In this document: positions 1-45,786 of the stretch, piece by piece
Layout: each line of letters begins with the position of its first letter
Position numbering within the stretch: the first letter of the stretch is position 1
From: Planktomarina sp.
GTDB taxonomy: Bacteria; Pseudomonadota; Alphaproteobacteria; Rhodobacterales; Rhodobacteraceae
Direction: 5' to 3'
DNA: 45,786 bases
Assembly: GCA_020629235.1 (NCBI GenBank)
Contig: JAHDDS010000002.1
Coordinates: 1-45,786 of the forward strand
The notes under the pieces: model-generated
What the model saw: the letters and a program-made list of their open reading frames with translations, nothing else
Told to the model about the DNA's origin: nothing
Databases searched by the model: none
Program-made: the position numbers and the translations under genes

Positions 1-959
1 GTGCCGTGGGTCACAGTGTCCAACCCGCCTTTGATCAGTTGATCAGACAGCGCTTGGGCGTTGTTCACCACGTTCTTGATATATGTCTTGAACGACGGCT
101 GCAGCGCCTCACCAAAGGCCACGGCCTTGGCCGCGATGACGTGCATCAACGGGCCACCTTGGATCCCTGGGAAGATGGCAGAGTTGAACTTCTTGGCCAA
201 CGCTTCGTCATTGGTCAGGATCATACCGCCGCGCGGGCCGCGCAGGGTTTTGTGCGTGGTGGTGGTGGCCACATGGGCGTGGGGGAAGGGGCTGGGGTGT
301 TCGCCCGCCGCCACAAGCCCCGCAAAGTGGGCCATATCCACGTGCAGATACGCCCCCACACTGTCCGCGATTTCGCGCATTTTGGCGAAATCGATTTGGC
401 GCGGCACAGCAGATCCACCGGCGATGATCATCTGGGGCTTATGTTCTGCGGCCAATTCTGCCACCTGGTCATAGTCCAGCATATTGTCTTGCTTGCGCAC
501 GCCGTACTGCACGGCGTTGAACCACTTGCCCGACTGGTTGGGGGCCGCGCCGTGGGTCAGGTGCCCACCTGCGTCCAAAGACATGCCCAGGATGGTATCG
601 CCGGGCTTCAACAGCGCTTGGAACACGCCTTGGTTGGCCTGGCTGCCGGAATTCGGCTGCACGTTGGCAAAGCCGCACCCGAACAATTCGCACGCCCGCT
701 CAATCGCCAGGTTTTCCGCAATGTCCACGAACTGGCACCCGCCGTAATACCGCCGCCCCGCATACCCTTCGGCATACTTGTTGGTCATGATGGACCCTTG
801 GGCGTCCAGCACCGCGCGCGACACGATGTTTTCAGACGCGATCAACTCGATCTCGTCGCGTTGGCGGCCCAATTCCTGTTCGATGGCCCCGAACAGTGCG
901 GGGTCGCTGTCGGCGACAGGGGTGTTGAAAAAGGTTTGGATGTCGGTGGGCGCGGTCAT
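1..959 (-). CDS. glyA: Serine hydroxymethyltransferase, 3' end cut by window edge
   Basis: The gene makes the cytosolic PLP enzyme that interconverts serine and glycine and loads one-carbon units onto tetrahydrofolate. Translating the minus strand from the ATG at 957-959 gives [20 protein letters not shown], then the family motifs [25 protein letters not shown], the [12 protein letters not shown] stretch and [11 protein letters not shown], which holds the PLP-binding lysine. About 319 codons are present; the family is about 420-430 residues, so the C-terminal quarter lies beyond position 1. An AAAGGA-like ribosome binding site lies about 9 nt before the start. It is divergent from NAD kinase, with a 145-bp space holding both promoters; no clear boxes were recognised there. 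Confidence 0.96.
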
Positions 960-1104
960 GGTGTCCGTCCTTTGAAGTTTAAGCTGCGTTTCCCATAGGA
1001 AAGTCGGTGCCGGGGCGCAATGATTTAGTGGTGCGACACAGGGCCTGCTGGGTTGTTTTTCACGGCGGCGCGTTGCACGGTTCAAAGATCGAAAAGGGCA
1101 GCCC

Positions 1105-1872
1105 ATGGCACAGCGCAACAAAATCGCCTTTCTGGCAAGCGAGGCTGAAACCGCACAGACCGCACTGGCGGTCTTTGAAGGGCGGTACGGCACGTGCCCC
1201 GTGGATCAGGCCGAAGTGATCGTGGCCCTGGGGGGCGACGGGTTCATGCTGCAAGTGCTGCACCAGACCCAGGATTTGCCGGTCCCGGTGTACGGCATGA
1301 ACCGGGGCACCGTGGGCTTTTTGATGAACGAATTTTCCCAAGACGACCTGCTGGTGCGCCTGGCCGCCGCCGAAGAGGCGCAGATAAATCCGCTGTCCAT
1401 GACCGCGACTTGCGTGAACGGCACCGTGCACAAAGCCATCGCCATCAACGAAGTGTCGCTGCTGCGCCAAGGCCCCCAGGCAGCCAAGCTGCGCATCTAT
1501 GTGGACGACCGTTTGCGCATGCCCGAACTGGCCTGCGACGGCGCTTTGGTGGCCACGCCTGCGGGGTCCACCGCCTATAACTATTCCGCCCACGGTCCGA
1601 TCTTGCCCATCGGGTCTGATGTGCTGGCCCTGACGGCCATGGCTGCGTTTCGCCCCCGTCGGTGGCGCGGGGCGCTGTTGCCCAAATCCGCCAAGGTCCG
1701 CTTTGAAGTGATGGACCCCGCCAAACGCCCCGTCATGGCCGACGCCGACAGCCGGTCGGTGCGCGACGTGGTGCAGGTGGAAATCGTCAGCCACCCAGAC
1801 GTGACCCACCGGTTGCTGTTTGATCCCGGCCACGGGCTGGAAGAACGATTGTTGCAAGAACAGTTTGTGTGA
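1105..1872 (+). CDS. nadK: NAD kinase
   Basis: This cytosolic enzyme phosphorylates NAD to NADP. The 255-residue product has the family's GGDG motif (residues 43-46), the NE pair (115-116) and the TPAGSTAY motif (151-158), in the right order. It lacks the long N-terminal extension of many bacterial NAD kinases, which is typical of the short alphaproteobacterial form. The ATG at 1105 follows AAAAGGGCAGCCC, an acceptable binding site. It is followed 36 bp later by the GSCFA gene on the same strand and may be cotranscribed with it. Confidence 0.95.
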
Positions 1873-1908
1873 CGCCCCAAAGCGGGCCCGCCGAAGAAAG
1901 GGGCATCC

Positions 1909-2967
1909 ATGCCGTACAGTAATCTGCCCGATCATGCCTTTTGGAAGCTGTGTCGCGGGGCTGAAGATTTTGACATTCTGAACCTGTTTCACCCGTCTTT
2001 CGACATCACCCCCGATATGAAAATCGGCACCATCGGCAGCTGCTTTGCCCAACACATCGGGCGGTTTTTGAAAGCTGCTGGGGCAGGGTTCTATGACGCG
2101 GAACCGGCCCCACCATCGGTCCCCGATGCCGTGGCCAAGACCTTTGGCTTCAACATCTTTTCGGCCCGCTACGGCAACGTTTATACCACCCGGCAATGTT
2201 TGGAATTGGTGAATGATTGCGTGACCAACACCGTGCCCGCCGGTGTGGCGTGGCAAAAAGACGGGCGGTTTTACGACGCCCTGCGCCCCAATGTGGAACC
2301 CCACGGGCTGGACAGCCCGGCCCACGTCCGCGAAGCGCGCCGCGCCCATCTGCGCAACGTGACCAAAATGTTTGCGGAATTGGACGTGTTGGTCTTCACC
2401 TTGGGGCTGACCGAAACCTGGCAGGACGTGGATACGGGGCGCGTGTTCCCCACAGCCCCAGGCACCATCGCGGGCACCTATGACGCCGCCAAGCACAGGT
2501 TTTGGAACATGCGCTATCCCGATGTGCGCGCCGATCTGGATGCCATCATCATGGCGTTGCGGGCGGTTAATCCGAACCTGAAGTTTCTGTTTACCGTGTC
2601 GCCCGTGCCGCTGACCGCCACCGCGTCTGACCGCCACGTGTTGCAGGCCACCACATATTCCAAATCAGTTCTGCGCGCTGCCGCCCAGGACGCCGCAGAA
2701 GATCACGACGGGGTGGATTATTTCCCATCTTTTGAAATCATCACGGGGGCACCCTTTGCGGGCCAGTTCTATGAAGACAATTTGCGGTCGGTGAAGCCCG
2801 AAGGTGTGGACACGGTGATGTATCTTTTCTTTGCCAGCTACAAGGCGCTGATGAACGGCGACATGACCGGCCAAGCGCCCAAAGTGGACGCCGCGTCCGA
2901 TGCCGCACAGGCGCAGGATGATCTGATCTGCGAAGAAGCCATGCTAGAGGCGTTTGCAAAATCATGA
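1909..2967 (+). CDS. GSCFA-domain protein
   Basis: A 352-residue protein with the signature that names the family, IGSCFAQHI (GSCFA at residues 43-47), followed by the characteristic VFTLGLTETW segment in the middle and a late RSVKPEGVDTVM block. GSCFA proteins are related to SGNH/GDSL hydrolases but their substrates are mostly unknown. No signal peptide is seen, so it is probably cytosolic. The start follows GAAAGGGGCATCC, a good ribosome binding site. It overlaps the next gene by 4 bp (ATGA), which points to translational coupling and a shared role. The family is certain; no reaction can be assigned. Confidence 0.85.
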   Translation: MPYSNLPDHAFWKLCRGAEDFDILNLFHPSFDITPDMKIGTIGSCFAQHIGRFLKAAGAGFYDAEPAPPSVPDAVAKTFGFNIFSARYGNVYTTRQCLELVNDCVTNTVPAGVAWQKDGRFYDALRPNVEPHGLDSPAHVREARRAHLRNVTKMFAELDVLVFTLGLTETWQDVDTGRVFPTAPGTIAGTYDAAKHRFWNMRYPDVRADLDAIIMALRAVNPNLKFLFTVSPVPLTATASDRHVLQATTYSKSVLRAAAQDAAEDHDGVDYFPSFEIITGAPFAGQFYEDNLRSVKPEGVDTVMYLFFASYKALMNGDMTGQAPKVDAASDAAQAQDDLICEEAMLEAFAKS

Positions 2968-3731
2968 AGCTGTTGATGATCGGCAATTCCCACGCCGCCA
3001 TGGTGGCCGATGCCCTCAGCCAAGGGGGCGGGGACGGATTGGACGTGACGTTCTTTGCCCAGGCCGGTCGCGGCCCCGTGGGGGCGGCGTTTGACGGCGC
3101 AAAGATCACCGCCGAAGATCCCAAATTGCGCGCGGCCTTGGACACTTTGGGGATGCCAGAAACCGTCACGCTTACGGACTATGACGCTATCGTTTTGGTG
3201 GGGATGACCACGTCGGTGTTCAGCGCCGTGCCATTGACCCAGAAGCACCGAATTTTGGAATGGAAACCGGACCCGTTGGCGGCACCCTGGCGCACGCCTG
3301 TGTCCCAAGCCTTGGTGGCCGAAACCCTGCGCCACAGCGTGTTGGACGGCCAAGCCATGCGCTATGTCCGCCACATCCGGGGCGTCACTGATTGCCCCAT
3401 CCGGCTGCTGCCCCAACCGCTGCCGTCGGAAGATATTTTGACCCACCCAAAGTGGGGGGCGTTCAAAAATACCGCCAAATGGGGCGAAGGGGCGTTTCAC
3501 GCACAGGCCGTCACGCAGGCCATTGCCGCGGCCTTCGGTGATTTTTCAGCGCTTGAATGTTTGGTGCAACCGGCCAGCACGGTGGCCCAAGGGTTCCTGA
3601 CAAAAAGCAAGTTTCGCAAGGGTGCAAAACGCCTCAATATCAAATACGTACAAGAAGAAGATGATGTGCTTCACGCGAATGCGGCCATGGGTAAATTGAT
3701 GCTGGCCGCCCTGCAATCCAGCCTGTCCTAG
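2964..3731 (+). CDS. SGNH-like hydrolase of unknown substrate
   Basis: A 255-residue protein I cannot name. Its N-terminus, MKLLMIGNSHAAMVADAL, looks like SGNH-hydrolase block I with Ser9 as candidate nucleophile. The C-terminus carries DVLHANAAMGKL, a D-x-x-H pair (Asp234, His237) where SGNH enzymes place their catalytic Asp and His. A strand-like IVLVGMTTSV lies in the middle. It is coupled to the preceding GSCFA gene by a 4-bp overlap. No signal peptide is visible. I infer a serine hydrolase or acyltransferase acting with the GSCFA protein, perhaps on a surface glycan; the substrate is unknown. Confidence 0.7.
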   Translation: MKLLMIGNSHAAMVADALSQGGGDGLDVTFFAQAGRGPVGAAFDGAKITAEDPKLRAALDTLGMPETVTLTDYDAIVLVGMTTSVFSAVPLTQKHRILEWKPDPLAAPWRTPVSQALVAETLRHSVLDGQAMRYVRHIRGVTDCPIRLLPQPLPSEDILTHPKWGAFKNTAKWGEGAFHAQAVTQAIAAAFGDFSALECLVQPASTVAQGFLTKSKFRKGAKRLNIKYVQEEDDVLHANAAMGKLMLAALQSSLS

Positions 3732-3795
3732 GGCCGATATCCATAGAATTTGAACCACTTTTCCAAGCCCGCTTAAAGCCGATGTAAACGCCAAA

Positions 3796-3828
3796 CCCCC
3801 AAGCTGCCCGCCAAGCAGTTTTTGGGGG
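3796..3828 (+). promoter_or_regulatory. Hairpin covering the ribosome binding site of the RTX esterase
   Basis: CCCCCAA (3796-3802) can pair with TTGGGGG (3822-3828), and CTGC (3804-3807) with GCAG (3815-3818), leaving a short asymmetric bulge. The right arm is the purine-rich Shine-Dalgarno sequence GGGGGAA just before the ATG at 3833. When folded, the structure would hide the binding site, so translation may depend on unfolding. The pairing is read from the sequence; a regulatory role is inference. Confidence 0.4.
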
Positions 3829-3832
3829 AAAA

Positions 3833-5341
3833 ATGTCTGTACCTGTGTTTGTTCTGGCCGGGCAAAGCAACGCTGGCGTGTTGCACGACAGCGTGGTGGC
3901 CGCACTGGACGCGCGCTTTGGATCCGGCGGATACGCCTTGGCCACATCCTTTGCCGGCGGCGCGCCTTTGGTGTTCAAAAGACCGGGCCTGGACTGGCAC
4001 GCCAGTTCTGAAATGCCCACCCAATTGGCCGACGCCACGGCCCAGGTTTTGGAAAACACCGAAGGCGGTTTTCTGGCGGGCATGATTTGGGTCCAAGGGG
4101 AAGCGGACACCTATCCCATCGCCGATGCGCAAACCTATTCAGACGATTTTTTGAACCTGGTGGTGACGGTGTCGGACCTGCTGACCGACCGCGTGGGCGC
4201 GGACCACGGGTTCGACGACATGGCCATCGTTTTGTCCGAACTGGCCAACACCGCCCCCGCCGCCGCCGCGCGCGCCCATTGGGACACGATCATTTCGCAG
4301 CAAGACATCCTGGCCGATCTGGACGCCATCACATCCGTCGACCCGGACGCCCTGATGGCCGCACTGGGCCTGACCCCAGACGCCGCGTTTCGCGACCACT
4401 TGCACTACAGCGCGGGCTTTGAAGATGACCTGGCCCGGGCCTTGGTGGACGCCTTGCCACCCCCCGCGGATACAGCGCCGCAATCCCCCGCAGCGGACCA
4501 TTGGATCGGATCACCCCAGGCGGACACCTATGTTGTGGATCACTTCGAAGACACAATATTTGAACCGCGCGGCACCGGCACGGACGTGGTCCTCAGTTCC
4601 GTCGATTTCAGCTTGCGCGACCACAGCCAGCGCTTGGAAAACTTAACCCTGGTGGGGGACGATGACCTGCGCGGCGTGGGCAACGGGCGGCACAACCTGC
4701 TGGAAGGAAACGCTGGCGACAACCGCCTGTTCGGCATGTGGGGCAACGACACGCTGATCGGCGGTGACGGGCGCAACCTGCTGGATGGCGGCCAAGGCGA
4801 CGACACCTTCGTTGTGTCCAGCCCCCTGGACCGGCTGGTGGAACGGGCCGACCAAGGCCACGACCAAGTGCACGCCCACGTCGATGTTTCGCTGCGCAAC
4901 CATTCCCAGCACCTGGAAGACCTGTACCTGATGGGCACCGATGATCTGCGCGCCACGGGCAATGGCCGCGCCAATCTGATGATGGGCAACGCCGGCGACA
5001 ACCGCATCGACGGGGCCTGGGGCCGGGACACGATTGATGGCGGGGCCGGAAACGACACCCTGGTGGGGGGGCACCACGGCGATGTCTTCCGGTTTTCTGG
5101 CGACAGCGGCCACGACGTGATCCGCGACTTCACCTTGGGCGAAGACCGCATCGATTTGGCCGACACCGCCATCCCAGACCCCGCCGCCGCCGCAGACTTC
5201 CTGCTGGGACATGCCCGGGTGGACGCGGACACCGACCTTCTTTTGGACCTGGGGGATGGGCGGTCCATCCGATTGTTGGACGTGGTGGACGACGGTCCGC
5301 CCGCACCCATGGACGCCTATGCCGACATGTTTTTTTCGTAG
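3833..5341 (+). CDS. Secreted SASA-type esterase with C-terminal RTX repeats
   Basis: A 502-residue two-part protein. Residues 1-210 resemble the sialate O-acetylesterase (SASA/CE6) branch of SGNH hydrolases: VFVLAGQSN places Ser12 as nucleophile, MIWVQGEAD (84-92) is the conserved central block, and DHLH (188-191) gives the Asp-His pair. Residues 225-480 are a hemolysin-type calcium-binding region. It contains two copies of a module about 93 residues apart (starting near 259 and 352) with SLRxHSQxLExL, DDLRxxGNGR and GNAGDNR, followed by GGxGxD nonapeptides. The absence of an N-terminal signal peptide and the aromatic, acidic C-terminus (DAYADMFFS) fit type I secretion. No secretion genes are nearby. 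It probably removes acetyl or similar esters from an extracellular glycan; the substrate is unknown. Confidence 0.8.
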   Translation: MSVPVFVLAGQSNAGVLHDSVVAALDARFGSGGYALATSFAGGAPLVFKRPGLDWHASSEMPTQLADATAQVLENTEGGFLAGMIWVQGEADTYPIADAQTYSDDFLNLVVTVSDLLTDRVGADHGFDDMAIVLSELANTAPAAAARAHWDTIISQQDILADLDAITSVDPDALMAALGLTPDAAFRDHLHYSAGFEDDLARALVDALPPPADTAPQSPAADHWIGSPQADTYVVDHFEDTIFEPRGTGTDVVLSSVDFSLRDHSQRLENLTLVGDDDLRGVGNGRHNLLEGNAGDNRLFGMWGNDTLIGGDGRNLLDGGQGDDTFVVSSPLDRLVERADQGHDQVHAHVDVSLRNHSQHLEDLYLMGTDDLRATGNGRANLMMGNAGDNRIDGAWGRDTIDGGAGNDTLVGGHHGDVFRFSGDSGHDVIRDFTLGEDRIDLADTAIPDPAAAADFLLGHARVDADTDLLLDLGDGRSIRLLDVVDDGPPAPMDAYADMFFS

Positions 5342-5365
5342 AAAAAAATGTTTCGCACGCGAAAC
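5330..5365. repeat. Two short hairpins at the 3' end of the RTX esterase gene
   Basis: TTTTTTTC (5330-5337) pairs with GAAAAAAA (5341-5348) around a GTA loop, and the gene's TAG stop (5339-5341) lies in this loop and stem. It is followed directly by GTTTCGC (5350-5356) and GCGAAAC (5359-5365). Both may belong to the transcript's 3' end. Confidence 0.5.
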
Positions 5366-5460
5366 AAAGTGGGGGTAAGTCCCTGAAATTACACAGTCAA
5401 CCACCACGCGTGCGGGCGCTTCAGGAATTTTTAACCCTTTTGTGCCGCCCCCGCGCGCTG

Positions 5461-5530
5461 CGATTTCTGTGACAGAAATCGGGGCAGAGTCTCTGCGAGA
5501 CTCTGATGCGGAAACTGTGTCAGTTTCCGC
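5461..5530. repeat. Array of three 9-3-9 hairpins at 24-nt pitch (copy 1)
   Basis: Three perfect hairpins, each with a 9-bp stem and 3-nt loop, begin at 5461, 5485 and 5509. The arms are CGATTTCTG/CAGAAATCG (loop TGA), CAGAGTCTC/GAGACTCTG (loop TGC) and CGGAAACTG/CAGTTTCCG (loop TGT). The last stem extends to 10 bp (5508-5530). The spacers are GGG and ATG. The array lies 7 nt from the stop codon of prpE and between convergent genes. The same architecture recurs at 18240-18308. A bidirectional terminator or RNA 3'-end element is likely, but there is no long T-run beside this copy. Confidence 0.85.
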
Positions 5531-5536
5531 GCGGGA

Positions 5537-7426
5537 TCAGCCCCCTGCATAGCCCAGGGTTTTTAGGGCGGCTTCAATTTCCCCCAAAATTGCAGGGTCG
5601 TCGATGGTGGCGGGCATTTTGTAATCCTTGCCGTCGGCGATGGACACCATTGTGCCGCGCAGAATTTTGCCAGACCGCGTCTTGGGCAAGCGGTCCACCA
5701 CGCAGGCCAATTTGAACGCGGCCACAGGCCCGATCTTGTCGCGCACCAGCGCCACCACTTCGCCCACCACATCTGCCGGGTCCCGGTCGATGCCTGCGTT
5801 TAAGCACACGAACCCCAAGGGCAGTTGCCCCTTCAAAGCATCCGTCACGCCGATCACCGCGCATTCCGCCACATCGGGGTGGGACGCCAGAACCTCTTCC
5901 ATCCCGCCGGTCGACAGGCGGTGGCCCGCCACGTTGATCACGTCATCGGTGCGCGCCATGATGTAAAGATACCCGTCATCGTCCATCATGCCCGCGTCCC
6001 CGGTTTCATAGTATCCGGGGAAGGTGGTCAGGTAAGATTTCACAAAACGGTCTTCGGCATTCCAAAGCGTGGGCAACGTGCCGGGCGGCAGGGGCAGCTT
6101 AACCGCAATGGCCCCCAAGTCGCCCCGCGGCACTTCATGGCCGCCGTCGTCCAGAATTTGCACGTCGTATCCGGGCATGGCCACCGTGGGGGATCCGATT
6201 TTGACGGGCAGATGTTCGATTCCCAAAGGATTGCCCGCGATGGTGTATCCGGTTTCGGTCTGCCACCAGTGGTCAATCACAGGCACGCCCAACTGGTCTT
6301 GCGCCCATTCGATGGTGTCCGGGTCGGACCGTTCGCCCGCCAAGAACAGCGATTTCAAGCACGACATATCGTACCCTTTGACGAATGCGCCCTGGGGGTC
6401 TTGGCGTTTGATGGCGCGAAACGCCGTGGGGGCGGTGAACAGGCATTTGACATTGTGTTCCGAAATCACCCGCCAAAAGGTGCCCGCATCCGGCGTGCCG
6501 ATGGGTTTGCCTTCGAACACGATGGTGGTGTTGCCCGCAATAAGGGGGGCGTAACAGATGTAGGAATGCCCCACGACCCAGCCCACGTCTGACGCGGCCC
6601 AAAACACATCGCCCGGGTCCACGTCATAGATGTTCTTCATGGTCCACTGCAGCGCCACCAAATGGCCAGCGGTGGGGCGCACCACGCCCTTGGGCTGCCC
6701 CGTCGTGCCAGAGGTATAGAGGATATAAGCCGGGTGATCGCCCGCCACAGGCGTGCAGGGGGCAGGGGCCACGTCGGCCTGGAATTCGTGCCAATCCACG
6801 TCGCGCGGGCCCATGTCCGCTGCGCATTCCGCGCGCTGCAAGATCACGCAGAAGTCTGGCGTGTGGCTGGCCAAATCTATGGCCCCGTCCAGCAGGGGTT
6901 TGTATTCCACCACGCGCCCCGGTTCCAACCCGCACGATCCCGCGATGATGGCTTTGGGGGTGGCGTCGTCGATGCGCACGGCCAATTCGGCCGCCGCGAA
7001 CCCGCCGAACACCACCGAATGGATGGCCCCGATGCGCGCGCAGGCCAACATGGCCACCAGCGCTTCGGCCACCATGGGCATGTATATGATCACCCGGTCG
7101 CCTGCGCCCACGCCCTTGGCCACCAATCCGCCCGCCAGGGACGCGGTTTGGGTTTGCAAGTCGGCAAAGGTCAGCTTGGATTGCGTGCCGGTCATCGGGC
7201 TGTCATAGATGATGGCCGTCTGATCGCCGCGCCCGTTTTCCACGTGCCGGTCCACGGCGTTGTAACAGGTGTTCACCCGGGCATCTTTGAACCATTCGTA
7301 CAGCGGTGCCGCGTCGTCCCACAGCGCTTTGGTGGGGGGACTGTCCCAATCAATGGCACCCGCCGCCGCCATCCAGAACCCTTCCGGGTCCGCCTTCCAG
7401 CCGTCGTAAATGGATGCATAGCTCAT
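5537..7426 (-). CDS. prpE: Propionyl-CoA synthetase
   Basis: An AMP-forming acyl-CoA synthetase (629 residues) that activates propionate, and probably acetate or other short acids, to the CoA thioester in the cytosol. The adenylation motif YTSGTTGQPKG lies at about residues 237-247, and the C-terminal PKTRSGKILRGTM segment holds the catalytic lysine near residue 587. CGLEPGRVVEYKPLLDGAI and the N-terminal YDGWKADPEGFW match the PrpE/ACSS3 branch rather than classical Acs. I place the start at 7424-7426 (MSYASIYDGW), preceded by AGGGAG; the frame stays open 26 codons further upstream but without homology or a binding site. Its stop lies next to hairpin array 1. Confidence 0.9.
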   Translation of the reverse strand: MSYASIYDGWKADPEGFWMAAAGAIDWDSPPTKALWDDAAPLYEWFKDARVNTCYNAVDRHVENGRGDQTAIIYDSPMTGTQSKLTFADLQTQTASLAGGLVAKGVGAGDRVIIYMPMVAEALVAMLACARIGAIHSVVFGGFAAAELAVRIDDATPKAIIAGSCGLEPGRVVEYKPLLDGAIDLASHTPDFCVILQRAECAADMGPRDVDWHEFQADVAPAPCTPVAGDHPAYILYTSGTTGQPKGVVRPTAGHLVALQWTMKNIYDVDPGDVFWAASDVGWVVGHSYICYAPLIAGNTTIVFEGKPIGTPDAGTFWRVISEHNVKCLFTAPTAFRAIKRQDPQGAFVKGYDMSCLKSLFLAGERSDPDTIEWAQDQLGVPVIDHWWQTETGYTIAGNPLGIEHLPVKIGSPTVAMPGYDVQILDDGGHEVPRGDLGAIAVKLPLPPGTLPTLWNAEDRFVKSYLTTFPGYYETGDAGMMDDDGYLYIMARTDDVINVAGHRLSTGGMEEVLASHPDVAECAVIGVTDALKGQLPLGFVCLNAGIDRDPADVVGEVVALVRDKIGPVAAFKLACVVDRLPKTRSGKILRGTMVSIADGKDYKMPATIDDPAILGEIEAALKTLGYAGG

Positions 7427-7484
7427 GGCGTGTCTCCCTGCCGCATGGGCAATGTGATGCAGTGATTGCGCTCTGATTTCAAGA

Positions 7485-7520
7485 TGCCATGCGATGGCAC
7501 CCATGGGGGCTTTCCATGGG
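7485..7520. promoter_or_regulatory. Adjacent inverted repeats in the prpE/lipoprotein divergent region
   Basis: TGCCAT (7485-7490) and ATGGCA (7494-7499) form one inverted repeat. CCCATGG (7500-7506) and CCATGGG (7514-7520) form a second directly beside it. They share the ATGG half-site and lie between the two divergent start codons, so they could bind a regulator of prpE. No known motif was recognised. Confidence 0.35.
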
Positions 7521-7575
7521 CTGTGTTTGCAGGCAGTGTGCGCGCCAAGGCTTGGAAATTTGCGGAAGGTGTCTG

Positions 7576-7953
7576 ATGGTTCGGGCGGTTTTGGGTGTGA
7601 TGGTGTGTCTGCTGTTGGCGGCCTGTGACGCGGGGCCCGCAGGCCAAGAAATTTCTCAGGCCGACGCGCAAGCGCGCTTGTCGGGACGCACCCTTGCGCT
7701 GATCGGTCCCAGGGGCGGCGCGCTTGGTCAATTGAGGCTGAATGCGGATGGCACAGGCGTTGCCACCATCGCGTCGGGTGGCAAACGGACCTTGCGTTGG
7801 CAGGTCATCGACAGCTCCTTGTGTCTAATGTTTACCGGCCAGACGTTGAACCAAGCCCGCGATTGCGCTGAAATGGTCTGGACGTCGCCCACCGCGTTGC
7901 GGGTCCAGCTGCCAGGCGCGCGCGACACTTTGACCTTGCGCATCATCAAGTAA
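7576..7953 (+). CDS. Small lipoprotein, META/HslJ-like in size, function unknown
   Basis: The 125-residue product starts MVRAVLGVMVCLLLAAC, a classic lipoprotein signal with lipobox LLAAC and the lipidated cysteine near residue 17. The mature part is short and beta-rich, with GRTLALIGPRGGALGQLRLN and TLRWQVIDSSLCLMF, and holds two more cysteines. I chose the ATG at 7576 because GGAAGG precedes it and the signal peptide begins there; the frame is open further upstream. The family is not recognised. It sits divergent from prpE and 17 bp before the VOC/cupin gene. Confidence 0.7.
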   Translation: MVRAVLGVMVCLLLAACDAGPAGQEISQADAQARLSGRTLALIGPRGGALGQLRLNADGTGVATIASGGKRTLRWQVIDSSLCLMFTGQTLNQARDCAEMVWTSPTALRVQLPGARDTLTLRIIK

Positions 7954-7970
7954 GTCGGGGGCGCCAGCAC

Positions 7971-9053
7971 ATGCAAAATATCCGGGCTGAAGTCGCGTTG
8001 GGCACACACGATCTGCAAGGCGACATTGGGTTTTTCACCAAGACCTTGGGCTTTCGCATGGACGCGATTTACCCCGCCGACGATCCGCGCGTGGCGCATC
8101 TTTCGGGCTTCGGGTTGAAGCTGGTCCTGGACAGCAGCGTTTCTGCGACAGGGACAGTGCGGTTGGTGTGCGACGACCCGGTGCTGATTGCGGACGGACA
8201 AACCGCACTGACGGCCCCAGGCGGCACGCAGATTTGCATCGTGGCGTCCGATCCGCCCCTGGAAATCCCGCGTCCGGTCGATGAATTTGTCGTCCGCCGC
8301 TTGACCGACCAAGCGGCCTGGGTCGTGGGGCGCGCGGGCATGCAGTACCGCGATTTGATCCCGTCGCGGTTGGGGGGATCGATCATTGCCAGCCACATCC
8401 GCATTCCAGACGGCGGCCCGGTGCCGGATATGGTGCACTATCATTCTGTCGGGTTTCAGCTGATTTACTGTTACAAGGGCTGGGTCGATCTGGTCTATGA
8501 AGACCAAGGCCCGCCGTTTCGGTTGCACGCGGGCGATTGCGTGATCCAACCGCCCGAAATCCGCCACCGCGTTCTGTATGCGTCCGACAACATAGAGGTG
8601 ATCGAAATCGGCGTGCCCGCAGAACACGTCACCACCATCGACCACGCGATGGACTTGCCCACCGCCACTTTGGACCCAGACCGGCTGTTTGATGGCCAGC
8701 GGTTTGTCCACTTCAAGGCCGCCGACGTGGACTGGACCCCGCACCGCATCCCAGGCCTTGTGGCCAAAGAAACCGGCATCGCGGCCAACACGGGCGGGGT
8801 GGCCGCCGTGCAAATCGTGACCGTAGGGGACGGCCCGTGCCCAGCCGTGGTCCAAGACGCAGAGATTTTGTTCGGCTTCGTGCTGGACGGGTCCGCCGTT
8901 TTGACAGCGCACGGCCAAGACGACCACGCCATCGCCGCGGGTGATGCCTTTGTGCTGCCGCCCAATCGCGCGGCGCAGTTCAAATCCACGGCGTCGGATT
9001 TTACATATCTGGAGGTGGCCTTGCCCGGGACCTTCAAAACCCAAGCGACGTGA
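7971..9053 (+). CDS. VOC (glyoxalase-like) domain fused to cupin domains
   Basis: A 360-residue cytosolic protein with three parts. Residues 1-95 look like a glyoxalase/VOC half (VALGTHDLQGDIGFFTKTLGF). Residues 140-215 form a cupin core, with metal-ligand candidates His157 and His159 in MVHYHSVGFQ and His199 in PPEIRHRV. Residues 245-350 form a second, more degenerate cupin-like half (GSAVLTAHGQDDHAIAAGDAFVLPPN). Such fusions are annotated only generically; a dioxygenase or isomerase role is possible but unproven. It lies 48 bp before cytidine deaminase on the same strand, so it may belong to the nucleoside operon. Confidence 0.7.
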   Translation: MQNIRAEVALGTHDLQGDIGFFTKTLGFRMDAIYPADDPRVAHLSGFGLKLVLDSSVSATGTVRLVCDDPVLIADGQTALTAPGGTQICIVASDPPLEIPRPVDEFVVRRLTDQAAWVVGRAGMQYRDLIPSRLGGSIIASHIRIPDGGPVPDMVHYHSVGFQLIYCYKGWVDLVYEDQGPPFRLHAGDCVIQPPEIRHRVLYASDNIEVIEIGVPAEHVTTIDHAMDLPTATLDPDRLFDGQRFVHFKAADVDWTPHRIPGLVAKETGIAANTGGVAAVQIVTVGDGPCPAVVQDAEILFGFVLDGSAVLTAHGQDDHAIAAGDAFVLPPNRAAQFKSTASDFTYLEVALPGTFKTQAT

Positions 9054-9101
9054 CCCACCTTGGGCCTTGCCTGTCGCGGGTTTTGGCGGGACAGTACGGG
9101 C

Positions 9102-9503
9102 ATGAGTGATGATTTGATCGAAGCCGCCAGCGCGGTGCGCCAAAACGCCCACGCGCCCTATTCAAACTATCTGGTGGGGGCGGCGGTGCGCACGCAAAGC
9201 GGCGACATCTTCGTGGGCTGCAACGTGGAAAATGTGGCCTATCCCGAAGGCACCTGCGCCGAAGCGGGGGCCATTGCAGCCATGTGCGCCGCAGGCCAAC
9301 GGGTGATAACGGAGGTCGCAGTCATCGGCAGTTCGGACACACCGGTGCCGCCCTGCGGCGGGTGCCGCCAAAAACTGGCGGAATTTGCAAGCGGTGATGT
9401 GCGCGTCACCATGGCCACGTTAGACGGGCAGACCCATGTGCAAACCGTGGCCGACCTGTTGCCCGGGGCGTTTGGGCGCGACCATTTGGACAGTGGCACC
9501 TGA
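9102..9503 (+). CDS. cdd: Cytidine deaminase
   Basis: Converts cytidine and deoxycytidine to uridine and deoxyuridine in the cytosol. The 133-residue product is the short tetrameric type: FVGCNVENVAYPEGTCAEAGA contains the zinc ligand Cys52 and catalytic Glu54, and PPCGGC supplies Cys85 and Cys88. The start at 9102 (MSDDLIEAAS) gives the normal N-terminus; the frame is open 14 codons further. It is the first gene of a five-gene salvage run, and its TGA is followed at once by the ATG of deoA. Confidence 0.95.
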   Translation: MSDDLIEAASAVRQNAHAPYSNYLVGAAVRTQSGDIFVGCNVENVAYPEGTCAEAGAIAAMCAAGQRVITEVAVIGSSDTPVPPCGGCRQKLAEFASGDVRVTMATLDGQTHVQTVADLLPGAFGRDHLDSGT

Positions 9504-10802
9504 ATGCAGGTGCGCGCCTTTCTTGAACGCCTGCGCGACGGGGCGGTCCCATCGCCCCAGGACATGGCCGCCTTCGCAAAAATCTTGGGCGACCCTGCGG
9601 TTACAGACGCGCAAGTGGGGGCCTTTGCCATGGGGGTGTGCAAAACGCAGTTGGACGATGCCGCCCGCGTGGCCCTGACCACAGGCATGCGCGACAGCGG
9701 GGTGTGCCTGACGTGGGATGTGCCGGGCCCGGTCATCGACAAACATTCCACCGGCGGTGTGGGCGACGCGGTGTCCTTGATGTTGGCCCCGCTGTTGGCC
9801 AGTTGCGGGGCCTTTGTGCCGATGATTTCGGGGCGCGGATTGGGCCACACCGGCGGCACCTTGGACAAATTGGAAGCCATCCCTGGACTGGCCACCGCCT
9901 TGCCGCCAGACCGGTTTCGCCAAACGGTGGCGGCCTGCGGCTGTGCCATCGTGGCCGCCACCCCGGACATCGCCCCGGCGGACCGCCGCCTTTATTCCGT
10001 GCGCGATGTGACGGGAACGGTGCGGTCGTTGGATTTGATCACCGCGTCGATCCTGTCCAAAAAACTGGCCGCCGGTTTGGGGGCTTTGGTCTTGGACGTG
10101 AAGGTGGGCACAGGTGCTGTGATGCAGGACTTGGACGACGCCCGCGCCTTGGCCCAAGCCCTGGTGGACACGGCCAATGGGGCGGGCTGCCCCACGACGG
10201 CGCTGATCACAGATATGAACCAACCCCTGTTGCCCGCCATCGGCAATGCCGTGGAAATCGCCGCCGTGATGGAGGCATTTAAGACCGGGCAAGGGGACTT
10301 CGTGGACCTGGTGGTGGCGCTGGGGGCCAGCGTTTTGTCCGCTGTGGTGGATCAAGACGAAGCCGCCTGCGCGCAAACCCTGCGGCGCGCGCTGCAAGAT
10401 GGTTCAGCGGTCGAGGCTTTTGGCAAGATGATCGCCGCCCAAGGCGGGCCGTCAAATTTTATCGACCGCTGGCAAGACTATGTCGATTTGGGACCTGCCA
10501 CCGAAGTGACAGCCCCGGTGGCGGGCTTTGTGGCTGATATGAACGCCAAGGCGCTGGGCGAACTGGTGGTGCGCTTGGGTGGGGGGCGCGCGGCGGAAAC
10601 CGACCGGATTGATCACGGTGTGGGGCTGGGGCAGGTGGTGCGCTTGGGGCAGTATGTCCAAAAGGGGCAGCCGCTGGCGCTGGTGCACGCGCGATCAGAC
10701 GACGCCGCGCGCCACGCCGCCGACACCGTGCGCGCCAGCATCCGTTTGGCGGGCACGGCGCCCGATCCCGTTCCGCTGATCCACGAAAGACTGATGCCAT
10801 GA
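9504..10802 (+). CDS. deoA: Thymidine phosphorylase
   Basis: Phosphorolyses thymidine and deoxyuridine to the free base and deoxyribose 1-phosphate, feeding DeoB downstream. The 432-residue product carries the diagnostic KHSTGGVGD at residues 80-88 and the glycine-rich SGRGLGHTGGTLDKLE segment. Length matches the family (about 435-440). The start codon abuts the cdd stop without a gap, and the 3' end overlaps deoB by 4 bp, so translation of the three genes is probably coupled. Confidence 0.96.
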   Translation: MQVRAFLERLRDGAVPSPQDMAAFAKILGDPAVTDAQVGAFAMGVCKTQLDDAARVALTTGMRDSGVCLTWDVPGPVIDKHSTGGVGDAVSLMLAPLLASCGAFVPMISGRGLGHTGGTLDKLEAIPGLATALPPDRFRQTVAACGCAIVAATPDIAPADRRLYSVRDVTGTVRSLDLITASILSKKLAAGLGALVLDVKVGTGAVMQDLDDARALAQALVDTANGAGCPTTALITDMNQPLLPAIGNAVEIAAVMEAFKTGQGDFVDLVVALGASVLSAVVDQDEAACAQTLRRALQDGSAVEAFGKMIAAQGGPSNFIDRWQDYVDLGPATEVTAPVAGFVADMNAKALGELVVRLGGGRAAETDRIDHGVGLGQVVRLGQYVQKGQPLALVHARSDDAARHAADTVRASIRLAGTAPDPVPLIHERLMP

Positions 10803-11950
10803 CCCGTGCGTTTTTGATTGTATTGGACAGTGTCGGCTGCGGTGGCGCGCCGGATGCGGCCGATTTTGGCGATGCAGGGGCCGACACGCTGGGCCATATC
10901 TGGCAGGCGCGGGGCCAGTTGAAAGTGCCCACCTTGGCCAGTCTGGGATTGGGCGAGGTGATGCGACAGTCCACCGGCGTTGACGTGCCATGGACCGCCA
11001 GCCAAGGGGGCTGGGCCGTGGCCACAGAAGTGTCCCAGGGCAAAGATACGCCGTCGGGGCATTGGGAATTGGCCGGGGTGCCGGTGCCGTGGGATTGGCA
11101 CATCTTTCCCAACACCACGCCCGCGTTTCCGCCCGAAGTGATGGCCGCCGTGCACGATTTTGCAGGCGGCAGCTTGGCCAATTGCCATGCGTCGGGCACG
11201 CAGGTGATTGATGATTTCGCCGATCAGCATCTGCAGACGGGCTGGCCGATTTGCTATACCTCTGTCGACAGCGTGTTTCAGATCGCCGCCCATCAGGACG
11301 CGTTTGGGTTGGATCGGCTTTACGATCTGTGCCGGGTTTTGGCGCCGATGTTGCACGCCATGAAGGTGGGGCGGGTCATTGCGCGCCCGTTTTTGGCCGC
11401 AGATGGCGGCGGCTGGCAGCGCACAGCGCACCGCAAGGATTTCGCCATTCCCCCGCCAGGGCAAACCATTTGCGACATTGCCCAAGGGGCCGGGCGCGCG
11501 GTCCACGGCATCGGCAAGATCGGCGACATCTTTTCCATGCGCGGCATAGATCGGTGCCGCAAAGGCCCCGACGCCACCTTGATGGACCATCTGCAAGACG
11601 AATTTGCCACAGCCCCCGACGGGGCGCTGGTCTTTGCCAATTTTGTGGAATTCGACACCCACTATGGCCACCGCCGCGACGTGGAAGGCTATGCCCGACA
11701 CTTGGAATGGTTCGACGCGGCCGTGGCGCGGGTGCTGGCGGCGCGGCGCGACGGGGATCTGGTGATTTTCACCGCCGATCACGGCAACGACCCCACCTGG
11801 CGCGGCACGGATCACACCCGCGAACGGGTGCCTGTCTTGGTGTTGGGGGGGCCGCGGGGCCGGATCGGCGACATCGGGTTTCAAGATGTGGGGGCCATGG
11901 TATTGAAGCATTTGAACATTGACGCGGCGCAGGGCGGATCACAGGCATGA
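10799..11950 (+). CDS. deoB: Phosphopentomutase
   Basis: Interconverts (deoxy)ribose 1-phosphate and 5-phosphate, linking the nucleoside phosphorylase to central metabolism. The 383-residue product belongs to the alkaline-phosphatase superfamily. The N-terminal LIVLDSVGCGGAPDA carries the first metal-binding Asp, DTPSGHWE precedes the phosphorylation site region, and FTADHGNDPTWRGTDHTRE near the C-terminus supplies the remaining Asp/His metal ligands. It overlaps both neighbours by 4 bp (ATGA). Confidence 0.95.
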   Translation: MTRAFLIVLDSVGCGGAPDAADFGDAGADTLGHIWQARGQLKVPTLASLGLGEVMRQSTGVDVPWTASQGGWAVATEVSQGKDTPSGHWELAGVPVPWDWHIFPNTTPAFPPEVMAAVHDFAGGSLANCHASGTQVIDDFADQHLQTGWPICYTSVDSVFQIAAHQDAFGLDRLYDLCRVLAPMLHAMKVGRVIARPFLAADGGGWQRTAHRKDFAIPPPGQTICDIAQGAGRAVHGIGKIGDIFSMRGIDRCRKGPDATLMDHLQDEFATAPDGALVFANFVEFDTHYGHRRDVEGYARHLEWFDAAVARVLAARRDGDLVIFTADHGNDPTWRGTDHTRERVPVLVLGGPRGRIGDIGFQDVGAMVLKHLNIDAAQGGSQA

Positions 11951-12918
11951 GTTGGAAAAACCACCCCAAGTTGGAATTGCATTTGCACCTGGAAGGGGCC
12001 GCGCCGCCCGCCTTCATCCGTCAATTGGCGTTTGAAAAATCCATCGACATTCGCGGGATATTTGACGCGGGTGGGAACTATGCGTTCCACGGGTTTGATG
12101 AATTTTTGAAGATTTATGAAGCCGCCACCCAGGCACTGCAAACGCCGGAAGATTTCCGCCGTTTGACGCAAACGGTGCTGGAACAGTTGGCCGAACACAA
12201 TGTGATCTATGCGGAAACCTTCGTCAGTCCCGACTTTTGCGGCGGCGGGGATTTGGCGGCCTGGCGCGATTTTCTGGCGGCCATGCAAGACGCCCATGTG
12301 GACGGCGTGACCTTGCGCGGCATTGTCACCTGCATCCGCCATTTGGGCCCGGACGTGGCCAAAGGGGCGGCGCGCTGCGCGGCAGAAACGGCGGGCGACT
12401 TCATCGTGGGGTTCGGCATGGGCGGCGCTGAAACGGTGGGGCAGCAAAAAGACTTCGCCTATGGCTTCGATATGGCGCGCGAGGCGGGCTTGCGCTTGAC
12501 CACCCACGCCGGGGAATGGCGTGGCCCGGCTGAAGTGGCGGCAGCGGTGGATGATTTGCGGGTGGAACGCGTGGGCCACGGCGTGCGCGCCATAGAGGAC
12601 CCCGATTTGGTGCGGCGCTTGGCTGACCACGGTATCGTTTTGGAAACCAACCCCGGCAGCAATCTGGTGTTGGGGGTGTACAACAGGCCCGAAGACCACC
12701 CCGTGGCGCGGCTGCGCGATGCGGGGGTTCCCGTCACAGTGTCCACCGACGACCCGCCGTTTTTTCACACCGACATGACTGCCGAATGGGACAACCTGGA
12801 ACGCACTTTTGGGTGGGGGGCGGATGATTTTGCGCAGCTGAACCAGACCGCCCTGGACGCTGCGTTTTGCGATGCCGCCACCAAAGCAGAGTTACGCAAA
12901 AGATTGGAAGCAACATGA
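11947..12918 (+). CDS. add: Adenosine deaminase
   Basis: Deaminates adenosine, or possibly adenine, to inosine or hypoxanthine in the cytosol. The 323-residue product shows the family's HxH zinc motif (His12 and His14 in [11 protein letters not shown]), the TTHAGE segment, the GHG motif ([10 protein letters not shown]) and VSTDDPPFF with the final zinc-ligating Asp. Some members of this size are adenine deaminases, so the exact substrate is less certain than the chemistry; the nucleoside-salvage context favours adenosine. The start overlaps deoB by 4 bp. Confidence 0.88.
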
Positions 12919-13541
12919 CCGTTACCGTCGTCGATCACCCGCTGGTGCAACACAAGCTAAGCTTGATGCGCGACAAGACCACGCCGTCCAATCAGTTCCG
13001 CCAGTTGCTGCGCGAAATCAGCCATCTTCTGGCCTATGAGGTGACGCGCGATTTGCCGCTGGAAATGCGCCTGGTGGACACACCGCTGGAAACCCAACCC
13101 ATGCCCCATATCAGCGGCAAGAAGCTGGCGCTGATTTCCATTTTGCGCGCGGGCAACGGGTTGTTGGACGGCATTTTGGAATTGATCCCGTCCGCGCGGG
13201 TGGGGTTTGTCGGGCTGTACCGTGACGAAGACACCCTGCAGCCGGTGCAGTACTACTACAAAGTGCCCCAGGCGATTGATCAGCGGCCCGTCATCGTGGT
13301 GGACCCGATGCTGGCCACGGGAAATTCGTCCTGTGCGGCCATTGATCTGCTGAAAAAATCGGGGGCCCAAAACATCCTCTTTTTGTGCCTTCTGGCGGCC
13401 CCCGAAGGCGTCGCGGTCATGCAAGACCGCCACCCCGATGTTCCCATCGTTACAGCCGCAATAGACAATAAGTTGAACGAAAACGGGTACATTATACCAG
13501 GTTTAGGGGATGCAGGGGACAGAATGTATGGTACGGCATAG
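12915..13541 (+). CDS. upp: Uracil phosphoribosyltransferase
   Basis: Joins uracil with PRPP to make UMP, recapturing the base released upstream in the run. The 208-residue product begins [20 protein letters not shown], typical of Upp, and has the PRPP-binding loop [11 protein letters not shown] and the C-terminal [13 protein letters not shown] uracil-binding segment. The start at 12915 overlaps the add stop (ATGA). It is the last gene of the run; no strong terminator follows, only the short GATTCC/GGAATC inverted repeat at 13557-13569. Confidence 0.96.
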
Positions 13542-13606
13542 CCACCAGCCTTTACTGATTCCTGGAATCGGGCGATAAAAGGCACACAGTTATTGGGGGC
13601 AAAATA

Positions 13607-14587
13607 ATGGCGCGTTTCGCTTTTATCGGTTTGGTTTGCGCTGCGGCGTTTGCTGCAACAAATCTGCAAGCACAGGGGATCCAAGATATCCCGCCGCCCG
13701 CTGAATTGCCCCCCGCATCCTATACCGGTGCCCAATATGTGGACAGCCGTGGCTGCGCGTATATCCGCGCCGGTCGCGGCGTGACCACTTGGGTGCCCCG
13801 GGTGACCCGGTCGCGCGAACAATTGTGCGGCTTGGCACCCACCTTGGCGCGCGCAACCCGGCCAGCCCAAGTGGAAAACCCGCTGCCCGTGCGCCGCGTT
13901 CAGACCCGCCCGGCGGCCCCTGTGCAACAGCCCGCCACCCGCGTGGTTCGTGCCCCGGCCCCTGTGCCCGTTCAAACAGCGCCCGCGCCATCTGTGACCA
14001 CGCGGTCAGGCACCAGCGCTTGTCCCGGCGCGTCCGCCAGCAGCCAAGCGTACATCAACACCGGACCCGGCGTGCGTTGCGGCCCACAGCAGTGGACCCC
14101 CAACAACCGTGTCACCCAGGTCACCAGCACGGGCGGCGCAACCCAGGCCGTCACGGTCACGGAACGCAAACCCAAAGCGGTCATCACCAGCCGCCAGCAA
14201 AAGCAATATCCCCCCGCATGGACCGGCCCCAACCCCAATGACCGGGTTGTCGGCACCCGCACCACACGCCCCGCGGACGGATACCGCGAAGTGTGGGACG
14301 ATGATCGCCTGAACAAACAGCGCGGTTTGAACAACGGGTCCAAACGCGTTGTGGTCAGCCCGGCGGGCAGTGGGGCCGCAAGCTATGTCCAGGCGGGCAG
14401 CTTTGCGACCCAAAACCAAGCTGCGCGCGCAGCCAATGCGCTGCGCCGCCAGGGCTTGCCAGCCAAAGTTGGGGTCGGCCGCACGCGCAGCGTTGTGCTG
14501 ATCGGGCCCTATTCGGACCAGCGGTCGATCCAAAACGCCTTGGGCCGCGCCCGGGCTGCAGGCCTAAGTGCATCGGTGGTGCGTTAA
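13607..14587 (+). CDS. Secreted SPOR-domain protein
   Basis: A 326-residue exported protein. Residues 1-22 are a Sec signal peptide (MARFAFIGLVCAAAFAATNLQA). A proline/alanine/valine-rich linker runs from about 105 to 140, and residues 255-326 form a SPOR domain (SYVQAGSFATQNQAARAANA to VVLIGPYSDQ). SPOR domains bind denuded septal peptidoglycan, so a periplasmic role at the division site is likely, but no catalytic domain is present. The start follows GGGGGCAAAATA. The stop overlaps the stop of the convergent neighbour in the palindrome TTAA. Confidence 0.82.
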   Translation: MARFAFIGLVCAAAFAATNLQAQGIQDIPPPAELPPASYTGAQYVDSRGCAYIRAGRGVTTWVPRVTRSREQLCGLAPTLARATRPAQVENPLPVRRVQTRPAAPVQQPATRVVRAPAPVPVQTAPAPSVTTRSGTSACPGASASSQAYINTGPGVRCGPQQWTPNNRVTQVTSTGGATQAVTVTERKPKAVITSRQQKQYPPAWTGPNPNDRVVGTRTTRPADGYREVWDDDRLNKQRGLNNGSKRVVVSPAGSGAASYVQAGSFATQNQAARAANALRRQGLPAKVGVGRTRSVVLIGPYSDQRSIQNALGRARAAGLSASVVR

Positions 14588-15597
14588 GCCGAAGGTTCGC
14601 AACTGCTTTGAAATGCCAACCAAGCGCCGTCCGGGATATCCAGGGCGGCGTTTTTGCTGTCGCGCCCCAGGCGTTCTGTTTCAGCGGCCAAGCCGTCGAA
14701 CCCCAATGCGCGCAACCCGTCAGCGGCGGATAAAGCGGGCAGGCCTTTGACCGCCAAGTCCTGCGCCAACAGGGCGGCAGGCACGTCCCCCAATGCGATG
14801 GGCACCAAGGGGGCGGGCGTTGTGTCGGCCTGGAATACCAGGCGGGCGGTTTGTGCCAAGGACAGCCCATCCACCACAGTGGCCAAGGGCGGGTTTGCGG
14901 CCAGGTGGATGTTGGCGGCGGCCAGCACACCCGCCAGGGCCGCGGGATCAGTCAAGTCTTGCAGCGCGGACCCGGACAGCACCACGCGGCCATCGGGCAG
15001 GGCCTGCAGCGGCACGGCTGCGTCGCGCGCCACGGACACGCGCACTGCCATGTGCCGTTCCAGGCTGTCCAACACCGACCGGGCATCGGGCGCGGTGCAC
15101 AGATCAGCCCCCGTGGCCGCCAGGGTGGTTTGCGCCATCTGCGCCTTTTGGCCGGGGCCGACCCAACCTGCGACATTGGCTTTGAAGACAACGGCGGCCC
15201 CCAGCACCACGCCTGCGGCCACCAAGACGCTGCCCGCACCCCACCGCCATGCGCGTCGGCGTTTGGGTGCGCGTCGGGCGCGGGTGGCGGCGCTTACCAC
15301 CAGGGACAGGGCTTGGATCATATCGGGGTCGTCCAAGATCAGCACATCGTCTGATCCGGGATCGGGACGCACGTGGCAGACGCCGTCTTTGGTTTTGGCT
15401 TTCGTTTTGGCGATGGACACGGTGCCCAGGTCCCAATGATCCATGGGTTGGCCCGCCAATGTGGACACGGTCAGGGTGGTTTTGCCCAGGCTGACGATCA
15501 CATTTTGCACGTCTTCCACATCTTGCGCTGCACCCGTGTGCACGCGACCCAAGCGGGCGGGCGCTTCCAGCCGTTCGTAGCGTGACAAAGCAGTCAT
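14584..15597 (-). CDS. Single-pass membrane protein of unknown function
   Basis: A 337-residue protein I cannot assign. Residues 1-118 are soluble with several short beta-like stretches and a basic end (RARRAPKRRRAWRW). Residues 119-138 form one transmembrane helix (AGSVLVAAGVVLGAAVVF). The remaining 200 residues are probably periplasmic and rich in Ala/Leu, with IPDGAWLAFQSSCEPSA at the end. The basic stretch before the helix predicts the N-terminus in the cytoplasm. The layout recalls membrane-ring proteins of secretion or motility systems, but no motif supports this. It is convergent with the SPOR gene, sharing a 4-bp stop overlap. Confidence 0.6.
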   Translation of the reverse strand: MTALSRYERLEAPARLGRVHTGAAQDVEDVQNVIVSLGKTTLTVSTLAGQPMDHWDLGTVSIAKTKAKTKDGVCHVRPDPGSDDVLILDDPDMIQALSLVVSAATRARRAPKRRRAWRWGAGSVLVAAGVVLGAAVVFKANVAGWVGPGQKAQMAQTTLAATGADLCTAPDARSVLDSLERHMAVRVSVARDAAVPLQALPDGRVVLSGSALQDLTDPAALAGVLAAANIHLAANPPLATVVDGLSLAQTARLVFQADTTPAPLVPIALGDVPAALLAQDLAVKGLPALSAADGLRALGFDGLAAETERLGRDSKNAALDIPDGAWLAFQSSCEPSA

Positions 15598-15645
15598 TTG
15601 CGGCCCGATCCTGTTCAGGCAATTCCATCCTGGTCTTGTTGGACC

Positions 15646-17271
15646 TTAGAGCGACCGTGCTTTTTGCCGCAACTCAAATTTCTGGATTTTGCCGGTGGAT
15701 GTTTTTGGCAAGTCTTGGAACACCACGGCCTTGGGGGTTTTGAACCCCGCCAAGCGTTCGCGGGCGAAGGCGATCACCTCGGCCTCGGTCGCGGTGTGGC
15801 CGTCCAGCAATTCGATGAACGCGCAGGGCACTTCGCCCCATTTGTCGTCGGGCTTGGCCACGACCGCGCACAGGCTGACGGCGGGGTGGGCCATCAAGCA
15901 GCTTTCCACTTCCACGGACGAAATATTTTCGCCGCCGGAAATGATGATGTCTTTCTTGCGGTCGGCGATTTGGATGTATCCGTCGGGGTGCTGCACTGCG
16001 ATGTCGCCGGAATGGAAGTGGCCGCCTTCAAATGCCTCGGCGGTGGCGGCGGGGTTTTTGAGGTATCCCTTCATGACCGCATTGCCCTGCATCACGATTT
16101 CGCCTTGGGTGGTGCCGTCTTGGGCAATCTGTTGGTTTTTGTCGTCCACCACATTGACGCGTTCCATCATCGGGAACGCCACGCCTTGGCGGGCTTGGAT
16201 GGCGGCGCGGTCGTCTTGGGGCAGGGGGTCCCAGTCTGCATTCCACAGGCATTCGGTGACGTGGCCATAGGTTTCGGTCAGCCCGTACACTTGGGTTACG
16301 TTGAAACCCATCTGCCCGATGGCGGCCAAGGTGGCGGGGGCCGGGGGGGCGCCCGCGGTGAACACTTCCACCGTGTGGTCAAAGCTGCGCTGGTCTGCGG
16401 CGGCGGAATTCACGATCAGGTTCAGCACAATGGGCGCGCCGCCGAAGTGCGTGACGCCGTGATCCCCGATGGCATCGTAAATCGCTTTGGCGGACACATC
16501 GCGGCACCCCACCACGGTGCCCCCCACCAAAGGCATCATCCAAGTGTGGTTCCACCCGTTGCAATGAAACAGCGGCACGATGGCCAAAAACACCGGATGC
16601 AGCACCATGCGCCAGCTGACCACGGTGCCCATGGTCATCAGATATGCGCCGCGGTGGTGGTACACCACGCCCTTGGGCCGCCCCGTGGTGCCAGAGGTAT
16701 AATTCAGCGACAGGCTTTCCCATTCGTCTTGCGGCATGATCCAGTCAAAATCTGCAGACCCACTGGCCAGCAGCGCGTCATAGGTTTGATGCCGCCCCGT
16801 GGCGGGAAAGCCCGCGTCGACATCGGGGCATTCGATCAGCGTTGGGGCAGGGCCGTCCATGCGGGCCAGGGCGTCTTCCACCACCGGCAAAAACTGCGTG
16901 TCCACCAGCACCACCTTCGCGCCGCCGTGGTCAAAGATATACGCCACCGTGTCGGCATCCAGACGGGTGTTGATGGTGTTCAGCACGGCCCCGCAGGCCG
17001 GCACGCCGAAGGACGCTTCGATTTGTGCCGTGACATTTGGAATGACCGTGGCCACCACATCGCCGGGCTGCACGCCCAATGCCACCAGGCCCGATGCCAA
17101 GCGGGTGACCCGGTCGTAATATTCGCTGTATGTCGCCGTGTGGCTGCCGCAGATCACTGCTGTGCGGTTGGCAAACACCTGGGCCGCGCGCCGCAAATGC
17201 GACAGCGGGGTCAGGGGCACAAAGTTTGCCGCGCATTTGTCCAAGCCGCTTTCGTCCGCCATCCAGCCCAT
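15646..17271 (-). CDS. Acyl-CoA synthetase (AMP-forming), medium-chain/DmdB-like
   Basis: A 541-residue AMP-binding ligase activating a carboxylic acid to acyl-CoA. It carries YTSGTTGRPKG (191-201), VYGLTETYGH, the hinge motif YIQIADRKKDIIISGGENIS and the C-terminal TSTGKIQKFE with the catalytic Lys near 528. The N-terminus (NFVPLTPLSHLRRAA) matches the subgroup of plant acyl-activating enzymes and bacterial medium-chain ligases, to which methylmercaptopropionate-CoA ligase DmdB is also related. The substrate cannot be read from sequence. AAGGA lies about 8 nt before the ATG at 17271. It may supply the MerR-controlled beta-oxidation genes encoded nearby. Confidence 0.85.
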   Translation of the reverse strand: MGWMADESGLDKCAANFVPLTPLSHLRRAAQVFANRTAVICGSHTATYSEYYDRVTRLASGLVALGVQPGDVVATVIPNVTAQIEASFGVPACGAVLNTINTRLDADTVAYIFDHGGAKVVLVDTQFLPVVEDALARMDGPAPTLIECPDVDAGFPATGRHQTYDALLASGSADFDWIMPQDEWESLSLNYTSGTTGRPKGVVYHHRGAYLMTMGTVVSWRMVLHPVFLAIVPLFHCNGWNHTWMMPLVGGTVVGCRDVSAKAIYDAIGDHGVTHFGGAPIVLNLIVNSAAADQRSFDHTVEVFTAGAPPAPATLAAIGQMGFNVTQVYGLTETYGHVTECLWNADWDPLPQDDRAAIQARQGVAFPMMERVNVVDDKNQQIAQDGTTQGEIVMQGNAVMKGYLKNPAATAEAFEGGHFHSGDIAVQHPDGYIQIADRKKDIIISGGENISSVEVESCLMAHPAVSLCAVVAKPDDKWGEVPCAFIELLDGHTATEAEVIAFARERLAGFKTPKAVVFQDLPKTSTGKIQKFELRQKARSL

Positions 17272-17342
17272 GTCGCATTCCTTCTGTTTCGGAGTCTTAA
17301 AGAGGCTTGAAGCGTCCCTGGCAAGAGGGCAGGCACGACGAC

Positions 17343-18239
17343 ATGAATAAGAACCTATCAGCCATCGGTTTTATCCTGTCGGGGATGTGCATTTTGGGGG
17401 CCATCGACAATGTCATTGTCCTGATTTCGCCCGAAGTCGGCCTGTGGCAATTCCACTTCGCGCGCAGTGCGCTGGCGGTGCCCATGTTGCTGGCCGTGGG
17501 CCTGGCCTTTGGATGGCGGTTGCGACCCAACCGGCTGTGGTGGGTCACGGGCCGCAACATGTTCTTGTCCATCGCCATGTTCATCTATTTCGGGTGTCTG
17601 GGCTTCTTTCCCATTGCGCAAGTGGCGGCGGGTCTGTTCACCGCGCCGATTTTCGTGATGATCATCAGCGCAGTTTGGACCCGCCAGCCCATTGGGCCCA
17701 TTCGCATTTTTGCGGCCCTGGTGGGGTTTGTGGGGACGATGCTGGTGCTGCGGCCTGAAGTTGGGGCCTTCGGATGGCCCAACCTGATCCCCATTGCCGC
17801 AGGGCTGAGTTATGCCTTTGGCAATGTGGTCACCCGACGCTGGTGCGAAGGGGAAAGCGCCTTTGCCTTGTTGTGGTCCTACATGGCGATCATGGGGGTA
17901 ATGGGCGGCGCGGTGCTGGTGTATTTGATGATCAATCCCACCGGCCTGGACGGGTATCTGACCCGTGGCTGGGTCTGGCCCAGTGGAACGGTCTGGTTCT
18001 GGATCGTGATGCAGGCGATCTTTTCGCTGATCGGGATAGGCTTCATCATGCAGGCCTATCTGATCGGGGAAGTGACCTATGTCACCATCTTCGAATACGC
18101 CATGTTGATCAGCGCAGGCTTGACCGCGTATCTGGCCTTTGGCCAAGTGGTGCCGCCCTTGGGGTTGCTGGGGATCGCGATCATCGTGGCCACCGGCGTT
18201 GTGATTGTTATGCGCACAGCCAAGGCCGACGCGCCCTAG
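17343..18239 (+). CDS. EamA/DMT-family transporter
   Basis: A 298-residue inner-membrane protein with about ten hydrophobic helices arranged as two EamA repeats, for example IGFILSGMCILGAIDNVIVL at the start and LLGIAIIVATGVVIVM at the end. Members export amino acids, nucleosides or other metabolites; the substrate is unknown. I prefer the ATG at 17343 (MNKNLSAIGF), which begins at the first helix; an ATG at 17307 would add 12 polar residues. It is divergent from the acyl-CoA synthetase, and its stop is followed with no gap by hairpin array 2. Confidence 0.85.
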   Translation: MNKNLSAIGFILSGMCILGAIDNVIVLISPEVGLWQFHFARSALAVPMLLAVGLAFGWRLRPNRLWWVTGRNMFLSIAMFIYFGCLGFFPIAQVAAGLFTAPIFVMIISAVWTRQPIGPIRIFAALVGFVGTMLVLRPEVGAFGWPNLIPIAAGLSYAFGNVVTRRWCEGESAFALLWSYMAIMGVMGGAVLVYLMINPTGLDGYLTRGWVWPSGTVWFWIVMQAIFSLIGIGFIMQAYLIGEVTYVTIFEYAMLISAGLTAYLAFGQVVPPLGLLGIAIIVATGVVIVMRTAKADAP

Positions 18240-18308
18240 CATTTTTCGAAACGAAAAATGGAACAGAGCCTCTTAGAGGCTCTGCCCAAAATTCTGTTTC
18301 AGAATTTT
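18240..18308. repeat. Array of three 9-3-9 hairpins at 24-nt pitch (copy 2)
   Basis: Perfect 21-nt hairpins begin at 18240, 18264 and 18288. The arms are CATTTTTCG/CGAAAAATG (loop AAA), CAGAGCCTC/GAGGCTCTG (loop TTA) and AAAATTCTG/CAGAATTTT (loop TTT). They fill almost all of the 70 bp between the convergent stop codons of the DMT transporter (18239) and the fadB-like gene (18310). Read on the minus strand, the order, the GGG spacer and the middle hairpin match copy 1 at 5461. The terminal T-run could allow intrinsic termination of the transporter transcript. Confidence 0.88.
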
Positions 18309-18309
18309 T

Positions 18310-20493
18310 TTAAGCGGCGAACCGGTCGTAGAACCCTTCGCCTTTGTCCGCCAGATCGCGCACCAACGCAGGGGTGTCGAACCGCGCGCCGAATTTGGCC
18401 GACAGTGCGTCGCAGGTTTCCGCAGCCCAAGGTGCCCCCACCATGTCCAGCCAGGACAGGGGACCGCCAGACCACGGCGCAAAGCCCCAGCCCATGATCG
18501 CGCCCACGTCGCCTTCGCGGATGTCCAGCAGAACGTTTTCTTCCAAGGCGCGCACGGCTTCCAAGACTTGGGCGAACATCAGGCGGTTTTGCACTTCGGT
18601 CAGGTCAGGCTGGTCTGCCGCTTCGGGGTATTGATCGGTGAAGCCGTCCCACAGACCCGTCCGTTTGCCCCGTTCGTCATAGTCATAAAAACCGGCCGAC
18701 GTTTTGCGACCCAAACGGTTCAGACCTTCCATCCAGAAGATCACCTCATCCACCGCCGCGTCGGGGTATGCGTCCCCCATGGCGGCTTTGGTGGCCTTGG
18801 CGATCTTGGCGCCAAGGTCGATGGATGTTTCGTCCACCAATTGCAGCGGTCCCAAAGGCATGCCCAAAAGACGCGCGCCGTTTTCGATCAAGGACAGGTT
18901 CACACCTTCCTTGGCCATGCGGATGCCTTCGTTGATGTACGGAATGATGCAGCGGTTGGCGTAAAAGAACCGCGCGTCGTTCACCACGATGGGCGTCTTG
19001 CGGACTTGGCGGTTGAAATCCAGCGCCTTGGCCACGGCCCGGTCGCCGGTCTTTTCACCCTTGATGATTTCCAGCAGGGGCATTTTCTCTGCCGGGCTGA
19101 AGAAGTGCATGCCGATGAACTGGTCTGGCCGTTTGGATGCCTTGGCCAGTTCAGAGATCGGAATGGTAGACGTGTTGGTGGCAAAGATGCAGTCGTCGCC
19201 GATCACGGCTTCCACTTTCTGGGTCATCTCTGCCTTCACTTTGGGGTCTTCGAACACCGCTTCGATGATCAGATCGCAATCCGCCAGGGCCGACAGGTCA
19301 GGCGTGGCGGTGATCTTGGCCAGATAGGCTTCTTTCTTGTCTTCCGTGATCTTGCGGCGTTTGATGCCCTTGTCCCAGTGCGCTTCGGCATAGGCTTTGC
19401 CTTTGTCAGCCCGGTCCTGGTCCATGTCGATCAGCACCACGTCGATGCCCGCTTGGGCCGACACCAGGGCGATGCCCGCGCCCATCATGCCCGCGCCCAA
19501 CACGCCCAGTTTCTTGACGGATTGATCGGGCACGTCCTTGGGGCGCACAGCGCCTTTTTCCAGGGCTTCTTTGTTGATGAACAAAGACCGGATCATGTTG
19601 CCGGACGATGGGTTCATCAACACGTGGGTGAACCAGCGCGCTTCAATTTTCAGGGCGGTGTCAAACGGCACCATGGCGCCTTCGTATACAGCCGACAGCA
19701 ATGCCTTGGCCGCAGGGTACACCCCTTGGGTGTTGCCATTGACCATGGCGGATGCCCCCACAAAGGTCATGAACCCTGCGGGGTGATACGGCGCACCGCC
19801 TGGCATTTTCCAACCCTTCTGGTCCCAGGGCTTCACGATGTCTGCGTCTTTGGCGTTCAGCACCCAGTCTTTGGCGGCAGCCAGTGGATCATCGACAACT
19901 TCGTCGATCAGGCCCGCTGATTTGGCTTTCTTTGGGTCATACATCTTGCCCTGCAACAGCGGCTCTGACGCGCCCATGGCCCCCAGCTTGCGGCTGACAC
20001 GTGTGGTGCCGCCCATGCCGGGGAAGATGCCCACCTTGATTTCTGGCAGACCGATTTTGGCCTTGGGATTGTCGGCGCAGAAAATGCGGTGGCAGGCCAG
20101 CGGGATTTCCAAGCCGATGCCAAGCGCTGTGCCGGGCAGGGCGGCGGCGACAGGTTTGCCACCCTTGTTGGTCTTGGGGTCCATGCCCGCGCGTTCGATG
20201 CGCCGCAGTTGGCCGTGGGTGCGCATCAGCCCGTCAAACAACCCTTTGGCCGGGTTATCGCCCGCAGATTCCTTCATCTGCGCGATGACGTTCAGATCCA
20301 TCCCACCCGCGAAGCTGTCTTTCTTGCCAGACGTGATGACGATGCCTTTGACGGCGTCATCCGCCAAAGCGCTGTCGAAATGCGCCATCAGGTCTTCATA
20401 GCCCTGCATGTTCATAACGTTCATGGATTTGCCGACGGTATCCCATGTGATGATGGCAACACCGTCGTCGATTTTCATTGTGAAATCAGTCAT
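18310..20493 (-). CDS. fadJ: Bifunctional enoyl-CoA hydratase / 3-hydroxyacyl-CoA dehydrogenase (FadB/FadJ type)
   Basis: Catalyses the second and third steps of beta-oxidation. The 727-residue product has an N-terminal crotonase domain (about 1-200) with GTALGIGLEIPLACHR and GLPEIKVGIFPGMGGT, which hold the catalytic glutamates. An NAD-binding domain begins at GAGMMG (333-338), with IGMHFFSPAEKMPLLEII further on. The start at 20493 (MTDFTMKIDDG) follows AAAGGACCATTGAA; the frame is open 25 codons upstream. It is the last gene of the MerR-led operon, 26 bp after the thiolase. FadJ versus FadB naming is by size and partner type only. Confidence 0.9.
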   Translation of the reverse strand: MTDFTMKIDDGVAIITWDTVGKSMNVMNMQGYEDLMAHFDSALADDAVKGIVITSGKKDSFAGGMDLNVIAQMKESAGDNPAKGLFDGLMRTHGQLRRIERAGMDPKTNKGGKPVAAALPGTALGIGLEIPLACHRIFCADNPKAKIGLPEIKVGIFPGMGGTTRVSRKLGAMGASEPLLQGKMYDPKKAKSAGLIDEVVDDPLAAAKDWVLNAKDADIVKPWDQKGWKMPGGAPYHPAGFMTFVGASAMVNGNTQGVYPAAKALLSAVYEGAMVPFDTALKIEARWFTHVLMNPSSGNMIRSLFINKEALEKGAVRPKDVPDQSVKKLGVLGAGMMGAGIALVSAQAGIDVVLIDMDQDRADKGKAYAEAHWDKGIKRRKITEDKKEAYLAKITATPDLSALADCDLIIEAVFEDPKVKAEMTQKVEAVIGDDCIFATNTSTIPISELAKASKRPDQFIGMHFFSPAEKMPLLEIIKGEKTGDRAVAKALDFNRQVRKTPIVVNDARFFYANRCIIPYINEGIRMAKEGVNLSLIENGARLLGMPLGPLQLVDETSIDLGAKIAKATKAAMGDAYPDAAVDEVIFWMEGLNRLGRKTSAGFYDYDERGKRTGLWDGFTDQYPEAADQPDLTEVQNRLMFAQVLEAVRALEENVLLDIREGDVGAIMGWGFAPWSGGPLSWLDMVGAPWAAETCDALSAKFGARFDTPALVRDLADKGEGFYDRFAA

Positions 20494-20519
20494 TTCAATG
20501 GTCCTTTTCAGGTGTTGCT

Positions 20520-21731
20520 TTATACGCGTTCGATGATGGTGGCCGCACCCATGCCGGACGCCACGCACAGGGTCGCCATGCCGATCTCTTTGTCCTGGCG
20601 TTCCAACTCATCCAGCAATGTGCCGATGATGATGGCACCCGTGGCCCCCAGGGGGTGCCCCAAAGCAATGGATCCGCCGTTCACGTTCACCAAGTCGGGG
20701 TCCACGTCGAACGCCTGCTGGAACCGCAGCACGACGGATGCGAAGGCCTCGTTCACCTCGAACAAATCCATGTCTTTCACCGACAGGCCACTGTCTTTCA
20801 TGATCTTTTCGGTCACAGGCACCGGGCCCGTCAGCATGATGGTGGGGTCCAAGCCGATCTTTGATGTGGCGCGGATGCGGGCGCGGGGTTTCAGGCCGTG
20901 GGCCTCCCCAAATTCCTTGTTGCCCACCAGCACTGCGGCGGCCCCGTCCACGATGCCCGATGAATTGCCCGCGTGGTGGATGTGGTTGATCCGCTCCAGG
21001 TGCGGGTATTTCATCAGGGCCACTTTGTCGAACCCGGGCATGGCTTCGCCCATGTCTTTGAACGCGGGCTTCAAGCCGCCCAAGGACTGCATGTCCGTGC
21101 CGGGGCGGGGGTATTCGTCGCGGTCCAGAATGGTCAGACCGTTGATATCTTTGACCGCCACAATGGACTTGTCGAACCGCCCTTCGTTCATCGCCACCTC
21201 TGCCCGGTTTTGCGACCGCACGGCCAGTTCATCGGCGTCGTCGCGGCTGAAGCCGTATTCCGTGGCGATGATGTCGGCAGAGATCCCTTGGGGTACAAAG
21301 TAGTGTTCCATGGCAATCGACGGATCGACCGCAATGGCCGCCCCGTCAGACCCCATTGTTACCCGGCTCATGCATTCCACGCCGCCTGCGATATAGGCAT
21401 GTCCCGCCCCACCGCGCACTTGGTTTGCAGCCAGGTTCACCGCTTCCATGCCCGATGCACAAAAACGGTTGATGGACAGGCCGGGGATGCGTTGGTCCAG
21501 GTCGCTGTCCAACACGGCCGTCCGCGCCAAACACCCGCCTTGTTCAAAGGCCTGGGTGGCGTTCCCCCAGATCACGTCTTCCACCACGTGGCCTTCCAGC
21601 CCGTTGCGATCTTTCAAGGCGTTCAACACGCCCGATGACAACTTGGGCGCGGACACTTCGTGCAAGCTGCCGTCTTTGCGGCCCTTGCCCCGCGGCGTGC
21701 GCACCGCGTCATAGATATAGGCTTCGGTCAT
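20520..21731 (-). CDS. fadA: Acetyl-CoA C-acyltransferase (thiolase)
   Basis: Performs the thiolytic last step of beta-oxidation, acting with the FadB-like protein encoded next. The 403-residue product has the nucleophile Cys91 in NRFCASGMEAV, GGSIALGHPLGATGA with the catalytic histidine, and the second cysteine in the C-terminal CVASGMGAATIIERV. Length and motifs match FadA/FadI-type thiolases. It lies 11 bp after the GST gene in the same operon. Confidence 0.92.
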   Translation of the reverse strand: MTEAYIYDAVRTPRGKGRKDGSLHEVSAPKLSSGVLNALKDRNGLEGHVVEDVIWGNATQAFEQGGCLARTAVLDSDLDQRIPGLSINRFCASGMEAVNLAANQVRGGAGHAYIAGGVECMSRVTMGSDGAAIAVDPSIAMEHYFVPQGISADIIATEYGFSRDDADELAVRSQNRAEVAMNEGRFDKSIVAVKDINGLTILDRDEYPRPGTDMQSLGGLKPAFKDMGEAMPGFDKVALMKYPHLERINHIHHAGNSSGIVDGAAAVLVGNKEFGEAHGLKPRARIRATSKIGLDPTIMLTGPVPVTEKIMKDSGLSVKDMDLFEVNEAFASVVLRFQQAFDVDPDLVNVNGGSIALGHPLGATGAIIIGTLLDELERQDKEIGMATLCVASGMGAATIIERV

Positions 21732-21742
21732 CGTCGTCTCCT

Positions 21743-22372
21743 TTACGCCCGGTCGCTTGGGTTGCCGGGCATCAAATCGTAGGGGTGTTTCCAGCCCGGC
21801 GTGGCGCTGATGCGCGTCAGCCAGGCGTCAATGTTGGGCCAGTCCGCTCGGTCAAAGCCGAACGGTTCGGGGTAGTACAGGTACGCACAGTTGGCGATGT
21901 CGGCGATGGTCAGGGTGTCACCCGCCAGCCAATTGCGTCCCTGCAGGTGGGTGTTTAACACGCCGTAAGCTGCCTTCAGCCGCCCCTGCATGAAGCCGAT
22001 GACTTGTTCGGGCCGTTTGTCTTCGGGCAAGAAATTCATCAAGAACCGCGTCATCCCGGCTTGGGACGACATTTTGTGATTGTCCCACAGCACCCAACGC
22101 AGCACTTCGTATTTGTCCGCAGCCGCGCCGCCCAGTTTGCCGGATTGATCCACGGCCCATTGCTGGATCGCGCCCGATTGCGTCAGGCGAACATCGCCGT
22201 CCACCAGCACAGGCGCTTCGCCCATGACGTTGCCCGCGCGATAGTCATCCGTGCGCGTGGCCCCGCCGAAGAAATCCACGAAGACCGGTTCCCAAGGGAT
22301 GCCCGCCAGTTCCAGTGTCAGGGCAGCCTTGTAGGCATTCCCGCTTTCCCCAAAACAGTGCAGTTTAACCAC
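21743..22372 (-). CDS. Glutathione S-transferase family protein
   Basis: A 209-residue cytosolic protein with an N-terminal thioredoxin-like half (VKLHCFGESGNAYKAALTLEL, then GEAPVLVDGDVRLTQSGAI with the glutathione-contacting Ser) and a helical C-terminal half (NWLAGDTLTIADIANCAYL). The start is a GTG at 22370-22372 preceded by a GGGGG run; no ATG is available nearby. It is embedded in the beta-oxidation operon. Its substrate is unknown; detoxification of reactive acyl intermediates is a guess from position. Confidence 0.85.
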   Translation of the reverse strand: MVKLHCFGESGNAYKAALTLELAGIPWEPVFVDFFGGATRTDDYRAGNVMGEAPVLVDGDVRLTQSGAIQQWAVDQSGKLGGAAADKYEVLRWVLWDNHKMSSQAGMTRFLMNFLPEDKRPEQVIGFMQGRLKAAYGVLNTHLQGRNWLAGDTLTIADIANCAYLYYPEPFGFDRADWPNIDAWLTRISATPGWKHPYDLMPGNPSDRA

Positions 22373-22385
22373 GAAAACACCCCCG

Positions 22386-22408
22386 TCTTCTTTTGTTCAA
22401 AAATACTC
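22386..22408 (-). repeat. Copy 1 of a 23-nt leader element (GAGTATTTTT...AAGA)
   Basis: Read on the minus strand this begins GAGTATTTTTGAACAAAAGA and ends AGA. It is identical over 23 nt to 31571-31593. In both places it follows a GC-rich hairpin and precedes a start codon by roughly 15-20 nt. It may be a promoter or leader element of this lineage. Confidence 0.7.
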
Positions 22409-22419
22409 GCGCCGCAGGC

Positions 22420-22441
22420 TGGGGCCGCGCAGGCGGCCCCA
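22420..22441 (-). terminator. GC-rich hairpin between the acyl-CoA dehydrogenase and GST genes
   Basis: GGGGCCGC (22421-22428) pairs with GCGGCCCC (22433-22440) around a 4-nt loop, extended by a flanking T-A pair. On the minus strand it follows the dehydrogenase stop by 7 nt. There is no adjoining T-run, so it may be a partial terminator or an mRNA-stabilising stem inside the operon. Confidence 0.5.
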
Positions 22442-22448
22442 AGACAGA

Positions 22449-24221
22449 TCAGAAGTTGGCCGCTTTCAGTGCCATCACTGTGTCCGCGCCGCTTTCGATG
22501 CGCGCCAGGTGCATCCCCGTCGCCGGCAGGCGGCGGGCCATGTAAAACCGCCCGGTGTGCAGTTTGTTTTCATGGAATTCTGGATCCGGGGTCCCATCGG
22601 CCAAAGCCGCCAAGGATGCCTTTGCCATTTGCGCCCACATGTATCCCAAGCACACATGACCAAACATGTGCATAAAGTCGTTCGATCCTGCCAAGGCGTG
22701 GTTGGGATTTTTCATGCCGTTCTGCATGAAGTACATCCCCGCCGCTTGCAGATCTTTGGACGCTTTCTTCAACGGCCCCAGGAAGTCTTCCATGCCGTCG
22801 ACCTCTGCGTTGTCTTTGCAGAACGTTTTCACCAAATCAAAGAAGGCCATCACGTGTTTACCGCCGTCTTGGGCCAGCTTACGCCCCACCAGGTCCAGCG
22901 CTTGCACGCCGTTGGCCCCTTCGTAAATCATGGCGATCCGGGCGTCGCGCGTGAATTGGGACATGCCCCATTCTTCGATGTATCCGTGGCCGCCATAAAG
23001 CTGGCTGGCTTTCACAGTCATGTCGAAGCCTTCGTCGGTCAAAAAGCCCTTCACAACAGGGGTCAGCAGGGACAGCAGCCCGTCGGCGTCTTGGTCGCCC
23101 GCCACGGACCGATCCAGCAGCGTGGCCACCCAAAAGGCAAAGGCACGGGCCCCTTCGGCAAAGCTTTTCTGGTCCATCAAGGCACGGCGCACGTCGGGGT
23201 GCACGATGATGGGATCGGCGGCCCCGTCTGGGTTTTTCGCCCCCGTGATGTCGCGGCCCTGCAGGCGGTCGTTGGCGTATGTCACGGCGTTTTGGTACGC
23301 GACTTCGGCCTGGCCGATGCCCTGCATGCCCACGCCCAAGCGCGCTTCGTTCATCATGGTGAACATGGCGCGCATGCCTTTGTGTTCTTCGCCCAGCAGG
23401 TACCCGGTCGCCTCGTCATAGTTCATCACGCATGTGGCGTTGCCGTGGATGCCCATCTTTTCTTCGATCTTGCCGCACGACACGCCATTGCGCGCGCCCA
23501 AAGTCCCGTCCTCTTTGACGTGGAATTTCGGTACGATGAACAAGGACACGCCCTTGATGCCGTCCGGGCCACCGGGGATTTTGGCCAGCACCAAGTGAAT
23601 GATGTTGTCGGCCATGTCGTGTTCCCCGGCCGAGATGAAGATTTTCTGGCCGCTGATTTTATACGTCCCGTCGCCCTGGGGGTCCGCCTTGGTGCGCATC
23701 ATGCCCAAGTCGGTGCCGCAGTGCGGTTCGGTCAGGTTCATGGTGCCGGACCACGCGCCAGAGATCATGTTGGGCAAATACGTTTCTTTTTGGCCGTCCG
23801 TGCCGTGGGCCACGATGGCAGATGCCGCCCCATGGGTCAGGCCGTGATACATGGTGAAGGCTTGGTTGGCGGCGCAGAACATTTCCCCGCAGACTGTGTT
23901 CATCAGGTGGGGCATGCCTTGGCCGCCGTAGGCTTCGGGCATGTCGATGCCGGGCCAGCCGCCTTCGTGGATTTGGTCATAGGCGTCTTTGAAGCCCGTG
24001 GGCGTGCGCACCACGCCGTTGTCCCAGGTGCAACCTTCTTTGTCGCCCACCACGTTCAGCGGGGTCAAAACCTCGGACGCCAATTTGCCGGCTTCGCCGA
24101 AAATCGCTGCCGTGAAATCACGGTCCAGGTCGGCGTATCCGGGGATATCCATTTCGGTGACGTTCAACACGTCGTGCAACACAAACAACTGGTCTTTGGT
24201 GGGGGCGGTATAGCTGGGCAT
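22449..24221 (-). CDS. Long-type acyl-CoA dehydrogenase (DmdC-like subfamily)
   Basis: A 590-residue flavoenzyme that introduces the alpha-beta double bond in an acyl-CoA. It has the [18 protein letters not shown]-contact motif and [19 protein letters not shown] near residue 430, where this subfamily carries its catalytic Glu. A C-terminal extension about 200 residues longer than short-chain enzymes ends MALKAANF. This architecture is shared by 3-methylmercaptopropionyl-CoA dehydrogenase (DmdC) and by broad acyl-CoA dehydrogenases. With thiolase and FadB-like genes next to it, general beta-oxidation is the better guess. It follows the MerR gene by 56 bp. Confidence 0.88.
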
Positions 24222-24277
24222 GGTCTGCTCCTGATCGGTGTGTCCGGTTCACAGTGGGATAAAGGGGGCGGCGGGGG

Positions 24278-24676
24278 TTACTGCGCCGCTTCTTTTTGTT
24301 GAAGGTCGGCAATGACCCGTTCGCCCCACTTCATTTGGGCCTGCAATTCTGAAATCGCTTCGGTCAGTTCGTCGCGCTGGCGGATCATATCTTCCAGGCG
24401 TTCTTGCGCGATTTTATAGGTTTCTTGCAGCTGCGTGGCTTGGGCATCGCCGATGTCGTACATGTTCAACAACTGGCGAATTTGTTCGAGTGAAAAGCCA
24501 AAGCGCTTGCCCTGTAAAATCAGTTTTAAGCGGGCTTGGTCGCGGCGGGTGAACAGGCGCTTGGACCCGTCGCGCTGCGGGAACAGCAGTTCTTTGGCTT
24601 CATAAAACCGCAACGTGCGGGGCGTGACTTGGAAAACCTCACACATTTCACGGATCGTCATAAGGGCGTCAGACAT
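24278..24676 (-). CDS. MerR-family regulator of beta-oxidation genes
   Basis: A 132-residue transcription factor. Residues 5-75 form a winged helix-turn-helix (TIREMCEVFQVTPRTLRFYEA, then FTRRDQARLKLIL and GFSLEQIRQLL). Residues 80-130 form a dimerising coiled coil (ERLEDMIRQRDELTEAISEL). There is no metal-binding cysteine cluster, so it is not a metal sensor; it resembles MerR regulators of acyl-CoA catabolism such as LiuR. GAAGGA precedes the ATG. It leads the minus-strand operon and has a palindrome 62 bp upstream, so autoregulation is likely, with an acyl-CoA as probable effector. Confidence 0.85.
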   Translation of the reverse strand: MSDALMTIREMCEVFQVTPRTLRFYEAKELLFPQRDGSKRLFTRRDQARLKLILQGKRFGFSLEQIRQLLNMYDIGDAQATQLQETYKIAQERLEDMIRQRDELTEAISELQAQMKWGERVIADLQQKEAAQ

Positions 24677-24731
24677 CGGGCATTCCTTCGTTCTGGTGCG
24701 CAGTGGATTCGCGTAACTGTCATCAAACTAG

Positions 24732-24754
24732 TTTACGTTGACGTTAACGTCAAG
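24732..24754. promoter_or_regulatory. Palindromic operator and promoter for the MerR operon
   Basis: TTGACGTTAACGTCAA (24738-24753) is a perfect 16-bp palindrome, with ACGT half-sites extended on one side by TTTACG. On the minus strand TTGACG can serve as a -35 box, with TAGTTT 17 bp further as a weak -10, so the site lies inside the promoter as MerR-family operators do. It resembles the ACGT-rich boxes known for LiuR-type regulators. Confidence 0.65.
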
Positions 24755-24801
24755 AATGACGACGCGTCACGTTTGCTTGGCCTTTGCCAGCCACAACGCA
24801 A

Positions 24802-24821
24802 AAGGGGCCTTGCGGCCCCTT
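24802..24821 (-). terminator. Intrinsic terminator of the metal exporter gene
   Basis: AAGGGGCC (24802-24809) pairs with GGCCCCTT (24814-24821) around TTGC. On the minus strand the stem is followed by a TTTT run, 30 nt after the exporter's stop codon. On the plus strand no T-run follows. Confidence 0.75.
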
Positions 24822-24851
24822 CAGATAACGCGCGGATGTCTTAAGCTGGGG

Positions 24852-26003
24852 TTAATTCAAAAATCCCGGGGCCAAGAAGAAAAACCCATAGCTGACGATC
24901 AAAGCTGGCACCGCGGAATAAGCCGTGGCCCAAATGGCGGCTTTGGGATTCAGGGCAATGGCGGGAAACAGCGCATCCCCGTCGTTTGAAATTGCGTTGC
25001 CCACCAGGGCCGAGAAGGGCACAAATCCGTTCAGGTAAAACGTCGTCACCAAAATCTGCGGGCCACATCCTGGGATGAAGCCGATCACCACGGCGATCAG
25101 CGGAACAATCGGGGCCACGACAGCAAACCAGGTTTTCAAGTCAAGGCCGCCGAAGCTGACCAAGAATTCAAAGATCAAAAACGCCGCCAGAACCCATACT
25201 GCGATGAATGCGGTTTCTTCGGCCATGCGGGTGACCGCCGGGTCGCCCTGGTTGGTCATGGCTTTGACAGGGGACATGCACCAGACCAACAGGCCGACGA
25301 AGGTGCCGCCCAGACCCAAGGCCAGCAGGGTGTTGGCCCCGAAGATCGCCTCGATATCCATATTGGCCAGGTCCAGAACGCCCACCACCAATCCGGGCAG
25401 GGCAAAGGCCGCAAAGGCCCAGTGGCGCGGCGCCGTGCCCCCCAAGGACGGCGCGTTGACGCTGGACTTGCTGGGATCTGCGGGAAATTCCATTTTGTTG
25501 ACCCGGTCCACAACCCAGCCCGACAGGATGCCCACCACCAGCGACAGGGGCAGCACCACCAGTGCCGCGTCCGGGCGGGTGGCGATCAGCAAAAATGCCG
25601 CGTCCCCCATGGTGGCTGTCAGCGCCGCCACGACTGCACCGAAGCCAACGTGCCCCGACGAATAGGCCGCCACCACCACAACCGCGCCGCCGCAGCCGGG
25701 GATCATCCCCAAGAAGGCAGCAAAGGGCACCTGAAGTGCTTTGGCGTCCGACATTTTTTCCGCCAGGTTGATCTTCAGCAGCTTCTCAATGCCGTAAAAC
25801 GCCAACAGGGTTGCCGCCACAAAGCACGACACCGCGAAATAGGCGTCCAGCATCTGTTCGCGCACCAAAGCCCCAGCCGCACCGGGCAGCAGGGCCAGAA
25901 CGATAAGGACCAAAGCGATCACCAGGCGTTTGCTGCGAAACGGCCCGATCAGGTCTTGGGCGACAAAGGGTTTAACGTCACTTTGGGCGGTGTCAGCGGG
26001 CAT
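24852..26003 (-). CDS. Putative 10-TM manganese/heavy-metal exporter (ArsP_2 type)
   Basis: A 383-residue polytopic inner-membrane protein with about ten helices. It has two related signatures, FLGMIPGCGGAVVVVAAY (first half) and VIGFIPGCGPQILVTTFY (second half), showing an internal duplication with paired PGCG motifs. These match the putative 10-TM heavy-metal exporter family, often annotated as a putative manganese transporter in Rhodobacteraceae. I place the start at 26003 (MPADTAQSDV); the open frame continues 46 codons further but crosses the palindrome at 26020-26038. A terminator follows. Metal identity is inferred from family and operator, not shown. Confidence 0.75.
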   Translation of the reverse strand: MPADTAQSDVKPFVAQDLIGPFRSKRLVIALVLIVLALLPGAAGALVREQMLDAYFAVSCFVAATLLAFYGIEKLLKINLAEKMSDAKALQVPFAAFLGMIPGCGGAVVVVAAYSSGHVGFGAVVAALTATMGDAAFLLIATRPDAALVVLPLSLVVGILSGWVVDRVNKMEFPADPSKSSVNAPSLGGTAPRHWAFAAFALPGLVVGVLDLANMDIEAIFGANTLLALGLGGTFVGLLVWCMSPVKAMTNQGDPAVTRMAEETAFIAVWVLAAFLIFEFLVSFGGLDLKTWFAVVAPIVPLIAVVIGFIPGCGPQILVTTFYLNGFVPFSALVGNAISNDGDALFPAIALNPKAAIWATAYSAVPALIVSYGFFFLAPGFLN

Positions 26004-26019
26004 GGGGCGTCCTGTTGAT

Positions 26020-26038
26020 ATTGCGAATAAGTCGCAAT
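26020..26038. promoter_or_regulatory. Fur-family-like inverted repeat upstream of the exporter
   Basis: ATTGCGA (26020-26026) and TCGCAAT (26032-26038) form a perfect 7-5-7 inverted repeat. It lies 17 nt upstream of the exporter start and 50 nt upstream of the divergent thioesterase start. The TGC-n-GCA layout with an A/T-rich centre resembles Fur/Mur boxes of alphaproteobacteria, which fits a manganese or iron response. Confidence 0.55.
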
Positions 26039-26087
26039 TACGGAAATAGACCTTGGCAACAGAAAAGCAAGCGGAAATAGTCGGCCC

Positions 26088-26522
26088 ATGGATCACACTC
26101 ATTTGAAAGCCGCGCGCCAGTTCATCGACGCCATCCCCCACAGTCGACGGCTGGGGATGGTGATGGAAGATTTAACCGACGGGCAGGCCGTGATCTCTAT
26201 GCCCTATGACGAAGCGTTGATTGGTGATCCGGTCAGCAAAGTGATCCATGGCGGTGCGGTGTCGGCATTGATGGATACGGCCGGTGGGGCCGCGGTGATG
26301 GCGCACCCCAAAGCGGGCATTGGCACTGCGACATTGGATTTGCGCATTGATTATATGCGATCCGCCACGCCGGGTCAGCGCATCACGGCGACGGCCACGT
26401 GTTATCACGTCACCCGCAGCGTGGCTTTTGTGCGTGCCACCGCCTGCGACGACGACACGCAGCTGCCGGTGGCCACAGCAACAGGGGCGTTCACCGTCAT
26501 CAAAGGCAAGGCATCATCATGA
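26088..26522 (+). CDS. PaaI-family hotdog thioesterase
   Basis: A 144-residue cytosolic thioesterase that would hydrolyse an acyl-CoA. It shows the hotdog signature VIHGGAVSALMDTAGGAAV, in which the HGG turn and the following Asp are the conserved active-site features, and LDLRIDYMRSATPGQRI for the next strand. Its stop overlaps the start of a second hotdog protein (ATGA), so the two may form a heterodimer or an ordered pair. The substrate is unknown. Confidence 0.88.
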   Translation: MDHTHLKAARQFIDAIPHSRRLGMVMEDLTDGQAVISMPYDEALIGDPVSKVIHGGAVSALMDTAGGAAVMAHPKAGIGTATLDLRIDYMRSATPGQRITATATCYHVTRSVAFVRATACDDDTQLPVATATGAFTVIKGKASS

Positions 26523-27031
26523 TCAAGCGTCCAGAGCCTGTCGGCGCCGTCAAGCACCGCCGCGACACCGTTCTGTCCGCCATCGTGGGCCAAATCCCGT
26601 ATATCCAGTTTTTGGGGGTGAAGTTTGACCGCCACGGGGACGAATTGACCGCCACCATGACCTATCACGACGATCTGATCGGCAACCCCATGCTGCCCGC
26701 GTTGCACGGCGGGGCCACGGCGTCGTTTTTGGAAATGACGGCCATCGTGGGCCTGACCTGGGCCACTATGTGGGAAGACATGGAAGCAGGCACGCTGGAC
26801 ATCAGTACCGTGCAAACCACCGCGCTGGCGCTGCCCAAGACCATTGATTTCACGGTGGATTATTTGCGCGCGGGCCTGCCGCGCGATGCCTATGCCCGGG
26901 CCAAGTTGAACCGATCGGGCCGCCGCTATGCCAGCGTCCATGTCGAAGGCTGGCAAGACAACCGCGACCGCTTGTTCGCCCAAGCCACAGGACATTTCTT
27001 GATGCCGGCGCGCGATGCAAACCGGACCTGA
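26519..27031 (+). CDS. Second PaaI-like hotdog thioesterase
   Basis: A 170-residue hotdog protein with PALHGGATASFLEMTAIVGL and TIDFTVDYLRAGLPRDAY. The helix that normally carries the catalytic Asp reads SFLEMTA, so Glu replaces Asp at that place, and the loop after it is longer than in its neighbour. The start at 26519 overlaps the previous stop by 4 bp. Its own 3' end overlaps the MATE gene by 17 bp. It could be a divergent partner of the first thioesterase. Confidence 0.82.
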   Translation: MIKRPEPVGAVKHRRDTVLSAIVGQIPYIQFLGVKFDRHGDELTATMTYHDDLIGNPMLPALHGGATASFLEMTAIVGLTWATMWEDMEAGTLDISTVQTTALALPKTIDFTVDYLRAGLPRDAYARAKLNRSGRRYASVHVEGWQDNRDRLFAQATGHFLMPARDANRT

Positions 27032-28346
27032 CACGGCCCCCATAACCCACAAGCGGGTGTTCAAATTGGCGGCCCCCATCGTGCTGTCCAATGCCACGGT
27101 GCCCATCTTGGGGGCTGTGGATGTGGGGGTGGTGGGGCAAATGGGGGAAGCGGCCCCCATTGCGGCGGTGGCTGTGGGGGCCATCATCCTGACGACGCTT
27201 TATTGGATATTCGGGTTTTTGCGCATGGGCACGGCCGGACTTGTGGGCCAAGCCGCAGGGGCCGGGGACGACGCCGAAGTGTCGGCCCTGTTAAGCCGCG
27301 CCTTGATGGTGGCCGCCGTGGGGGGCGTGTTGCTGATTGCCCTGCAAGCGGCGCTGTTTTGGGGGGCCTTCTGGCTGACCCCAGTGACGCCCGAGGTGGA
27401 AAATCTGGCGCGCACGTACCTTAGCATTCGGATATGGACCGCGCCTTTTGCCATTGCGGTTTATGCCTTCACAGGGTGGCTGGTGGCCATGGAACGCACC
27501 ATGGGGGTGTTCTGGGTTCAGCTGGTCATGAACGGATTGAACATCACCTTGGACTTGGTCTTTGTGCTGGGGTTTGGGTGGGGCGTGGGCGGCGTTGCCG
27601 TGGCCACGGTGATCGCCGAAGTCGCCGGTGCTGGACTGGGGCTGTACCTGTGCCGCGACGCGTTTGCCAACTTGGCTTGGCGCGATTGGCCCCGGGTTTT
27701 TGACCGCGTCAAGCTGATCCGCATGGCCGCTGTGAACCGCGATATTTTGTTGCGGTCTGCCATGTTGATGGCGATCTTTTCGTCCTTTGTGGTGTTGGGC
27801 GCGCGGTTCGGCACGGTGACCTTGGCCGCCAACGAGGTGTTGATCCAGTTTTTGTACATCACCGCCCATGCCATGGACGGGTTTGCCTTTGCCGCCGAAA
27901 GCCTGATCGCGCGGGCCTATGGCCAAGGCAGCCTGGCGCGATTGCGCCGCAGCGTGGTGATGACCAGCCAGTGGGGCATGGGGGTTTGCGTGGTCTTGGC
28001 AGGGTTCTTTGCCGTGTTTGGCCCTGCGATCATCGACATCATGGCCAAAGCCCCCGACGTTCAGGCCGAGGCGCGGCTGTATCTGTGGTGGATGGTGATT
28101 GCACCGCCCTTGGGGTGCGCCGCCTGGATGCTGGACGGGATATTTATCGGGGCCACACGCGGGCGCGATATGCGCAATATGATGGCGCTGTCGTTTGTGA
28201 TTTATGGCGTGGCGGCAGCCGTTTTGTTGCCGATCTTGGGCAACCACGGGCTTTGGTTGGCGCTGGTGATTTCCTTCGTGGCCCGCGGCATCACCTTGGG
28301 GTCCAGGTATCCGGCTTTGGAAAAATCTGTGGGCCAGGGGCAATAG
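27015..28346 (+). CDS. MATE-family efflux pump (DinF type)
   Basis: A 443-residue inner-membrane antiporter with about twelve helices. Features include the N-terminal HKRVFKLAAPIVLSNATVPILG, WIFGFLRMGTAGLVGQAAGAGD and NGLNITLDLVFVLGFGWGVGGVA, all characteristic of the DinF branch of MATE transporters. Substrates are typically cationic drugs or metabolites and cannot be predicted. The start lies inside the preceding thioesterase gene (17-bp overlap), which suggests cotranscription of the three genes. Confidence 0.9.
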   Translation: MQTGPDTAPITHKRVFKLAAPIVLSNATVPILGAVDVGVVGQMGEAAPIAAVAVGAIILTTLYWIFGFLRMGTAGLVGQAAGAGDDAEVSALLSRALMVAAVGGVLLIALQAALFWGAFWLTPVTPEVENLARTYLSIRIWTAPFAIAVYAFTGWLVAMERTMGVFWVQLVMNGLNITLDLVFVLGFGWGVGGVAVATVIAEVAGAGLGLYLCRDAFANLAWRDWPRVFDRVKLIRMAAVNRDILLRSAMLMAIFSSFVVLGARFGTVTLAANEVLIQFLYITAHAMDGFAFAAESLIARAYGQGSLARLRRSVVMTSQWGMGVCVVLAGFFAVFGPAIIDIMAKAPDVQAEARLYLWWMVIAPPLGCAAWMLDGIFIGATRGRDMRNMMALSFVIYGVAAAVLLPILGNHGLWLALVISFVARGITLGSRYPALEKSVGQGQ

Positions 28347-28377
28347 CGTTTTATCCCAGACGTAAAATCCGCTGCCT

Positions 28378-29436
28378 TTACAGCCACTTATCCACATCTT
28401 GGCCCACGGCCTGGGTGACACTGTCAAATCCGTCGCGCGCCAACAGGGCGTCCAGCCCAAGGGCGATGTCACGCGCCAGACTGATCCCTTGATACACCAT
28501 GGCGGAATAGAGCTGCACCAGCGTCGCCCCGGCGCGGATTTTGGCATAGGCATCTTCGGCAGAGGCCACGCCGCCCACGCCGACCAAGGGCATTTGCCCG
28601 TCCGTTGCGGCTGAAAACTTCGCCAAAACCCGCGTGGATTTTTCCATCAGTGGCGCACCGGACAAGCCGCCGGTTTCGTCCCTTTGGTCGCTTTGCAACC
28701 CATCACGATCAAGCGTCGTGTTGGTGGCGATGATGGCGTCAATGGCGTGCGACAGGCACAGTTCGGCGATGTCGGATATGTCCGCGTCGTCCAGGTCTGG
28801 GGCCACTTTCAAAAACAGCGGCAACGGCGCGTCCAGGTCCGCATTGGCAGCAGTGACGTGGCCCAACAGGTCTTGCAGGGCGGCTTTGCCTTGCAAGTCC
28901 CGCAGTTTTTCGGTGTTGGGGGACGAAATATTTATGGTGGCAAAATCAATGTAAGGGGCCGCAGTGCGCAAAACGTGGCCGTAATCCATGCGTCGATCTG
29001 GGCTGTCTTTGTTGGCCCCTAAGTTCAGCCCCACGGGCACCAGCGGGGACGCAGCAGCCAAGCGCGCGGCGATGGCATCCACGCCGTCGTTGTTGAAGCC
29101 AAAGCGGTTGATCACGGCGCGGTCTTGGGTCAGCCGGAACAGGCGCGGTTTGGGATTTCCCGTCTGCGGGCGGGGGGTTGCCGCCCCCACTTCCAAAAAC
29201 CCGAACCCTGTGCGCGACAGGGCCGTGACAGCCTGGGCGTTTTTGTCGTACCCGGCGGCAAGTCCCACAGGGTTGGCCAGCGACAGACCCGCAAACGAAC
29301 ACGCCAGGCGGGGGCGACGAACGGGACCGTGGCGCGGGCCCAACCCGGCGGCCAAAGCTTTGATCGACAGGCCATGGGCCGTTTCGGGGTCAAACCGGTG
29401 CAGCCCCCAAAGCCCGGCCCGTTCCAGCACGTTCAT
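28378..29436 (-). CDS. pyrD: Dihydroorotate dehydrogenase (quinone)
   Basis: Oxidises dihydroorotate to orotate in pyrimidine synthesis, passing electrons to quinone at the inner membrane. The 352-residue product is class 2: an amphipathic N-terminus ([20 protein letters not shown]), [40 protein letters not shown] and the FMN phosphate site [19 protein letters not shown]. The start at 29436 (MNVLERAGL) overlaps the DUF952 stop by 4 bp. The frame is open 19 codons further without homology. Confidence 0.95.
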
Positions 29437-29771
29437 ACCATTTCGTCCGGCATCTGGTGGCGGCCATCCACCAAAGGCATTGGCTGGCACCACACCACAT
29501 CACTGTGCCTCAGGGGTGCAAACAAATGCGGAAACAAATCCCCGCCGCGCGACGGTTCCCATTTCAGATCGTCCCCCAAAGCGTCGGCGTCAAAGGCCGC
29601 CAGAACCAAACCGTCCTGGCCCGCAAAATGCAAATCCGCCGTGGCTTGGGCTTGGGTGGCGGTGGAAAAATGCACGAACCCGTCTGCCACATCGATCGGC
29701 GCGCCCGTCGATTGGCCGTTGCGTTGCAAATATGCCCATTCTTCGGGCCGAAGGATCTTATAAATCAGCAT
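29433..29771 (-). CDS. DUF952-family protein
   Basis: A 112-residue small cytosolic protein with [41 protein letters not shown] and a late [12 protein letters not shown], matching the DUF952 family, whose biochemical role is not established. I place the start at 29771, preceded by GATGGGGGT. It overlaps pyrD by 4 bp and is probably cotranscribed with it. The family is often found beside pyrD in alphaproteobacteria. Confidence 0.82.
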
Positions 29772-29899
29772 ACCCCCATCTGGCCCGGGGCGCACGCGGC
29801 GTCAACTGCCCAAGCCGGGATGTTGATGCAGCCTGCCGCTTGACACGACTCGGCCCGTGCGGGCCAATGGCGCATCAACCACATCTGGGGGCACTGGCC

Positions 29900-31498
29900 A
29901 TGAAATACCTTCTTTCCACCGCAGCCACTTTGGCATTGCTGGGCACAACGGCGGCGGCCGACTTTACACTGAACGTTTTGCACATCAATGACGTGCACAG
30001 CCGCATTGAACCGATCAACAGATTTGACAGCTCTTGCGGGGCAGAGGACGACGCCGAAGGCAAGTGCTTTGGCGGCATCGCACGTGTGGCCACCAAAATC
30101 ACCGAACTGCGCGACGGGATCAAAGCCGACGGCGGCAATGTCATCACTTTGGACGCGGGCGACCAATTCCAAGGGTCGATGATGTACACCACATATAAAG
30201 GTGCCGCAGCGGCGGAATTCATGAACATCATCGGGTTTGACGCCATGGCTGTGGGCAACCACGAATTCGACGATGGCCCCGCCGCCTTACGCAAATTCAC
30301 CGACACGGTGGATTTCCCCGTGGTGTCCGGCAACCTGGATTTAAGCGGGTCCGAACTGTTGAAGGGCCATGTGGAAAATGCCGTGGTTCTGGATGTGAAT
30401 GGCACCAAAGTGGGGATCGTGTCGGCCTTGGCGACAGACACGGTGGACACGTCCAGCCCCGGCGACAACGTCGTGTTCATGGATGAAATTGAAAGCTTGA
30501 AAGCCGACGTCGCCGCGTTGCAAGCGCAGGGCGTGAACATCATCCTGGCTTTGAACCATGTGGGGTTCGTCAAAGATCTGGAAATTGCCCAATCCGTTCC
30601 CGGCATCGACGCGGTGATCGGGGGGCACAGCCACACCTTCCTGTCGTCGTCCAGTCAAAAACGCGCGGGCGCTTATCCCACCTTTGCCAGTCAAGCGGAT
30701 GGCACGCTGGTGCCGGTGGCCCAGGCCTATGCCTATTCGAAATACGTGGGGCATCTTGAACTGACATTTAACGACGCGGGCGAATTGCTCTATGCTGGTG
30801 GGGACGCCATTGTTTTGGATGCGTCCGTGACGCCAGATGCCCAGATTGCTGCCCGGGTGGCGGAACTGTCCGGCCCCATTGAAGAACTGAAGGCAAAGGT
30901 CGTGGCATCGTCGGCCGGTGTGATCGACGGGGCGCGTGAAAACTGCCGCACGGGCGAATGCCAGATGGGCAATCTGGTGGCCGACGCAATGTTGGACCGG
31001 GTCAAGTCCCAAGGCGTGTCCATCGCCATTCAAAACGGCGGCGGTTTGCGGGCCAGCATTGACGCCGGTGAAGTGACCATGGGCGAGGTGCTGACGGTGC
31101 TGCCGTTCCAAAACACTTTGGCCACGTTCCAAATCAGCGGCCAAGGCGTGATTGACGCTTTGGAAAATGGTGTCAGCCAGGTGGAAGAGGTGAAAGGCCG
31201 CTTTCCGCAAGTGGCTGGCCTGAAGTTCACCTGGGATCCATCCGTGGCCCCAGGCGAAGGGCGGGTGCAAGACGTGATGGTGGCTGAAGGGGACGGGTTT
31301 GTGCCCATTGACCCGGCCAAAACATACGGCGTGGTCACCAACAACTATGTCCGCGGCGGCGGGGACGGATACAAAATGTTCCGGTCTGGCATGAACGCCT
31401 ATGACTATGGCCCCGGGTTAGAGGTCGTGGTGGCGGACTATATGGCCGCGCAGGGGGATTATACGCCCTATACCGACGGTCGCATCGCCCAGAAGTGA
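29900..31498 (+). CDS. Periplasmic 5'-nucleotidase / UDP-sugar hydrolase family
   Basis: A 532-residue exported metallophosphoesterase that releases phosphate from nucleotides or related compounds. Residues 1-20 are a Sec signal peptide (MKYLLSTAATLALLGTTAAA). The catalytic domain carries VLHINDVHSRIEP, DAGDQFQGS, VGNHEFDDG and IGGHSHTFL, which together give the dinuclear metal site. The C-terminal substrate-binding domain begins near 315 (NCRTGECQMGNLVADAML) and includes IQNGGGLRASIDAGEVT and VVTNNYVRGGGDGY. The open frame extends 304 codons upstream but crosses other genes; the ATG at 29900 starts the signal peptide. It may support phosphate scavenging. Confidence 0.92.
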   Translation: MKYLLSTAATLALLGTTAAADFTLNVLHINDVHSRIEPINRFDSSCGAEDDAEGKCFGGIARVATKITELRDGIKADGGNVITLDAGDQFQGSMMYTTYKGAAAAEFMNIIGFDAMAVGNHEFDDGPAALRKFTDTVDFPVVSGNLDLSGSELLKGHVENAVVLDVNGTKVGIVSALATDTVDTSSPGDNVVFMDEIESLKADVAALQAQGVNIILALNHVGFVKDLEIAQSVPGIDAVIGGHSHTFLSSSSQKRAGAYPTFASQADGTLVPVAQAYAYSKYVGHLELTFNDAGELLYAGGDAIVLDASVTPDAQIAARVAELSGPIEELKAKVVASSAGVIDGARENCRTGECQMGNLVADAMLDRVKSQGVSIAIQNGGGLRASIDAGEVTMGEVLTVLPFQNTLATFQISGQGVIDALENGVSQVEEVKGRFPQVAGLKFTWDPSVAPGEGRVQDVMVAEGDGFVPIDPAKTYGVVTNNYVRGGGDGYKMFRSGMNAYDYGPGLEVVVADYMAAQGDYTPYTDGRIAQK

Positions 31499-31510
31499 TT
31501 GCGCCAATGT

Positions 31511-31568
31511 GCACCGCTGACGCGGTGCGTATGAAGTTTTGCCGCCCCCCTTGGGGGCGGCGTTTTTT
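31511..31568 (+). terminator. Double-hairpin intrinsic terminator after the 5'-nucleotidase gene
   Basis: GCACCGC/GCGGTGC (31511-31528) is followed by GCCGCCCCC (31541-31549) and GGGGGCGGC (31553-31561) with a CTT loop, then a run of eight T. The second stem has the same 9-3-9 geometry as the intergenic arrays. This is a strong intrinsic terminator. Confidence 0.88.
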
Positions 31569-31570
31569 TT

Positions 31571-31593
31571 GAGTATTTTTGAACAAAAGAAGA
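31571..31593 (+). repeat. Copy 2 of the 23-nt leader element
   Basis: Identical over 23 nt to 22386-22408 on the minus strand. It follows the terminator directly and ends 13 nt before the ATG of the SRAP gene, so it may supply the promoter or leader of that gene. Confidence 0.7.
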
Positions 31594-31606
31594 AGGGATC
31601 GCGCCC

Positions 31607-32245
31607 ATGTGCGGACGGTTTGCCATCACATTGCCGAACGACGCCATGGCGCAGGTGTTTGACGCGCAACCTGACAATGATTTGCCGCAGGGGCCGAATT
31701 TTAACGTCTGCCCCACCAATTCTGTGCATGTTGTGACGGCGGGGCGGCGGCTGACGGCCATGCGGTGGGGGTTCATTCCACATTGGTACAAAGCCCCAAA
31801 CGATGGGCCGTTGTTGATCAATGCGCGGTCTGAAACCATCGCCCAGAAGCCAGCGTTTCGTGCGGCGTGTCGTGAACGGCGCTGCTTGATCCCGGCCCAT
31901 GGGTTTTATGAATGGACGAAATCCCCTGACGGGGACCGATTGCCGTGGTTCATTCACGGGGATGCGCCGTTGGTTTTTGCCGGGGTTTGGCAGGTTTGGG
32001 GGGAGGATCCCGTGGCCACCTGTGCCATCGTGACGTGTCCGGCAAACGCAAAAATGGGCCAACTTCACGCGCGCATGCCGGTGATTTTGTCGCCCCCTGA
32101 TTGGGCCACGTGGCTGGGGGAAGGCGACCAGAAGGCGGCCCCACTGATGACGGCAGCACCTGATGATGCGCTGACGTTTTATCGTGTCGGCGAAGCGGTG
32201 AATTCAAACCGGGCGGTGGGACCGCAGTTGATTGACCCGGTCTAG
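31607..32245 (+). CDS. yedK: SRAP/YedK (HMCES) abasic-site protein
   Basis: A 212-residue protein of the SOS-response-associated peptidase family, which crosslinks to abasic sites in single-stranded DNA through Cys2. The N-terminus [10 protein letters not shown] exposes Cys2 after methionine removal, and the other active-site blocks are [39 protein letters not shown] and LHARMPVIL with the conserved His. It would protect replication forks. Its TAG stop shares the palindrome CTAG with the stop of aglK on the other strand. Confidence 0.93.
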
Positions 32246-33333
32246 GACGGCGCCCGCAGGGTCTGGCCCTTGTGAAACAGGTGCAATTTGGCCGGATCGG
32301 CAAAAAGGTCCACGGTCTTGCCCCGCAAGTCGCGCGCGATGCCGGGCAGTTTGGCCACCACGCCTGCTTCCCCGCCGTGTTCGTCGAAATAGAGCAGGGT
32401 GATTTCCCCCAAGGCTTCGGTCAAATCCACGTGGCCGCTGTACATCTTTTGCGCGCCATCCAACGCCAAGTCTTCGGGCCGAACACCGACGTTGACCTGT
32501 GCGCCCGACAAGCTGGCATCGGTGGCGATGGGGACGGTCACCGATGGGCCAGCGTCCAAGGTCACCTTGGTGGTCTTGCCGGGTGTGTCGATCTTTCCTG
32601 CCAAAAGGTTCATGGAAGGGGAGCCGATGAACTGCGCCACAAATTCGTTTTGCGGCGTTTCGTACAATTCCAGCGGTGTGCCGACTTGGCTTATGCCCTT
32701 GTTCGCCAACACGACGATGCGGCTGGCCAGCGTCATGGCTTCCACTTGGTCGTGGGTGACATAGATCATGGTGCTGTCGGGCATGGCCTCTTTCAAGCGG
32801 GCGATTTCGATGCGGGTGGCCACGCGCAGGGCGGCGTCCAGGTTCGAAAGCGGTTCGTCAAAGAGATACACCTTGGGGTCGCGCACGATGGACCGGCCAA
32901 TGGCCACGCGTTGGCGCTGCCCGCCGGACAGTTCCTTGGGAAGGCGGTCCAGGTACGGGTCAAGTTGCAGGACCTTCGCGGCCTTGGTGATGGCGTCGTC
33001 GATTTCTGCCTTCGACTTCTTGGCGATTTTCAACGCGAAGGCCATGTTTTCGCGCACCGTCATGTGCGGGTAAAGCGCGTAAGACTGAAACACCATGGCG
33101 ATGCCGCGTTGCGATGGGGGCACGTCGTTCACCACTTGCCCGTCGATTTCCAAGGTTCCGCCGGTGATCTTTTCCAAACCCGCCACCATGCGCAGCAGGG
33201 TGGATTTGCCGCAGCCCGACGGGCCGACGAACACCACCAGTTCACCTTTTTGGATGTCCAGGTCGATGTTCTTGAGGACGTTGACCGTGCCGCCATAGGT
33301 CTTTTCAACATCGGTCAGTTTCAGATCAGCCAT
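32242..33333 (-). CDS. aglK: Alpha-glucoside ABC transporter ATP-binding protein
   Basis: The ATPase of a sugar importer of the MalK/UgpC class. The 363-residue product has Walker [10 protein letters not shown] (37-45), signature [13 protein letters not shown], Walker [13 protein letters not shown] and the switch histidine in [13 protein letters not shown]-terminal TOBE-type domain ([12 protein letters not shown]) follows. I place the start at 33333 ([11 protein letters not shown]), giving an 8-bp overlap with aglA. It is the last gene of aglEFGAK and energises the AglF/AglG channel at the inner membrane. Confidence 0.9.
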
Positions 33334-34972
33334 CTCGGTTCTCCATGATGCAAAAGGCCCAAGCGTCCAGGGTGTGTGCCGCAGCACTGGCACCGGGGGC
33401 GGCCAGATCGGCCCAAGCGCCGTCGGGTGGCGCGGGCAGGGGGGCCGTTTCAGCCCCCAGATTGAACGCGCACCACAGGGTTCGCTGCCCCAAGCTGCGC
33501 GTAAACGTTAAGACGCTGCCCGACAGTTGAATGGGGCTTTGATCGCCCTTTTGCAGGACATCGCTGCCCCGGCGCAGGCCGATGGCGGCCCGGTAGTGGG
33601 CGTGCAGTGAAGTGGGATCTTTCGATTGTGTGTCAGCGGCCAAGGCGGTGTGGCTTGCCCCCACGGGCAGCCAGGGTTTGCCCGCACCGAAGCCTGCGTT
33701 TTCCCCTTGGCTTTCCCACACCATCGGGGTGCGACAGCCATCGCGGCCTTTGAATTCGGGCCAAAATTCCAGACCGTAGGGGTCCTGCAAATCTTCATAG
33801 GCCACGTCGGCTTCACCCAAGCCCAATTCTTCGCCTTGGTAAATGCAGGCCGATCCGCGCAAGCACATCATCAAGGTCACCATGGCGCGCAGGCCCGCGG
33901 TATCCAGGTCCCACCGACTGGCGTGGCGCTGCACGTCGTGATTGGAAAACGCCCAGCAGGGCCAGCCATCTGGGGCGACCTTGTGCAAACGGTCCATCAC
34001 GCCTTGGATTTCCGCCCCGTCCGGGCGGGCGTTTGCCAAAAATTCAAAGGCATAGCACATGTGCATCAGATCATCGCCGGCTGTGTATTCCCCAAGGATT
34101 TCCAAGCCCCGCTGTGCATCGCCCACTTCGCCCACAGCTGCGGCGTTATAGGGGTTCATGACGCCCCGCAGCCGGCGCAAGAAATCCAAGTTTTCCGGCT
34201 GGTTTTTGTCGAAGTGGTGATCTTGGTGGTTGTAGGGGTTCACGGCGGGCGCAATGGTGGAATTGCGATCCGCCTCTGCCAAGGGTGGGTTGTTGCGCAG
34301 GCGGGCGTCGTGGACATAGAAGTTAATGGTGTCCAAGCGGAACCCATCCACCCCGCGATCCAACCAGAAGCGCGCCACGTCCAGCAACGCATCCTGCACG
34401 GCAGGGGTGTGGAAGTTCAAATCCGGCTGGCTGGTCAAGAAATTGTGCAGATAATATTGCAGCCGCCTGGCGTCCCACTGCCACGCAGACCCGCCAAAGA
34501 TGGACAGCCAATTGTTGGGGGGCGTGCCGTCGGGTTGTGGGTCGGCCCACACGTACCAGTCCGCCTTGTCGTTGGTGCGATCTGCCCGGCTTTGGGTGAA
34601 CCAAGGATGTTGGTCCGACGTGTGGGACAACACCAGGTCGATCATCACCTTCAGCCCCAGGTCATGGGCCTTGGACAACATGGCGTCGAAGTCCGCCAAG
34701 TTGCCAAACATCGGGTCCACGTCGCAATAGTTGCTGACGTCATATCCGAAATCCTTCATGGGGCTGGTGAAGAATGGCGAAATCCAGATCGCGTCCACGC
34801 CCAAATCCGCGATATAGGGCAAGCGTTGTGTGATGCCCGCCAAATCCCCAATGCCGTCGCCGTTGCTGTCTTGAAAACTGCGGGGATAGATTTGATAGAT
34901 CACCGCCCCCCGCCACCAGTCAGGGTCTTTGGCCAGCAAATTGGACGGGGATACTTTGGTTTCCACATTCAT
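33326..34972 (-). CDS. aglA: GH13 alpha-glucosidase
   Basis: A 548-residue cytosolic alpha-glucosidase that hydrolyses imported alpha-glucosides such as sucrose, maltose or trehalose. The GH13 catalytic triad is visible: nucleophile Asp214 in [12 protein letters not shown], acid/base Glu282 in [10 protein letters not shown] and transition-state Asp346 in [10 protein letters not shown]. The N-terminal [25 protein letters not shown] is the standard oligo-glucosidase opening. Its gene lies between the permease and ATPase genes, as in Sinorhizobium aglEFGAK. No signal peptide is present. Confidence 0.93.
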
Positions 34973-34984
34973 CTTGTGTGGTCC

Positions 34985-36127
34985 TTACTTAACGGAGCCA
35001 GCCAAAAGGCCGCGCACCAAATATCGTTGCATGAGAAAGAACACCGCCAAAGGCACGGCGATGGACACGAAGGCAGCGGTGGCCAGGATTTCCCAGTTGC
35101 CGCCGCGCGTGCCGAGAAGTTCCACGATTTGGCGGGTCATGACGGTGGTTTGGCCGGAACTGTCGATCAAGAACACCATGGCCACCAGAAGATCGTTCCA
35201 GGTCCACAAGAACTGAAAGATCGCGAAGCTGGCCAAGGCAGGGAACGACAAGGGCAGGATGATCTTCACAAAGATTTGGAAGTCCGTCGCGCCGTCAACC
35301 CGCGCGTTTTCGATGATGTCACGCGGCAATCCCACCATGTAGTTGCGCAAAAGATAAATCGCCAAGGGCAGGCCAAAACCCGTGTGGGCCATCCACACCC
35401 CCAGATATCCTTTGCCGATCCCAATCTCGTTGTGAAATTTCAGCAAGGGGATCAAAGCCAGTTGCAACGGCACCACCAACAGCCCCACCACGGCTGCGAT
35501 CAGCAAGGCGCGGCCGGGAAATTCCATCCACGCCAGGGCATAGGCGGCAAAAGCCGCCACCAAAATGGGAATGATCGTGGCCGGTATGGTGACTGTCAGC
35601 GTGTTGAAAAACGCCTTGGCCATGTTGTCAGTGCCCGCGCCCGAAAACAAAACGGTGCGATAGTTGTCCAAGGTGAAATCAGGGGCAGACGTGGCGGTGG
35701 TGAACACCCGCTGCAACCTTTTGTCTTGTTGGCTTTGTGTTGCGGTGAAGGTGAAATCGCCGTTGTCCTGCAAAGTGATGGTCCGGTCGCGCGTCAGTTC
35801 GACCGTTTCACCGGGGGCATAGGCCTGGGGCGCGCGGGAGGACGTGCCCCAGGCCGTCACCACAGCCTCTTTCCCGTCAAAGAGGTTGCCTTCAATCACA
35901 TAAAGATCGCCCACCTTTTGTTCTGCGCCAGACACCCGAATGGCCGGGTTTTGGCTTTCCTGGGCGAACATGGAACTCCACCAGCCGGACGAAAAGATTT
36001 GATCGGCGGTGCGAAACGACGACACCAACAGCCCAACGGTGGGGAACAGCCACAACAGCACCAGGGCCAATGTGGCGATGTTCACAGCCCAAGACAGGCT
36101 GGATTTCTTACCAGCGATATTGTCCAT
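34985..36127 (-). CDS. aglG: Alpha-glucoside ABC transporter permease AglG
   Basis: One of two inner-membrane permeases of the importer (380 residues). It has an N-terminal helix, then a roughly 110-residue periplasmic insert (from about 55 to 150, rich in charged beta-like segments such as DLYVIEGNLFDGKEAVVTAW). Six C-terminal helices include the ATPase-contacting EAA loop (DIIENARVDGATDFQIFVKIILP). The large insert is typical of AglG and absent from ordinary MalG proteins. Its ATG overlaps the aglF stop by one base (TAATG). Confidence 0.9.
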   Translation of the reverse strand: MDNIAGKKSSLSWAVNIATLALVLLWLFPTVGLLVSSFRTADQIFSSGWWSSMFAQESQNPAIRVSGAEQKVGDLYVIEGNLFDGKEAVVTAWGTSSRAPQAYAPGETVELTRDRTITLQDNGDFTFTATQSQQDKRLQRVFTTATSAPDFTLDNYRTVLFSGAGTDNMAKAFFNTLTVTIPATIIPILVAAFAAYALAWMEFPGRALLIAAVVGLLVVPLQLALIPLLKFHNEIGIGKGYLGVWMAHTGFGLPLAIYLLRNYMVGLPRDIIENARVDGATDFQIFVKIILPLSFPALASFAIFQFLWTWNDLLVAMVFLIDSSGQTTVMTRQIVELLGTRGGNWEILATAAFVSIAVPLAVFFLMQRYLVRGLLAGSVK

Positions 36128-37128
36128 TATCGCATCTCCTTGCGGGCGTTATAGACATTCCAAACCAAGATCGGCGTCACCAGCAACATGATCACCATGG
36201 CCGCGGCAGACCCGACGCCCCAGTCGTTGGCGCGGAACATTTTGTCGTACATGTAATTTGCCAGGACCTGCGTTTCCCATTGCCCGTTGGTCATGGCAAA
36301 CACGATGTCGAAGACCTTCAACACGACGATGGTGATGGTGGTCCACACCACCACGATGGTGGCCATGATCTGGGGCACTTTGATTTTGAAGAAAATCTGA
36401 AACGGGTTTGCGCCGTCGACGATGGCGGCTTCGATCGTTTCTTCGGGGATACCGCGTAGGGCGGCTGACAGGATGACCATGGCGAACCCTGTTTGGATCC
36501 AAATCAACACGATCATCAGGAAAAAGTTGTTCCAGAACGGAATGGTCAGCCACGTCTGTGGGTCGCCATCGCTGAAAAAGAGGTAGATCGCGTTCAACAC
36601 GCCGATCTGTTCGGTGCCTTCGGGTCGGGCGTCATAGACCAGCTTCCAGATAACCGCCGCCCCCACGAAAGAAATGGCCATGGGCATAAAGATCAGCGAT
36701 TTTGCGACCCCGCCCCACTTGATACTGTCGGTCAATTGTGCAGCCAACAGCCCAAAGGCGGTGGACGCTGCGGGCACGACGATCAGCCACATCATGTTGT
36801 TGCGCAAAGCTTCCCAAAATTTGGGCTCGCTCAGCATTTGGCTGTAGTTTTCAGCGCCGACAAAAGCACCGCCTGCGTCACGATCGGTCAACGACAGCCG
36901 CAGCGTTTCGAACACGGGGTACACAAGATAAAATCCCAAGGCGATCAGGGCAGGGGCCAAGAACAGCCAAGGCCGGATCATATTGGCGCGGTTGATGTTG
37001 CGCCCGGCGTTTGGACCTTTGGCGGGATACAGCACTTTGTCCAAAAATTGGTTGGAAAAGTAGAAGTATCCGACGCATCCGCCAACGCCCAAGACGATGG
37101 TGATCAACCCTTGCAATGCTGGATTCAT
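36127..37128 (-). CDS. aglF: Alpha-glucoside ABC transporter permease AglF
   Basis: The second permease (333 residues), MalF-like. It has an extra N-terminal helix (LQGLITIVLGVGGCVGYFYFS), a WLFLAPALIALGFYLVYPVFETL helix and the EAA loop IPEETIEAAIVDGANPFQIFFKIKVP that docks on AglK. The start at 37128 (MNPALQGL) follows GGGGGGAAACC; the frame continues 25 codons upstream through the intercistronic hairpin, which makes an earlier start unlikely. Confidence 0.9.
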   Translation of the reverse strand: MNPALQGLITIVLGVGGCVGYFYFSNQFLDKVLYPAKGPNAGRNINRANMIRPWLFLAPALIALGFYLVYPVFETLRLSLTDRDAGGAFVGAENYSQMLSEPKFWEALRNNMMWLIVVPAASTAFGLLAAQLTDSIKWGGVAKSLIFMPMAISFVGAAVIWKLVYDARPEGTEQIGVLNAIYLFFSDGDPQTWLTIPFWNNFFLMIVLIWIQTGFAMVILSAALRGIPEETIEAAIVDGANPFQIFFKIKVPQIMATIVVVWTTITIVVLKVFDIVFAMTNGQWETQVLANYMYDKMFRANDWGVGSAAAMVIMLLVTPILVWNVYNARKEMR

Positions 37129-37163
37129 GGTTTCCCCCCGGTGTGCCCGTCTGTGGGCAGAAT

Positions 37164-37193
37164 GGGGCGCGCGGGTTGATCCCGCGCTGCCCC
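37164..37193 (-). promoter_or_regulatory. Strong intercistronic hairpin between aglE and aglF
   Basis: GGGGC and GCGCGGG (37164-37175) pair with CCCGCGC (37181-37187) and GCCCC (37189-37193), giving a 12-bp GC stem with one bulged base and a 5-nt loop. There is no T-run. Its place directly after the binding-protein gene suggests it shields aglE mRNA from 3' decay and raises AglE over the membrane subunits, as at malE-malF. Confidence 0.65.
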
Positions 37194-37221
37194 GGTGACC
37201 CATTGGGCCGTTTTGCGGGCC

Positions 37222-38568
37222 TTACTTCGGCCAGCTGGCCTGGATTTCGGCAGCCACAGTGGCTGCGTCTTTTCCGCCAGCATAGTCCACCATACCGGTC
37301 CAGAACGTGCCTGCACCCACGGCGCCTGGCATCAGGTCAGACCCGTCAAAGCGGAACGTCGTGGCCCCCAGCAGGATTTCACCCAAACCGCGCAAGGTGT
37401 CGTCTTTGTAAGCTTCCAGGTTGACGCCGCTGTGGGGTGTCAAGAAGCCCGTCTGCGCCATCATGATTTCATGGGCGATGGGCTGTTTCAGGAAGTCCAT
37501 CAACGCCATGGTGGCGTCAGATGCATCGGTCACAGCCATCAGCGTGCCGCCACCCAAAACCGGGTTGCCCAGGTCCTTGGATTCGTAAGACGGCATATAG
37601 AAGAAATCAGTGTCCACGCCGAATTCCACGTCTTCTGGGAAGAAGGCTGGGACAAAGGATGCTTGGCGGTGCATGTAACACTGCGGTGGCGATGTGAACA
37701 AACCTTTGGGGCTGTCGCGGAAGTCTGTGGATGCCACAGCGCCAGAACCACCTGCAACCTTGGCGTCGTCACGGGCAAACCAACCGAATTCTTCGATGGC
37801 GGCCACAACGCGTGGATCGTCAAACGGAATTTCGTTGGTGGTCCAAGCGTCATACACTTCAGGCGGCTGCGTGCGCAGCATGATGTCTTCCACCCAGTCG
37901 GTCGCAGGCCAACCTGTTGCAGCCCCTGATCCCAGACCGATGCACCAGGGTGTTTCGCCGTCTGCCACGATCTGTTCGGTCAGTGCGCGCAGGCCTTCCA
38001 TTGTGGTGGGCACTTCATAGCCCGCGTCTTCGAAGTTTTCTGGGTTGTACCAGACCAACGATTTGACGTTCACGTTGAAGAAGAAACCGTACATTTGGTC
38101 GTTGCCGTCTTTGTCGGCATAGGTGCCCAAATCAACCCAGGATTGCCCTGCGGAATAGTTGTCACGCACCCAGTCGGCCATGCCAGACCCCAGCGGGTCC
38201 AACTGTCCTTTGCCGGCCATAACAGCCGCCAAACCGGGCTGTGGGAAGACCGCGATATTGGGGGCAGAGCCCGCTTCCGCGTCGATCACGATTTGCTGTT
38301 CGAAGCTGTCAGACCCAACGTACGACACCTCGGCCCCCGTCGCGTCGGAAAAATAGGCCAGCATGTTGCGAAAGAACCCGTCTTCGGGGCTAAGCCAGGG
38401 GCCGGAAATGGTGACCGACTGGCCCTTCAGGTCCGGGGCGCTGTCGGCCCATGCGTTATAGCTGTCCCAGCTGAACGGGCCTTCACCCGGTGCGAATGTC
38501 AGGTGACCACCGGCCTGCGCCATTCCGGCACACAAAGCGATGGCGCTGGCAAAACAAGTGAGTTTCAT
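37222..38568 (-). CDS. aglE: Alpha-glucoside-binding periplasmic protein
   Basis: The extracytoplasmic solute-binding protein of the importer (448 residues). Residues 1-20 form a Sec signal peptide (MKLTCFASAIALCAGMAQAG). The mature protein belongs to the family-1 sugar-binding class, with GQSVTISGPWLSPEDGFFRN, TGAEVSYVGSDSFEQQIVIDAE, PQPGLAAVMAGKGQLDPL and AAEIQASWPK at the end. The start at 38568 follows GGAGGATACAACCTG, a strong binding site. It is the first gene of the operon and is preceded by the operator at 38623-38638. Confidence 0.92.
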   Translation of the reverse strand: MKLTCFASAIALCAGMAQAGGHLTFAPGEGPFSWDSYNAWADSAPDLKGQSVTISGPWLSPEDGFFRNMLAYFSDATGAEVSYVGSDSFEQQIVIDAEAGSAPNIAVFPQPGLAAVMAGKGQLDPLGSGMADWVRDNYSAGQSWVDLGTYADKDGNDQMYGFFFNVNVKSLVWYNPENFEDAGYEVPTTMEGLRALTEQIVADGETPWCIGLGSGAATGWPATDWVEDIMLRTQPPEVYDAWTTNEIPFDDPRVVAAIEEFGWFARDDAKVAGGSGAVASTDFRDSPKGLFTSPPQCYMHRQASFVPAFFPEDVEFGVDTDFFYMPSYESKDLGNPVLGGGTLMAVTDASDATMALMDFLKQPIAHEIMMAQTGFLTPHSGVNLEAYKDDTLRGLGEILLGATTFRFDGSDLMPGAVGAGTFWTGMVDYAGGKDAATVAAEIQASWPK

Positions 38569-38622
38569 CAGGTTGTATCCTCCCAGTTGGCGCGGCTGCG
38601 CCTTGATCCAAGTCAAAGCAAT

Positions 38623-38638
38623 TTGAAAGCGCTTTGAA
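38623..38638. promoter_or_regulatory. LacI-family operator for aglE
   Basis: TTGAAAGCGCTTTGAA is a palindrome around AAAGCGCTTT with one mismatched pair. It lies just downstream of the candidate aglE -10 box, close to the expected transcription start, which fits repression by AglR. It shares its core with the site at 38783-38798. Confidence 0.78.
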
Positions 38639-38644
38639 TACGCG

Positions 38645-38675
38645 AATATACGCCTAGGGTCGCCTAGATTGTCAA
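38645..38675 (-). promoter_or_regulatory. Candidate aglE promoter
   Basis: On the minus strand a consensus TTGACA (38675-38670) is followed after 19 bp by TATATT (38650-38645). The spacer is longer than the usual 17 bp and contains a direct repeat of CTAGGCG. The operator lies at the expected start point. Confidence 0.5.
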
Positions 38676-38782
38676 ATATATAAAAATTTTGCGGTAAAAT
38701 TCCTGAATTTCCGTCAAGATCGCTTTACAAACGCGGCTGCGCTTGTGCACAGTTTCAAGGACAGATACCGCAAAAGGGCGTT

Positions 38783-38798
38783 TCCAAAGCGCTTTGGA
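38783..38798. promoter_or_regulatory. LacI-family operator abutting the aglR start
   Basis: TCCAAAGCGCTTTGGA is a perfect 16-bp palindrome ending 3 nt before the aglR ATG. It occupies the place where a Shine-Dalgarno sequence would be, so AglR probably represses its own gene here. Confidence 0.8.
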
Positions 38799-38801
38799 TA
38801 A

Positions 38802-39833
38802 ATGAACCTGAAAGAATTCTCCCAAAAGATTGGAATTTCGCAGACCACCATCAGTCGTGCGCTCAATGGCTATCCGGAAGTGTCAGACGCGACCCGACGC
38901 AAAGTGGAAGAGGCCGCGATTCGCCACAACTACAGCCCAAATGTCCGCGCCAAAAGCTTGGCCACAGGGCGGTCGATGCTGATCGGTCACGTGATTCCCG
39001 CCGCCAACACCCATGAAATGGTGAACCCGATTTTTGGGGACTTTTTGGCAGGGGCGTCCCATACCTATACGCAGCGCGGCTATGACATGTTGATCAGCCG
39101 CGCGACCGACGCAGGCGAGGCGAAGACCTATCGCGATTTGATCGCCAAGGCGGCGGTGGACGGGATCGTGGTCCAAGGCCCGTCGGTGAACGACCCGCGC
39201 ATCGCTGTGCTGACGGATTTGGGCATTCCGTTCGTTGTGCACGGCCGCGCCAGCCAGGTGGATGTGCCTTACAGTTGGGTGGACGTGAACAACCGCCAGT
39301 CGTTCAAACGGGCCACGGATTTCTTGCTGGATTTGGGGCACCGCCGGATCGCGCTGTTGAACGGGTTGGAAACCATGGATTTCGCCCAACGTCGCCGCCA
39401 AGGATATGAAGAAAGTCTTGGGGCCCGCGGCATCGCGGCAGACACGGGCTTGATGCGCAGCGCGGAAATGACCGAAACCTATGGCTATTTCGAAACGCGC
39501 GCTCTGTTGGCGCAGGACGCCCCGCCCACGGCATTTCTTGTGGCGTCGCTTATCACGGCGAACGGGGTGGCCCGGGCCATTGCGGAAGCTGGTCTGGTGA
39601 TTGGCAAAGACGTGTCGGTGGTCACCCATGACGACGATCTGTCTTACCTGCCCAACGGCAGCGACATTCCTGTATTTACGGCCACCCGGTCATCTGTGCG
39701 TGAAGCAGGCCGGATCGTGGCGGACATGTTAATTGATGCGATTGGGCAGCCGCACAAGGCCCCGCAGACGGTACTGTTGGAAGCTGAACTGGTGGTGGGG
39801 CAATCCACTGGCAGCGCCCCCCACAAAGGTTAG
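38802..39833 (+). CDS. aglR: LacI-family regulator of the agl operon
   Basis: A 343-residue repressor. The N-terminal helix-turn-helix (MNLKEFSQKIGISQTTISRALNGYPEVS) has its recognition helix at about 13-23, followed by the hinge NVRAKSLATGRS and a periplasmic-binding-like effector domain (GDFLAGASHTYTQRGYDMLI to TVLLEAELVVGQS). It is divergent from aglE with matching operators on both sides of the intergenic space. No Shine-Dalgarno sequence precedes the ATG, because the operator lies there; the message may be leaderless or poorly translated, keeping repressor scarce. The next gene starts 3 bp after its stop. Confidence 0.88.
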   Translation: MNLKEFSQKIGISQTTISRALNGYPEVSDATRRKVEEAAIRHNYSPNVRAKSLATGRSMLIGHVIPAANTHEMVNPIFGDFLAGASHTYTQRGYDMLISRATDAGEAKTYRDLIAKAAVDGIVVQGPSVNDPRIAVLTDLGIPFVVHGRASQVDVPYSWVDVNNRQSFKRATDFLLDLGHRRIALLNGLETMDFAQRRRQGYEESLGARGIAADTGLMRSAEMTETYGYFETRALLAQDAPPTAFLVASLITANGVARAIAEAGLVIGKDVSVVTHDDDLSYLPNGSDIPVFTATRSSVREAGRIVADMLIDAIGQPHKAPQTVLLEAELVVGQSTGSAPHKG

Positions 39834-39836
39834 GCT

Positions 39837-41150
39837 ATGGATTTCAAGCGAACAGATTTCCCAAAGGATTTCATCTTTGGGGCGGCGACATCGGCCTATC
39901 AAATCGAAGGCCATGGGTTCGGCGGGGCCGGACGGACCCATTGGGACGATTTTGCTGCGACGCCGGGCAACGTCGTGCGCGCCGAACACGGCGGGCGGGC
40001 CTGCGACCATTACCACCGGTTTGCCCAAGACCTGGACTTGATGGCCGACGCTGGGTTCGATGCGTACCGCTTTTCCACCAGTTGGGCGCGGGTGATGCCG
40101 GATGGGAAAACGGTCAATGCCGCCGGGCTGGATTTTTATGACCGCCTGGTGGACGCCATGGTGGACCGCGGACTTCAGCCTTGGTTGACGCTGTATCACT
40201 GGGAATTGCCGTCGGCCCTGGCGGACCTGGGGGGGTGGCGCAATCGCGATGTGGCGGGATGGTTTGCTGATTTCACCCAAGCCATCTTGGCCCGGATCGG
40301 CGATCGGGTGCACGCCGTATCCCCCATAAATGAGCCGTGGTGCGTGTCCTGGCTGTCCCATTTTGAAGGGCACCACGCCCCCGGCCTGCGCGACATTCGC
40401 GCCACTGCCCGGGCCATGCATCACGTCTTGCTGGCCCACGGCACAGCGATCCAGGCCATGCGCGCCATGGGCCAAAAGAACCTGGGTGGGGTGTTCAATC
40501 TGGAATGGTCCACTGCAGGTGACGACAGCGACGCCGCCGCGCGGTACGACGCCATATACAACCGGTTTTTCTTGGGCGGGGTGTTTCGAAAGGAATATCC
40601 CCATTTGGTGTTGGACGGGCTTGGGCCGCATTTGCCGGACCGCTGGCAGGACGATTTTGACGTGATCGGCACGCCGCTGGATTGGTGCGGGATCAATTAT
40701 TATACCCGCAAGGTCATGGCCCAAGGGTCTGGCCCTTGGCCGCACCTGCGCGAAGTGGACAGCCCGTTGCCCAAAACCCAGATGGGATGGGACGTCTATC
40801 CGCAGGGGTTGCAAGATTTTCTGGTGCGCACAGCGCGGGACTATACCGGTGATCTGCCGCTCTATGTTACGGAAAACGGAATGGCGAACGCAGATGTGTT
40901 GGAAGACGGCGTGGTGGCAGACGGGTCCCGCATTGCATATTTCGACGCGCATTTGCGGGCGGTGCAGGCGGCCATCGCCGCCGGTGCGCCCGTTCAGGGA
41001 TATTTCGCGTGGTCTTTGCTGGACAACTACGAATGGTCGTTGGGGTATGAAAAGCGGTTCGGCCTGGTGCATGTGGATTTTGAAACCCTGACCCGCACGC
41101 CCAAAGCATCTTTTGCAAAATTCAAATCCATGCTGCGCCCTGGGTCCTAG
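39837..41150 (+). CDS. bglA: GH1 beta-glucosidase
   Basis: A 437-residue cytosolic retaining beta-glycosidase. It carries the GH1 opening FPKDFIFGAATSAYQIEG, acid/base Glu166 in SPINEPWCVSW and nucleophile Glu346 in LYVTENGMA, with WSLLDNYEWSLGY near the C-terminus. It follows aglR by 3 bp and so is under the same operator, adding beta-glucoside use to the alpha-glucoside regulon. Exact sugar preference (glucoside, galactoside or fucoside) is not readable. Its TAG stop shares CTAG with the convergent LacI gene. Confidence 0.92.
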   Translation: MDFKRTDFPKDFIFGAATSAYQIEGHGFGGAGRTHWDDFAATPGNVVRAEHGGRACDHYHRFAQDLDLMADAGFDAYRFSTSWARVMPDGKTVNAAGLDFYDRLVDAMVDRGLQPWLTLYHWELPSALADLGGWRNRDVAGWFADFTQAILARIGDRVHAVSPINEPWCVSWLSHFEGHHAPGLRDIRATARAMHHVLLAHGTAIQAMRAMGQKNLGGVFNLEWSTAGDDSDAAARYDAIYNRFFLGGVFRKEYPHLVLDGLGPHLPDRWQDDFDVIGTPLDWCGINYYTRKVMAQGSGPWPHLREVDSPLPKTQMGWDVYPQGLQDFLVRTARDYTGDLPLYVTENGMANADVLEDGVVADGSRIAYFDAHLRAVQAAIAAGAPVQGYFAWSLLDNYEWSLGYEKRFGLVHVDFETLTRTPKASFAKFKSMLRPGS

Positions 41151-42169
41151 GGCGCGGGGCCCAAAGTGCCGCGCATTACCAATCGGGTGGGCAGTTTGAC
41201 AGAAATAAGCGGCGCATCTTGGGCAACCCGCGCCACCAAAGCATCCGCCGCCTTGGCACCCATTTGCGCGTGGGGGACGTGCACAGTGGTCAGACCTGGG
41301 CTGGTGACCTGGGCCAATTCAATGTCGTCGAACCCCGTGATGGACACGTCCTTTGGCACAGCAAGTCCCAAATCGCGCGCGGCCCCCATGGCCCCTGCGG
41401 CCAAGACATCGTTGCCGCACATCACGGCGGTGGGTCGGTTCGTTTGAGTCATAAGCGTGCGGAACGCCTGGGCCCCCGTTTCGATGCCGTATGGCACAGT
41501 GCACAGTTCCAAGTCGCCGTCTGACAGCCCGCGCCGGGCCATGGCTGCGCGGACGCCCGCCAAACGTTCCGCCGCGCGGTCGTTGGTGGTGGTGTCGGCG
41601 CTGATGTAACCGATGCGGCGGTGACCTTGATCCAGCACCGCGTCAGCCAATTCGGCCATGGCGGCCACGTTGTCAAAGCCGATGGCGGGGTGGGGCGCAT
41701 CAGCGCGGTACGTCCACGCCAGCAGGGCCGGCAATCCGCGCGCGTGCAAAAGGTCATAAACAGCTTTGTCGCGGCCTTGCCCGATCAGCAACAGCCCATC
41801 AGCCCCGCGCGATGCCAGGGTACGCACCTGATCTGCTTCGACCTGTGGGTCATATCCGGAACTGGCCACCAGCAGCGTAAATCCTGCCTGGTGCAACCCG
41901 TCCTGAAACGCTTGTAAACCTTGGGCAAAGATGGCGTTTTCCATGGTGGGAATAACTGCGCCGATTGTGTTGGACCGCCCCGCGGCCATCAATCTGGCAC
42001 CGAAATTCGGGGCGTAACCCAGGGCATCAATGGCGGCCAAAACCCTGTCGCGGGTGTCCTTGCCCACACGGTCAGGCGCATTCAAACAGCGCGACACTGT
42101 GGCGGTGGAAACCCCGCATCGATCTGCGACGTCCTGCAGCGTGGGTTGAGAAGGGGTGCCTTGGGTCAC
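41147..42169 (-). CDS. LacI-family regulator next to the DHPS genes
   Basis: A LacI/GalR repressor of about 340 residues with helix-turn-helix TLQDVADRCGVSTATVSRCLN, hinge NFGARLMAAGRSNTIG and an effector-binding domain ending LVMRGTLGPAP. I choose the GTG at 42167-42169, preceded by AGGACACC. The first in-frame ATG (42217) lies inside operator O1 and upstream of the likely transcription start, so it cannot serve if the promoter is placed correctly. It is divergent from hpsN, and twin operators lie between. It probably senses DHPS or an intermediate; this is inference. Confidence 0.85.
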   Translation of the reverse strand: MTQGTPSQPTLQDVADRCGVSTATVSRCLNAPDRVGKDTRDRVLAAIDALGYAPNFGARLMAAGRSNTIGAVIPTMENAIFAQGLQAFQDGLHQAGFTLLVASSGYDPQVEADQVRTLASRGADGLLLIGQGRDKAVYDLLHARGLPALLAWTYRADAPHPAIGFDNVAAMAELADAVLDQGHRRIGYISADTTTNDRAAERLAGVRAAMARRGLSDGDLELCTVPYGIETGAQAFRTLMTQTNRPTAVMCGNDVLAAGAMGAARDLGLAVPKDVSITGFDDIELAQVTSPGLTTVHVPHAQMGAKAADALVARVAQDAPLISVKLPTRLVMRGTLGPAP

Positions 42170-42195
42170 GGTGTCCTGCGAAATGGCTTGGGACA

Positions 42196-42240
42196 AGGGT
42201 AATGTAAGCGCTTGCATTCGTCAATGTAAGCGCTTACACC
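42196..42240. promoter_or_regulatory. Overlapping divergent promoters with twin LacI operators (hps locus)
   Basis: Operator O1 (42201-42218, AATGTAAGCGCTTGCATT) is an 18-bp palindrome with one mismatch. O2 (42225-42238, TGTAAGCGCTTACA) is perfect. Their centres are 22 bp apart, two helical turns. On the minus strand TTGACG and TACCCT are 17 bp apart with O1 in the spacer. On the plus strand TTGCAT (42212-42217) and TACACC (42235-42240) are 17 bp apart with O2 in the spacer. Confidence 0.75.
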
Positions 42241-42307
42241 GATGCCGAAAGATCAGGCCCGACGGACTTATGGGGCGACTGGTCTGTGCGAAACGGGGGG
42301 GCGGCAC

Positions 42308-43615
42308 ATGGCGCGCGAATATCTTAAGAAAGCCACGCTGACGGCACGGTCAGACGCCAGCAATGTCACGGCCACAGTTCAAGAAATTTTGGACGACATC
42401 GAAGCCGGTGGTGACGCCAAAGCTTTGGAATATGCCGCCAAGTTCGACAATTACGATGGCTCGGTGATCTTGTCCCAAGCCGATATTGACGCTGCCATCG
42501 CGAAGGTCCCTGAAAAGCTGAAGGCCGACATTCAGTTTGCCCATGACAACGTGAAACGTTTCGCCCAAACGCAGAAATCCACCATGACAGACGTGGAATT
42601 GGAGATCGTGCCAGGCTTGGTGGCGGGTCAAAAGGTGATCCCGGTGGATGGGGCAGGGTGCTATATTCCCGGGGGTCGGTACAGCCACATCGCCAGTGCG
42701 ATCATGACTGTGACCACGGCCAAAGTGGCCGGTTGCAACCACATCACGGCCTGTTCGCCGCCCCGTCCCGGCGAAGGGGTGCATCCGGCCATCGTCTATG
42801 CCGCCCACATCTGCGGCGCGGATAAAATCCTGGCCATGGGTGGGGTTCAAGGCGTAGCGGCCATGACGTTCGGTCTGTTTGATCTGCCCAAAGCCAACAT
42901 ACTTGTGGGGCCGGGCAACCAGTTCGTGGCCGAAGCCAAGCGGATTTTGTTTGGGCGCGTGGGCATCGATATGATCGCAGGGCCAACAGACAGCTTGATC
43001 TTGGCCGACAAAGACGCCGACGCCGAAATCGTAGCGGTCGATTTGGTCAGCCAAGCGGAACATGGATATAATTCGCCCGTGTGGCTGGTGACCGATGACC
43101 GGGCCTTGGCGGAAAAGGTGATGGCGCGCGTGCCGGAATTGATCGCAGATCTGCCCGACACCAACCGCGAAAATGCCACAGCGGCTTGGCGCGATTATGC
43201 GGAAGTGATTTTGTGCGATGACCGCGAAATGATGGCGGCCACGTCAGATGAATACGCCCCGGAACATTTGACCGTTCAAGCGGGTGATCTGGATTGGTGG
43301 CTTGCGCGCTTGACCTGTTATGGGTCCCTGTTTTTGGGGGAAGAAACCACGGTGTCTTACGGCGACAAAGCGTCGGGCACGAACCACGTTTTGCCCACGT
43401 CGCGTGCGGCGTCCTATACCGGCGGATTGTCGGTGCACAAATTTATGAAGATCGTCACCTGGCAACGCGCCACTCGTGAAGGATCGCGGCCTGTGGCCGA
43501 AGCTACCGCTCGGATTTCCCGGCTGGAAGGAATGGAAGGCCACGCCCGCGCGGCAGACGTGCGTTTGGCAAAGTACTTTCCTGGTGTGAACTTCGATCTG
43601 ACCGCGGATGGGTGA
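42308..43615 (+). CDS. hpsN: Sulfopropanediol (DHPS) 3-dehydrogenase
   Basis: Oxidises (R)-2,3-dihydroxypropane-1-sulfonate in two NAD-dependent steps to (R)-sulfolactate. The 435-residue product is a paralogue of histidinol dehydrogenase: zinc and catalytic residues are kept as Gln249 and His252 (VSQAEHGYN), Glu319-His320 (YAPEHLTV), Asp353 and His412 (EGMEGHARA). The N-terminus MAREYLKKAT and segment PVDGAGCYIPGGRYSH are of the HpsN type. A second HisD is expected elsewhere. The neighbourhood (SDR, Zn-ADH, comD) rules against a histidine role. Start at 42308 follows a G-rich site. Confidence 0.88.
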   Translation: MAREYLKKATLTARSDASNVTATVQEILDDIEAGGDAKALEYAAKFDNYDGSVILSQADIDAAIAKVPEKLKADIQFAHDNVKRFAQTQKSTMTDVELEIVPGLVAGQKVIPVDGAGCYIPGGRYSHIASAIMTVTTAKVAGCNHITACSPPRPGEGVHPAIVYAAHICGADKILAMGGVQGVAAMTFGLFDLPKANILVGPGNQFVAEAKRILFGRVGIDMIAGPTDSLILADKDADAEIVAVDLVSQAEHGYNSPVWLVTDDRALAEKVMARVPELIADLPDTNRENATAAWRDYAEVILCDDREMMAATSDEYAPEHLTVQAGDLDWWLARLTCYGSLFLGEETTVSYGDKASGTNHVLPTSRAASYTGGLSVHKFMKIVTWQRATREGSRPVAEATARISRLEGMEGHARAADVRLAKYFPGVNFDLTADG

Positions 43616-44369
43616 TCCGCGCGATCTCTTTGATCTGGCGGGGCGGGTGGCTTGTGTCACGGGGGCGTCGTCTGGGTTGGGCCAGCGCGCCGCCAACGCC
43701 CTGGTCGCCGCCGGGGCCAAAGTGGTGGGGGTTGCCCGCCGACAGGACCACCTGAGCGCTTGGGAAAACCAGCAAGGCGCACAGGTCAAAGGCGTGGCGT
43801 GGGACGTGTCCGTGCGCGACAGCCTGGGTGCATTGGCCGAAGTGGTCAGCGACCCGTTCGGCGCGCCTGATATTTTGATCCACGCAGCTGGGATCAATAC
43901 GCGCGAAGCGGCGGATGATGTGACGCCCGAAGGCTGGGATATGACCCTGTCTTTGAATTTGTCCGCCCCGTTTTTTCTGTCCCAAGCCCTGGTGCCAGCC
44001 ATGAAAGCCAAGGGGTGGGGGCGCATTGTCAACTTTGCGTCCCTGCAGACGACCCGGGCTTTCCCGGGTGGGATCGCCTATGGGTCCACCAAAGCGGGCG
44101 TCGCCCAGATGACCCGGGCCATGGCGGAAGCGTGGTCGCGATTTGGGATTACCGCCAACGCCCTGGGGCCGGGTTTTTTCCCGACAGAGCTGACAGCCGC
44201 CGTGTTCGATGACCCAGACCGGGCCGAACGCAACGCCGCGCAGACCTGCATCGGGCGCAACGGGGCGATGGAAGATTTGGACGGGCCGATTTTGTTTTTA
44301 TGCTCTGACGCGTCTGCCTATGTCACCGGGCAAGTGCTGATGGTGGACGGGGGGTTCACAGCGAAATGA
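43608..44369 (+). CDS. hpsO: SDR oxidoreductase, HpsO-type DHPS 2-dehydrogenase
   Basis: A 253-residue short-chain dehydrogenase with NAD(P) motif TGASSGLG (18-25), catalytic Ser145, Tyr158 and Lys162 (AYGSTKAG) and the usual C-terminal YVTGQVLMVDGGF. In known DHPS clusters two dehydrogenases, HpsO and HpsP, oxidise and reduce C2 so that both DHPS enantiomers reach HpsN; this gene fits the SDR member by position. It overlaps hpsN by 8 bp and the next gene by 4 bp. The family is certain, the HpsO role is inferred from context. Confidence 0.68.
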   Translation: MGDPRDLFDLAGRVACVTGASSGLGQRAANALVAAGAKVVGVARRQDHLSAWENQQGAQVKGVAWDVSVRDSLGALAEVVSDPFGAPDILIHAAGINTREAADDVTPEGWDMTLSLNLSAPFFLSQALVPAMKAKGWGRIVNFASLQTTRAFPGGIAYGSTKAGVAQMTRAMAEAWSRFGITANALGPGFFPTELTAAVFDDPDRAERNAAQTCIGRNGAMEDLDGPILFLCSDASAYVTGQVLMVDGGFTAK

Positions 44370-45379
44370 CCCAGATGAACGCGTTGATTTACGAAGGCCC
44401 GCAGGTGCTAACCTATCGCCGCGCGCCCATGCCGGAACCTGCAAGCGATGAGGTGTTGATAAAGATCACCGCCGTCGGGATTTGTGGGTCTGACATGCAC
44501 GGATATCTGGGCCACGATGATCGCCGTCCCGCCCCGCTGATTTTAGGGCACGAAGCGGCGGGCACAATCGTCAGCGGTCCACGGTCTGGGGAACGCGTGA
44601 CGATCAATCCTTTGGTGACCTGCGGCACCTGCGAAGCGTGTCTGGGCAATCGCGACAATCTGTGTGCGACACGTCAGATCATATCAATGCCGCCGCGCGA
44701 AGGGGCCTTTGCCGATTATATCGCAATGCCCGAACGTAATTTGGTGACGATCCCGGACGGGGTGGCTGAAAGCCAAGCCTGCATGGCTGAACCCATCGCG
44801 TGCGGTTGGCACACGGCGCGTTTATGCTTGCAAAGTTTATGGCCGCGCACAGTGGGCATCCGGTGTTTGGTGATTGGCGGGGGGGCCATCGGTGTGGGCG
44901 CGGCTTTGGCGCTGAAGGCACAGGGTGTTGAAAGCGTTGTCTTGGTGGAACCCAACGACGCGCGCCGGGCGTTCATCAATGCCCACTGCGGCATTGAGGC
45001 TGTGACCGAGGCTGACTTGGCGGGGGCCGATCCGTTTTGCATCGTGATCGACGGCGTTGGGTTTGAAGCGACACGGGCCCTGGCATGCGCGCAAGCCCGC
45101 CCCGGTGGGGCCATTGGGCACATCGGCCTGGGATCGTCCACCGGTGGTTTGGACGTGCGGCGGCTGACCCTGTTCGAAATCGCTTTCATCGGCACCTATA
45201 CCTATACCATGAAGGACTTCCGCGACACGGCGGCCGCCATTTTTGACGGCAAGCTGGGCGATTTGTCTTGGGTGGAAGAACGCCCTTTGTCGGACGGGGC
45301 TGCGGCCTTCGCCGATATCCGCGCAGGGCTTGTTCAAGCCCCGAAAATCATACTTAATCCAACCCACAAGGAGGCATAA
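44366..45379 (+). CDS. hpsP: Zinc-dependent alcohol dehydrogenase, HpsP-type
   Basis: A 337-residue medium-chain dehydrogenase. Catalytic zinc ligands are Cys40 (GICGSDMH) and His62-Glu63 (ILGHEAAG). The structural zinc site is Cys86, Cys89, Cys92 and Cys100 (CGTCEACLGNRDNLC). The Rossmann motif is VIGGGAIGVGAALAL. It is coupled to the SDR gene by ATGA and lies 5 bp before comD. It would pair with the SDR to racemise DHPS through the 2-keto compound. Other roles, such as a sorbitol-type dehydrogenase, are possible. Confidence 0.68.
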   Translation: MTQMNALIYEGPQVLTYRRAPMPEPASDEVLIKITAVGICGSDMHGYLGHDDRRPAPLILGHEAAGTIVSGPRSGERVTINPLVTCGTCEACLGNRDNLCATRQIISMPPREGAFADYIAMPERNLVTIPDGVAESQACMAEPIACGWHTARLCLQSLWPRTVGIRCLVIGGGAIGVGAALALKAQGVESVVLVEPNDARRAFINAHCGIEAVTEADLAGADPFCIVIDGVGFEATRALACAQARPGGAIGHIGLGSSTGGLDVRRLTLFEIAFIGTYTYTMKDFRDTAAAIFDGKLGDLSWVEERPLSDGAAAFADIRAGLVQAPKIILNPTHKEA

Positions 45380-45384
45380 GGCGC

Positions 45385-45786
45385 ATGTCCATTGACGCCC
45401 GCATAACCGACGATCTTGTTGCCAATGGCATCGAGTTTGTCACCACGGTGCCCTGCAAACAGCTGGCTGGCGTGATCGAAGAAGTCGACAAACGGCCGGA
45501 AATTTTCCACATCCCGTCCAACAAAGAAGACGAAGGCATGGGGCTGTGTGCGGGGGCATGGATGGGGGGTAAGCGCCCGGCCATCATCATGCAAAACACG
45601 GCCATCGGGGTGACGATCAACACGCTTGCCACCTTGATCCAATACTACCGGATGCCCTTGCCGATGTTGATTTCTTATCGCGGGGAACTGCGCGAACCGG
45701 TGGCCTGTCAGGTGGAAATGGCGGTGCACACCAAGGCGCTGTTGGCGCAGATGAATGTCCCGACATACCACTTCCACAATCAGTCA
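45385..45786 (+). CDS. comD: Sulfopyruvate decarboxylase alpha subunit, cut by window edge
   Basis: The first 134 residues of a thiamine-diphosphate enzyme subunit. VTTVPCKQLAGVIEEV, SNKEDEGMGLCAGAWMGGKRP and IIMQNTAIGVTINTLATL match ComD, the subunit that with ComE decarboxylates sulfopyruvate to sulfoacetaldehyde. A perfect AAGGAGG at 45368-45374 precedes the ATG by 10 nt. The remaining third or so, and presumably comE, lie beyond the window. Phosphonopyruvate decarboxylase is the nearest alternative, but the HpsN context favours sulfopyruvate. Confidence 0.85.
   Translation, partial: MSIDARITDDLVANGIEFVTTVPCKQLAGVIEEVDKRPEIFHIPSNKEDEGMGLCAGAWMGGKRPAIIMQNTAIGVTINTLATLIQYYRMPLPMLISYRGELREPVACQVEMAVHTKALLAQMNVPTYHFHNQS

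Follow-up and report, generated by a model that had tools for sequence, protein, structure and literature searches.

Palindromes of the REP, BIME and REPIN type are dispersed through extragenic DNA, at the 3' ends of genes or in the gaps of convergent pairs, and sometimes form inverted pairs or tandem runs; each REP family keeps one sequence. Double-hairpin elements of mitochondria are likewise dispersed and consist of two adjacent hairpins whose stems show compensated changes. The nearest known class to the arrays described here is that of the tandem-hairpin (U-, V- and X-shaped) terminators, at least as set out in the parts of PMC8355165 used here: groups of at least two hairpins close to stop codons, often lacking U-tracts, whose positions agree with RNA-seq ends in 13 genomes, all of them, by the same account, from outside Rhodobacteraceae. 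For Rhodobacter sphaeroides, stable structures are proposed to stop PNPase, according to the portion of PMC7866481 that concerns them.

We analyzed a stretch of 45,786 nt from Planktomarina sp. (GCA_020629235.1, contig JAHDDS010000002.1; hereafter the window), which contains two arrays of short perfect hairpins. These arrays, known here from sequence alone, fit the anatomy of the tandem-hairpin class as PMC8355165 outlines it: behind a stop codon, which is often no more than 20 nt away, stand two or more hairpins separated by <15 nt, in many cases with no U-tract, and the arrays resemble the X-shaped terminators in particular, which are coded by opposite strands. However, the clusters are defined in that outline solely by gaps of <15 nt, whereas the centers of the array hairpins are mostly 24 nt apart and their loops mostly 3 nt long, and, unlike the clusters, the arrays have intact stems that are nearly pure Watson-Crick and genome-specific dialects of stem sequence. 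The fixed pitch, the near-absence of wobble and the lineage dialects are thus new relative to tandem-hairpin terminators as there described.

Results

Two hairpin arrays in the window

Array 1 (5461-5529, plus strand) and array 2 (18240-18308) each hold three perfect hairpins of 21 nt (9 pairs and a 3-nt loop) at a 24-nt pitch with 3-nt spacers, just as a first-pass annotation of the sequence had described them, except for the final base of array 1. On the plus strand, array 1 reads CGATTTCTG.tga.CAGAAATCG (hairpin 1, 5461..5481), ggg, CAGAGTCTC.tgc.GAGACTCTG (hairpin 2, 5485..5505), atg, and CGGAAACTG.tgt.CAGTTTCCG (hairpin 3, 5509..5529, with one extra pair if 5508-5530 is taken). Array 2, whose hairpins are assigned to the minus strand but spelled here on the plus strand, reads CATTTTTCG.aaa.CGAAAAATG (18240..18260, hairpin 3 in the minus-strand reading), gaa, CAGAGCCTC.tta.GAGGCTCTG (18264..18284, hairpin 2), ccc, and AAAATTCTG.ttt.CAGAATTTT (18288..18308, hairpin 1 in the minus-strand reading), and runs into seven T on the plus strand. 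All 54 pairs of the two arrays are Watson-Crick. Perfect triloop hairpins with arms of at least 9 pairs number seven in the window, six of them in the arrays, whereas 50 dinucleotide shuffles averaged 0.28. Each array folds fully on either strand, with z-scores of -6.5 to -7.5 and equally stable shuffles in 0 of 200 cases. In its minus-strand reading, array 2 aligns with array 1, as had been claimed, and does so without gaps, but the likeness extends only to hairpins 1 and 2, the third hairpins (CGGAAACTG versus CATTTTTCG) being without recognizable similarity. Rfam gave no match in the window at gathering score, and among seven loci searched at E<=1 its sole match was RF02795 (27.1 bits against a cut-off of 71), away from the arrays. 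Nor did the literature searched, by titles and mostly outside subscription journals, yield a report of such hairpins for Rhodobacter or Rhodobacteraceae; in agreement with the first-pass annotation, neither source thus yielded a named element of this 9-3-9, 24-nt geometry.

Both arrays sit between convergent genes. At site 1, only the minus-strand gene ends near the array: the stop codon of an acetyl-CoA synthetase gene (5537..7504, minus strand; PF16177, PF00501, PF13193) is 6-7 nt away, and the plus-strand gene, which carries RTX repeats and a SASA esterase match (3833..5341), ends 119 nt before array 1. At site 2, the gap between the two stop codons is nearly filled by array 2, which touches the stop codon of an EamA-type transporter gene (17307..18239, plus strand; an ORF from TTG, a putative start) and lies 1 nt from that of a 3-hydroxyacyl-CoA dehydrogenase/enoyl-CoA hydratase gene (18310..20568, minus strand). 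The end of the plus-strand gene at site 1 has small hairpins of its own at 5330-5365, TTTTTTTC.gta.GAAAAAAA and GTTTCG.cacg.CGAAAC, which are perhaps the terminator of that gene.

Copies in Planktomarina and other Rhodobacteraceae

A covariance model trained on the two window copies found 18 distinct places at E up to 10 in the genome of origin, a Planktomarina-type MAG that is 87% complete, and 16 at E<1e-4, counting both window copies, which form the training set. Most of these copies are rows of two or three hairpins spaced at the 24-nt pitch, with stem letters of their own, and five (L012, L014, L016, L017 and L019) are imperfect. The same model matched one of 15 other genomes of the genus (G306) at E<=1, and an exact hairpin pattern also matches two records of a further Planktomarina MAG (MAG-137). 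Among 295 family genomes, the exact pattern of the shared middle hairpin occurs in the genome of origin only, which indicates that sequence is not the conserved feature; that of the commonest outer hairpin, in a separate search, occurs in 10 stretches of named genomes (Planktomarina, Rhodobacter, Gemmobacter and other Rhodobacteraceae) and in no viral contig. Carriers of the cassette include two culturable strains, Gemmobacter straminiformis CAM-8 and Rhodobacter amnigenus HSP-20. Inspection by eye shows GANTC, the motif of CcrM sites, in several of the middle hairpins though not in every one. Phage-type terminase and portal genes, which presumably form a gene transfer agent cluster, flank an array in two Planktomarina genomes (L007:1501-1569, where the genes were identified by Pfam match, and L039:3227-3295, by likeness of translations).

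Across the family, a doublet covariance model (R2, of 46 rows chosen for pairing) matched 52 of 248 Rhodobacteraceae genomes at E<=1e-4, with at most the best 25 candidates scored per genome, and a class-wide draw of 190 genomes produced two matches, in the genome of origin and in one other member of Rhodobacteraceae. The apparent limit to this family rests on the 190-genome model scan, in which the model leans to its training dialects and the filters lose weak matches. Hosts are marine and freshwater Rhodobacteraceae, and copy number is very uneven among related genomes: G104 alone has at least 128 R2 matches counting both strands, or roughly at least 64 doublets, a lower bound from the best 150 of 1531 candidates. 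The common form in the Rhodobacter, Gemmobacter and G104 loci examined is two facing doublets with a spacer of variable length between them. Each genome has its own stem dialect, and stems are quite different between genera. The first-pass annotation had staked its case on further copies in related genomes, and the stake held: the same pitch and compensated stems recur in the genome of origin and in other genera. At one G104 site (L061:1919-2231), a 67-nt unit with a hairpin doublet is repeated in tandem, two of its inner second hairpins being decayed, and a similar but more decayed run is present at L065.

A pitch that is measured without sequence

We scanned 12 slices of nine genomes (the genome of origin, G045, G002, G137, G104, G148, G200, G188 and G239; about 2.0 Mb) for any hairpins of at least 8 pairs, irrespective of sequence, and counted neighbor distances of up to 80 nt. 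The 24-nt class (23.5-24) contained 22 distances and the 25-nt class 5 (all 24.5), with three or fewer in each other class. This peak comes from slices of the genome of origin, G104, G002 and G137, and G188 contributes once. There was no 24-nt pair in the slices of G148, G200 and G239, of which G148 and G200 have model matches elsewhere, and the scan found none in 400 kb of G045, apart from one unrelated pair at 26.5. Three runs on block-shuffled G104 likewise gave no pair at 24. A mismatch-tolerant scan returned 23 perfect 9-pair doublets at pitch 24-24.5, all within five slices; in the same slices there were 3 perfect doublets at 23-23.5 and none in the 19, 21, 22, 25, 26, 27, 29 and 34 classes. 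The center-to-center distance is fixed although stems vary from 8 to 13 pairs. Other arrangements were also seen: a second layout of abutting hairpins with 4-nt loops (often TCGA) and a 22-nt pitch (L230, L237, L241 and L246), and, at G104:C1:53654 and 187618, clusters of other, mostly A/T-rich hairpins with stems of 8-15 pairs and 3- or 4-nt loops, which are spaced differently and are perhaps ordinary terminators.

Arrays lie close to stop codons

Genes were called with a simple codon-usage caller, which placed two doublets of the sequence-free scan and one G104 site inside genes. The 36 G104 loci (12 from the single-hairpin pattern and 24 among the model matches listed) divide into 13 convergent, 18 same-strand, 4 called divergent and 1 called inside a gene; one of the divergent calls (L060) is same-strand in another gene calling. 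Gaps of at least 40 nt in the first 400 kb of G104 are convergent in 24 cases, same-strand in 150 and divergent in 47, and convergent gaps look over-represented among the array sites. Placement between convergent genes, which had been reported for both window arrays, is correct for these two but for barely more than a third of the G104 loci, half of which are same-strand, and a convergent-only rule is rejected by this set. Closeness to a stop codon is the commoner rule.

By eye, an array edge lies within 18 nt of the upstream stop codon at 27 of the 31 convergent or same-strand G104 sites, and L277 makes a 28th if a spurious first hairpin is disregarded, its distance then being about 21 nt. 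The 36 loci contain 64 doublets, 32 of which are within 20 nt of an upstream stop codon (range -10 to +18), all but one of them between -10 and +8 nt; in seven of these anchored doublets, the hairpin itself supplies the TGA stop. The remaining 32 are >20 nt from a stop codon and are largely the far halves of four-hairpin sites. At 15 of the 18 same-strand sites (omitting L061, L068 and L288), hairpins are perfect in 28 of 32 cases far from the stop codon versus 26 of 26 at it. The gene caller puts an upstream stop codon no more than 14 nt from 14 of the 16 arrays in the genome of origin. L012 is unanchored by the gene caller, but by eye a minus-strand frame ends 2 nt away, and L015:1501-1570 is unanchored as well, the called minus-strand gene reading (by eye) through its last hairpin and stopping in the middle hairpin, as though the array had been inserted into the gene's 3' end.

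The anchored G104 doublets are not followed by a U-tract: T makes up 16% of the next 10 nt after the 32 doublets. The arrays thus share with canonical Rho-independent terminators a hairpin behind the stop codon but lack the U-run right after it, array 2 on the plus strand being the exception, and unlike such terminators their stems are often A/T-rich in the middle; the missing U-tract weakens this reading. Read in the sense direction, 30 of the 32 anchored doublets have a first loop bounded by purines, mostly ACG. However, the layout of ACG on the left and CGT on the right is unchanged at divergent sites, clearly at L062 and less so at L059, and since loop orientation follows the layout of the cassette even there, it is no independent proof of a role in RNA. 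The divergent-looking sites themselves (L059, purD/xseA; L062, carB/pabB-like; L271; and one in G002) count against a function in RNA.

Loci chosen by protein homology alone

Several genera each have one array behind a small gene without a Pfam match. These genes form a family of about 76 aa with a C-terminus like NQEPIRR (e.g., G104:C1:242610-242840 and homologues), often with two or more copies per genome, and paired hairpins regularly follow them. We searched with the small protein, the only choice of sites that was made blind to hairpins, and obtained matches in 58 of 120 family genomes; these include paralogues and so represent one gene family, not strictly one site. At 21 of 30 loci picked in this way, a tandem hairpin pair of 21-25 nt pitch stands behind the stop codon (24 in 12 loci, 22 in 4, 23 in 2, 25 in 2 and 21 in 1), its first hairpin a median of 1 nt away, and a tandem pair arose in 0 of 3000 letter shuffles. 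Nine loci have no pair by this rule, although two of them (L241 and L247) show pairs by inspection; in five (L223, L225, L227, L242 and L244) the frame runs at least 26 codons past the match, so that its stop codon may not correspond to that of the other loci.

Stems change on both sides

In the 46 rows of R2, which were picked for pairing, 99.9% of 828 cells pair, and double changes occur at all 18 pairs. We also compared four arrays that the genome of origin shares with two other Planktomarina genomes, at sites matched by eye (terminase/portal; PQQ-type dehydrogenase/GlxA-like regulator; P450/small gene; TetR/racemase); a fifth candidate (L010/L025) was left out, as its array is by eye on another side of the shared gene. 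All were found by hairpin pattern or model, so that copies with lost pairing would be missed, and of their 108 pairs 92 are unchanged, 15 carry a double change that gives another Watson-Crick pair, and a single one, an outermost pair, has changed on one side. Spacers, at 20 of 24 letters, differ nearly to saturation, loops at 14 of 36, and stems at 31 of 216. The pairing is very probably under selection, as the first-pass annotation had proposed, with compensated stems in the genome of origin, in other genera and at the four shared sites.

Wobble pairs are nearly absent. In a search that tolerated up to five G-U or A-C but disallowed other mismatches, and to which 30 loci chosen by pattern or model had been added, 57 of 58 9-3-9 doublets at pitch 24 had neither, the exception joining a family hairpin to an unrelated one. 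The slices alone yielded 23 doublets with no mismatch, 2 with one, 5 with two and 59 with three or four; of the seven with one or two, two are inner copies of the G104 tandem run and the rest look unrelated by eye, and the 59 resemble background, among which decayed members would be missed. A rough count from ARAGORN drawings puts the transfer RNA stems of these slices at about 32 G-U in 488 pairs, so that the doublets are stricter than an acknowledged RNA structure, which counts against an action at gene ends in RNA. When G-U is set against A-C as a test of strand, one imperfect copy (L017) shows, by eye, four G-U if read on its coding strand and none if read on the opposite one; the other copies have too few wobble pairs for this comparison. 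A need to pair on both strands, a function at the level of DNA, or template switching could each explain the near-absence of G-U.

Discussion

Rows of two or three short perfect hairpins (two plus two in some genera), mostly with 24 nt between centers, thus stand behind stop codons in Rhodobacteraceae, and pairing is maintained while their spelling drifts. This points to a previously unstudied marking of gene ends. With a probability that we place close to even but short of it, the arrays are two-way cassettes that act in RNA at transcript 3' ends. Once the upstream gene is transcribed, the row would fold behind the stop codon and set the 3' end of the mRNA, either by blocking 3'-to-5' exonucleases (PNPase-like) once RNA polymerase has left the template downstream, or by acting as a tandem terminator that needs no U-run; we think these two routes the most likely because the U-tract is missing. 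Palindromic stems would allow one cassette to serve transcripts from both sides, and such two-sided use would explain why G-U pairs, which are good on one strand only, are shunned. The second hairpin, 24 nt on, could stay folded while the terminating ribosome covers the first. Both the choice between a polymerase stop and an exonuclease stop and the reason for the fixed pitch are what we infer, and some results sit awkwardly with the RNA reading: a simple exonuclease barrier needs no exact pitch, a 22-nt layout exists, copy number varies strongly between relatives, half of the 64 G104 doublets stand away from a stop codon, and at same-strand sites such far doublets are almost as intact as the anchored ones.

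It is possible, though unlikely, that the cassette instead works in DNA, its perfect palindromes forming cruciforms or being bound by protein, and that it marks gene borders or buffers supercoiling. The absence of G-U and A-C from all but one doublet, and of any mismatch from the 23 slice doublets, would be expected of such an element, as would the preservation of far doublets at same-strand sites, the existence of divergent sites and a center distance that ignores stem length. Yet the tight anchoring to stop codons suits RNA better, some copies in the genome of origin (L017) hold G-U pairs, 24 bp is a non-whole number of helical turns, and a dimer that reads DNA needs no step-wise swapping of A-T and T-A at every site. 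A dimer site as the sole explanation is rejected, given that free A/T positions change in step.

The arrays are alike to REP, BIME and REPIN elements with their RAYT in dispersal and placement, and a selfish repeat of this kind (or MITE-like), its four-hairpin form consisting of two inverted doublets and its presence tolerated mainly at gene ends, would account for the genome-specific dialects, the 60 or so doublets in one genome, the inverted order of doublets with ACG and CGT loops, the tandem 67-nt copies and the cassettes that supply a stop codon. Array-less sites also agree with mobility and count against a role in RNA: in the congener G045, the gap between the EamA and FadJ-like orthologues (28 nt by the gene caller), which in the window holds array 2, has no hairpin of at least 6 pairs, and the counterparts of the array 1 region (behind acs) and of L015 are likewise array-less, making three shared sites without one. 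Nevertheless, we consider this origin improbable. Element sequence is not conserved across copies, in which stems vary with pairing kept, so that it is geometry that persists; by eye, the spacers between doublets differ from copy to copy; arrays common to Planktomarina genomes have saturated spacers and are therefore old rather than fresh; and no target-site duplication was seen at the one gap compared. A RAYT-borne origin is without support, since a search for Y1 transposases (PF01797), the only type sought, found one in a single carrier genome (G099) of 11 and none in the other 10. Mitochondrial double-hairpin elements resemble the arrays in their adjacent, compensated hairpins, but occur in other genomes.

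Least probable of all, and in our view very doubtful, is that perfect pairing is a by-product of replication in which template switching copies arm onto arm so that selection on each pair is unneeded. Such a process is reported, in the part of PMC8794818 that bears on it, to create and maintain hairpins, and in its favor the stems show double changes that skip a G-U stage, among them A-T to T-A and G-C to C-G swaps. But it leaves the stop-codon anchoring and the pitch unexplained, stems at the shared sites are far better kept than spacers, and redundant inner copies decay (L061 and L065).

A broader and rather less likely proposal is that gene ends in Rhodobacteraceae carry a code of structure only, perfect palindromes centered 24 nt apart whose dialects drift while the layout is kept across genera, and that a postulated factor reading both strands senses pairing and spacing rather than sequence. 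The different rates at which stems, loops and spacers evolve within 69 nt offer a natural test of selection against template switching. Little is known about gene ends in high-GC alphaproteobacteria, and the regular, anchored layout of these arrays provides a direct experimental handle on them.
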